Shown one piece after another: positions 1 to 41,029 of a stretch of 41,029 bases of DNA. The notes beneath the pieces are model-generated. The model was not told the origin of the DNA. It ran no database searches and was given only the letters and a program-made list of their open reading frames with translations. Position numbers and translations under genes: made by a program. This DNA is from Vampirovibrio sp. (GTDB lineage Bacteria; Cyanobacteriota; Vampirovibrionia; Vampirovibrionales; Vampirovibrionaceae). The stretch spans positions 1-41,029 of the forward strand of contig JAJQJM010000008.1 of NCBI GenBank assembly GCA_021323475.1. Reading direction: 5' to 3'. The stretch's first letter is position 1, and the number at the start of each line of letters is the position of its first letter.

Positions 1-1
1 A

Positions 2-271
2 GCATATGCGGTGCATTCCGGTTTTGCGGAGGCCAGTATTTTGGAAATGTCGGTAAATTGCCGTCCCGCCTTGCCGGATAATATGCCTCAAATTCAGGTG
101 GAGGACGGTCTGATTCGAATCAACGGCCTGTATCGGCATGGCTTTTTAATTTCTCCCAAGTTGGTGGAACTGGTGGGTGATTATTTAGCCGATCAAACGA
201 TTCCGTCGGAGTATTCCAATTTATTTTTATATACACACATGGAGGAAGCAGCCTATGCAACTGCTAATTAA
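2..271 (+). CDS. thiO: Glycine oxidase ThiO, C-terminal part (5' end outside window)
   Basis: The reading frame is open from base 2 and gives 89 residues of a protein truncated by the window edge. The stretch CRPALPDNMPQI followed by INGLYRHGFLISP is the typical end of ThiO/DAO-family FAD-dependent oxidases, where the Arg and the HG motif line the active site. ThiO makes dehydroglycine (iminoglycine) from glycine for thiazole synthesis. The identity is supported by the gene order: its last 17 bases overlap thiS, and thiG and thiD-thiE follow. The N-terminal FAD-binding domain cannot be seen. Confidence 0.88.
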   Translation, partial: AYAVHSGFAEASILEMSVNCRPALPDNMPQIQVEDGLIRINGLYRHGFLISPKLVELVGDYLADQTIPSEYSNLFLYTHMEEAAYATAN

Positions 272-455
272 CGGGGAACCGCATCAGATTCAAGATGCCT
301 CAACCTTACAGCAACTGCTGGAAAATTTGGGTTATGAACCGAAGTCGATTGCCGTGGCCATTGATGGCTGCTTTATTCCTCGCCATCAATACGGCACGTT
401 TGAATTGAGTGACCAGCAGGCGCTGGATGTGGTCGCGCCGATGCAAGGAGGCTGA
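255..455 (+). CDS. thiS: Sulfur carrier protein ThiS
   Basis: This is a 66-residue ubiquitin-fold sulfur carrier. It starts MQLLINGEP and ends in the diagnostic APMQGG, so the C-terminal Gly-Gly needed for adenylation and thiocarboxylation is present. Length matches the family (about 65 residues). The start lies inside the end of thiO, with GGAGGAAGC just upstream, which suggests translational coupling. It hands sulfur to ThiG in thiazole formation. The adenylating partner is probably the ThiF/MoeB-like protein encoded convergently at 2782-3939. Confidence 0.95.
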
Positions 456-457
456 AC

Positions 458-1264
458 ATGTGGCACATCGGCGGTGAAACCCTGCAAAGTCGCTTGTTGG
501 TGGGAACAGCCTTGTATCCTTCCCCGGAGGTGATGCTGAAGGCGTTGCAGGTCTCCGGCACCCAAGTGGTTACCGTATCCCTGCGCAGGCAGGCTCCCGG
601 CGCCAGGGGGGGGGAGCAGTTCTGGGGCATGATCCGCTCCCTGAACGTTCATTTATTGCCGAACACCGCTGGCTGCCGAAGCGTGAAAGAAGCGGTCACC
701 ACGGCCCATATGGCCCGTGAGCTGTTTGTTACGAATTGGATCAAACTGGAAGTTATTGGCGATGATTTAACCCTGCAACCCGATCCGTTTGCCTTGGTGG
801 AGGCTACTAAAATCCTGATTCAGGACGGGTTTGAGGTGTTTCCTTATACGACCGAGGATTTCATCGTGGCTCAGCGGCTGGTGGAAGCGGGTTGTTCGAT
901 TTTAATGCCCTGGGCCGCCCCCATTGGCACCGGCAAAGGGCTAATGAATCCGTATGCCTTGAAGCTGTTACGTTCCCGGTTTCCACAGGTTCAACTCATC
1001 GCGGATGCGGGCATCGGTTTGCCCTCCCATGCGGCGCAGGTGATGGAACTGGGTTTTGATGGTGTGTTGCTGAATTCAGCCATCGCATTGGCGGATGATC
1101 CGGTGACAATGGCGAAGGCTTTTGCGTTGGCGGTAGAAGCCGGGGCCTGTGCTTATCAGGCCGGACCAATGCCACAGCGGGAGTTGGCGGCGCCTAGCAC
1201 ACCCGTGTTGGGAACTCCCTTTTGGCATCAGCAACCCTCTCAAAAACAGGAGATATTTTCATGA
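458..1264 (+). CDS. thiG: Thiazole synthase ThiG
   Basis: This 268-residue TIM-barrel enzyme joins DXP, dehydroglycine and ThiS-thiocarboxylate to make the thiazole phosphate of thiamine. The Schiff-base lysine is K96 in [10 protein letters not shown], and [16 protein letters not shown] and [11 protein letters not shown] are family motifs. Start: ATG at 458 lies two bases after the thiS stop, with AAGGAGG in the end of thiS as ribosome site. The stop overlaps the ATG of the next gene (ATGA). A run of nine G at 606-614 lies in the coding sequence and is a possible slippage or sequencing-error site, but the frame is intact. Confidence 0.95.
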
Positions 1265-2769
1265 GTGGCAGACCCATCGTCTGGACGATTGCCGGCTCGG
1301 ATTCCGGCGGCGGTGCTGGAATTCAGGCGGATCTCAAAACCATGAACGCCTTGGGTGTGCATGGCTGCTCGGTCATCACCGCGCTGACGGCGCAAAATAC
1401 GACGCAGGTTTCTGAGGTTGAATATCCGTCTCCGGGCATTTTAAATGCACAACTGGAGGCATTGGCGGCAGATCTGCCTCCGACTGCAATTAAATTAGGT
1501 ATGTTGGGCAATGCTGAATCTATACGGATAATTGCGAAGACGCTTAGCTCGTTGAATTGCCCGATCATCTGTGATCCGGTGATGGTGTCCAGCAGTGGGC
1601 ATATGTTGTTGGAGCAAGACGCCATCCCTGCAATGATAGATCGCCTGTTTCCCCAGGTTCACCTGTTGACTCCGAATTTAACTGAAGCGGCTTTGCTCAC
1701 CGGACGCACCCTAAATACCACTGAAGACATTGAACTGGCGGCGCAGGATTTGTTGAGTAACGGCGTTCCTTCCGTCTTGATTAAGGGCGGACATGCAAAC
1801 GGGAATGGACACGGATCTGACAATTTCAGCCAAGATTACTGGACCAATGGGCACGAGCATGCCTGGCTGACCAGCCCACGCCAATCATCACGTCATACGC
1901 ATGGCACCGGCTGCACGTTGTCTGCGGCCATAGCCGCCTGTCTGGGCCTGGGTTTTGACGATCGGGACGCCCTGGTGATTGCCAAGGCCTATGTCAATCA
2001 GGGTATCCGCAATGCACCGCATGTGGGTGCTGGCAATGGTCCGCTGGCCCATTTGGGCTGGCCGGAAGCCTATGAGGACATGCCTTGGCTGACATCCAAT
2101 CAGGAAGCTGCCATAGAACGACTGTATTTTTCGGATTGCGGGGAAACGCCGCTGGGGTTTTATCCCATTGTCAACCGGCTGGCATGGCTGGAACAATTGC
2201 TCCCCTTAGGCGTTTCCACGATTCAGTTGCGCATCAAAGATTTATCCGGTGAGGATTTGGAGCGGGAAATCGCGCAAGCGGCCGCGTTGGCGAAACAATA
2301 CCAGTGTCGGCTGTTCATCAACGATTACTGGGAGTTGGCGATTAAATACGATGCCTACGGGGTGCATCTGGGGCAGGAGGATTTAAATGACGCCGACTTG
2401 CGGGCCATTCATCAGGCCGGGCTCCGGCTGGGCATCAGTACTCACTGTTATTCGGAAGTGGCGCGGGCCTTGGCGGTTCACCCGTCCTACCTGGCGATTG
2501 GCCCCATTTTTCCAACCACCACCAAGGCGATGCGGTTTGCGCCGCAAGGCTTGGAAGCGGCTCGCCGTTGGCGCAGAACATTACCTTACCCGTTGGTGGC
2601 GATTGCGGGCATTTTTCTGGAAAATGCCCAAGCGGTGCTTGAAACAGGCGTGGACGGCATTGCCGTGGTGCGAGATATTGTAAACTCACCGGATGTGCCT
2701 GCCCAGGTTCATCGTTGGCTCAATTTATTTGAGAAAAAGAACGCAGCTAAGCCATTCAGCCTGTGTTAA
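1261..2769 (+). CDS. thiDE: Bifunctional HMP kinase / thiamine-phosphate synthase (ThiD-ThiE fusion)
   Basis: This 502-residue protein has two catalytic domains. Residues 1 to about 265 are ThiD (HMP and HMP-P kinase of the ribokinase fold), with GSDSGGGAG at 12-20, [18 protein letters not shown] and the anion-hole [10 protein letters not shown]. From about 305 to the end is ThiE (thiamine-phosphate synthase), with [37 protein letters not shown] and VAIAGI. The fusion makes HMP-PP and couples it with thiazole phosphate. I chose ATG 1261, which overlaps the thiG stop by four bases, over an in-frame start 39 bases earlier inside thiG. Together with thiO, thiS and thiG it forms a compact operon. 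Confidence 0.93.
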
Positions 2770-2781
2770 GACAGATTTTTG

Positions 2782-3939
2782 TCAGGTCGGTATCACTATG
2801 TTGCCGGTCCAACCTGCAATTCCCCCTTGCAGGCTGAAACAGTTTTGGTAACCTAACGATTTTAAAATTCGGGTGGCTTCCAGGCTGCGCTGGCCTTTTT
2901 GGCAGTAACTCAAAATAGTGGTGTTCAGAGACAATGCGACGGCTCGCTCAAGCCGATCGATTTCCCGAGTGAGCAAGCCCAAAGGCAAATGAAGCGCATT
3001 AGGGATATGTCCGGCTAAAAATTCAAAATCCTCGCGCACATCCACTAAAATGGCGCCTTGGGCCAACAGACTTTGCGCCTGGATCGGATTCACTTCACGG
3101 GTCGATGCGTCAGCATGTTTCTCATTGGCGCTTGGCGGGCAGACCGTCTGATATTCCTGAACGTCATGAATGGTCGGATTTTTACCGCATAACGGGCAAT
3201 TCTGATCCGCAGATAATTCGACGTGGCGCAAGCTCTGGGCGAGCGCGTCATAAATCAGCAAGTTCCCCTGGGCGGCGCATGGCAGATTGGAAAGATATTT
3301 AATCGCTTCGGTGGCCATCATCAATCCGGCTGTGCCTGGCACAACCCCCAGAACCCCGATTTCGGCGCAAGGGGCCAGCGCATTTTGAGACGGAGGCTCT
3401 TGAAACACGCAGCGGTAACAGGCTCCTTTGCCGGGAACAAATAGCGAAATCTGCGCCTCGTATTCGTAAACCGCGCCCTGTAATAGGGGGATGCGATGCA
3501 AAAAACAGGCGTCGGCTAATAAAAACCGGGTTGAAAAATTGTCCGAGCCGTCCAGCACCAGATCATATTGACGAATTAATTCCCCAACATTGCTTTCATT
3601 CAACCGTTGAGCGTGAGCCTGATAAGTTACCAGCGGATTAATGCCGCGCATGGAAGCAATCAGGCTGTCCACCTTGCATTGGCCGATATCATCGACGCCA
3701 TGCGCGATTTGGCGTTGCAAATTGCTTCGGTCCACTCGGTCGAAATCGACCACCCCGATGGTTCCCACACCGGAAGCCGCCAAATACAGCCCAATGGGGC
3801 ATCCCAGTCCGCCTGCGCCAATCAGCAACACCTTGGCCGATTTCAGGCGAAGCTGCTTTTCTAAGCCGAATCCCGGCAATTTTAAATGCCGACTGTATTG
3901 TTCCAGTTCAACCGCGCTCAGGCCAATGGTGGACGACAT
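2782..3939 (-). CDS. ThiF/MoeB-type adenylyltransferase with C-terminal rhodanese domain
   Basis: A 385-residue protein in the MoeB/ThiF (E1-like) family, which adenylates and sulfurates the C-terminal Gly-Gly of ThiS or MoaD. Visible are the ATP-binding GAGGLGCP, the DRSNLQRQ arginine pair, the zinc cysteines CYRC and CPLC, and a C-terminal rhodanese domain with the persulfide cysteine in YCQKGQRS. The layout matches MoeZ/MOCS3-type proteins that supply their own sulfur. Start is ATG 3939 preceded by AAAGGAGAGG; an upstream in-frame extension to 4035 lacks such a site. It is convergent with the thi operon, only 12 bases apart, so serving ThiS is likely, but it could also serve molybdopterin synthesis. 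Confidence 0.9.
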   Translation of the reverse strand: MSSTIGLSAVELEQYSRHLKLPGFGLEKQLRLKSAKVLLIGAGGLGCPIGLYLAASGVGTIGVVDFDRVDRSNLQRQIAHGVDDIGQCKVDSLIASMRGINPLVTYQAHAQRLNESNVGELIRQYDLVLDGSDNFSTRFLLADACFLHRIPLLQGAVYEYEAQISLFVPGKGACYRCVFQEPPSQNALAPCAEIGVLGVVPGTAGLMMATEAIKYLSNLPCAAQGNLLIYDALAQSLRHVELSADQNCPLCGKNPTIHDVQEYQTVCPPSANEKHADASTREVNPIQAQSLLAQGAILVDVREDFEFLAGHIPNALHLPLGLLTREIDRLERAVALSLNTTILSYCQKGQRSLEATRILKSLGYQNCFSLQGGIAGWTGNIVIPT

Positions 3940-4098
3940 GATTATCCTCTCCTTTCCGAAGGGATTATACGTTAAAAACGCCGCTCCATAAAGCGGTTGA
4001 GACAATTCTCTGAAGCTTTTATGTGTCGGAATCATTCTTGTAAACCTGTGCTATGCTGAGCATAAGAGCGTCGAGGGAAACAGGACGAGCAGAGCAGC

Positions 4099-5790
4099 TT
4101 GAGTGAACGGATGAATGAAATGACTGGCAGCCATTGGAAAAAAATAGGGATCGTTTCGAGTGTTCTTCTTTTGGTCGGGTTATTGGCCGTGATGTATGCG
4201 CCATTAATCGATTCCCAGGTGCTTGGGTTTTTGCACGATGATGGCGTATACGCCATTGTCGCCAACGCTCTTGCTGCGGGAAAAGGCTTTACCCTGCCGC
4301 ATGTGCCGGGTAGTCTGGCGCAAATAAAATACCCGATTGTTTATCCGTTGTTGTTGGCATTGGGCTGGCTGCTCAATCCGGTATTCCCGGCTAATCTCCC
4401 AGTCCTGCATTGGCTGACCACCGGTATCGGTATTGCGGGGATTGGAGTGCTGGCTTGGTACTTACGGGCTGTAAAGGCTTGTAGCGTGATCATTTCCGTT
4501 TTAATTGCCATTTTGGTCGCGTTTAATTTCTTTTTCTTGTTCTATGCCACCTCGTTGATGTCCGAAGCGCCTTATTTTTTGCTTTCATTATTAACGGTTT
4601 TCGTGGCGGAAAAATATCTCCAGAAACCGTCCCGCAAATGGCTGGTTGTTACAGTGGCGCTATCGGCGCTGGCGTTTCATGTTCGCACCATTGGGTTTGT
4701 TTTGGTTGGCGCCATTTGGCTTTTTTTAATTCTGCAAAAACGGTGGAAGGAATCTGCGCTTTACCTTCTGGGAGCCTTGGCTTGCACGGTACTGCCCTGG
4801 GGGCTTTGGGTGAAAGGTCACCTGCCGGCTCCGGATGCGTTTAATTATCCACTGGTCTATGTTTATGGTGGTTATGCCCCGGAGTACGCAATTAATGCCC
4901 CTCATGATCCGATAATATTCATGCAGGCTGTAGTGGAAAAAGGCATATTGCCGCTGTTTGACGCAGCCCTGTTATTGATGTTTCCCCTGCTGACCAATCA
5001 ATTCGGCAGTGTTCCAATGCTGCTAACGTTCCTGGGATTCATAGGTGCGGCCCTGTTATTGGCGAAGGGTTTGTTTCATCTCAGAATCAGGCAATTCAGC
5101 GTATCAGGCCTTTATGTCACGTTCTATTTAATGGTTACCGCAGGGTGGCTGTATCCGGGGCAGGCTGCCCGGTTTTTGCTGATGATCCTGCCCTGGTTAT
5201 GGCTGTATTTTTTTCAGTTCATGCAAAATGGTTGTGTCAATACTTCGCGGTTTAAAATGCGAATGAAACAAGCCCTGCTGATCGTTTTTGTGGCGTTTGT
5301 TACGATCTGGCCATCGGTTCAAGGCTATCAACTCCTGCATCGCATGCGAGCCAATCATTGGCTGGAACCCTCCGGCCAAGCGGCTTCTCTGTGGCCGGAT
5401 TATCAGGCCGCGTTCGAGTTTATCCGCGCGAAAACAAATTCGAATGACAGGGTTGCCGGCATCTGGGATCCGGCTGTGTATCTGTATACCCAACGACCTT
5501 CATTCGGGCTGTTTACATCGGCGTTGCAACCGGTGAAAGGTCAAATCACGGCTGAGTCCGTCAATCGGCTATTTAACAGTTTAAGGCACTATGGGGTGGA
5601 CTATGTGCTGGATGAGCCGTTTTTGCTGAATCAGGAACTCAAGGCTCCGCATAATCCGGTTGTCGAGGTATTAAAAAGCCAATACCCCAAAGCGTTTCAG
5701 CCGGTCTATCAGTCGCCGCACCAGTGGATTACCGTTTATAAGCTCACGGATAAATCGCTGGCACCTACGCGCGGTTCACTACGTGAATGA
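4099..5790 (+). CDS. Membrane glycosyltransferase, GT-C/PMT-like
   Basis: A 563-residue polytopic membrane protein with about ten hydrophobic segments and a soluble C-terminal tail of about 130 residues. HDDGVYAIVANALAAGKG after the first membrane span, followed by KYPIVYPLLLALG, matches the acidic first extracytoplasmic loop of PMT/ArnT-like glycosyltransferases that use polyprenyl-phosphate sugars. It probably glycosylates a lipid or exported protein; the substrate is unknown. The start is uncertain: TTG 4099, ATG 4111 or ATG 4120, none with a strong ribosome site. Its 3' end overlaps the convergent prephenate dehydratase gene by 26 bases. Confidence 0.75.
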   Translation: MSERMNEMTGSHWKKIGIVSSVLLLVGLLAVMYAPLIDSQVLGFLHDDGVYAIVANALAAGKGFTLPHVPGSLAQIKYPIVYPLLLALGWLLNPVFPANLPVLHWLTTGIGIAGIGVLAWYLRAVKACSVIISVLIAILVAFNFFFLFYATSLMSEAPYFLLSLLTVFVAEKYLQKPSRKWLVVTVALSALAFHVRTIGFVLVGAIWLFLILQKRWKESALYLLGALACTVLPWGLWVKGHLPAPDAFNYPLVYVYGGYAPEYAINAPHDPIIFMQAVVEKGILPLFDAALLLMFPLLTNQFGSVPMLLTFLGFIGAALLLAKGLFHLRIRQFSVSGLYVTFYLMVTAGWLYPGQAARFLLMILPWLWLYFFQFMQNGCVNTSRFKMRMKQALLIVFVAFVTIWPSVQGYQLLHRMRANHWLEPSGQAASLWPDYQAAFEFIRAKTNSNDRVAGIWDPAVYLYTQRPSFGLFTSALQPVKGQITAESVNRLFNSLRHYGVDYVLDEPFLLNQELKAPHNPVVEVLKSQYPKAFQPVYQSPHQWITVYKLTDKSLAPTRGSLRE

Positions 5791-6412
5791 AGCGGGTGTA
5801 GTTCTGCTCGGCGTCCTGTAAATTATCTTCAATAATTTGCAGGCCATAAATATCGGCCAGCACTTTGCTGCCCATAACCGCCGTATTGTCCGATAATTTG
5901 TGAGTCGCCAAGGCTTCCGCCGTTTTGGCGTTGTCCACCCATTCGCCTTCCCCGGAGGTCTGTTTGAAATGGGGATATTTATTTTTCAGATTGGTTTTGC
6001 ATTGGGCTAAAACTTGAGGGTGGCACATAATGGTGTCGATTTTGGAAAAATCCTGATCGGGCCGAATCATCAACGCATGCGCAATTTTAATCTCGAATTC
6101 TTCCACAATCTCAACCGGGGCATGCTCCAGTGCGGTAGTGGTTTCTTCCACGTAGCCGCCTACGGAATTATAAATCGCGCATTGCCCACGGTCGATTTCG
6201 CCTTGCTGGAGGGCTTGCATGACGTTGTCGGACGTATAGAGATATTTAATGTCGTAATCGGTAATGCCTTTATTTTTCAGGTAGAAATTGACGGCTTCTT
6301 CATTAAAGCTGCCTTGGCCACCTTGAATGCCGATGATTAATGTGGATGTTGCGTTGGAAGAGAGGGTTTGGGAAGGTTGAGCGGTACGGATGGAATAGTC
6401 GGGTTCGGTCAT
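5765..6412 (-). CDS. pheA: Prephenate dehydratase, catalytic domain only
   Basis: This 215-residue protein converts prephenate to phenylpyruvate on the phenylalanine branch. It has the N-terminal GIQGGQGSFNEEA (about 28-40), the central CHPQVLAQC and the catalytic TRF triplet at 206-208, all typical of the dehydratase domain. The protein ends just after TRF, so the usual C-terminal ACT domain for phenylalanine feedback is missing. Its ATG overlaps the stop of the chorismate mutase gene (ATGA). It is the last gene of the five-gene aromatic operon, and the attenuator ahead of that operon may replace the missing allosteric control. Confidence 0.85.
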   Translation of the reverse strand: MTEPDYSIRTAQPSQTLSSNATSTLIIGIQGGQGSFNEEAVNFYLKNKGITDYDIKYLYTSDNVMQALQQGEIDRGQCAIYNSVGGYVEETTTALEHAPVEIVEEFEIKIAHALMIRPDQDFSKIDTIMCHPQVLAQCKTNLKNKYPHFKQTSGEGEWVDNAKTAEALATHKLSDNTAVMGSKVLADIYGLQIIEDNLQDAEQNYTRFIHVVNRA

Positions 6413-6759
6413 GAATGCGGCTCGCTATTGCTTTCTAAATGTAAACTGTACTCGTGAATTAAATGATACAAAGTTTCCACGAATTCGGGACAGATTCCCA
6501 GCGTTTCGGCGCGGGCAATATTGGTTTGCAGAACCTGCTGCCAACGTGTGCTGTCCAGGGGTTCCAGCCCGCGGGATTTTTTGTATTTCCCGATTTGATC
6601 CACCAATTGAGCCCGTTTAGCCAACGTTTCCAGCAACGTCGCGTCCAGCGCGTCAATCTGCTCGCGGAGGGCTTTCAGTTCATTCGCCTGTTGTTCTTTG
6701 TGCCGATTGTCGTTTTTTCTCATAGTCAGCATTTCAGTTATCCGCATTTCATTCATCAT
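6409..6759 (-). CDS. Chorismate mutase, AroQ type
   Basis: A 116-residue, all-helical AroQ-class chorismate mutase (chorismate to prephenate). The core runs from about residue 30: LREQIDALDATLLETLAKR gives the two arginines (R32, R49) seen in the family, followed by KYKKSRGL and LDSTRWQQVL. The residue after R72 is Trp where the E. coli enzyme has its catalytic Glu, and the Gln of the last helix appears replaced by Glu; this alignment is by eye. The start is uncertain because several ATGs occur in the first 13 codons. It sits 8 bases after aroC and overlaps the prephenate dehydratase gene by four bases, which supports the role. Confidence 0.82.
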   Translation of the reverse strand: MMNEMRITEMLTMRKNDNRHKEQQANELKALREQIDALDATLLETLAKRAQLVDQIGKYKKSRGLEPLDSTRWQQVLQTNIARAETLGICPEFVETLYHLIHEYSLHLESNSEPHS

Positions 6760-6767
6760 AATTGAAT

Positions 6768-7853
6768 TTACCCATTCTGAGCTTTATTGCGTAAATAGTG
6801 ATCCATTAGTACCAGGGCGGCCATGGATTCCACGATGGGTACCGCGCGAGGCAACACACACGGATCATGACGTCCGGTAGCCTCTATGACGGTTTCTTCC
6901 TGGGCCTGGTTCACGGTATTCTGACTTTTGCGAATGGTAGAGGTCGGCTTGACCGCCACTCGGAAATAGATGGTTTCTCCGCTGGAAATACCGCCCAGTA
7001 CACCACCGGCGTTATTGGTGCGGGTGCGTACCTGTTCGCCTTCCGTGTAAAATTCGTCGTTGTGCTGGCTTCCCCGGAGCGCGGAGCCTGCAAAGCCGGA
7101 GCCGATTTCAAACCCTTTGACGGCATTAATGCTCAGCATGGCCTTGCCCAAATCGGCGTGTAATTTATCGAAAACCGGCTCACCCAGGCCAACGGGCGTA
7201 TTTTTAATGACGCCGCGAATCACGCCGCCCACGGAATCACCTTCATCCCGAACGGTTTCGATCAGTTCGATCATTTGGGCGGCTATATCCGCATCCGGGC
7301 AGCGCACAATGTTGCTTTCCACCATGTCGGCGGTGACTTGCTCTGAATCGATTTCGGTGCGAATTGGGCCGACCTGCTCCACAAAGGCCAGGAACTCCAT
7401 GCCCAGTTTTTCCTTCAGGAATTTTTTGGCGATGGCGCCTGCAGCAACCCGACCGATGGTTTCCCGCGCGGAAGAGCGACCGCCGCCGCGCCAGTCGCGG
7501 ATGCCATATTTCTGCTGGAATGTATAATCCGCATGACCGGGCCGATATAGGCTTTTGAGGTTATTGTAGTCTTCCGATTTCACATCCTTGTTATGGGCCA
7601 TCAGCATAATAGGCGTGCCGGTGGTTTTCCCGTCCATCAGGCCGGAGAAGATGTGAATTTCATCCTGCTCGTTGCGGGGGGTGGTAATGGCGCTTTGGCC
7701 GGGGCGACGTCGATCCAGCTCCTTCTGAATCTCTTCCTTGGAGATTTCCAGTCCGGGTGGGCAGCCGTCAACGACTACGCCGACCCCGCCCCCGTGGGAT
7801 TCCCCGAAGGTGGTGATTCTGAAGAGATGTCCGAATGAATTTCCCGCAGTCAT
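6768..7853 (-). CDS. aroC: Chorismate synthase AroC
   Basis: This 361-residue enzyme makes chorismate from EPSP and needs reduced FMN. The signature is unmistakable: [14 protein letters not shown] at the N-terminus, [51 protein letters not shown] and [15 protein letters not shown]. Length matches the family (about 360). It is the third gene of the aromatic operon, 16 bases after the AroA-AroK fusion gene. Confidence 0.97.
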
Positions 7854-7869
7854 GGTTCAAAAAATCTTT

Positions 7870-9759
7870 CTATACTATACACATTTCAGCGTTTTGGGTG
7901 GCCTGGATAATCTCATCCGCCAAGGCTTCCGGTTGTTTATCGTCCGTGGAAAGCCGAACGCAGGCATGTTGCCTGTACAACGGCTGACGCAATTCATACA
8001 AATCCGCGGCCGCCGCTTTATCTTGCAACAGAGGGCGATCCTGGTTTCCATTCAGACGCTCCAGCACGGTCTCCAGTTCCGCTTCCAAAAACACGACAGT
8101 TGCGTTTTGGCGAATGCAATCCATGGCGATTGGATTCATGACAATGCCGCCACCAGTGGAAATAACCGCGTTGCGAACCTGTTGAAGCGATTTTGCGATT
8201 TCCAGTTCCAGTGCCCGAAACCGGGGCTCACCGTCCTGTTCGAAAATCTCGTTAATGCTGCTGCGCCCAGAGCGCTGAACGATTAATTCGTCCATTTCAA
8301 TGCAAATCAGGTCCAGCTTGTTAGCGAGCAAGGCGGCGACGGTCGTTTTACCCGCGCCCATGAAGCCGGTCAATACCAGCTTCCGCCCTTCCGCTGACTG
8401 TTCGGGATGATTGACAGAATCGGCCGAGTGGTACTCAACCCCAACGCCCAATTGCTGTAAATCCTGCCAGAATTCCGGGTAGGTTTTATTCACCACGGCC
8501 GGATCTTCATAACTCATGCCGGGCAGCAAGGTGCCTGCCAGGGCAAAGGCCATCGCCATCCGGTGATCGCCGTAAGTCGCGATTGTTGCTGCTTGCGGAT
8601 TACCGCCATGAATTACCAGTGCATCGGCTTCCGCTTCAGTGCGAATGCCCATTTTTGCCAGTTCCTGCTCAACGGCGGCAATGCGATCGGTTTCTTTCAC
8701 CCGCAGGGATTGCAGACCGTCGATTCGCGTGGTTCCCTTGGCGAACGCAGCCAGAACGGCCAGCGTCTGGGCTTGATCCGGGCAGTCACGCATATCCACA
8801 TGCAAGGGTTCAACCCCAACGCCGTGGATGGTTAATTGGTTGCCGTGGTATTCAACCCGATTGCCCATTTGCTGCACGATGTCCACAAAGCGCATGTCGG
8901 CCTGGACGGACTTCGGGTTGATGTTGCCAAGCGTGATGGTGGAATTGGTCAGCGCCGCAATGGCCACAAAATAGGCCATGCTGGACGCATCCGGCTCCAC
9001 AATGTATTGTGCGCACCGGTACTGCTGCCCGGTTCGGATGACAAAACGCCGGTAATCCTCGTTGACCACGGTCACATCGAAGGCTTCCATAATGGAGCCG
9101 GTCATGTCCAGGTATGGCTTGGAAACCGGCTCGCCGGGCAGTTCAATGGTCACTGCATCGCCTTGGGTTTGAATGAGTGGTCCAATCATCATCAGCGCGG
9201 AAATATACTGGCTGCTGGTGCTGCCGGATACGGTAATCACGTCCGCCTCAATCCGGTTGGAAGACACCCGTACCGGCGGATAGCCGTCTTTTTCCAGGTA
9301 TTCGATGGACGCGCCCAACGCTCGCAAGCTGTCTACCAAATCCCGTACCGGACGATTATTCAGACCTTCCTTGCCCAGCAACACCTGCCGTCCGGGAATC
9401 ACCGCCGACAGCGCGACCAGAAACCGTAAGGTGGCGGCGGACAAATCGGCGTTCAGCGTGTAGTCCCGATCCTGAATATCATCCAGGCTTCCGTGAACTT
9501 CCACACACTGTTGGCCTGCTTTGTCCGTTGTCAGTGCCGTCTGGATGCCCAGGGCGTTCAGGCATTCCAGAATGGCTTTGGTATCATCGCTGAATAGGGG
9601 GTTAATCACCTTCACCGGCTGGTTTGCCGTCTTGGGAGTGAGCGCTGCCAGCAACAAAGCTCGAATGGTGTAGCTTTTAGAGCCCGGAACCGTGACCTCG
9701 GCGGTCACTGGTGCATTTAAGGGTTGCAAGCTGACAGTATTTTGGCCGGTGGATTTCAT
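7870..9759 (-). CDS. aroA-aroK: EPSP synthase - shikimate kinase fusion (AroA-AroK)
   Basis: A 629-residue two-domain enzyme. Residues 1 to about 440 are EPSP synthase (AroA): PGSKSYTIRALLLAAL, LNNRPVRDLVDSLRALG, GSTSSQYISALMM, DASSMAYFVAIAAL, LRVKETDRIAAV and GDHRMAMAFALAG. From about 460 to the end is shikimate kinase (AroK): Walker A GFMGAGKTT, MDELI, EPRFRALE, STGGGIV and NQDRPLL. It covers shikimate to shikimate-3-phosphate to EPSP, missing no obvious key residue. In the pathway the kinase acts first although it is C-terminal here. The ATG overlaps the stop of the DAHP synthase gene (ATGA). AroA-AroK is an uncommon pairing; fungal AROM has both domains, but with others. Confidence 0.95.
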   Translation of the reverse strand: MKSTGQNTVSLQPLNAPVTAEVTVPGSKSYTIRALLLAALTPKTANQPVKVINPLFSDDTKAILECLNALGIQTALTTDKAGQQCVEVHGSLDDIQDRDYTLNADLSAATLRFLVALSAVIPGRQVLLGKEGLNNRPVRDLVDSLRALGASIEYLEKDGYPPVRVSSNRIEADVITVSGSTSSQYISALMMIGPLIQTQGDAVTIELPGEPVSKPYLDMTGSIMEAFDVTVVNEDYRRFVIRTGQQYRCAQYIVEPDASSMAYFVAIAALTNSTITLGNINPKSVQADMRFVDIVQQMGNRVEYHGNQLTIHGVGVEPLHVDMRDCPDQAQTLAVLAAFAKGTTRIDGLQSLRVKETDRIAAVEQELAKMGIRTEAEADALVIHGGNPQAATIATYGDHRMAMAFALAGTLLPGMSYEDPAVVNKTYPEFWQDLQQLGVGVEYHSADSVNHPEQSAEGRKLVLTGFMGAGKTTVAALLANKLDLICIEMDELIVQRSGRSSINEIFEQDGEPRFRALELEIAKSLQQVRNAVISTGGGIVMNPIAMDCIRQNATVVFLEAELETVLERLNGNQDRPLLQDKAAAADLYELRQPLYRQHACVRLSTDDKQPEALADEIIQATQNAEMCIV

Positions 9760-10574
9760 GCCAGAACAGCTTTCTTCTCAATCACGCGACCGGCTTGCAG
9801 CTTCCCCAGCATGGTGTCCAGTTGATCCCAGGTGATTTGCTGTTTGGCGTCGGTCCAGGCGAAGCGCGGGTTGGGATGCACTTCGATGACCATGCCATCG
9901 TAGTTGAACTCGGCACCATCCATTGCCACTTCGTCCAGTTTGTCCACTGCGCCCGCAATGTGGGAAATATCCAGTAGCATGGTCAGGTTGGTTTTTTCCT
10001 TGATGCGCATGGCCATTTCGTTGTCGGCTACATTGCGCAGGCCGCTGGGATTCGGGTGGTGCACATCCGGGGTGAAGCCGCGGTGGCAGAGAATCAGGTT
10101 TTCGGCAGCCATGCCGCCTTCCAGCGCATGGTCTACAATGCCTTCCCAGTGAGATTCGGAGTGCCACGGCTGGTTCTTCAGCATCAGGTGAACGCGGGAA
10201 TCCTGGGCGGCCACCCGCGCGATTTCCTGTTGGACGTAGTGGTTCTGGTTCCGGGCGCCAATCCACAGCAACAGTTTGCCGTCAGCGCCCAGGGAGGGCA
10301 GTACGCCGTCCATAACAGACTGGGCCTGGGAAGGCACCAGAATTTCGGTGCCGGGGTTTACGCCCATTTGGGCTGCTTCCGCCAGCAGGGAGATACCCTC
10401 TTCTTTCAGGCCGTCGAAGCCGGGCTTGGTGCGGGGCTTCCACAGGCTGATGCGGACGAAATCCACGTTGCGGGCCTTGGCCTGCTCAATGGAGAACATA
10501 ATCTGCTCGCGGCCTTCGGCGGAGCAGGGGCCCGCTACTAACATCGGTTTTTGATTTACTTTTGCTTGGTTCAT
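9756..10574 (-). CDS. 3-deoxy-7-phosphoheptulonate (DAHP) synthase
   Basis: A 272-residue class I DAHP synthase of the short, KDO8P-synthase-like type, the first step of the shikimate pathway (PEP plus erythrose-4-phosphate). Visible are LVAGPCSAEG, SLWKPRTKPGFDG, WIGARNQ, LILCHRGF, LLDISHIAG and a C-terminal VIEVHPNP. No ACT domain and no fused chorismate mutase are present, although in related Bacteroidetes-type proteins a mutase is fused. Assignment as DAHP rather than KDO8P synthase rests on the operon (aroA-aroK, aroC, mutase, dehydratase). ATG 10574 is preceded by AAAGGAG. It is the first structural gene behind the Phe/Tyr leader and attenuator. Confidence 0.9.
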   Translation of the reverse strand: MNQAKVNQKPMLVAGPCSAEGREQIMFSIEQAKARNVDFVRISLWKPRTKPGFDGLKEEGISLLAEAAQMGVNPGTEILVPSQAQSVMDGVLPSLGADGKLLLWIGARNQNHYVQQEIARVAAQDSRVHLMLKNQPWHSESHWEGIVDHALEGGMAAENLILCHRGFTPDVHHPNPSGLRNVADNEMAMRIKEKTNLTMLLDISHIAGAVDKLDEVAMDGAEFNYDGMVIEVHPNPRFAWTDAKQQITWDQLDTMLGKLQAGRVIEKKAVLA

Positions 10575-10614
10575 TGGTGATGACTCCTTTATCCTATTGT
10601 CTAACAGCTTATAA

Positions 10615-10648
10615 ACGAAAACAGCTCCCGTTTGTGCGGGAGCTGTTT
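10615..10648 (-). terminator. Attenuator terminator hairpin in leader of aromatic operon
   Basis: On the minus strand AAACAGCTCCCG (10648-10637) pairs with CGGGAGCTGTTT (10630-10619), a 12-bp perfect stem with a 6-base loop, then TTTTCGTTTAT. It lies between the leader peptide stop and the DAHP synthase ATG. The 5' arm can instead pair with a segment of the leader: GGGAG (10695-10691) with CTCCC (10642-10638), and GTTTGTT (10688-10682) with AACAAAC (10651-10645), around a 2x2 internal loop. That is an antiterminator that excludes the terminator. Confidence 0.88.
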
Positions 10649-10679
10649 GTTCGGTAAATCTTTTTTTAGCCTTTACACG

Positions 10680-10751
10680 TCAACAAACGTCTCCCTGACG
10701 GAAGCCGTAAAAATAAAAGAAATAAAAGCTTTGTTGTGGACGTGTATTCAT
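10680..10751 (-). CDS. Phe/Tyr-rich leader peptide of the aromatic attenuator
   Basis: A 23-codon ORF, too short for ordinary gene callers. It begins MNTRPQQS and continues FYFFYFYGF, so eight of nine successive codons (10727-10701) are Phe (five) or Tyr (three); it ends RQGDVC and TGA. Position (between a TTGACA element and a terminator ahead of DAHP synthase) and codon content match leader peptides of pheA/aro-type attenuators. Stalling at these codons when charged tRNA-Phe or tRNA-Tyr is scarce would cover CAACAAA (10736-10730), which otherwise pairs with TTTGTTG (10687-10681). No strong ribosome site is visible ahead of the ATG. Confidence 0.85.
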   Translation of the reverse strand: MNTRPQQSFYFFYFYGFRQGDVC

Positions 10752-10762
10752 AGTGTTATCAC

Positions 10763-10791
10763 TTTAACCTAAGTACAGGTGCGTTTGTCAA
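10763..10791 (-). promoter_or_regulatory. Candidate promoter of the aromatic operon
   Basis: TTGACA (10791-10786, minus strand) is a perfect -35 box. With a 17-base spacer the -10 would be GTTAAA (10768-10763), only a half match. A start near 10756 would leave a 5' leader of about five bases before the leader peptide ATG. The -35 is convincing; the -10 and start point are inferred. Confidence 0.5.
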
Positions 10792-10821
10792 CTGTTTAGC
10801 TGGCAAACATGTTGAAACGTT

Positions 10822-10840
10822 TACAGTTTGAAATACTGTA
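10822..10840. promoter_or_regulatory. Small inverted repeat in divergent aro / MAF promoter region
   Basis: TACAGT, seven bases, ACTGTA is a short perfect inverted repeat midway between the divergent aromatic operon and glycosyltransferase gene. It sits about 30 bases upstream of the aro -35 box. It could be an operator for a dimeric regulator; no known box is recognised and a repeat this short can occur by chance. Confidence 0.2.
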
Positions 10841-11039
10841 GTGAATACACTAACAGTTTTTTGTGGGGCTGTCCATGAGTTATGGCAAAGATATGGCTGA
10901 GGCTATATAAGCGCCGGTTTTGAGGATTCTATCAATTCCTTCACCTTAATTTAATTGCGTTCTACACCGCTTAAGGGAGGGTTTTTGCTCTGTAATCGGC
11001 CAGAATGGAAATATATCCTCAATCGGGAAAGGCGTGGAC

Positions 11040-12881
11040 ATGTTCTGGCAGAATAACAGACAAGCCCTTCTGCAAGCCCACTCGGGCCATCAGGAGCTGG
11101 TGGAGCGGCTGGACCATATAGCGCCAACCAGTGAAGTGGAATTAATCGCCACCCAGGATGAGGATTACACCCTACTGTTCCGGGGAATACCGTTGCATGC
11201 GAGTACCGGGGCCATGCAAGAGGCAAGGCAAATTGTTTCGCGGCAATGCAGGCCGGCTTTGGGACGGGCGCACCTGGTTCTGGGCATGGGGCTGGGCTAC
11301 CTGCTACAGGCGGTGTACCAGCACAGTCCCGGCCAGATTGTGATTTACGAACCTGATGTCTCTCTGCTGAAGTTTGTGTTGGAAAATGTGGATTTAACCG
11401 AATTTATCGAGTCCCGTAGAGTATTTTTGGCAACAACGCCAGCCGAGTTGCTGAATTGGCTCAACCCATTGGTTGCCTGGGAAGATCCGCTGGATATTTT
11501 AATCACCCAGGGCTATGCCACGCTGATGGCGAACGAGATTCCCGGCTTAATGGCCCAGTTGTTCGCCCTGGTGGATGAGCGGGTGCGGGATTATAAAACC
11601 GGCCAGTATTTTCATTGGCAATGGATTCGCCAGTTCTTTCAAAATTTGCCGTATATTGGGCAGGCCAACTCGTTCAGCCAATTTAACGGCGCTTTTCAGG
11701 ATAAACCGGCACTCATCATAGGTCGGGGGCCGTCTCTGGATGCCGGATTGGAAGCGATCCGGGCGCTAGGTGACTCCATGATCTTAATTGCGGTGGGAGG
11801 CGCGTTGCGCACCTTATGGCAGGCCGGTATCACCCCGGATTTTGCGGTGTTTTATGACGCCAGCGGCATGCAGGAGCAGTTGCAGGGCCTGCCGGAGAGT
11901 TATCTGAGCCCAATTCACTTTCTGTTGAGTCCGTTTACCGAACCCTGCTGCTTTACGGCCCCGGCAGAGTCCAAGGTAGTGTATTTCCCGCAAAGCGGTG
12001 AGGCGTTTGCCCAATGGCTTTATGCCAGCTCGGGTGCTGCCGTGTCTCCTTCGATGTTGGAAGGTGGGGGAACCGTTTCCTTAGTGGCGTTACAGGCGGC
12101 CTTGGCGATGCAATGCAATCCTGTGGTACTGATTGGGCAGGATTTGGCGTTTCCCAACGATCAGGTTTACGCTGGTGGAACCCCCTTGCAAATGGATTCA
12201 GAAGGCCGATTGGCCCTGCCGAAAAGCGAGACCTTATACGCTGCAGCGGAAGCGATGGGAACCGTGGAGGGGCAGGACGGGCAACCGCTGCCGGCTTTAA
12301 AGGCTTACGCCGGATTTATCCGCCATTTTGAACGCATTGCCCAGGCGAACCCGACTATTCAATTGATTAATGCATCCATCGGGGGCGCCAAAATCCAGGG
12401 CTATGCGCTACAACCGCTGACATCGATGCTTAATGCGTTTCAGCCTTGGAAACCTGCGGTGACGGAAGTCTGTAATGCGTTGGGCTTAGGCGATGCGGTA
12501 CAAGCACAATCCGCGATTGAATTAAGGCCAGCTCTGGCGCAGCTAAAGCAGGCTGTTCAATTGGCGATTGATTTGCATGAGCAGGCTCTGGCAAACCCGG
12601 CGGATGAAAGTCGCCTCAATCGCCTGATTTATGAGTTGTTACAAGAGCATTACTTTATTTCCCACTGCCTGATGTTTGAGATGATGTCGGCCCAACGGAA
12701 TTATAATCCGAACGCGACAACCCCTCAGGAGATTGAGGCGAATCAGGCGCTGTTGAGCCGCAATACCCAGCAATGCCGGGATTTATTAAGGAATCAGCTT
12801 CTGCCGTTAATTCTGGATGCGGAATGTCGCCTGATGGTGGCTGAAAATAGCTCTACCGCTTGCCAATCCATCCATCCGTGA
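11040..12881 (+). CDS. MAF/DUF115-family glycosyltransferase (motility-associated factor)
   Basis: A 613-residue cytoplasmic protein of the DUF115/MAF family (6-hydroxymethylpterin-pyrophosphokinase MptE-like fold), whose studied members glycosylate flagellin with nonulosonic acids. Seen are LGMGLGYLLQAV and IVIYEPD in the N-terminal Rossmann-like half, then PALIIGRGPSLDAGLEAI, ILIAVGGALRTL and ITPDFAVFYD in the DUF115 core (about residues 220-290), and VVLIGQDLAF later. ATG 11040 has AAAGG seven bases upstream; a GTG at 11034 is also possible. No flagellin or nonulosonate gene is near, so the acceptor is unknown. Confidence 0.8.
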   Translation: MFWQNNRQALLQAHSGHQELVERLDHIAPTSEVELIATQDEDYTLLFRGIPLHASTGAMQEARQIVSRQCRPALGRAHLVLGMGLGYLLQAVYQHSPGQIVIYEPDVSLLKFVLENVDLTEFIESRRVFLATTPAELLNWLNPLVAWEDPLDILITQGYATLMANEIPGLMAQLFALVDERVRDYKTGQYFHWQWIRQFFQNLPYIGQANSFSQFNGAFQDKPALIIGRGPSLDAGLEAIRALGDSMILIAVGGALRTLWQAGITPDFAVFYDASGMQEQLQGLPESYLSPIHFLLSPFTEPCCFTAPAESKVVYFPQSGEAFAQWLYASSGAAVSPSMLEGGGTVSLVALQAALAMQCNPVVLIGQDLAFPNDQVYAGGTPLQMDSEGRLALPKSETLYAAAEAMGTVEGQDGQPLPALKAYAGFIRHFERIAQANPTIQLINASIGGAKIQGYALQPLTSMLNAFQPWKPAVTEVCNALGLGDAVQAQSAIELRPALAQLKQAVQLAIDLHEQALANPADESRLNRLIYELLQEHYFISHCLMFEMMSAQRNYNPNATTPQEIEANQALLSRNTQQCRDLLRNQLLPLILDAECRLMVAENSSTACQSIHP

Positions 12882-12937
12882 ATTGAAAGTAGTAAAATAA
12901 GCGAATAAATTACGCGGATTAAGCCGGGGATTGGGGA

Positions 12938-13522
12938 ATGTCTCAGAAATCGCGGCTGTTTATTGCCAGTTCCATTCAGGAGCTTTCCGGTCGGCAGGCC
13001 GGAGAGACCCTGGAAACCGTCTACGCCCAGCGGGAGACGATTGGGGCCCGAACCGGGAAGCGGGTGAAATGGGTTCCGCCCGATCAATGGCATTTAACCT
13101 GGCTTTTTCTGGGTGCGGTGGAACATGAGGCGATTGAACCCATAAAAGCGGATTTAACGGAGGCGCTTTCTGTCGTCAAGCCGGTGCCTGCCGAGTTGGA
13201 GGAAGTGGTATTCTGGCCGAAGCCCAGGAAAGCCAACCTGATTGTGTGTCGATTGAAGCACGATCCCAAATTGCTGCGGGTATGGGACGCCTTGTGTAAG
13301 GGGCTACCGGCGTATCCGGCGGATAAGGCGTTCAAGCCGCACATTACCCTGGCCCGCCTGAAGGAAGAGCAAACCCGCCCGCAGAATCAGAAAACGCCGT
13401 GGGGCTTCAGTCCGCTGGAGCCGTCGTCTTGGCTGATTGATAGCGTGACCCTCTACCAGAGCTTGCTGACTCCTGCCGGGCCGGTCTATACGCCATTGCA
13501 CCGGGTGTCTCTGACACCTTAA
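12938..13522 (+). CDS. thpR: RNA 2',3'-cyclic phosphodiesterase ThpR (LigT-like)
   Basis: This 194-residue protein is a 2H phosphoesterase. The two HxT motifs are H52-L-T54 in QWHLTWLFLG and H135-I-T137 in KPHITLARL; the N-terminal RLFIAS strand and the length fit ThpR, which opens 2',3'-cyclic phosphates at RNA ends. It starts 56 bases after the upstream gene, with GGGGATTGGGGA before ATG 12938. Its physiological RNA substrate is unknown. Confidence 0.92.
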   Translation: MSQKSRLFIASSIQELSGRQAGETLETVYAQRETIGARTGKRVKWVPPDQWHLTWLFLGAVEHEAIEPIKADLTEALSVVKPVPAELEEVVFWPKPRKANLIVCRLKHDPKLLRVWDALCKGLPAYPADKAFKPHITLARLKEEQTRPQNQKTPWGFSPLEPSSWLIDSVTLYQSLLTPAGPVYTPLHRVSLTP

Positions 13523-13629
13523 GGCATGTGACACTAGACGGTTGGGGAGTTGTCGGGTCTGTGCCGGTCATCCCATAATGAAGGAGGTTAAGGGAGAATA
13601 CTGGTCACACAATACCAGGGAGGTAGGGA

Positions 13630-13875
13630 ATGTTTACCATTTGCCCGGATTGCGCCAATGACAAGCTGAAAATAAAAGCCATGGAAAAGCGGGTGTATGA
13701 CCCGGCCACCACCCGAATCACCGTGAACGAGGATATTCCGATGATTGAATATCATTGTTCCGAGTGCGGTTGGACCATCCTCCTGGAAGATCCTCCCTTT
13801 ATGCCGGAGGAATTATTGCGGGAACAGGCCGAAGCCCGTGCGGGCCGCCTGACCGGTGTGCGACGGGAAGGATAA
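13630..13875 (+). CDS. Small zinc-ribbon protein, function unknown
   Basis: An 81-residue protein with CPDC at residues 5-8 and CSEC around residues 43-46, a CxxC/CxxC pair that should bind one zinc ion as a ribbon. The C-terminal part is acidic then basic (PEELLREQAEARAGRL) and probably helical. ATG 13630 follows AGGGAGGTAGGGA, a strong ribosome site. It resembles in layout YgiT-type zinc ribbons, but no family is claimed. A bidirectional terminator follows. Confidence 0.75.
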   Translation: MFTICPDCANDKLKIKAMEKRVYDPATTRITVNEDIPMIEYHCSECGWTILLEDPPFMPEELLREQAEARAGRLTGVRREG

Positions 13876-13920
13876 TCCCTATATTCGCGCTTGTTTTTGA
13901 ATGGTGATACGAATTTATTA

Positions 13921-13950
13921 AACGCCCTGCCGAATCGTTCGGCAGGGCGT
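13921..13950. terminator. Bidirectional terminator between convergent genes
   Basis: AACGCCCTGCCGAA, loop TCG, TTCGGCAGGGCGTT is a perfect 14-bp stem between the zinc-ribbon gene (plus) and the VOC gene (minus). It is followed by TTGAGTTCTTT on the plus strand and TTTAATAAATT on the minus strand, so it can stop transcription from both sides. Confidence 0.85.
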
Positions 13951-13975
13951 TTGAGTTCTTTGGTTAAAAGCCGGG

Positions 13976-14443
13976 CTATTGTGCGAATGCGCACTCGGCG
14001 GCTTTGGCCATTTCTTCAGGGCTGACCTGTTTGACGCAGGTGGCAATGGACCAGTGGTGGCCGAATGGGTCTACCAGCTTGCCGTAACGATCGCCCCAGA
14101 ACATTTCCTGCACCGGCATCACGATGCTGGCGCCTGCGAATACGGCGCGCTCGAATGCGGCATCCGCATCTTCCACGTACATGTGGATAGTGACCGGGCT
14201 ATTGCCAAGGGCGGTGGGGGCAAAGCCGCCGTAATCACGGCATTCGCCAGCCAGCATGATGTGGGAGTCGCCGATTTTCATGCTGGCATGCATAACCTTG
14301 CCATCCGGGGTCGTTAAGCAAGCTAATTCAGTCGCGCCGAATGCGCGCTTGTAGAATTCAATGGCCGCCTTGGGATCGTATACGATCAGATGGGGGGTAA
14401 TGGTATGCATGTCCGGCGGAATTGGGGGAACTTTCGTGCTCAT
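13976..14443 (-). CDS. VOC-family protein (PhnB/glyoxalase-like)
   Basis: A 155-residue single-domain vicinal-oxygen-chelate protein. TPHLIVYDPKAAIEFYKRAFGA at the start (given here only as its fold-defining pattern: a beta strand, then a helix with AIEFYKRAFGA) and WGDRYGKLVDPFGHHWSIA at the end are typical of the PhnB/YjdN-like group. These are often annotated glyoxalase or bleomycin-resistance related, but real substrates are mostly unknown. Start ATG 14443 follows GAAGGAAGACCC; an upstream ATG at 14467 has no better site. The gene is preceded by a short hypothetical gene on the same strand. Confidence 0.85.
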   Translation of the reverse strand: MSTKVPPIPPDMHTITPHLIVYDPKAAIEFYKRAFGATELACLTTPDGKVMHASMKIGDSHIMLAGECRDYGGFAPTALGNSPVTIHMYVEDADAAFERAVFAGASIVMPVQEMFWGDRYGKLVDPFGHHWSIATCVKQVSPEEMAKAAECAFAQ

Positions 14444-14533
14444 GGGTCTTCCTTCGATTTTCAACAAAACACAGTGAACAAATCAGGGGGATCGCTGGGC
14501 GAATCCGGCGTCATCATCCGACAGAACCGGCGG

Positions 14534-14899
14534 TTATTCAAGCGGCGTGTTGATATGTTCGCCTGAGAACTGAATGACTTGTCCGCCTGGGGATTCCGGC
14601 TTGGATTTTGGGTTTTCGGCGCGCACCGGGCCGGGGAAATGGGCATCGAACAACAACTGTGCCGTATTGAACAGGTTTTCGATAAACTGGTTGCCCCCTG
14701 CCTTGCTGCCGGCCTGCTCCGCGTAATGCAACGCCTGATCGGAAATGGCCATTGCCAGCAGGAAGGTCATGTATTCTACCGGAATAGACTGGCGTTGCCG
14801 TTCCAATAATAGCAACAAGTCTTTTGACGCGTCTCGGAACTGTTCGCTCTTTTCGGTTTTGGCTTTGCGGGATTCGGCGAAATTTACGACGCTATCCAT
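14534..14899 (-). CDS. Hypothetical protein downstream of hemerythrin-cupin gene
   Basis: From ATG 14899 (GGGGAG six bases upstream) this frame gives 121 residues, mostly helical, with a Lys/Glu-rich start, LLLLLERQRQSIPVEYMTF in the middle and a polar Pro-rich tail. No family is recognised. The same frame stays open upstream to 15199, overlapping the hemerythrin gene; that part is Pro/Ser/Arg-rich and looks like a shadow. Residues just before the chosen start (LIPYYGDALIGYLRYD) do look protein-like, so the true start may be a TTG near 14989, about 90 bases further upstream. Confidence 0.5.
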   Translation of the reverse strand: MDSVVNFAESRKAKTEKSEQFRDASKDLLLLLERQRQSIPVEYMTFLLAMAISDQALHYAEQAGSKAGGNQFIENLFNTAQLLFDAHFPGPVRAENPKSKPESPGGQVIQFSGEHINTPLE

Positions 14900-15029
14900 T
14901 CCTTGCTCCCCGATCAACTGAACCCGATCATAACGCAGGTATCCAATTAGGGCATCCCCATAATATGGAATCAACCCCGGACTGAACAAGGCCCGTTTAC
15001 CGGCTGGGATGCTTTTTGCGGGGATGAAA

Positions 15030-15890
15030 TCAGGTTTTCGAATAGTGCGGATGGGGCCAGGTTTTGAAGAGCAGGAGCTGGGTATCCTTGACGGCGGTAA
15101 AGGCGAAAACCAGCCGGGAGTCAATCGTGATCGCATCTCCCGATACCAGGGTATGCGATTCCTGTGGGGTTTCGAATACCACTTGGCAGGATAGCACAAT
15201 CACATGCTGGTGCTGCCCGGCCCAATGCGGCGACTGCTTTTGCCCGGCCTGAATGCGGATGTGTTGCAGGCTGGTATGCTCCCGGTCGTAAAGCGTATGG
15301 TAGGTCATGGGTTTGTCAGACGAGGCGAATAGCTCGGTGGATTGGATCTGAAAGCCAGGCGCGGGGCGAACCATTGAAAGCGGACCGCTTTCGGAAGCCT
15401 CTAGCAGTTCCGTATACAGGCGCACGACCTTCATCTTTTCCTCTTCCTCCAGCTTTTCATTCGCCAGCGGAAATATGCCGCGCTCTTCCTCTCGAATATG
15501 GTTGAATAGCCGTTCTTTGAATGCGTCGAACGCTTTCAACAGCGCGTCGGCTTCGTCGTTCGATACCTCCTCCCCATCCGACAGGCGGGCCAATTGGGAA
15601 GCAAAGTCTCCTTGCAGGGTCAGCAGATCGTCATGCTCCACTTCCATCAGGATCATGGTGCGGTAGGGATGCAGCACGGAGAACAGCGCCTGCTCTTCCA
15701 GCACGAAGTGTCGGTGTAGATCCTGGGCCAGGGCCTGATATGCCTTGCGAACCGCCAGCCAGGTGGCCTCATTGTCCGCCTGAGGCGAGGTTGCCCGGTT
15801 CAGCAGCGTCTCAAGACGCTGCGCCAGTTCCTCCGTTCGGCGGTGTTCGGCAATCAGCAATTCACAACAATCAATCATTTCTACAATCAA
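15030..15890 (-). CDS. Hemerythrin-like domain fused to a cupin domain
   Basis: A 286-residue protein. Residues 1 to about 175 are a four-helix hemerythrin/HHE domain: H16 with E20, HRHFVLEE (H59, H61, E65), VEH (H86) and FNHIREEERGIFPL supply candidate di-iron ligands. Residues about 205-285 look like a small cupin barrel (SPHWAGQHQHVIVLS, then SGDAITIDSRLVFAF), with few of the usual metal-binding His/Glu. It may sense oxygen, NO or iron or protect against them; the exact role is unknown. It is in a stress-flavoured neighbourhood (a PNPOx-like stress protein upstream). ATG 15890 is assumed, and a second ATG at 15878 is possible. Confidence 0.78.
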   Translation of the reverse strand: MIVEMIDCCELLIAEHRRTEELAQRLETLLNRATSPQADNEATWLAVRKAYQALAQDLHRHFVLEEQALFSVLHPYRTMILMEVEHDDLLTLQGDFASQLARLSDGEEVSNDEADALLKAFDAFKERLFNHIREEERGIFPLANEKLEEEEKMKVVRLYTELLEASESGPLSMVRPAPGFQIQSTELFASSDKPMTYHTLYDREHTSLQHIRIQAGQKQSPHWAGQHQHVIVLSCQVVFETPQESHTLVSGDAITIDSRLVFAFTAVKDTQLLLFKTWPHPHYSKT

Positions 15891-15948
15891 TCACGGCCCA
15901 TGCCCGGCGTCAACCGGCAGCATCCGAATGATTGTCAAAGCCGAAGGC

Positions 15949-16452
15949 CTATAAGTTGAGCTTCCCATGCTGGGTGCCTTCCTGAATATTGGGCGTGTCT
16001 CCACTGGCATAAGCTCGCAGGGATTCCAGCATGTAAGAGAGCTTGCTGGCCCCGGTGTTATCCCAGAATTCCCCTTGTTCGGTGCGCACATGCAGCAGCA
16101 CCAGGTTTGGATCCGTCTGCCCCTGGGGGAACCACACCTTGAACGACTCATGCCACAGTTCGTCAATCTTGTCCGCATTCCGCACCAGTTCCGCCCGGCC
16201 GGACAAGGTTATAAACTCGTCCCGTTTGTTTTGGAAGGTGACCAGTACATTGTCGTTATACCGGATTTCATCAATTTTGGGCGAATCCAGACCGGTTAAA
16301 AACCATAAATCGCAATTGTCTTCCACCTGGGCCACGGCCATGGGCCTGGCATGCAGCCCCATGCTACCGGTATGCGTAATCAGCATGCCGGTATCAAAGC
16401 GGGTCAGCAGGTCATGGAATTTGCGTTGTTCTTCCACGTGTTGATTGGCCAT
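15949..16452 (-). CDS. Pyridoxamine-5'-phosphate-oxidase-like general stress protein
   Basis: A 167-residue split-barrel flavin-binding protein of the general stress protein 26 group (COG3871-like). MLITHTGSMGLHARPMAV, LWFLTGLDSPKIDEI, VLVTFQNKRDEFITLSGRAEL and the C-terminal GEFWDN are the family pattern. Such proteins bind FMN or FAD and are stress linked, with unclear reactions. ATG 16452 follows GGAGAGAGGAAGCATCT. It lies 58 bases upstream of the hemerythrin-cupin gene on the same strand and may be co-transcribed with it. Confidence 0.85.
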   Translation of the reverse strand: MANQHVEEQRKFHDLLTRFDTGMLITHTGSMGLHARPMAVAQVEDNCDLWFLTGLDSPKIDEIRYNDNVLVTFQNKRDEFITLSGRAELVRNADKIDELWHESFKVWFPQGQTDPNLVLLHVRTEQGEFWDNTGASKLSYMLESLRAYASGDTPNIQEGTQHGKLNL

Positions 16453-16631
16453 AGATGCTTCCTCTCTCCCGTCAACGGACGCGTTGCGTCCTTCCTCTAG
16501 TCTTAAATCTAGCTAAACTGTAACGAATGGCGGGCTCAGGCACAATCGGATGAGCGGATATTCTTTTTGCGCCGGTCGGGTGATGGGGACTTAAACCAAG
16601 GCGCTTTTCCCTTTCATGGTTCAGTCTGGGT

Positions 16632-16637
16632 TATAAT
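16632..16637 (+). promoter_or_regulatory. Candidate -10 box of matrixin gene
   Basis: A perfect TATAAT lies 39 bases ahead of the metalloprotease ATG at 16676. No good -35 is seen at 16-18 bases spacing, so this is only a candidate. Confidence 0.35.
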
Positions 16638-16675
16638 GGTCGGGCATACAACAACCCGGAATCGCCCCGCCCGTC

Positions 16676-17479
16676 ATGAGAAAAGACCTTTCCCGCCTCG
16701 TTCTGCCTTTAGTGGCTGTCCTCGTCAGTGTTTCAATGTCCGTGGCAGCGATGGCCCAGAGCCAGCCGTGGCCAGGTCCGTCCGGCGCGCAATCCGCTTC
16801 GGTCAATACACCGGCCGGTGCGATGAATCCAGGCGTTGCCGGTACGTTCGTGCAGGGCGACAATTATTTTCGGTTGCAGCGTCAAATATGCCGATGGAGC
16901 GATAAAACCAAGTTTGTGCTGGTCAATATCAGCACCGCAGAGCATTTACCGGACTGGAAGCCCTGGAATGTCCAGATTGTCAAGGACGCCTTTGCTGAGT
17001 GGCAGCGCGCCTTGGATAACCGGCTGATATTTGTTTTCCTAAATGAGCCCTCTCAGGCGGATGTGGTTGTGCAATGGTGGAACACGTCCACCCCGCAGGT
17101 GGAAAAAGGCGCTAGCGGCCTGAACAGCTACCAGACATGGGGCAAGTATATTGCAAAGAACGATGTGTTCATTTCCCTGCACCATGATACGGGCGAGGCA
17201 AGAGATTCCAGTATGCTGTATGCCACCGCCCTGCATGAACTGGGCCATATGATCGGCATTTGTGAGCATAGTGATAATCCCAATGACATGATGTATTTCC
17301 GCACGACCGACCGGCTGCACCTGAGCCAGCGGGACATTAACACCATGAAAATGATTTATGCCGCCAAGCCGGACTATACCAACCCGCCCGGTTACCATCT
17401 GTCAAATTTCAAGGACTTTCAGAAAACTCAAAAAGGCGGCGGCTGGTGGATTCCGGTTATCATCCCCATCCCGTTATAA
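16676..17479 (+). CDS. Secreted matrixin-like zinc metalloprotease
   Basis: A 267-residue exported protein. A Sec signal peptide (hydrophobic to about residue 27, ending VAAMAQS) precedes a metzincin domain with the zinc site H187-E-L-G-H191-MIG-I-C-E-H198 and a Met-turn NDMMY (M205 or M206). This is HExxHxxGxxH of the matrixin (M10) group, so it should be an active peptidase outside the cytoplasm. The C-terminal tail is Gly/Trp/Pro-rich and hydrophobic (GGGWWIPVIIPIPL). It is monocistronic by position. A second matrixin lies at 34072-35292. Confidence 0.85.
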   Translation: MRKDLSRLVLPLVAVLVSVSMSVAAMAQSQPWPGPSGAQSASVNTPAGAMNPGVAGTFVQGDNYFRLQRQICRWSDKTKFVLVNISTAEHLPDWKPWNVQIVKDAFAEWQRALDNRLIFVFLNEPSQADVVVQWWNTSTPQVEKGASGLNSYQTWGKYIAKNDVFISLHHDTGEARDSSMLYATALHELGHMIGICEHSDNPNDMMYFRTTDRLHLSQRDINTMKMIYAAKPDYTNPPGYHLSNFKDFQKTQKGGGWWIPVIIPIPL

Positions 17480-17574
17480 GCCTGACCCTATGTAAAATGC
17501 CATGCAAATTGATTCGGTATATATTGCCGGGATAAAATATTTATCAGTGTTTAGCGCAAGAACCCCATAGCCCC

Positions 17575-18837
17575 ATGCTTAATAATCCAGGCAAATACGG
17601 TGCCTTGGGAGAGAAAAACTTTCAGCTTTTCTCCCTGGGCTCGCTGGTGGCCATGATTGGTCGTCAAATGCTGACGGTGGCTATCGGCTGGGATATATAC
17701 GAGCGCACCGGTTCTGCGCTGGCCCTGGGTTATATCGGCCTGATGCAGTTGTTGCCGGTCATTTTGCTGACCTTGCCTGCGGGGCACGTGGTGGACAGTT
17801 ACGATCGCAAGAAAGTGCTGATTTTATCCCAGGTGTTGAATGGCGTTGCCACGGCCGGGCTGGTGCTTTTGTCATTGACGCACGGCTCCGTAACCGCCAT
17901 GTACGCCTGTCTGGTTCTGGTGGGCATCGGCCGGGCGTTCCACAGCCCGGCTAATGCGGCGTTGCTGCCCCAAATTGTCAGCGAAGGCAATTTTACGAAT
18001 GCCGTTACCTGGAGCAGCATTCTGTTTCAGGCGGCTGCCATTTTAGGCCCGGCCATTGGCGGGGTGTTGCTGGCTGTTTTTAAAAGCGCCACGCCGGTAT
18101 ACCTGATGGATTTCCTGTGCGGTAGCCTGTTTTGGGTCATGCTGCTGTTTATTAAAGCCCGGCCATTGGAATTGCCCCGCCGGGCGGTTTCTTTTCGCTC
18201 ACTGGTATCGGGGCTGGAATTCGTGTGGAATACCAAGATGATTCTGGCGGCGATTACGCTGGATATGTTCGCGGTGCTGTTTGGCGGGGCGGTGGCCTTG
18301 CTTCCGGTATACGCCAAAGATATTCTGCATGTCGGCCCCAGCGGTTTGGGGTGGTTGCAAACCGCGCCCTCATTGGGCGCTATTCTGGTGGGCCTGCTGC
18401 TGGCCCGGATGCCTGCCTTCCGGAATTCCGGGAAATGGTTGCTGTGGTGCGTCATCGGTTTTGGGATTTCCACCATTGTATTCGGGTTGTCTCAACATTT
18501 CTGGCTGTCGTTTGGCGCCTTGATGCTGAGCGGCGCGTTCGATAATGTCAGTGTGGTCATTCGTCAGGCCCTGGTTCAGTTGAGAACCCCGGATGAGATG
18601 CGGGGCCGGGTTTCCGCCATTAATTACGTATTTATCGGCACCTCCAACGAGTTGGGCGGGTTTGAGTCCGGTTTGGCCGCCCATTACTTCGGGCCGGTAT
18701 TTTCGGTGGTGTTTGGGGGCATTGCCACCGTATTCACCGTTATTATGACCGGTCTGATTTGGCCGGAACTTCGAAAATTGGATCGCCTGGAAGCGGAAAA
18801 ACCATCCCCGGCCGAGCCGAAAGGGGTTACCGCTTGA
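17575..18837 (+). CDS. MFS transporter, EntS-like drug/siderophore exporter type
   Basis: A 420-residue membrane protein with about 11-12 hydrophobic segments. The motif PAGHVVDSYDRKKVLI between spans 2 and 3 is the major-facilitator A-motif, and LVQLRTPDEMRGRVSAIN in the second half is typical of the EntS/MFS_3 exporters. It likely pumps out a small molecule; the substrate is not predictable. No biosynthetic genes are nearby. ATG 17575 has no clear ribosome site; the window between 17480 and 17574 is AT-rich and should hold its promoter. Confidence 0.85.
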   Translation: MLNNPGKYGALGEKNFQLFSLGSLVAMIGRQMLTVAIGWDIYERTGSALALGYIGLMQLLPVILLTLPAGHVVDSYDRKKVLILSQVLNGVATAGLVLLSLTHGSVTAMYACLVLVGIGRAFHSPANAALLPQIVSEGNFTNAVTWSSILFQAAAILGPAIGGVLLAVFKSATPVYLMDFLCGSLFWVMLLFIKARPLELPRRAVSFRSLVSGLEFVWNTKMILAAITLDMFAVLFGGAVALLPVYAKDILHVGPSGLGWLQTAPSLGAILVGLLLARMPAFRNSGKWLLWCVIGFGISTIVFGLSQHFWLSFGALMLSGAFDNVSVVIRQALVQLRTPDEMRGRVSAINYVFIGTSNELGGFESGLAAHYFGPVFSVVFGGIATVFTVIMTGLIWPELRKLDRLEAEKPSPAEPKGVTA

Positions 18838-18918
18838 GTTGGCAAGGCGACTAATAACGCCCCGGATCGCAATCCTTTATACTAGGCATCGGTGAATGCA
18901 AGGGGGAGGGCCAATGCT

Positions 18919-19623
18919 TTGAAAAATGTGTCCCTGGGGGATTATCCCATTGAAGCGGTGCTGGATATTCTGGATCAGGCGTATCCCTACCACCCGATGG
19001 GTTATGTTACCAATAAAGAGCCTTACAAGGTACTGATCTGTTGCCTGCTGAGCCTGAGGAGCCGGGACGTGGTCACCATGCCAGCCTGTACCCGTCTGTT
19101 TCTGGCAGCCGATACCCCTCAGACAATGGTGGAATTGCCGAGGGAAACGATGATGTCCTTGATTGAACCGGTGCAGTTCTTCGGCAATAAGGCGGAAATT
19201 ATTCAACGGGTTTCTCAGGAATTGCTGGACCGTTTTAGCGGACAGGTGCCGGATAATTTCGATGATTTGGTGAGCATTAAAGGCGTCGGCCCCAAAACCG
19301 CCAATCTGGTTCTGCAATTGGGATTCGACCAGCCTGCGATTGCGGTAGACACTCATGTGCATCGCATCTGTAACCGGCTGGGCTATATGTCCACTAAAAC
19401 GCCCGAGCAAACCGAGGCGGAATTGCGTAAGCGCTTACCCAGACGCTATTGGAATATCATTAACCGGGTCATGGTGCGGCATGGGCAGGAAATTTGTATT
19501 GCGGGCTTTCCCCGCTGCGATTTGTGCCCGGTCTATGACTACTGTATGCGTGTGGATGTAACACCCCGCAAGTCCCGCTCCCCTAAAAAAGAAATTCACG
19601 AAGTGTTTTTACCCAAGGGTTGA
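18919..19623 (+). CDS. nth: Endonuclease III (Nth-type DNA glycosylase/lyase)
   Basis: A 234-residue base-excision repair enzyme. The helix-hairpin-helix with catalytic Lys (GVGPKTANLVLQLGF), the catalytic Asp in VDTHVHRICNRLG, and the C-terminal iron-sulfur cluster C-x6-C-x2-C-x5-C (CIAGFPRC, DLC, PVYDYC) are all present. It removes oxidised pyrimidines and nicks the AP site. I prefer TTG 18919, nine bases after AGGGGGAGG; GTG 18892 is an in-frame alternative without a ribosome site. A TATACT at 18878-18883 could be its -10 box. Confidence 0.92.
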   Translation: MKNVSLGDYPIEAVLDILDQAYPYHPMGYVTNKEPYKVLICCLLSLRSRDVVTMPACTRLFLAADTPQTMVELPRETMMSLIEPVQFFGNKAEIIQRVSQELLDRFSGQVPDNFDDLVSIKGVGPKTANLVLQLGFDQPAIAVDTHVHRICNRLGYMSTKTPEQTEAELRKRLPRRYWNIINRVMVRHGQEICIAGFPRCDLCPVYDYCMRVDVTPRKSRSPKKEIHEVFLPKG

Positions 19624-19639
19624 AGGTGCCTGATACGCA

Positions 19640-19674
19640 AAGCCTGGTCCGTGCTATTTGCGCAGGCCAGGCTT
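19640..19674. terminator. Weak hairpin between convergent nth and hsp20
   Basis: AAGCCTGG and CCAGGCTT form an 8-bp stem around a 19-base loop in the 72-base gap between two convergent genes. There is no T run on either side, so terminator function is only inferred from position. Confidence 0.3.
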
Positions 19675-19695
19675 ATGGCTTCGTTCCGGTTGTGT

Positions 19696-20187
19696 TTATT
19701 CAGTGTTGGTTTGTGGAGTATCCTTCGAAGTCGTTTTCACTTCGATCCGCTTGCGTTTGCCCTCTTCCATTTTGGGAAACCGGACTTCCAATACACCATT
19801 TCTGTAATCGGCGGTGCATTGTTCCCCTTGCACATATTCCGGCAACGGGACACGTCTCATAAATTGACCGTACTGGAATTCGCTCCGATGACATTGTTTT
19901 TCGTCGTAGTGCTTTTCACGACGGGTTTCACCGGACAAAATCAGGCTATGGCCAACAACTTCAACATTGATATCCTCCGGTTTCACACCAGGCAGTGCGG
20001 CAGATACCACCATTTCTTTCTCGGTTTCATTCATTTCAATAGGTGGTAACCACGATGCGGATTTCATCGTCGGAGTTGTCCAGTCGGGCCGAACCATCGA
20101 CATCCCGGTTTCTTCGGCAAAGTCGGAAAAAATGCGGTTGATTTGGTCGCGGACTTCGCTCAGCGGGCTCATGAATGTCAGCGACAT
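19696..20187 (-). CDS. Small heat shock protein, Hsp20 family
   Basis: A 163-residue alpha-crystallin-type chaperone. The N-terminal helix (PLSEVRDQINRIFSDF) is followed by the alpha-crystallin domain from about residue 47 (PPIEMNETEKEMVVSAALPG, INVEVVGHSLILSGE), with the YRNGVLEVRFPK end motif, and a polar tail. It holds unfolded proteins without ATP. The tail has no clear I-x-I motif, which usually links dimers. ATG 20187 follows AAAGGAGATGAG. Neither a CIRCE element nor another heat-shock operator was recognised in the 250 bases upstream. Confidence 0.93.
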   Translation of the reverse strand: MSLTFMSPLSEVRDQINRIFSDFAEETGMSMVRPDWTTPTMKSASWLPPIEMNETEKEMVVSAALPGVKPEDINVEVVGHSLILSGETRREKHYDEKQCHRSEFQYGQFMRRVPLPEYVQGEQCTADYRNGVLEVRFPKMEEGKRKRIEVKTTSKDTPQTNTE

Positions 20188-20444
20188 GACAGCTCATCTC
20201 CTTTCAACATGAATTGAGTTAACTGCCGATTGGAATGTCTATCGTTTAAACCTCCTTTCAAAGGGCTGAATGACTGGTAAACGGCTGGCTCTAAGGTGAT
20301 TGATATTCGGGATTGCCAACCACATATACTTTAATCCTTTTTTAAAGAAATTAAATTGGCCGAATTGCTATCAGCAAGGCGGCTAATGGATGCTACATGG
20401 TACATCTGGTAAGTTATAGAGGCGTACGCAGGGGGGAACAACTC

Positions 20445-20621
20445 ATGAAAGATAAATACTGTAAAGATATTACCGAGGATCTGTTTGAGAAAAGCGATCG
20501 CCATTACCGCGGAGATGAGGAGATTGAGCCTTTGCCGGGTATGGAGCCTTTGGATTATCAGCAGCTGCTTGAAAAAAAGCGCTTGCATAAACTGCAAAAA
20601 AATCTGAGCGGCGAGGAATAG
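20445..20621 (+). CDS. Small hypothetical protein
   Basis: From ATG 20445, preceded by GGGGGGAACAACTC, this gives 58 highly charged residues (KDKYCKDITEDLFEKSD, then DYQQLLEKKRLHKLQKNL). It is soluble and probably helical. It lies divergent from hsp20. No family is recognised. The purine-rich ribosome site makes translation plausible, but the ORF is short. Confidence 0.5.
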   Translation: MKDKYCKDITEDLFEKSDRHYRGDEEIEPLPGMEPLDYQQLLEKKRLHKLQKNLSGEE

Positions 20622-21323
20622 CCGGAAGAAATAAATAGCAGAAGCCTTTTATTCAATAAAAAACGAAAGCTGAAATTAAACTGGGATTGGAAAAAGTTAT
20701 GTAAAGTGCATTTTTGGTGATGTTGAGCCTCCAAATCGGGTGCTTCAGTCTTTTATACACAACGGAGCCATTCCTTCAGGTGCTATCTCATCCATTTTAA
20801 AGGGAACCTATGTGATTCCAGCCTGCGCGGGAATGACGGAATGAAGGAGCGCCGGGATTGAATCAGTCCTAGGTAAGAGGATCATTGCGATAAATGACAA
20901 GATTGTGCAGGGAGGGCCGAAAGATTCAGCTTTGGCAAACCAATCTGCATATTGAATATCATTTCAGGCAATTCTGCAGAGGCATCAGTTTTTATTTAAT
21001 AAGAAACTGATGTGGTAGAGATCGCAGTACCAACACGCGTAGCATATTTCCCGAAACTAACGAGTCCTTACGAGTATTTATCGACTATCCGTAACCGTTG
21101 TTTTAACAAAGGAGAATAAACGGTAAAGGAAATACTTTTATCATGTTGCCAAATGCAGCGCTCATAACAGAGTAGATGCCGAGATAACCGTTTCAGTCTA
21201 CTTTTCTTATGGGTGGCGAGTCAGGCAATTCGGAAATTTTATGATTCGGGATTACGTCAGTCATCCGGTTTTTCTGTAGTGCTAACCTATCCACTCAACT
21301 CCATGTTCACCTTCACCTAACCC

Positions 21324-21399
21324 TATAATCTCCAATGTGGGCTACTTGAATCTCTAAATGAACCAGGCAATCATTTTTTTAAAAATGATTGCCTTTTTT
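21324..21399 (+). ncRNA. Candidate small RNA ahead of an orphan terminator
   Basis: A perfect TATAAT (21324-21329) is followed, about 35 bases later, by a 13-bp terminator stem and T6. No coding gene on the plus strand ends here; the last ORF stops at 20621. The transcript would be about 60-65 bases, mostly terminator. No -35 consensus is visible, so the call is tentative. Confidence 0.25.
21366..21399 (+). terminator. Strong rho-independent terminator with no upstream gene
   Basis: GGCAATCATTTTT pairs with AAAAATGATTGCC around a minimal loop and is followed by TTTTTT at 21394-21399. The T run is on the plus strand only, so it does not serve the minus-strand universal stress gene whose 3' end lies 73 bases further on. 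Confidence 0.8.
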
Positions 21400-21471
21400 G
21401 TATGCTCTACAGGATACCTGGAGGCGATGACGGAAGCATTCCCAAGAGCGTTAACCGTCTGCGCGGAATCG

Positions 21472-22443
21472 CTAGCGGACAATTAATAAGTTATGATTGT
21501 CCCATTGCAGAAGCTGGGAACTGACACTCCCCATAACCCAGGCTATAATCCCTTTTCGGTTATGGGAACCCACCACAATCAGGTCCGGGTTGTCCAATTC
21601 GGCCAAATAGCCCAGTTCCGTCGCCGGAGAGCCAATCATGGTCCTGCATTCCTGTACCTGAATACCTTCCGCCTGTAACAGATCGGTGGTCATTTCAAAC
21701 AGCATGTTGGTATTGGCTTTCAGGGCCTCATTCAGCACATCCTGATTGACGAACGGGGCCAGGACCGCATTTTCCTGATAAATAGGACTTTGCACCGTTG
21801 CCAGCGTTATATCGGCATCCTGCGCCCTGACCAGCGAACCGATTTTACGGACAGCCAGCATGGATGCTTCCGTATCATCAATCCCAATCAGTATTTTGGG
21901 AGCTTTTCGACTACCGAACAGATGCTTTTTCAATAAGAGTATGGAGCTTGATAGATGAGCCGCCAAATGGGTAAACATATGACTGCGAAGCACGGCGCTC
22001 GATGAAAAGTGATTGCCGCACAGCACTACCAAATCCTGCTGAGACTGATTCATTTGCTCTATCAGAGACGGAATGTTGGAATCCTTTAGATTGTAAACCT
22101 GTTCTTCCGCCAGATTAAACCCTTTCTGTCGAATCAGCGCGTTCAGCTCGGTTTTGACGTCTTCCTGAGTCTGTTCCCGTTCTTCCACATATTTATTTAA
22201 TAAAGCGGGATCATCCCTTTTTAAAAAGATGCCGGACCAGGGTTCGGGCAATACGTGAATTAAGGTAATTTCACTTGCGGAAGGGATTAACAGGTGGGCT
22301 AAATCCTGAATCGTCCGCTCGTCAATACGCTCCATGCTATGCTCGAAAATAACGCCCACGCGCTCAGTAACCAACGCGCCAGTTTCTTGGCCGCTTATAC
22401 CGATATTCTGAATACTCGGGTCTTTGCTTCCTGGATTCAGCAT
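21472..22443 (-). CDS. Tandem universal stress protein (two UspA domains)
   Basis: A 323-residue cytoplasmic protein with two Usp domains, about 25-175 and 185-323. The second begins KILIGIDDTEASMLAVRKIG and ends VVGSHNRKGIIAWVMGSVS, close to the ATP-binding G-x2-G-x9-GS pattern but with Asn where the second Gly is expected. The first domain has LVVLCGNHFSSSAVLRS and lacks a clean nucleotide motif. It may be a stress-responsive regulator that binds ATP weakly or not at all. ATG 22443 follows AGGGAGGGAACTGTTTGCC read on the minus strand. Confidence 0.88.
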   Translation of the reverse strand: MLNPGSKDPSIQNIGISGQETGALVTERVGVIFEHSMERIDERTIQDLAHLLIPSASEITLIHVLPEPWSGIFLKRDDPALLNKYVEEREQTQEDVKTELNALIRQKGFNLAEEQVYNLKDSNIPSLIEQMNQSQQDLVVLCGNHFSSSAVLRSHMFTHLAAHLSSSILLLKKHLFGSRKAPKILIGIDDTEASMLAVRKIGSLVRAQDADITLATVQSPIYQENAVLAPFVNQDVLNEALKANTNMLFEMTTDLLQAEGIQVQECRTMIGSPATELGYLAELDNPDLIVVGSHNRKGIIAWVMGSVSSQLLQWDNHNLLIVR

Positions 22444-22535
22444 GGCAAACAGTTCCCTCCTTGCTACCCTGTCTAGTATTCAGCATAACCCGTAGCTCAT
22501 TAAAAGAAATGGGCACGTTGGGCATAGCCAACTGA

Positions 22536-23264
22536 CTACTTTGAAGGTGTCGCCCAACGAATATTCAAGGCCCTTATGGCAACGCTCACAGGCAAGCTGA
22601 ACAAGGATGCCGTGCCGTTTTTATTTTTTGACTTCCAGCTGATAATGCCGGCCACCTCGCCCCGCTGGTTCAGCAAAGGCCCCCCGCTACTGCCGGGTTT
22701 GAGATCCAGCGACGTCTGCAGATAAGAGGATTGTTTATACCAGAGATAGCGGTGACGCTGAATGCGGCCTTCCTCTATCACGAACCCGGCATTCCGTTCC
22801 GGCAGGAAGCCGATGGTGAAAATCCGGCTGCCGAGGGGAGGAATAATATTGCTGACGTTCATGCAGCGGTAGTGCTTATCCTCTATCTTGATCAGCGCAA
22901 TGTCCTTTCTGGCATCCACGCGCACAATGTCGCCCCGGATTGTATCGCCTGAGTTGAGGTATATTGCCGCTGATCTTTGGTTCTGCACCAAATGGGCGGC
23001 CGTCAGAATATATCCATCTTTGGAAATAATGACGCCACTGCCAATGTGATCCCTGTTTTGCACGATAACCACACCATCCATCAGTTGAGGCAAATCGTTG
23101 GGCAATATAACCGTTTGAGAGATGTTGCAGGGCTGGATGGTTAATTGCTGTCTATTGCTCAGAAATGGCAGAGGCGGCAGATATTTGGCGAATGCGTCAG
23201 AACCCTGCCATATTATCAGCATAGCCAATAATCCCAGCAACAGATATCTCTGAAGCCACCGCAT
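22536..23264 (-). CDS. Exported trypsin-like serine protease (S1C-like, no PDZ)
   Basis: A 242-residue protein with an N-terminal hydrophobic segment (YLLLGLLAMLIIWQGSDAFA) as signal peptide or anchor. The catalytic triad is readable: His in GYILTAAHLV, Asp in ARKDIALIKI and Ser in LKPGSSGGPLL. It resembles the protease domain of DegP/HtrA but ends without a PDZ domain. It likely acts in periplasm or cell envelope quality control. ATG 23264 follows AAGAAAGGTACC; a TTG at 23297 extends the frame but has no ribosome site. Confidence 0.85.
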   Translation of the reverse strand: MRWLQRYLLLGLLAMLIIWQGSDAFAKYLPPLPFLSNRQQLTIQPCNISQTVILPNDLPQLMDGVVIVQNRDHIGSGVIISKDGYILTAAHLVQNQRSAAIYLNSGDTIRGDIVRVDARKDIALIKIEDKHYRCMNVSNIIPPLGSRIFTIGFLPERNAGFVIEEGRIQRHRYLWYKQSSYLQTSLDLKPGSSGGPLLNQRGEVAGIISWKSKNKNGTASLFSLPVSVAIRALNIRWATPSK

Positions 23265-23928
23265 ACGGTACCTTTCTTGCTGAATGCCAGAATTCAATAG
23301 TAGGATTTTGTAATACTTTTTAAATCAGCTTTATGGCTAAATAATTTCGATTATATTTTTATCGCCCAGTTACTTTGGAATAGCCGTGATTTTCACTTCA
23401 ATTCATTATGTAATAAAAAAAATTCCCTCTATCTTTGGATAAAGGGAGAATGGGTAAACAAGCGTAGTGTTTCTGTTTCAGCATGAGAGAAAATATAGGT
23501 GAACGAATCCTAGCAAAACAGGAAGAGCATGAACTATTAGTCATCCGCTTTAAATCAGGGCCGCACTTGTCTCAGCCAGATGGTTAAATTTCGGTAATTC
23601 TGTCTTGCGTTAAATCAGACCAGCGAATTAATCTGTCGGCTAATTTTGTTTTATGTATGGGTGTGTAGCGCAAGGGCCGGCAAATGTTAATTAAAATAAT
23701 TGATAATCCGCAATATCCGAATCGATGTGGTGGGAGATTAAAGCATAGCGGGGCTTTTACGAGCATCGGGTCGAAGCTCTTGTAGACGGCTGTCTTAAGC
23801 CGATCGGAGGTCATGTTTCACACCGCTGACGGATGGACGCAGGTCTTTACTGACATAGAATACTCTGCAATCTTCAGCACAAAGTGCTAAGACCGTAATC
23901 TATACGTTTCTTAAATAAGGAGAACTCA
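23265..23928. other. 660-base intergenic stretch
   Basis: It holds an orphan minus-strand terminator at 23415-23447 (listed separately) and a doubtful 76-codon minus-strand ORF (23584-23814) without a ribosome site. AT-rich DNA at 23290-23420 probably includes the promoter of the protease. TAAGGAGAACTCA at its right end is the ribosome site of the next gene. Confidence 0.4.
23415..23447 (-). terminator. Minus-strand terminator hairpin
   Basis: TCCCT-A-TATC type arms (23424-23433 and 23438-23447) form a 10-bp stem with one mismatch and a 4-base loop. On the minus strand it is followed by eight T (23422-23415). No solid minus-strand gene ends just upstream of it. Confidence 0.5.
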
Positions 23929-24426
23929 ATGAAAAAGTCTATTCCTTTCGTCGCCTGCGCTTTGATGCTGGCCATGACCCCGGCCTTCGCCGTGGACGCC
24001 TCTATGCCGGTTACTGGAGCAGATCCGCAAGCACAGACACAAGCCGCTGAGCCGGATAAAACCACTACGACCGAAACCCGGACGGAAGCCTTGCAAACCC
24101 AATCCACTCCGACGACCGACAGTGTTAAAAGCACCGTAAAAGAAAGCACGGAAGTGGAAGCGAAAAGCTCTCCCGTCGTGGAAGGCCAGGCTCAAACCGA
24201 GAGCAGCGCCGCTGCTACCACCTCCACGGATGATAAGGATGCTGCTGTAACCGGTGCGACCCAAACCACCACAACCACCGAAACAGAAGCAAAAACGACG
24301 GCTCCGAACGTGCAAAAATTATTCGGGCTTTTCCAACCCAACAAACAAGCCGAAGCAACACCCGGCACGGAAGCCCAAAAACAGGATACTCCCGCGTCCA
24401 CTCAAAACACCCAGACGGCGCAATAG
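23929..24426 (+). CDS. Secreted Thr/Ala/Glu-rich low-complexity protein
   Basis: A 165-residue protein with a clear Sec signal peptide (MKKSIPFVACALMLAMTPAFA). The mature part is almost only T, A, S, E, Q, K and P, with runs TTTTET and TQTTTTTETEAKTT; one short hydrophobic patch (VQKLFGLF) interrupts it near residue 130. It should be disordered and a possible target for O-glycosylation or a surface linker. ATG 23929 follows TAAGGAGAACTCA. A strong terminator follows. No family recognised. Confidence 0.8.
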   Translation: MKKSIPFVACALMLAMTPAFAVDASMPVTGADPQAQTQAAEPDKTTTTETRTEALQTQSTPTTDSVKSTVKESTEVEAKSSPVVEGQAQTESSAAATTSTDDKDAAVTGATQTTTTTETEAKTTAPNVQKLFGLFQPNKQAEATPGTEAQKQDTPASTQNTQTAQ

Positions 24427-24442
24427 CATCGTCTATCGAATT

Positions 24443-24479
24443 AAACTCCGGAACCTCACAGGTTCCGGAGTTTTCTTTT
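24443..24479 (+). terminator. Terminator of the Thr-rich secreted protein gene
   Basis: AAACTCCGGAACCT and AGGTTCCGGAGTTT form a perfect 14-bp stem with a CAC loop, then TTCTTTT. The convergent amine oxidase gene ends a few bases later, so it may also serve that gene. Confidence 0.88.
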
Positions 24480-24483
24480 CGGG

Positions 24484-26208
24484 TTAAACACCGATCGGTA
24501 CTTTCTGTGTCACGGCAATGGTTGAGTTTCCAAGTACTGCTTTGCGCCCGCTAATTTGAAGTGCCGCAACGTTTCCGCTTTGAACCGCGCCGTTCATAAA
24601 GCCGGCCCAGTCCACGCTGCAATGCTCGCCCGCAAAGAACAGACGCCCGTCCAGTTCGGGCAGTCCGGCGGCACCCATTAAGCGGGTATACTGACCCGGT
24701 TTGGGGCAGGTATAACTGCCTTTGGCGTATGGATTGCGGAACCAGTTGAAAAAGGCGCGGTTATTGTCCGTTTCGTCCTGTACCTCAGGATACAGCAATG
24801 CCAGATCCTTAAGCGCCAGTTGCCATTGGGTGCGGGCGGCTTCCCGCCCGGCTTTGCCTCCCAGGAAATTGGTCAGGATGCCGGAGTTTCCCGCTTGAAG
24901 GCGACTGGTTTCCCAGTAGCATTGGCTGGGTAAATCCGTAAACAATTCCCCGCTGCTTGGCACGACAGATACCGATGCACCGGAGCTTACCGGGTATGCG
25001 CTTCGCCAGAACCGGGAATGAAAACCAATCATCTGCTTGCTATTGGTTCCATAGCCCCATTCCTGAATGCAACGGCGTTTGACGGGCGACAAGGTCAGTT
25101 CGTCAATGCCGTCAACCGTCCTCAGCACCGAGAACGGAATGGCCAGCACGGCCCTGTCCGGGGTGCGCTGAATCGTTTGGCGTTCCGATTTGAACGATAA
25201 ATGCAGGGCGCCATGTTTATCCGATATTTTGTTCAGCCGGTATCCGTAATGGATGGGGACCTTGTTTTCCAGGGCCGCTACCAGGGCGGAAACCAGCATG
25301 CTGTTGCCGTTCTGGATCCGCATGGCTTCGTCACTTTCCCCGAACATCCGGAACTGGGACTGGCTATCCGTTCCGATTAAAAGTAGCAGATTCAGGGCGG
25401 ATTGTTCGCTGGGGTCCAGCCCATACTCTCCGGTATAGGCGGCTTTAATCAGGCGAATGAGCCAGGCGTCCACGTTTTTTTGAGTGTTCAGATACGCTTC
25501 CAGATTTAAGTCATCCATCCATTTTGCGTTATATGGTGCCTGAAATGTGGGTATCTGAATTTCACCGTCCGGGAAGCAGAGGCGGATATCTTTCGCCAGT
25601 GTTTCCGCAAGAGGCTTGAAAGCCTGCAAAACTTGGGCTTCCGTATGCACCTTGCCCCCACTGAAATACAAAGCGGGCGCAATACCTGCTTCCGCCTCCT
25701 CAAAACGCTCCAGCGGTACGTTCAATTCTCCGCACAGGGCGATTAAATCTTCATGGCCGGTATCAACCAATTCCCCGCCCAATTCCACAAACATTCCCTG
25801 CGAGTTGAAATTCCGCCGGGTAAAAACTCGCCCGCCCGGTCGACGTCCCGCCTCGTACAGTTCACAGGGAATACCCATTTGAGTCAGTCGGTAAGCGGTT
25901 ACTAATCCACCTAAACCGGCGCCCGCAATAATCACCGGAGCGCTGGAAGGTGTTTCCAGCGAGACCGCTGAAGCCGCCCAACCGGCTGCGGAAGAGGATA
26001 TAGACGGAAATATGGAAACTGACGCAACAGTGCCTGCCGCGCCGATCATGGTTTTCAGAAAGGCCCGGCGGCTCATTGGTGCGGCAAGATTGATGGAATC
26101 GGATTCACTGGTCGACTCGGGCTTTAACGGATGGGTCGGCTGATCCGCCTCAGCCATCGCTCGGCGCACCATCCTGCTCATCCACTGAAACAACGGTGTT
26201 CTGGCCAT
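24484..26208 (-). CDS. Tat-exported flavin amine oxidase
   Basis: A 574-residue FAD enzyme. A cytoplasmic head of 45 residues precedes a twin-arginine signal (SRRAFLKT at 46-53) and a hydrophobic stretch, so it is exported folded with FAD. The dinucleotide motif IIAGAGLGGLVTAYRL with ELYEAGRRPGGRV follows at about 92-130, and the C-terminal FAD motif is LFFAGEHCSVDWAGFMNGAVQSG-like, matching monoamine oxidase/L-amino-acid oxidase families. It likely deaminates an amine or amino acid outside the cytoplasm, giving H2O2. The substrate is unknown. ATG 26208 has AGAAATGG near it; a later ATG at 26175 could also serve. Confidence 0.88.
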   Translation of the reverse strand: MARTPLFQWMSRMVRRAMAEADQPTHPLKPESTSESDSINLAAPMSRRAFLKTMIGAAGTVASVSIFPSISSSAAGWAASAVSLETPSSAPVIIAGAGLGGLVTAYRLTQMGIPCELYEAGRRPGGRVFTRRNFNSQGMFVELGGELVDTGHEDLIALCGELNVPLERFEEAEAGIAPALYFSGGKVHTEAQVLQAFKPLAETLAKDIRLCFPDGEIQIPTFQAPYNAKWMDDLNLEAYLNTQKNVDAWLIRLIKAAYTGEYGLDPSEQSALNLLLLIGTDSQSQFRMFGESDEAMRIQNGNSMLVSALVAALENKVPIHYGYRLNKISDKHGALHLSFKSERQTIQRTPDRAVLAIPFSVLRTVDGIDELTLSPVKRRCIQEWGYGTNSKQMIGFHSRFWRSAYPVSSGASVSVVPSSGELFTDLPSQCYWETSRLQAGNSGILTNFLGGKAGREAARTQWQLALKDLALLYPEVQDETDNNRAFFNWFRNPYAKGSYTCPKPGQYTRLMGAAGLPELDGRLFFAGEHCSVDWAGFMNGAVQSGNVAALQISGRKAVLGNSTIAVTQKVPIGV

Positions 26209-26528
26209 TTCTAAGCCCTCTTTATCCAGACAATGAAATTTATGGCACCGGCAATTACCCGGCCCCTAATAGGTTTGCCCTGATTCGGTTTGATGCCGAC
26301 GCCTTGCACTCGCGTTGTGCGAGCTACGGACTGAACACGCTTACAACGTTTATTCCCCGGTGAATCGGCTGACCCTATGCAGAGCTTTCAAATCAAGGAT
26401 ATCAAATTATGGCTCAGTCTGTTAAACTGTTTTTTTTAGAGTGGGTAAAACTAAAATATGGTCTGAGGTAATAGTGTCAACGGTTCTATCTGCTATACTA
26501 TTTATTTGTTTCAGGGTCATTAGGATTT
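26209..26528. other. 320-base divergent promoter region
   Basis: Between the divergent amine oxidase and response regulator genes there is no ORF. TGCTATACT at 26491-26499 is an extended -10 element 30 bases before the response regulator ATG, with no good -35. Nothing else stands out. Confidence 0.4.
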
Positions 26529-26987
26529 ATGCGACGAAAAATTTTATTGGTTGAAGATAATCCGGCTCATGAGGAGTTGACCCGTTTAGCCTTGAAAAAA
26601 ACCGGCTACGATTATGATTTGGCCGTAGTGAGGGATGGCACGGAGTTATTGGAATATCTGTTCAGGCAGGGGCGTTATGTGCAACTGGCCAGAGTGGATA
26701 TGCCCGATCTGATTTTGCTGGATCTGAAATTGCCCCGCATGGACGGGCTGGAAGTTCTGAGAAAACTTAAAACCGATGGCCGGACCCGGAGTATTCCAAT
26801 CGTGATGTTGTCTTCCTCTACGGAGCAAAGCGACATTCAGACCAGTTACAAACTGGGGGCCAACAGCTATATCCACAAACGCATGAATGCCCAGGAATTC
26901 AATGAAGTGCTGAAGGATATCCTGGCTTACTGGTTTGACTTCTCAAAGTTGCCCCCCAAGGTCTTTGTAGAAGAGGAAGCGAAATAA
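26529..26987 (+). CDS. Single-domain response regulator, Rcp1-like
   Basis: A 152-residue CheY-like receiver. Acidic pocket E9-D10, phospho-acceptor D65 in LILLDLKLPRMDG, the Ser/Thr in MLSSS (95-97) and K117 are present. The extended N-terminus with EDNPAHEELTRLAL and the C-terminal YWFDFSKLPP place it with the Rcp1/phytochrome-associated regulators. K117 is followed by Arg where nearly all receivers have Pro. No DNA-binding domain follows and no kinase gene is near, so the partner is elsewhere in the genome. Confidence 0.9.
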   Translation: MRRKILLVEDNPAHEELTRLALKKTGYDYDLAVVRDGTELLEYLFRQGRYVQLARVDMPDLILLDLKLPRMDGLEVLRKLKTDGRTRSIPIVMLSSSTEQSDIQTSYKLGANSYIHKRMNAQEFNEVLKDILAYWFDFSKLPPKVFVEEEAK

Positions 26988-27077
26988 TAGCCCGGCGGTG
27001 CCTGTTCAGCCGGTCCTCAACAGTGGTATGCTTTTTGAGTCATAGGATAGAGAATGACTCAGGGAGGGTATGGCTTG

Positions 27078-27677
27078 ATGAGTAATCAACAGACGTCGGT
27101 GCGTCCGAAAATTCTGGCGTTTGCCGGCAGTACGCGTACGGATTCCTATAACAAAAAACTGGTCAAAATTGCGTTAAGTGGAGCCGAATCTGCTGGGGCG
27201 GAGGTAACGTTCGCGGATTTGCGGGACTTCCCAATGCCTTTATACGATGGTGATCTGGAAGAGCGTGAAGGCTTGCCGGAGAATGTCCGCAAATTCAAAG
27301 CGTTGTTATTGTCCCATCAGGGCTTGTTGATTGCGTCCCCGGAATATAACAGTTCCATTTCCGGCGTGTTGAAAAACGCGATTGACTGGGCCTCCCGCGC
27401 TGAGAATGATGATGAACCGCCGTTGGCCTGCTTCAAGGGGAAAATTTGCAGCATCATGAGTGCATCACCGGGAGCCCTGGGTGGTTTGCGTGGCTTGGTC
27501 ACCGTTCGATCCATTTTGGGCAATATCGGCGTGATTGTCTTGCCGGATCAGGTGGCCGTTCCCAAGGCGCATGAGGCATTCACCGAATCAGGAACGATGA
27601 AGGAATCCAGGCAACAGGCATCAGTTCAGGCATTGGGCGCGAACGTTGCGAACCTGTTGCTCAAATTGCAGGATTGA
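27078..27677 (+). CDS. NAD(P)H-dependent FMN reductase
   Basis: A 199-residue flavodoxin-fold reductase. ILAFAGSTRTDSYNKKLVKIAL binds FMN phosphate, PLYDGDLEEREGLPENV and IASPEYNSSISGVLKNAIDW are the family signatures (NADPH-dependent FMN reductase, azoreductase or quinone reductase group). It likely reduces flavins or quinones. ATG 27078 is nine bases after GGGAGGG; ATG 27054 lies before that site. It stands alone, about 100 bases before a phosphoribosyltransferase gene. Confidence 0.9.
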   Translation: MSNQQTSVRPKILAFAGSTRTDSYNKKLVKIALSGAESAGAEVTFADLRDFPMPLYDGDLEEREGLPENVRKFKALLLSHQGLLIASPEYNSSISGVLKNAIDWASRAENDDEPPLACFKGKICSIMSASPGALGGLRGLVTVRSILGNIGVIVLPDQVAVPKAHEAFTESGTMKESRQQASVQALGANVANLLLKLQD

Positions 27678-27783
27678 ACCTCAGCGTTGAACCTGTCGTT
27701 AGCCGGCTTTCTAATTGTTTTTTTAATTGTGTTTGATAAAATGCCTTTGCTTTTGTAAATGACTAAAGCAGGGGGAATGTATC

Positions 27784-28449
27784 GTGTTTGCAGACCGGCG
27801 GGATGCAGGGCGTCAACTGGCGGAAGAACTGCTTCCTTACCAAAAGGAGGACTGTCTGGTCCTGGCCTTGCCCCGAGGCGGTGTGGTGGTGGGGTACGAA
27901 GTGGCCAAACGCCTGCAAGCGCCGCTGGATGTTCTGGTCGTGAGAAAAATTGGCGCTCCGGGTCAGGAAGAGCTGGCAGTCGGGGCGGTTGGGCCGGAAA
28001 ACGTGGTGGTGTGGAACTGGGATCTGTTAAATTATCTGCGGTTTCATCCGGAAGACCTTGAAAATATCGTTCAACGGGAAAAACTGGAGCTGAAGCGCCG
28101 TCAGGAAGCATTCCGGGGACAACGCCCGTTCCCGGATTTACAGGGCAAAACCGTGATTGTGGTGGATGATGGCCTGGCGACCGGCGCTACGGCGCGGGCC
28201 GCGATTCAGGCCGCCAAAGCGTTGCGTCCGGGAAAAGTGGTGCTGGCCGTACCGGTTGGGTCGCGCTCCACCGCTAATGATTTCCGACAGGATGTCGATG
28301 ATCTGGTTTGCCTGGAAACACCCGTTCAATTTTCCGCGGTCAGTCAATGGTACGAGAAATTTCCGCAAAACAGCGATCGGGAAGTCATTGAGTTGCTCTC
28401 CTCCGCCTGGCGGCAGGAAGCCGGACAATCCCCATCCAGACCTAATTAA
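27784..28449 (+). CDS. Phosphoribosyltransferase-family protein
   Basis: A 221-residue type I phosphoribosyltransferase-like protein. The PRPP loop VIVVDDGLATGATA is clear, and LALPRGGVVVGYEVAKRL with VVRKIGAPGQEELAVGAV is typical of the uncharacterised PRTase group often found near esterase or dienelactone-hydrolase genes. The acceptor base is unknown. GTG 27784 is the start, preceded by AGGGGGAATG. A dienelactone hydrolase is in the window, but 11 kb away. Confidence 0.88.
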   Translation: MFADRRDAGRQLAEELLPYQKEDCLVLALPRGGVVVGYEVAKRLQAPLDVLVVRKIGAPGQEELAVGAVGPENVVVWNWDLLNYLRFHPEDLENIVQREKLELKRRQEAFRGQRPFPDLQGKTVIVVDDGLATGATARAAIQAAKALRPGKVVLAVPVGSRSTANDFRQDVDDLVCLETPVQFSAVSQWYEKFPQNSDREVIELLSSAWRQEAGQSPSRPN

Positions 28450-28561
28450 TATTTAAATGATATTGAAATCGGCGCCAACGGCATACCCAGTCGGCATGAA
28501 CTTTCGCATGAAAATTTCCTGCGGCTGTGGTATGACTAACCCAGCTAGTAGGAGAGTTCCC

Positions 28562-29593
28562 ATGAAAAAATTGATGCTGACCCGTCTGTTTTTATTGCTG
28601 CTCATTGCTTCCGCCGGTATGGCAATGGCAGAACCGGTTAATTATTCCAGCGGGCTGGATGTGACACTTTCCTCGCAAACGTTAAGTACGGCCGCCGCCG
28701 GACGGGATATCTCCCTGAATAATGTTGTTGTAGAAGGCAAGCTGGCTGCCGGGCGCAATATCTCTTGCCAAGGCTGCACCATTTCCGGCAGCGTCTCCGC
28801 CGGGCGGGATGTATTGCTGGAGCGGTGCCCGCAGGTTTACAGCATTTCCAGTGGACGCAACGCGGAACTTCGCCAGATTCAGGTCCTGAATCAGGTATCC
28901 TCCGGTAACGATATTACCTTGCAGGATGTAACTGTAGAAACGGGCCTGCAAGCCGGAAATCAAGTCCACGCGGGGAACTCTACCATTCATGGTTCGCTTT
29001 CCCTGGGTGGTCATTACGCCAAATTGGATCACTCCACCGCCGCGGAAGTCCGGTTCATAGAGAATGGAAGCGTTTTCAACGGTACAGGCAACCACATTAC
29101 CAGCATGGTCAGCACCGGAAATCTGGTGAACGGTAATGTAACCATCAGCCGGGGCGGCTCCAGCTACGTGCATGTGGGGCCCGGCAGCCTGTCTTCCGTG
29201 AATGGTTACGCCATTAAAGGCGCGGCGAATCAGACAACCATTATCACGCCGGAGCAAGCCATTTATGTGAATGGCCGTAAAGTATCAGGAGACGGTCCTG
29301 CCCAGTATGAACAGTACAGAGCCCAGCATCCCGGTGCGCCTGTTGTTCAGGGACCCGGTTGGGCAGTTGGGCAGACAACCGATCTTGCAGATGCCAAAAC
29401 CGGTAAGTCGGACTCGAAGGTTCCGGTGAATGTTCTCGAATTAACCAATAACAGCGTCATTCAAGGCCCGGTTGTATTTGAAAGCGGCTACGGCAAAGTC
29501 GTTGTATACCCCGGTAGCACCTTTAACGGCAAAGTGGTGAACGGTACCGTGGAACGCTTGAGTGCGCAAACCACGGAAAACGCGGTGCAGTAA
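28562..29593 (+). CDS. Secreted beta-repeat protein
   Basis: A 343-residue exported protein (signal MKKLMLTRLFLLLLIASAGMAMA). The first 200 residues repeat a pattern of about 20 residues built on A/S-AGRDI, AGRNI, SAGRDV, SSGRNA, SSGNDI, QAGNQV, with short alternating hydrophobic strands between, as in right-handed beta-helices or bactofilin-like folds. A Gly/Asn/Ser-rich middle and a C-terminal strand-rich region (NSVIQGPVVFESGYGKVVVYPG) follow. It may be a surface or matrix structural protein. ATG 28562 follows AGTAGGAGAG; the frame is open further upstream without a site. Function is unknown. Confidence 0.75.
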   Translation: MKKLMLTRLFLLLLIASAGMAMAEPVNYSSGLDVTLSSQTLSTAAAGRDISLNNVVVEGKLAAGRNISCQGCTISGSVSAGRDVLLERCPQVYSISSGRNAELRQIQVLNQVSSGNDITLQDVTVETGLQAGNQVHAGNSTIHGSLSLGGHYAKLDHSTAAEVRFIENGSVFNGTGNHITSMVSTGNLVNGNVTISRGGSSYVHVGPGSLSSVNGYAIKGAANQTTIITPEQAIYVNGRKVSGDGPAQYEQYRAQHPGAPVVQGPGWAVGQTTDLADAKTGKSDSKVPVNVLELTNNSVIQGPVVFESGYGKVVVYPGSTFNGKVVNGTVERLSAQTTENAVQ

Positions 29594-30086
29594 TGGTCGC
29601 TATCATCCCCGGTTCAAAGTCGGTTTCGCTTTATGGCTTGCGGTGAGCTATCATTTTCGTGTGCTTGGGAATGATAGATGTTTGTTGCAGAAATTGAGCT
29701 TGCGGTACATATAGGGGCGAGCCCGTTACATTTTATTAATTCAAAATGCTCATGGGTTGCTGCTGAGTTATATATATCGCCTGTTCTGAATTTAACTCTA
29801 AACCATGTACCATTTATCCTTTTTTTATATTGAATCCGTGTTAGAAGCAGGTCGCTAGCCAAGTGGGCAGCTCAGTTTTAGCCAGGCCGGTAATAATAAA
29901 TTTAATAGCTGTTTAATTAGAATATGCGAAGTTTAATTCAATATTATTTAAATTAAGGGATAGGCTGATTAAACAAGCGATGATGCTTCCGCTTTGGAGA
30001 TGTCATTTGCATTCCTGCCTTGACTAAGCTGAAAGCTGTTGTAATCAGAGTAGCAGTTAAATTATGAGTAGAATGAGGGAGAGACC
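29594..30086. other. 490-base AT-rich regulatory stretch ahead of the repeat-protein operon
   Basis: No convincing gene; one 82-codon minus-strand ORF (29614-29862) has no ribosome site. The part 29880-29965 is strongly AT-rich. TTGACT at 30020-30025 may be a -35 box for the operon, with no clean -10. GAGGGAGAGACC just before 30087 is a strong ribosome site. Confidence 0.4.
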
Positions 30087-31073
30087 ATGTCTAAACATTT
30101 CATTGCGTTGTCTGTTGCACTCACCTTATCCGGCGTTATCAGCGGCGTAACCTTCGCTGCCGATACCGGCTATGAACAGGATGGATACGATAAAGGCAAG
30201 CCGTCGATTGATATTAAAAAGACGGATATTGACATCACCAAGAGCGATAACGATGTTACGGTGAAAAAAGATGTCGATATCACCAAGAATGATAACGATG
30301 TCGATGTTAAAAAGACTGACATTGATATCACCAAAAACGACAATGATGTCACGGTGAAGAAAAATACTGATATCAAGAAAACGGATATCGACATTACCAA
30401 AAATGATAACGATGTGACCACGACCAAAGATGTCGATATCACCAAAAACGACAACGATGTGACGATTAAGAAAGATACCGATATTAAGAAAACCGATATC
30501 GATATCAAAAAATATGATAACGACGTGAGTATTAAAAAGACGGATATTGATATCAAGAAAGATGACTTTTCCCAGAGCAGCAAGGGAGATCAGTCGCCCA
30601 ATATCAACAAATCCACCCTTAAAAATAACGACTTCGTAGATCAGAAAACCTCGGGTGCTGCTTCCCCAAATCTGTATGACTCCACCATTAAAAACAGCGA
30701 TCTGGTGGGCGGCAACCAGGATAATTCCAGCTGGTCGCACAACAAGTATGACTCCACCGGCCAGGTGAATCTGACCCAAAGCAAGGCGGATAATATCAAT
30801 GCCGCGGATCACTACTCCACCATTCTGGATGGTGACGTGGACTTCGGTGGCGGCGGCTATGCGCCTGATGCCATGTTATCCAAAGGCGGTTATGGCGGCG
30901 CGTCCAACATCAACACCGGTATCGCGCAAAATAGCGTCATCGGTAATGCAAGCGCCCAGTTCACCAATGTCGGCATCGGAATTAACGGCGAAGTGGGTGG
31001 CGGTAAATCCGATGGAAGCAATTTTAACAACAGCCAAAACCAGACCTTGAATTTCGTGGGCGGATCGAACTAA
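30087..31073 (+). CDS. Secreted DIDITKNDNDVTVKK-repeat protein
   Basis: A 328-residue exported protein (signal ending GVTFA-ADTG). Residues about 40-160 are a regular array of 15-16 residue units of the form (T)DIDITKNDNDVTVKK, about six full units plus short KKTDIDIKK or NTDIKK connectors. I/V alternate with D/T/K to give two short strands per unit, joined by KNDND and KK turns, as expected for a beta-solenoid or cross-beta fibre subunit; NDND turns could bind calcium. Codons differ between units, so the repeat is kept at protein level. The C-terminal ~55 residues (TGIAQNSVIGNASAQ ... GINGEV ... NNSQNQTLNFV) are related to the N-terminus of the next protein. No known family recognised. Confidence 0.85.
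   Translation: MSKHFIALSVALTLSGVISGVTFAADTGYEQDGYDKGKPSIDIKKTDIDITKSDNDVTVKKDVDITKNDNDVDVKKTDIDITKNDNDVTVKKNTDIKKTDIDITKNDNDVTTTKDVDITKNDNDVTIKKDTDIKKTDIDIKKYDNDVSIKKTDIDIKKDDFSQSSKGDQSPNINKSTLKNNDFVDQKTSGAASPNLYDSTIKNSDLVGGNQDNSSWSHNKYDSTGQVNLTQSKADNINAADHYSTILDGDVDFGGGGYAPDAMLSKGGYGGASNINTGIAQNSVIGNASAQFTNVGIGINGEVGGGKSDGSNFNNSQNQTLNFVGGSN
30205..30563 (+). repeat. In-gene tandem repeat of 45-48 bases
   Basis: The repeat array of the secreted protein. Units at DNA level differ at many third positions (for example ACGGATATTGACATC, ACTGACATTGATATC and ACGGATATCGACATT all encode TDIDI). This is ageing or selection-maintained rather than a fresh duplication. It is coding, not CRISPR: there are no unique spacers. 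Confidence 0.85.
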
Positions 31074-31081
31074 GACACCGG

Positions 31082-31116
31082 TAAGCTCCCGGATTTGCTA
31101 ACGATCCGGGGGCTTA
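31082..31116 (+). promoter_or_regulatory. Hairpin between repeat protein gene and next gene
   Basis: TAAGCTCCCGGAT and ATCCGGGGGCTTA pair over 13 bp (one T-G wobble) with a 9-base loop, directly after the repeat-protein stop. No T run follows, so it may protect the 3' end of the upstream message or partly stop transcription, allowing more repeat protein than downstream products. Confidence 0.55.
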
Positions 31117-31197
31117 TCCACCCCGTTGTGTTGAAAGCCGATGAGGGTTATCCATCGGGCCGAACCCCACCATTTAGTAACTGTAAGGGAAGTGGCA

Positions 31198-32226
31198 ATG
31201 TATTACTCAAAGCATTTTGGGTTAACCACAATATGGAGGATGGCGCTGATATTGCCGTTGCTGGCGGGTGCAATCCATTTCCCGGTTCGGGCGGAGGATA
31301 GCACGGCGAACGTGTCCACCGGCATTACCAGCAACAGCGTGGTGGGCAACAACAGTCAGCAGGCCACTGATACCGGCGTTGCCATTAACGGGCCGGTCAG
31401 CGGCAGCAACCTAAACAACAACCAGAACCGCAACCTGAACCTGGTACAGCCCATTGTGATGACCTCACCGCAGTATTCTTCCGGCGGGCGGGGTGGAGCG
31501 GCGGCGCTGGTTTTGCCCCGCAACCCGCTTCCGTTAGGGAATGCCGCGTTGGGTCGATCCAATTTCGGGCTACAGTTCGGGGTGCAGAATAATCCTGGAA
31601 TGTCGGCCATTACCGGTGGCAAGGAAAATGGGTTAGGCTGGTTTTTTCAAGGAGGGTTAACCATTCCTTTCGGGAAGATTCCGTCGGCTGTGGCAAACCC
31701 GGCTAATTCCCAATACGACCGCATTCGGGAAGACCGGATGGATTCCCAGCGGAACGTGATGGGTAATACGTTACCAACGGAAAGCGCCAACCGGGCCGAA
31801 GCCAAGGTGCAGGGCAAGGTAGTGGGATTAAACGCATACAACTATTCCACGCTTTCCACGGATAAAATTCCATCCCAAACCAATGCGGGTGTGGGGGAAA
31901 TAGCCCTGCCCATGCCACGGGTTCTGGCTTTGAAGGTGGGAAAGGCATTCGATCAACCGTTGAATACCGGGACCGAGGTTGGGCAAGTCCAGGTGGGGAA
32001 AGAATACCCCTATCTGGGGCATACCCATTCCGGCTGGGTCAAAATCTTATTGCCCAATGGAAAAGAAGCCTGGACCAATGCCAGGTTTGAATATATTAAA
32101 TTTGACTACACCGAAATTGATGCCCTGGCTTCCGACAGTCCGGCGCCGAAAGCTGAATTTGCCCGGCATCGGAAATCAACCCCTTCAACCTCCAGAATGA
32201 GCCATAGCGGAAAACGGAAAAGTTGA
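31198..32226 (+). CDS. Secreted protein with curlin-like N-terminal module and SH3-like C-terminus
   Basis: A 342-residue exported protein. The signal peptide (MALILPLLAGAIHFPVRA part) is followed by NVSTGITSNSVVGNNSQQ and GVAINGPVSGSNLNNNQN, which align with the C-terminus of the upstream repeat protein. A low-complexity Asn/Pro/Gly middle (GGLTIPFGKIP) and a C-terminal SH3-like segment (VGKEYPYLGHTHSGWVKILL, then GKEAWTNARFEYIKF) follow. It could bind the repeat protein through the shared module and cell wall or matrix through SH3. ATG 31198 has AAGGGAAG eight bases ahead. Confidence 0.72.
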   Translation: MYYSKHFGLTTIWRMALILPLLAGAIHFPVRAEDSTANVSTGITSNSVVGNNSQQATDTGVAINGPVSGSNLNNNQNRNLNLVQPIVMTSPQYSSGGRGGAAALVLPRNPLPLGNAALGRSNFGLQFGVQNNPGMSAITGGKENGLGWFFQGGLTIPFGKIPSAVANPANSQYDRIREDRMDSQRNVMGNTLPTESANRAEAKVQGKVVGLNAYNYSTLSTDKIPSQTNAGVGEIALPMPRVLALKVGKAFDQPLNTGTEVGQVQVGKEYPYLGHTHSGWVKILLPNGKEAWTNARFEYIKFDYTEIDALASDSPAPKAEFARHRKSTPSTSRMSHSGKRKS

Positions 32227-32227
32227 T

Positions 32228-32710
32228 ATGACGTTGAAAAGCCTGAAGATGGAAACACAAAACAAATCGGCCAGAACCGGCCTTTGGTTCGAATCCTTCT
32301 TTAGTCTGTTTATTTCTTGCTGTCTGCTCCTGTTTTCCCATCCGGGTCAGGCCCGCACGATTGCTACGCCTTGGACACCGGAAATCAGCTTTCAAAGCCT
32401 GGTTTACGGCGCCTCCTCTTCGGCGGATGTGGTTCGGGTGATGGGCCAGCCCCCGGACGAAGTGCTGAAAGCGGAGCAGATGTTTCCGGTGGTTGAGAAT
32501 TTTTATTATTACGACTCGGCTAAGTCCGGTGCGGCCACAGTCTTTGTTTTTGAGGGCGGCTTGCTGGTGGGCTTGCAGCTAAAAACCCCCGGTGATCAGT
32601 TTGTTGATTTAACATACATGCTGACCAACAATAACGATCGTGCGTTGAATAGCCCTTTGCTGGGTGGTTATATGCCGTATTACCCGTATTATCCGTTGAC
32701 CCATTGGTGA
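32228..32710 (+). CDS. Small exported BamE/SmpA-like protein
   Basis: A 160-residue protein with a hydrophobic signal (FFSLFISCCLLLFSHPGQA). The mature part begins with SLVYGASSSADVVRVMGQPPDEV, the G-x-s-x-x-e-V-x-x-x-x-G-x-P pattern of the SmpA/OmlA/BamE fold, then strand-rich sequence and a Tyr/Pro tail (GGYMPYYPYYPL). It starts one base after the stop of the preceding gene. The classic BamE lipoprotein cysteine motif is not clear. An accessory role for export or assembly of its neighbours is plausible but not shown. An alternative start is ATG 32249. Confidence 0.65.
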   Translation: MTLKSLKMETQNKSARTGLWFESFFSLFISCCLLLFSHPGQARTIATPWTPEISFQSLVYGASSSADVVRVMGQPPDEVLKAEQMFPVVENFYYYDSAKSGAATVFVFEGGLLVGLQLKTPGDQFVDLTYMLTNNNDRALNSPLLGGYMPYYPYYPLTHW

Positions 32711-32717
32711 GAATTAA

Positions 32718-34082
32718 ATGAAAACAATCAAAAACAAAGTTCCGAATTTTGTATTGAACACCCTGTTGTTATCCGCTTTGGGACTATTGCAACCGTACAC
32801 GCTATTACCCGCGTTCGGGCAAAGTTACCCGGAGCAGGGAATCGATCATATTGACGCGGCCAAAAGTTATATGGTAACGGAGCAATGGAATTACGCGAAT
32901 TACGAATGGCGGGCGGCCCTGATGGAAGATCCTTCCAATACAGAGGCCCATGTGGGCCTGGTGGAAGCCCTGCTGCGTTCCGGCAACGCGAAGGATGCCG
33001 CGTATCATCTTTCGGAAGTCCGGCGAACGTTGGATAAATTATCCATCGAGCTGGCCTACGGCAAAACACTGGAAACGTTAGGCAAGCCTGTGGAGGCCGA
33101 GCGAATTTACCTGCGCATTCTGGAACGGGTGCCGCTGGATTCCGATGCGTACGGCCGGTTAATTTCTTTAATGGGCTATTTGCCTTCCAGCAAGCAGAAA
33201 AGCCTGAAGGCATTTTTGGAGAGAAAAGCGGAGCAAACTGCGACTCAGGGACGCTTGGCGCTAAAGCATAAACAATATACTGAAGCGGTGGAGAATTTTG
33301 CCATCAGTACGCGTTATAACCCCAATATTCAGGATCTGAACGACTATGGCGTTGCCTTGTTGCTGCTCGGGCATTACGATGAAGCCCACCAGCAATTTTC
33401 CCTGCTGAAACAGGCTGAAAGCCAGCAATGGGAAATTTATGCCAATGCCGCACTGGTGGCGCTGGGCAAAGGCCGCTCCACGGAAGCAACGGCGCAAGTT
33501 GAGCGCGCGATCACACTTTGCCAGGATGCGTCGAAAAAACCATTGCTATATAACCTGCTGGGATTTGTATATGAGAATCAGAGCCGGTGGCCGAAAGCGA
33601 GGAATGCTTATGAGCGGGCCATTGAGCTGGCTCCCGGCTTTAAAAAAGCCAAGCTGAATCTTGCCTATGTATACCAGAAAGACATGGCCTATGCTGAAGC
33701 GATTGCGGCATACCGGGACATGCTTCGCACCGAGCCGCGCAATGCAATACTCTGGAACCGGCTTGGCTTTGTGTATGAGTTGGCGAACAAGGAACGTCAG
33801 GCGCTGGATGCCTATCGCAAGGCAACGACGGCCAGCCCCCGCGATGAGGAAGGGTATTTTAACCAGGCCCTGTTGTACCGAAAAATGGGCAAAATCAAGG
33901 CAGCGGATTTAGCTTACAAAAAGGTGATGAGTCTTGAATTTTCGGTTTTGGAAGCCGGAAAGGCGAAGCAGGGTGCTGCGCTTTCCAATGTTTCCAGTTC
34001 CGATAAAGTAAATACCCCGGATCGCGATCCGAAAATGAAATTGCTGGATTATGTGGATGTGTTCTTTTCCCATGCGTCATAA
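32718..34082 (+). CDS. Exported TPR-repeat protein
   Basis: A 454-residue protein with a signal peptide (NTLLLSALGLLQPYTLLPAFG) and about eight tetratricopeptide repeats along residues 40-420. Clear ones include YNLLGFVYENQSRWPKARN, AKLNLAYVYQKDMAYAEAI and LWNRLGFVYELANKERQAL, with the alanine/glycine spacing of the fold. It should act as a scaffold in the cell envelope for partner proteins. It follows the BamE-like gene by 7 bases and overlaps the next gene, so it belongs to one transcription unit. Confidence 0.85.
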   Translation: MKTIKNKVPNFVLNTLLLSALGLLQPYTLLPAFGQSYPEQGIDHIDAAKSYMVTEQWNYANYEWRAALMEDPSNTEAHVGLVEALLRSGNAKDAAYHLSEVRRTLDKLSIELAYGKTLETLGKPVEAERIYLRILERVPLDSDAYGRLISLMGYLPSSKQKSLKAFLERKAEQTATQGRLALKHKQYTEAVENFAISTRYNPNIQDLNDYGVALLLLGHYDEAHQQFSLLKQAESQQWEIYANAALVALGKGRSTEATAQVERAITLCQDASKKPLLYNLLGFVYENQSRWPKARNAYERAIELAPGFKKAKLNLAYVYQKDMAYAEAIAAYRDMLRTEPRNAILWNRLGFVYELANKERQALDAYRKATTASPRDEEGYFNQALLYRKMGKIKAADLAYKKVMSLEFSVLEAGKAKQGAALSNVSSSDKVNTPDRDPKMKLLDYVDVFFSHAS

Positions 34083-35292
34083 ATTTATGTTATTAAAATT
34101 CCCGTTTATAAAACAGTCCCGGACAGGTATCCTTGCAGGTTGTTTTGTCCTCTTGCTGGGCATGCTGCCTCTAAATTCGGAGGCTAGAAAATTTGGCTTT
34201 GTATCGGATTTGGAGCAACAGCTTTTGGGACAAAAATATTCGAATCAGCCTTTGTCGATTCGGATTCAGCGACTGGAACAGCATTTGAGCGTTAAAAGCG
34301 GAAAGAAGCAATCGAATGATTACCGCCTTGCCCGCCTGTCTCAAACCCAAGGCTCCGCTGTTTCTTCTCAGCGGCGGCAGGTGGCGGTTGAGGCGTATAA
34401 CCGGGGCGTTGAGTTGGAAAAACAGGAGCATGCTGCTCAGGCCATGCAGGCATACCGGCAAGCCATTCAGGCCGATCCCACCTTGGTGCAGCCGTATAAT
34501 AATTTAGCGAATTTATTAATGAAAAATGGGCAGTATGATGAAACCGTTGCGCTGTATAAGCGGGCCTTGGAGCAGGATCCTAAAAATCCCGTGTTGCATA
34601 GAAACCTCGGACTGCTGTACGAGAAACTCGGCAAGATAGAAGCTGCCGTAGGAGAGTACCAACAATACCTGAAGCACACCACACAGCCGGATCCTCCGAT
34701 TCGGGACATGGTGGAAACCTATCAGGCCAGCCGAAAAACCGGCCTCAGCGCTCCGGATTATTTATCCGCCATTACCCATGCCAGTCAGGGGCAGCCGTTG
34801 ATTTGGCAGCGGGATACCTTGCCGGTTCAGGTGTTTATCCAGGTCGGTAATGCGGAGCAAATGGCGGTGCTGCCCGTCATTCAACGCAGTCTTTCCACCT
34901 GGGAGAAAGTAACCGACTACCGATTGAAATTTAAACTGGCGCGTTGGGCCGATACGGCGAATATCGTCATTAAATTGCAGGAGGGCCCGCTGTCAGACCC
35001 GTATGCCAATATCGGCCATGCCGAGTTCCAAATGCCGGAGGAGCAACTCAATCAACATCGAATGAGTTTTGTGACGGTCACGTTAAATACCGGCTTAAAG
35101 GATTCCGATAAGAATATCCCACTGGAAAGCCGCAATGAACAGATCTATCGGATGGCCTTGCATGAAATCGGCCATGCCATCGGTATCTGGGGCCACAGTC
35201 CGGATCCGGGAGATATTATGTTTACGCACCCGATTGCCACGGATCTGTCGGATAGGGACATTCGCACGGTTCGCAAGTTATATGGTCTTTAA
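34072..35292 (+). CDS. Exported TPR-matrixin metalloprotease
   Basis: A 406-residue protein: signal peptide (TGILAGCFVLLLGMLPLNSEA), a basic linker, two or three TPRs (AVEAYNRGVELEKQEHAAQA, YNNLANLLMKNGQYDETV, LHRNLGLLYEKLGKIEAAVG) and a C-terminal metzincin domain with HEIGHAIGIWGH and Met-turn GDIMF. Thus zinc site and Met-turn are complete and it should be an active peptidase outside the cytoplasm. The start is uncertain: ATG 34072 (overlaps the previous stop by 11 bases), 34051 or 34087. As last gene of the secreted operon it may process the repeat protein or its partners. Confidence 0.85.
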   Translation: MRHKFMLLKFPFIKQSRTGILAGCFVLLLGMLPLNSEARKFGFVSDLEQQLLGQKYSNQPLSIRIQRLEQHLSVKSGKKQSNDYRLARLSQTQGSAVSSQRRQVAVEAYNRGVELEKQEHAAQAMQAYRQAIQADPTLVQPYNNLANLLMKNGQYDETVALYKRALEQDPKNPVLHRNLGLLYEKLGKIEAAVGEYQQYLKHTTQPDPPIRDMVETYQASRKTGLSAPDYLSAITHASQGQPLIWQRDTLPVQVFIQVGNAEQMAVLPVIQRSLSTWEKVTDYRLKFKLARWADTANIVIKLQEGPLSDPYANIGHAEFQMPEEQLNQHRMSFVTVTLNTGLKDSDKNIPLESRNEQIYRMALHEIGHAIGIWGHSPDPGDIMFTHPIATDLSDRDIRTVRKLYGL

Positions 35293-35320
35293 TCCCCGTT
35301 TATAGTGAGAGGTGAAATCC

Positions 35321-35349
35321 GCCGGCAGCATCGCTGTCGGCGTTTCTTT
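35321..35349 (+). terminator. Terminator at end of the secreted-protein operon
   Basis: GCCGGCAG, loop CATCG, CTGTCGGC (8 bp, one G-T) followed by GTTTCTTT, 29 bases after the matrixin stop. It closes the plus-strand run that begins at 30087. Confidence 0.75.
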
Positions 35350-35410
35350 CCAGATGAATGGATGATGATGTGCAGGCATCAATAACGCTGATCGAAAATG
35401 GAGCATTCGG

Positions 35411-36085
35411 TTAAACATCCGCCTGATATGCGTTTTGGTTCAGGTTGATGACTGGTTTCATCCCCTGGCTCTCGTCCAGAGCCGTTTTCATCTGACGAAC
35501 CCGTATTTCCAGGGCCTGCACGATTTCCGTACGAGTGTTATATTGGCCGGCTTCAATGGGTGGACCGAATTCCAGGATGACTTTCCGAAAATGCGGGAGT
35601 CTTGAAGTGTGCGCCCAGGCTTCAAACCCGCCGTGGATGGCAAACGGCAGAATGGGGGCCCCGCTTTTTTGTTGCAGGAACGCCACTCCCTCGTTGAAGC
35701 GGTTCAGGTGACCATCCTGGGTTAGCTTGCCCTCTGGAAAAATGCAAACCATAGAGCCCTGGCGCAGCAATTGTATTGTCTCCATCAGTGCCTTGCGCTC
35801 CCGTCCCTGATACAGGGAAATAATGTTGCCATAGGGCACCAGCTTGCCAATCAGACCCCAGGTAAATACTTCCTCGGTCATCATAAACCGGAAATAACGC
35901 TGACAGGCGGCATAGATGGTTAAACTATCCAGGAGGCCGGTATGATTTCCGGCGAGAATGAGCCCTTGGCGACAGGCGGCCAAATGATTGATGCCGCGCA
36001 CCTCAAAGGCAAAGCCTGCTTTCAGAATGGTCCATGCAATGCCTCGCAGCAAGGCGTAGGGAATTTCAAACCGGCTCTTTTTCAT
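35411..36085 (-). CDS. 1-acyl-sn-glycerol-3-phosphate acyltransferase (PlsC-like)
   Basis: A 224-residue membrane-associated acyltransferase. N47-H48-TGLL-D53 is the catalytic HX4D motif and F116-PEG119 the substrate motif; GNIISLYQGRERKALME and PFAIHGGF are also family features. It puts the second acyl chain on lysophosphatidate, or acylates a related lipid. A hydrophobic segment near residues 10-30 anchors it. ATG 36085 follows GGAGAAGCGCCC read on the minus strand. It is divergent from the DUF2339-like gene. Confidence 0.88.
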   Translation of the reverse strand: MKKSRFEIPYALLRGIAWTILKAGFAFEVRGINHLAACRQGLILAGNHTGLLDSLTIYAACQRYFRFMMTEEVFTWGLIGKLVPYGNIISLYQGRERKALMETIQLLRQGSMVCIFPEGKLTQDGHLNRFNEGVAFLQQKSGAPILPFAIHGGFEAWAHTSRLPHFRKVILEFGPPIEAGQYNTRTEIVQALEIRVRQMKTALDESQGMKPVINLNQNAYQADV

Positions 36086-36179
36086 GGGCGCTTCTCCTGG
36101 GTTTCCTGGGCTCCGACCTCATTCCTAACCCTAACCGTTCCATTTCATTCTCACCTTAACGGCTGAACAGTTTGGAAAT

Positions 36180-36223
36180 GTGTAACAATGGTTGTTAACC
36201 TTGGAAAATTATAATTGTTACAC
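36180..36223. promoter_or_regulatory. 10-bp inverted repeat, candidate operator
   Basis: GTGTAACAAT (36180-36189) and ATTGTTACAC (36214-36223) are perfect inverted repeats separated by 24 bases. They flank a TATAAT (36210-36215, plus) that overlaps a TATAAT on the minus strand (36213-36208). The site is midway between the divergent acyltransferase and DUF2339-like genes. The second gene downstream encodes a GntR-type regulator, a candidate binder. Confidence 0.5.
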
Positions 36224-36280
36224 TTTGGATGTCCGAACGGATGTGTTTTACCCTGAACATAAGGGAAATGAGGAATTAAT

Positions 36281-38008
36281 ATGAATGAACATGAGGAACT
36301 ACCCCCTCCATCCAAACTGTCACAAAGCAACTGGCTGGAACAGGAGCTTTGCCAGCGCGATGGCGGTGAGTCTAAAAATACAGCCTGGGAGCTGGATTTG
36401 GGCATTAAATGGTTCAGCCGGGCTGGCATTGTCATGCTGCTTGTCGGCTGCGCGATGGCGCTCAATTATTCCTGGGAATTTCTCAATGCCATTTTGATTC
36501 CCGAAGTGAAAATCATTATTTCGAGCCTGGTTGCATTTGGCTTATTTATTGCCGGAGGCCGGCTTTTAAACCGGTTTCAACTGTTGGGGCGAATTCTGCA
36601 AGGCGGCGGCCTGGCCCTGGGCTATTTAAGTTTGTTCGGCATGTTTTTTATTCCGGCGGTGCGGATTTTTCATGATCCAAGCCTGCAAAGCCTGGGGTGG
36701 GGATTATTATTGCTGTATGTCGGCTTCATGATTGCAATGGCCCGTAAAATGGATTCCCGCTCGGTTGCGGTCTTGTCGCTCGGGTTCGGTTACTATACGG
36801 CCAGTTACGCCGGTACGCAATTGGTCTGCTTTGTGGCCGGATCCATGCTGGGGGTAGCGTCCCTGGTTTTAGGCGGCCATAAAAAAGGGTGGGGTTTACT
36901 GCCGAAAGTCGGTTTCGCAGGATTTGTGTTTATTTACCTGCTGTGGCAGGGAAGCTGGATGATTCCGGAGCAACATCTGTTGCAAGGGTTGCCCAGCCAT
37001 ATTTTCAGTGATTCGGTGGATGAGACGATTTATTTAATCACTAATTTTCTGCTGTGCCATATGGCTGGTTTCAGAAACAGGCCGGACTCCAAACCTGCAA
37101 CGGCCTGGGGCAATTTATCCTTGAGTGTCATGAATACCCTGCTGGTCTATGGGCTGCTGGTGTTTACCCAGGGCGGAACGCTGCTTGGCTTTAAGGGGCT
37201 GGGCGAGGCCTTCCTAAGCGTGGTTCAATTGGGTACTTATGTGGCGATGTTAAGATTATCCGCCGACAGAACGGATCAACCTCTCCAAGCACACCTGGTT
37301 ATGGGGATTCTGTTTTTCCTGCTGACCATCTTTTCTTTGATGGATGCCCATATGCAGCCTATCGCCATCTCTGTCGGCGCATTGGTGCTGGGTTTGTTAA
37401 GTCGCCCTGAAGGCGGCCAAAACCTGTACCGGGTGTTGTCCGGGCTCCTGCTTGTGGTGGCATGCCTGACGCTGGCTACATTCAATTGGCAGGCAACGTC
37501 GCCGGCCGTGTTGCTGTTTACCGTCGGTGGTGTTTCTTTAACGGGCCTGGCTCTGGAGCGCTGCCTGTTCAGCGGCCTGTGGCAGGAATTGAGTGTGACC
37601 GTGCTAATCGTGAGTTCGTTCCTGTTTCTGCTGTCCATCATGGTTGGCCTGGAGCATCAGTGGATTACGCTGGGGACGGTATTAACCGGCTTTGCGTTCC
37701 TGATTGCCGGGTTTCTGTCGGCCGAAACCAAATACCGTTGGAGCGGGCTGGGCTGGATTTTTCTGGCTGTGTGCAGATTAGTCACCGTCGATCTGCTGAT
37801 GCTGGCCATGCCTTATAAAATCCTGCTCTTCCTGGCGATGGGGGCGCTATTGCTGATTGCCTCTTATGGCTATAACCAGTTGGCCCGTTCCCGGTGTCAA
37901 ACCGGCCAAGATACAAGTTCATCCGAATTAAACCTCAATTTACCAAATGGAGGGCTTGAAGGTCAGCCGGTTTTACCCGATACTCATCATCAGACTAAAG
38001 AAGTTTAA
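36281..38008 (+). CDS. DUF2339-like polytopic membrane protein
   Basis: A 575-residue protein with a soluble acidic N-terminus of about 45 residues and then about 16 hydrophobic segments. DLGIKWFSRAGIVMLLVG at the first span followed by repeated short spans rich in G/L/F matches predicted membrane proteins of the DUF2339 group, with no known reaction. The N-terminal half reads LQGGGLALGYLSLFGMFF, a family-like patch. ATG 36281 follows GAGGAATTAAT. It is transcribed with the GntR regulator 12 bases downstream. Confidence 0.7.
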   Translation: MNEHEELPPPSKLSQSNWLEQELCQRDGGESKNTAWELDLGIKWFSRAGIVMLLVGCAMALNYSWEFLNAILIPEVKIIISSLVAFGLFIAGGRLLNRFQLLGRILQGGGLALGYLSLFGMFFIPAVRIFHDPSLQSLGWGLLLLYVGFMIAMARKMDSRSVAVLSLGFGYYTASYAGTQLVCFVAGSMLGVASLVLGGHKKGWGLLPKVGFAGFVFIYLLWQGSWMIPEQHLLQGLPSHIFSDSVDETIYLITNFLLCHMAGFRNRPDSKPATAWGNLSLSVMNTLLVYGLLVFTQGGTLLGFKGLGEAFLSVVQLGTYVAMLRLSADRTDQPLQAHLVMGILFFLLTIFSLMDAHMQPIAISVGALVLGLLSRPEGGQNLYRVLSGLLLVVACLTLATFNWQATSPAVLLFTVGGVSLTGLALERCLFSGLWQELSVTVLIVSSFLFLLSIMVGLEHQWITLGTVLTGFAFLIAGFLSAETKYRWSGLGWIFLAVCRLVTVDLLMLAMPYKILLFLAMGALLLIASYGYNQLARSRCQTGQDTSSSELNLNLPNGGLEGQPVLPDTHHQTKEV

Positions 38009-38020
38009 AAAGGAATGCTT

Positions 38021-38989
38021 ATGGAAATCTCAATTCAGAAAAACACCAGTATTTCCATTCATGAACAATTAGTCACTCAAATCTCCATGCAGATTGCCTC
38101 CGGCCTCCTGAAGCCGGGGGCCAAGCTGCCCAGCATCCGTGCCTTGTCTCAAAAACTGGGAATTCACCATAACACCTGTTTAAGCGCCTATAAAGAACTG
38201 GAAAAAGGGAATCTTATTATTATCCGTCATGGTAGCGGGGTTCGGGTCGCCACAACCGATCAGGACGGCCATCAGAGCCTGTTTGCCCGAAAGGGACAAA
38301 CCGTCGATTTGGATCAGTTGGCCGAATTTTTTGTGCAACAGGCTCAGCAGAAAGGGATAAGTTGGGAGAACGCAATGGCGGCGCTTGAAAAGGCCCGTCA
38401 GAATTTAAAAGCCCAGGTCCGTCAGCCGTTAATCTTTGTGGATATTCACCCGGACATTCTGCCGGTGTTTCAGGCCGAGTTGCAGCAGGCGCTCAGTCGT
38501 CCCGTCCAGCAGGCATTATTAAGTCAACTGAATGGGTCCACGGACCAAAGCAGTCATTTTGTGGTGAGCAGATACCATTATCAGGCGCTAAAGGATACGC
38601 TGCGATCCGTTTGGAATGGGGAAAGCACGGATGCCCAAATGGCCGAGAAAATCACGGTGATTGATGTGGGCGCCGTTCGTCAGGAATTGGATTTGATTCG
38701 GCAATTGCCCGAAGGCGCATTGGTGGCGGTATTTTCCACCAGTACCATTATTTTGCAGCAAGCCGAAGCGGTTATTAAGGCCCTGCGAGGCGAGGATATC
38801 TATATTCGGCCCATTCAGGCCCGGCATGAAAGCATGGCTGAAACCCAGCGCATATTGAAGCGCGCCCAGGCAATTTTCGCGGATTGGCTGTGTGTGCCTG
38901 AACTTCAAACGCTCACCCGTAAACCCATCCATACCATTCGCACCATCCCGGTGCATGAACTGGAAAAACTCAAATCGTTCCAGGGGTAG
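38021..38989 (+). CDS. GntR-family transcriptional regulator with unusual effector domain
   Basis: A 322-residue regulator. Residues 1-75 are a GntR winged helix (IHEQLVTQISMQIASGLL, KLPSIRALSQKLGIHHNT, then IIIRHGSGVRV for the wing). The rest is not the FadR, HutC, MocR or short YtrA-type tail: it shows alternating strands and helices (PLIFVDIHPDILPVFQAEL, KITVIDVG, GALVAVFSTSTIILQQAEAV) as in a two-lobed ligand-binding fold. The ligand is unknown. ATG 38021 has AAAAAGGA seven bases ahead, better than ATG 38015. Likely it controls the upstream membrane-protein gene. Confidence 0.82.
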   Translation: MEISIQKNTSISIHEQLVTQISMQIASGLLKPGAKLPSIRALSQKLGIHHNTCLSAYKELEKGNLIIIRHGSGVRVATTDQDGHQSLFARKGQTVDLDQLAEFFVQQAQQKGISWENAMAALEKARQNLKAQVRQPLIFVDIHPDILPVFQAELQQALSRPVQQALLSQLNGSTDQSSHFVVSRYHYQALKDTLRSVWNGESTDAQMAEKITVIDVGAVRQELDLIRQLPEGALVAVFSTSTIILQQAEAVIKALRGEDIYIRPIQARHESMAETQRILKRAQAIFADWLCVPELQTLTRKPIHTIRTIPVHELEKLKSFQG

Positions 38990-39067
38990 GAATGCGAAAG
39001 CGCCTGCTCGGCCGATTGCGTTCTAAATCGGGTAGGGACTTTCGTTGGAAGGAAAGCCGGTTGTGAA

Positions 39068-39850
39068 TTAAGTGCTTACCTTTTGCGGAACAATGGTTTT
39101 GGAAAACAGGACTTTAACCCGGTGCCAAGCGTCTTCCGCGGCGGAGGGATCAAAGTCTTCCCGTTGATCGCAGAAAAATCCATGCCCGGTGTTCGAGTAT
39201 CGGATGATTTCATGTTTAACGCCGGCATCCTTAAGCGCCTGTTCAATAATCACCGTATCCTGATGCGAAATTAACGGATCCTCTTCGCCGAACAGACATA
39301 GCAGATCTCCCTGGATTTCCCCTGCATGGCTGATGGTGGGCTCGCCCCCACCAGGGGACATATTGGCCACACCTCCCGGATAAAATGCGGCTACGGCCTT
39401 GATTTCTTTCATGCCTGCGGCAATAAACGCCACATGGCCGCCGAAGCAAAAACCAAGGCAGCCCATAGCATCCTTGGGAGACACATCCTTGCATTCCTGC
39501 AGAAATTGTATGACCGCCCTGATATCGACCAGAAGCCTTTCCCGTGTGGTGGCATCCTTGTGCTTGCGGCCTATCACCACATCCCGATCGGTATAGCCCA
39601 GTTCCAGATTATCGGTGGTGCGATGGTAATAATTGGGCGCAATGGCCACGTAGCCTTCGGCGGCAATTCGTTCGGTTACACTACGGATATGGTTGTTGAC
39701 GCCGAAGATTTCCATGAGCACGATAACGGCAGGCCAAGGCCCTTCCTGAACCGGTTTCGCCAGGTAGCATTGCATTGGGCTGCCGGCCACATCAATACTT
39801 GCCCACTTTGTCTGGATCTCCGTACGACCCTCTCCAGCTGCTTTGGTCAT
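39068..39850 (-). CDS. Dienelactone hydrolase family protein
   Basis: A 260-residue alpha/beta hydrolase. The catalytic Cys135 is in GFCFGGH, Asp191 in GEEDPLI and His223 in TGHGFF; E47 in MEIFG is the conserved glutamate that activates the Cys. This is the DLH family (carboxymethylenebutenolidase or related esterases). There are no aromatic-ring-cleavage genes near, so the substrate is probably another lactone or ester. ATG 39850 follows AGGGGAACAGCG. Confidence 0.9.
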   Translation of the reverse strand: MTKAAGEGRTEIQTKWASIDVAGSPMQCYLAKPVQEGPWPAVIVLMEIFGVNNHIRSVTERIAAEGYVAIAPNYYHRTTDNLELGYTDRDVVIGRKHKDATTRERLLVDIRAVIQFLQECKDVSPKDAMGCLGFCFGGHVAFIAAGMKEIKAVAAFYPGGVANMSPGGGEPTISHAGEIQGDLLCLFGEEDPLISHQDTVIIEQALKDAGVKHEIIRYSNTGHGFFCDQREDFDPSAAEDAWHRVKVLFSKTIVPQKVST

Positions 39851-40384
39851 CGCTGTTCCCCTGTATCAACGGTCAAGAAAAGAAGATGTTAGATGTATTA
39901 TCTATAAAATAGACGACACAGCAAATCCTTAATTTTAAATTGGCTGGTAATGGAATTAATTAACCTCAAAAATTATTAACAATTAAATAAAAAACGGGAA
40001 TGACTCCTTTGCATGCTTCCGGCATATTATAGACTTTTTTCAGGGTTTTCTATGTCCGTTATTCTCTCGCACAGGGGAATCCAGGTGTACGCGCTTTAAA
40101 AAGAGAAATGACTATTTCCATCTTCATGTGGGCCTATTTCCTGAACTCTCGTCTGAGTGGGAATGACGGTTGCTGAGTATGGAAATTGATAAAGTATTGA
40201 TCGAGATGATTTGCGGATGCGGTTTGAGGATTTGTGAACTCTTGCGAAAGTTTACGGGCCGTAACACTAGCGCGACGGATGAATGGACGCCTATAGTCAC
40301 CTGTGCCATAATGATGCCTGCGTTTACGCGATAGAGAGTTTGTTCACTGAGAACACTGAGGCATCAATATTTGAGGCATTGACT
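39851..40384. other. 530-base AT-rich intergenic stretch
   Basis: No ORF with a ribosome site before 40385. It is AT-rich at 39890-39990. GTGGGAATGACGG near 40158 echoes the repeat at 20814-20837. No terminator or riboswitch seen. Confidence 0.4.
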
Positions 40385-40996
40385 ATGAAGACCGGGATGA
40401 AAGTGAAAACCGCAATCGCCACCATGGTTTTGCTGGCTGGTAGCACAGTGTGGGTTCAACCCTGCCTGGCCGATGGAGGGTATTACGATCGGGTGTACGG
40501 AACGAGCGGTCAAACCTATACCCCGCGCCTGACTCCTACGATTCGCCCGATATCTCAGGGAGACTATTATCAACAACCCGCGTATAACAACTATCAGGCT
40601 TCTTATGATGATCAACCGACGTTGTACGGGTATGACCGTCGGGATGCGCCAGAAAGGCGCACTATTGTCGATAAAATCGAGGACGGCGTCCGGGATTTAT
40701 GGCATAGCCCTACTATCCGCAAAGGTGTGGTGGGTGCGGGAGCCGGGGTAGGCATGGCTGCATTGACGGAGCGCAACCTGTTGAAGGGCGGTCTGATTGG
40801 GGCCGGAGTCGGCGTTGGCGCCAGCGCCATGGATGACAGCTACTACTTCAAACGTCATCCCCTGGTACGACGCACCGGCAAGGGAGCCTTGATTGGACTG
40901 GGAGCCGCCGCGGCTACCAGTGCTGCCGCATTACTGCCTGCCGCTGCCGTTGGCGCAGGTATTGGCGCAGGCATCCATTATATTAAAACCCATTAG
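40385..40996 (+). CDS. Secreted glycine-zipper protein
   Basis: A 203-residue exported protein (signal MKVKTAIATMVLLAGSTVWVQPCLA part). The mature N-terminus is Tyr/Gln/Pro/Asp-rich and disordered. From about residue 115 come three hydrophobic Gly/Ala blocks (GVVGAGAGVGMAAL, GGLIGAGVGVGASAM, GALIGLGAAAATSAAALL with AVGAGIGAGIHYI) that look like glycine zippers which insert into or pack across membranes. Start ATG 40385 has GAGG nine bases ahead; the frame is open further upstream to 40283 without support. Role unknown: an outer-membrane or oligomeric pore-like protein is possible. Confidence 0.75.
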   Translation: MKTGMKVKTAIATMVLLAGSTVWVQPCLADGGYYDRVYGTSGQTYTPRLTPTIRPISQGDYYQQPAYNNYQASYDDQPTLYGYDRRDAPERRTIVDKIEDGVRDLWHSPTIRKGVVGAGAGVGMAALTERNLLKGGLIGAGVGVGASAMDDSYYFKRHPLVRRTGKGALIGLGAAAATSAAALLPAAAVGAGIGAGIHYIKTH

Positions 40997-41029
40997 CGGA
41001 AATCGGCTGACGAAGGTCTATTTTATACA

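Follow-up and report, generated by a model that had tools for sequence, protein, structure and literature searches.

A predicted ribosome-mediated attenuator ahead of a five-gene aromatic operon in Vampirovibrio

Introduction

What sets the expression of an aromatic amino acid operon whose first gene is preceded by a short, Phe- and Tyr-rich open reading frame (ORF) and a hairpin? The question is raised by a 41,029-nt stretch of DNA, called the window here, from a genome that groups with Vampirovibrio, a non-photosynthetic member of the Cyanobacteriota. By genome search, it belongs to the same genus as genomes G305 and G307. An earlier note, made from the letters alone, interpreted the arrangement as a ribosome-dependent attenuator. 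Here, we describe the operon, the leader, and its relatives, and we weigh that interpretation against its rivals.

The operon

Five genes lie behind the leader:

5765..6412, minus strand: prephenate dehydratase, ACT domain not found (PF00800 only)
6409..6759, minus strand: chorismate mutase (PF01817)
6768..7853, minus strand: chorismate synthase (PF01264; TIGR00033 over cut-off)
7870..9759, minus strand: EPSP synthase–shikimate kinase fusion (PF00275 and PF01202)
9756..10574, minus strand: DAHP synthase, 272 aa, its catalytic domain the only one found (Pfam PF00793 only)

The operon makes the amino acids that the leader would sense, running from DAHP synthase to prephenate dehydratase, with some pathway steps elsewhere. 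The earlier note had called it the whole DAHP-to-phenylpyruvate operon. Five aromatic genes are indeed present, but the set is incomplete: aroB, dehydroquinase, and aroE have no match among the five. V. chlorellavorus possesses ORFs of comparable size in the same order. The longer DAHP synthase of a relative (L048) carries a ferredoxin-like domain, PF18152. Such domains, like ACT domains, serve feedback inhibition, and an operon in which neither was found would fit transcriptional control. Upstream, the neighboring gene is divergent and no minus-strand ORF of at least 100 aa lies between the promoter and position 13,976. Thus, the hairpin is not another gene's end.

The leader

The elements ahead of the operon, in the order in which they would be transcribed, are as follows:

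10786..10791, minus strand: -35 hexamer TTGACA, also TTGACA in L034, L035, and L036
10761..10766, minus strand: probable -10 hexamer TAAAGT, after a 19-nt spacer, ending 9 nt before the leader ATG; spacing and distance the same in three relatives
10680..10751, minus strand: leader ORF, 23 codons plus stop, MNTRPQQSFYFFYFYGFRQGDVC (by translation; similar leaders in relatives)
10730..10745, minus strand: region 1, ACACGTC (10745-10739) and CAACAAA (10736-10730), which could pair with 10687-10675 (statistically weak)
10701..10727, minus strand: putative control codons, eight of nine Phe or Tyr (from the sequence and shuffles)
10682..10695, minus strand: region 2, GGGAG (10695-10691) and GTTTGTT (10688-10682) (from the sequence, folding, and pairing tests)
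10638..10651, minus strand: region 3, AACAAAC (10651-10645) and CTCCC (10642-10638), common to the antiterminator and the terminator (folding and pairing tests)
10619..10648, minus strand: predicted intrinsic terminator with a 12-bp stem, a loop of 6 nt, and a T-rich tail (terminator scan and folding)

Direct reading of the minus strand confirmed, base for base, the TTGACA, the leader ORF, the control codons, and every coordinate listed in the earlier note. Region 2 overlaps the leader stop codon (10682-10680) by a single base, at 10682. The terminator stem joins 10648-10637 to 10630-10619 in 12 pairs, 7 of them G-C, and it sits between the leader and the first gene, as it does in leader-bearing relatives. 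About 105 nt separate the leader stop from the DAHP synthase start. An ORF with at least seven Phe or Tyr codons in nine appeared in none of 5,000 dinucleotide shuffles of 10450-10900, and the looser combination of five aromatic codons in nine plus a terminator appeared in 1 of 5,000.

The -10 spacing and the distance to the ATG are identical in L034, L035, and L036, the three other Vampirovibrio-genus sequences examined. A standard promoter scan, which allows spacers of 16-18 nt, finds no promoter here because the spacing is 19 nt. Across the leaders, the best promoter-like site outscored 95% of shuffles for 18 of the 41, the remaining 23 being no better than shuffles; among the 18, the distance from the end of the -10 box to the start is 7-12 nt in 11 and 15-26 nt in 7. 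With respect to translation, the Shine-Dalgarno energy in the window is -1.7 for the leader, where there is no clear site, and -8.1 for DAHP synthase. At the best in-frame start, an energy of -5 or lower is seen for 2 of the 39 leaders that stand first or alone; the DAHP synthase genes reach it in 24 of 39 cases and the shuffled controls in 4 of 41. The second leaders of two tandem pairs have energies of -5.9 and -10.2. The scarcity of Shine-Dalgarno sequences, together with the promoter positions in part of the leaders, suggests that the first leader may be translated from a leaderless mRNA in some cases, the window included. As a separate observation, in V. chlorellavorus (L031:4565-4696) a 34-nt inverted repeat, 94% complementary, lies directly upstream of the leader promoter.

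Pairing and folding

The stretch 10800-10600 folds at z -5.4, and none of 200 shuffles is equally stable. Taken by itself, the segment from region 2 to region 3 (10700-10637) adopts the antiterminator fold at -20.6 kcal/mol, with z -3.7 and none of 200 shuffles equally stable. When region 4 is included in the folding, the terminator prevails over the antiterminator, and the 2:3 and 3:4 pairings are mutually exclusive in the window.

For 41 leaders, the pairing of region 2 with region 3 was compared with that of 300 shuffles of region 2. The window antiterminator stands at p 0.007. A p of 0.05 or lower was obtained for 8 of 12 Vampirovibrionales leaders, the other 4 missing that value, for 1 of 2 other class members, and in Patescibacteria for 17 of 19 and for 6 of 8. 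In a permutation test on 39 leaders (near-copies L035 and L098 removed, L053 having been dropped before the pairing tests), cognate region 2-region 3 pairs averaged -17.1 kcal/mol versus -10.3 kcal/mol for non-cognate pairs, and 0 of 20,000 permutations did as well. The cognate region 3 was the best partner in its column for 8 of the 39 leaders and among the top three for 21. The terminator starts 15-43 nt past the leader stop in all 39. These statistics, and those on spread below, are overstated because related sequences are not independent.

The 1:2 pairing is another matter. In the window it has p 0.27 for the whole leader and 0.066 for the part ahead of the control codons; within the genus, that part gives p 0.066, 0.034, 0.106, and 0.363. 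Across leaders, 7 of 39 reach p 0.05, with a combined p of 0.011. Of the three nested pairings described in the earlier note, the mutually exclusive 2:3 and 3:4 pairings hold, but the 1:2 pairing, while present, does not rise above chance in the window. Relatives, to which the note had looked for a decision, conserve the Phe/Tyr ORF and retain the 2:3 and 3:4 pairings despite sequence change. The ORF, its codons, the predicted terminator and antiterminator, and their conservation can all be read from the DNA itself.

Leaders ahead of DAHP synthase

The window DAHP synthase is 83% identical to that of Vampirovibrio chlorellavorus NCIMB 11383, 75% identical to that of the MAG Umea1_bin-2013 (labelled V. 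chlorellavorus), and 59% identical to that of a Candidatus Levyibacteriota MAG (Patescibacteria). The named-collection scan that supplied these records detects close relatives only; all three carry a leader.

A scan with fixed criteria was applied to 105 loci, with antisense and shuffle controls and with group assignments read from kinship codes. Specifically, it sought an ORF of 8-50 codons with at least five Phe, Tyr, or Trp codons in nine, and a terminator of at most -7 kcal/mol that begins between -20 and +70 nt relative to the stop. Leader plus terminator occurs at 12 of 18 Vampirovibrionales loci (antisense 1/18, shuffles 23/1,800). Other members of the window's class yield 3 of 20, one judged spurious (antisense 0, shuffles 14/2,000), and the rest of the phylum yields 0 of 29 (antisense 0, shuffles 30/2,900), these being the best 29 of 252 matching genomes. 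In Patescibacteria, the counts are 17 of 19 loci in the class of G309 (antisense 3/19, shuffles 17/1,900) and 8 of 19 in a draw from the phylum (antisense 0, shuffles 1/1,900). The Patescibacteria loci come from 19 of 373 and 17 of 379 genomes matching the query at the cut-offs used, and the counts describe those genomes; L075 and L092, for which a contig edge leaves only 160 nt for the scan, were scored as misses. Leader ORFs with 5 to 8 aromatic codons per nine recur in two phyla. The scan detects no Phe/Tyr leader at 6 of the 18 Vampirovibrionales loci, one of which has a Trp leader instead.

In a later draw from the window's class, leaders were scored at 12 of 27 loci (antisense 1, shuffles 5/1,620), one judged spurious and two repeating earlier loci. 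Here, 27 of 30 loci were taken: L198, L201, and L217 were left out as repeats of L037, L046, and L041, yet L189 and L191, which repeat L054 and L068, were counted. The matches judged spurious, by eye, are L053 in the first scan and L196 in the later draw.

Some loci carry two aromatic leaders in series before one DAHP synthase. Such tandems are present in the Patescibacteria L081, L082, and L086 and in the class members L199, L203, L205, and L208, whose genomes are 4.2-8.5 Mb. The upstream leader of L082 was noticed on reading and failed the terminator scan. One Patescibacteria contig (L033:1839-10731) has, by eye, thrS- and rplT-like genes, then the leader, then DAHP synthase, followed by ORFs that resemble aroB, aroQ, aroA, aroK, aroE, and aroC. 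It also contains a structured stretch (L033:4840-4980, plus strand, same as L071; z -3.4, 1 of 200 shuffles equally stable). GCAGTATGARCCGTG and GGCGAATRCTAAGRTTAGG are common to this stretch, which follows the attenuator, and to L081, where they lie between the two attenuators. L033:4815-4992 has no Rfam match up to E 1, and the stretch is possibly an undescribed RNA or repeat.

Codon specificity

The identity of the predicted control codons follows the pathway of the downstream gene. In all five Vampirovibrio-genus genomes, a WWW leader with a terminator precedes one trpE-like gene (L110, L112-L115); at the second trpE-like matches of the genus (L127-L130, L135), the leader scan found none. 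Across Vampirovibrionales, leaders precede trpE at 6 of the 29 loci scanned, out of 30 (antisense 2, shuffles 83/1,740), a result that is convincing for WWW leaders only. Among the Vampirovibrionales ilvB loci that score above the cut-off for the family, 8 of 11 are preceded by Ile/Leu/Val leaders (shuffles 0/660), compared to 0 of 30 in a photosynthetic class, so read from kinship codes (shuffles 7/1,800). A scan with a looser codon rule and a fixed stretch gave 7 of 15 ilvB loci (antisense 1, shuffles 6/900), the 15 being drawn from 21 by omitting six weak or partial matches. His leaders precede hisG at 2 of 8 loci, in two other genera (shuffles 4/480), and hisG has no match in the five Vampirovibrio-genus genomes searched (G000 and G305-G308, G308 being 76% complete).

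Individual loci offer further observations. In the window genome, a WWW leader stands before a trpE-like gene (G000:C25, L110) and MSFLNNVVIILLVILSGPAGGI stands before ilvB (G000:C27, L171). In G294, a WTWW leader precedes DAHP synthase, with trpE following within about 100 nt. Trp leaders in Patescibacteria were considered and set aside as too weak (2 of 21 trpE loci versus 29/1,260 shuffles). Counted by eye, the aromatic run includes a Trp codon in 17 of the 27 leaders from Patescibacteria versus 2 of the 12 from Vampirovibrionales. The L033 operon behind its leader resembles, with gene names assigned by eye, the general route to chorismate, and the Trp codons of Patescibacteria leaders may reflect such a route downstream.

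History of the DAHP synthase

In a tree of 70 DAHP synthases from two phyla only, with a long-branch warning for L087, L088, and L089, the Vampirovibrio enzymes nest within a clade of 24 rows, the 20 others being Patescibacteria (100/98). The other Vampirovibrionales enzymes form a separate 11-row clade (100/100), and 8 of these 11 have Phe/Tyr leaders by scan. Given that Vampirovibrio lies in the Patescibacteria clade, apart from the leader-bearing Vampirovibrionales clade, its enzyme seems to have been replaced with the control unchanged in kind. The test does not reject a topology in which the Patescibacteria rows form a group apart (p-AU 0.111).

Two further ideas were examined. The leader core shares 15 identical bases with that of the Patescibacteria L074, at the floor p of 0.0033. 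The same floor p is reached by matches to L089, L079, L088, and L039, the last from the window's own order, so the L074 match is no proof of joint transfer of leader and enzyme. The other idea tied leaders to DAHP synthases without an N-terminal domain. Sorted by script, 38 Vampirovibrionales and class loci comprise short enzymes with (12) and without (3) a leader and long ones with (2) and without (21). The two long-frame, leader-bearing loci, L038 and L039, encode short proteins (L038 translated, L039 by eye), which changes the counts to 14/17 versus 0/21. Patescibacteria long-frame loci, for example L096 and L097, do have leaders. The association is a correlation only, which follows the gene tree and fails in Patescibacteria.

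Mechanism and alternatives

We consider it highly probable that the window element is a classical ribosome-mediated transcription attenuator, controlling the five-gene operon. The conserved leader and the 2:3 and 3:4 pairings in relatives support the earlier note in this reading. The notion is that RNA polymerase would start at about 10755 and that a ribosome would begin at the leader AUG, close to the mRNA 5' end or directly at it, without a Shine-Dalgarno sequence. When charged tRNA-Phe and tRNA-Tyr are ample, the ribosome would reach the stop at 10682-10680 and cover region 2, and regions 3 and 4 would form the terminator. When either charged tRNA is scarce, the ribosome would stall on codons 9-15 and leave region 2 free. 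Free region 2 would pair with region 3, no terminator would form, and the five-gene operon would be transcribed. The start site, initiation without a Shine-Dalgarno sequence, stalling, and the response to Phe and Tyr are the steps that we infer.

Could the hairpin be an attenuator whose read-through is set by a protein or a small molecule, the aromatic ORF being incidental? The weakness of the 1:2 pairing would suit such a device, and some aromatic genes have non-ribosomal attenuators, such as TRAP and T-box systems. However, the window contains no Rfam family at cut-off, aromatic-codon ORFs recur in two phyla, and codon identity tracks the pathway. We regard this explanation as quite improbable. 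Less probable still is a translated leader that acts on translation of the first gene, or on elongation that depends on Rho or pausing, in place of intrinsic termination. Precedents exist, and the leader stop does lie about 105 nt from the DAHP synthase start, but a 12-bp terminator with a T-rich tail occupies the interval, the terminator begins 15-43 nt after the stop in 39 leaders, and DAHP synthase carries a Shine-Dalgarno sequence of its own (-8.1).

That a chance ORF happens to adjoin an ordinary terminator is exceedingly improbable. AT-rich DNA is rich in aromatic codons and scan matches do occur in shuffles and antisense, but even the loose criterion is satisfied by only 1 of 5,000 window shuffles, there is no nearby upstream same-strand ORF of at least 100 aa that would need a terminator, and the similar leaders in relatives contradict it.

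Returning to the ribosome-mediated attenuator, we offer a broader proposal tentatively, and would rate it somewhat below an even chance. Leader-peptide attenuation may be a main mode of controlling amino acid genes in Vampirovibrionia and in aromatics-making Patescibacteria, often leaderless and sometimes in tandem, and DAHP synthase with its attenuator may be one module exchanged between Patescibacteria and Vampirovibrio. If so, Patescibacteria would need close transcription-translation coupling. The attenuators themselves would bring a textbook mechanism to two bacterial groups, including the Patescibacteria, which are reduced and mostly uncultured, and the prediction is that ribosomes of these groups closely trail RNA polymerase. 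In uncultured genomes, control codons could provide a readable signal of the amino acid to which an operon responds.

Comparison with known systems

Rfam at cut-off returns nothing for the window and a tRNA only for ten related loci, and the 14 Rfam matches to 10550-10850 with E up to 10 include no T-box. RF01859 (Phe_leader) aligns full-length to the window leader at 34.1 bits (E 2.4e-4) and scores 20.4 bits against the Patescibacteria L074, both short of its cut-off of 55. We take this family to represent the pheA and pheST leader-peptide attenuators of Proteobacteria. Like them, the window has a Phe-rich leader ORF, terminator/antiterminator logic, and aromatic genes downstream. Unlike them, it mixes Phe and Tyr codons, precedes an operon led by DAHP synthase, belongs to a different phylum, has no clear Shine-Dalgarno sequence at the leader, and scores below the RF01859 cut-off. 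Mycobacteria have leaderless short-ORF attenuators, in which the leader ORF lies at or near the mRNA 5' end. By comparison, the leaderless state of the window is a prediction from promoter position and the lacking Shine-Dalgarno sequence.

The earlier note had expected such an attenuator to be new in a non-proteobacterial lineage, which is too wide. Leader-peptide systems are published for Actinobacteria, where the available text of one survey treats trp, trpS, leuS, ilv, and cys leaders (PMC1262725), and for Firmicutes (PMC2965389, as far as its available text goes). For Flavobacterium, the available text reports strong clues for leader-peptide attenuation ahead of amino acid operons, and structured 5' elements that precede pheA and hisG and have no Rfam matches (PMC9723704). 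Our search for attenuation in Melainabacteria, Vampirovibrio, and the Candidate Phyla Radiation, made partly among best-ranked matches and covering few subscription journals, found no report. In the available text of a Patescibacteria perspective (PMC11665869), "attenuation" and "leader peptide" both occur 0 times, and the one paper found to contain both "leader peptide" and "melainabacteria" concerns, as listed, RiPP biosynthesis. The kind of attenuator is known; for Vampirovibrionia and Patescibacteria as its hosts, we found no earlier report.

The Flavobacterium candidates belong to another phylum, and the likeness to them noted here is one of description, drawn from the available text (PMC9723704). 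The Actinobacteria survey differs in that aroF and pheA are absent from its main text, as available (PMC1262725). Finally, as far as the same text describes them, the trp and ilvB attenuators of Actinobacteria share with the window element the classical terminator/antiterminator logic and the use of cognate codons (PMC1262725).
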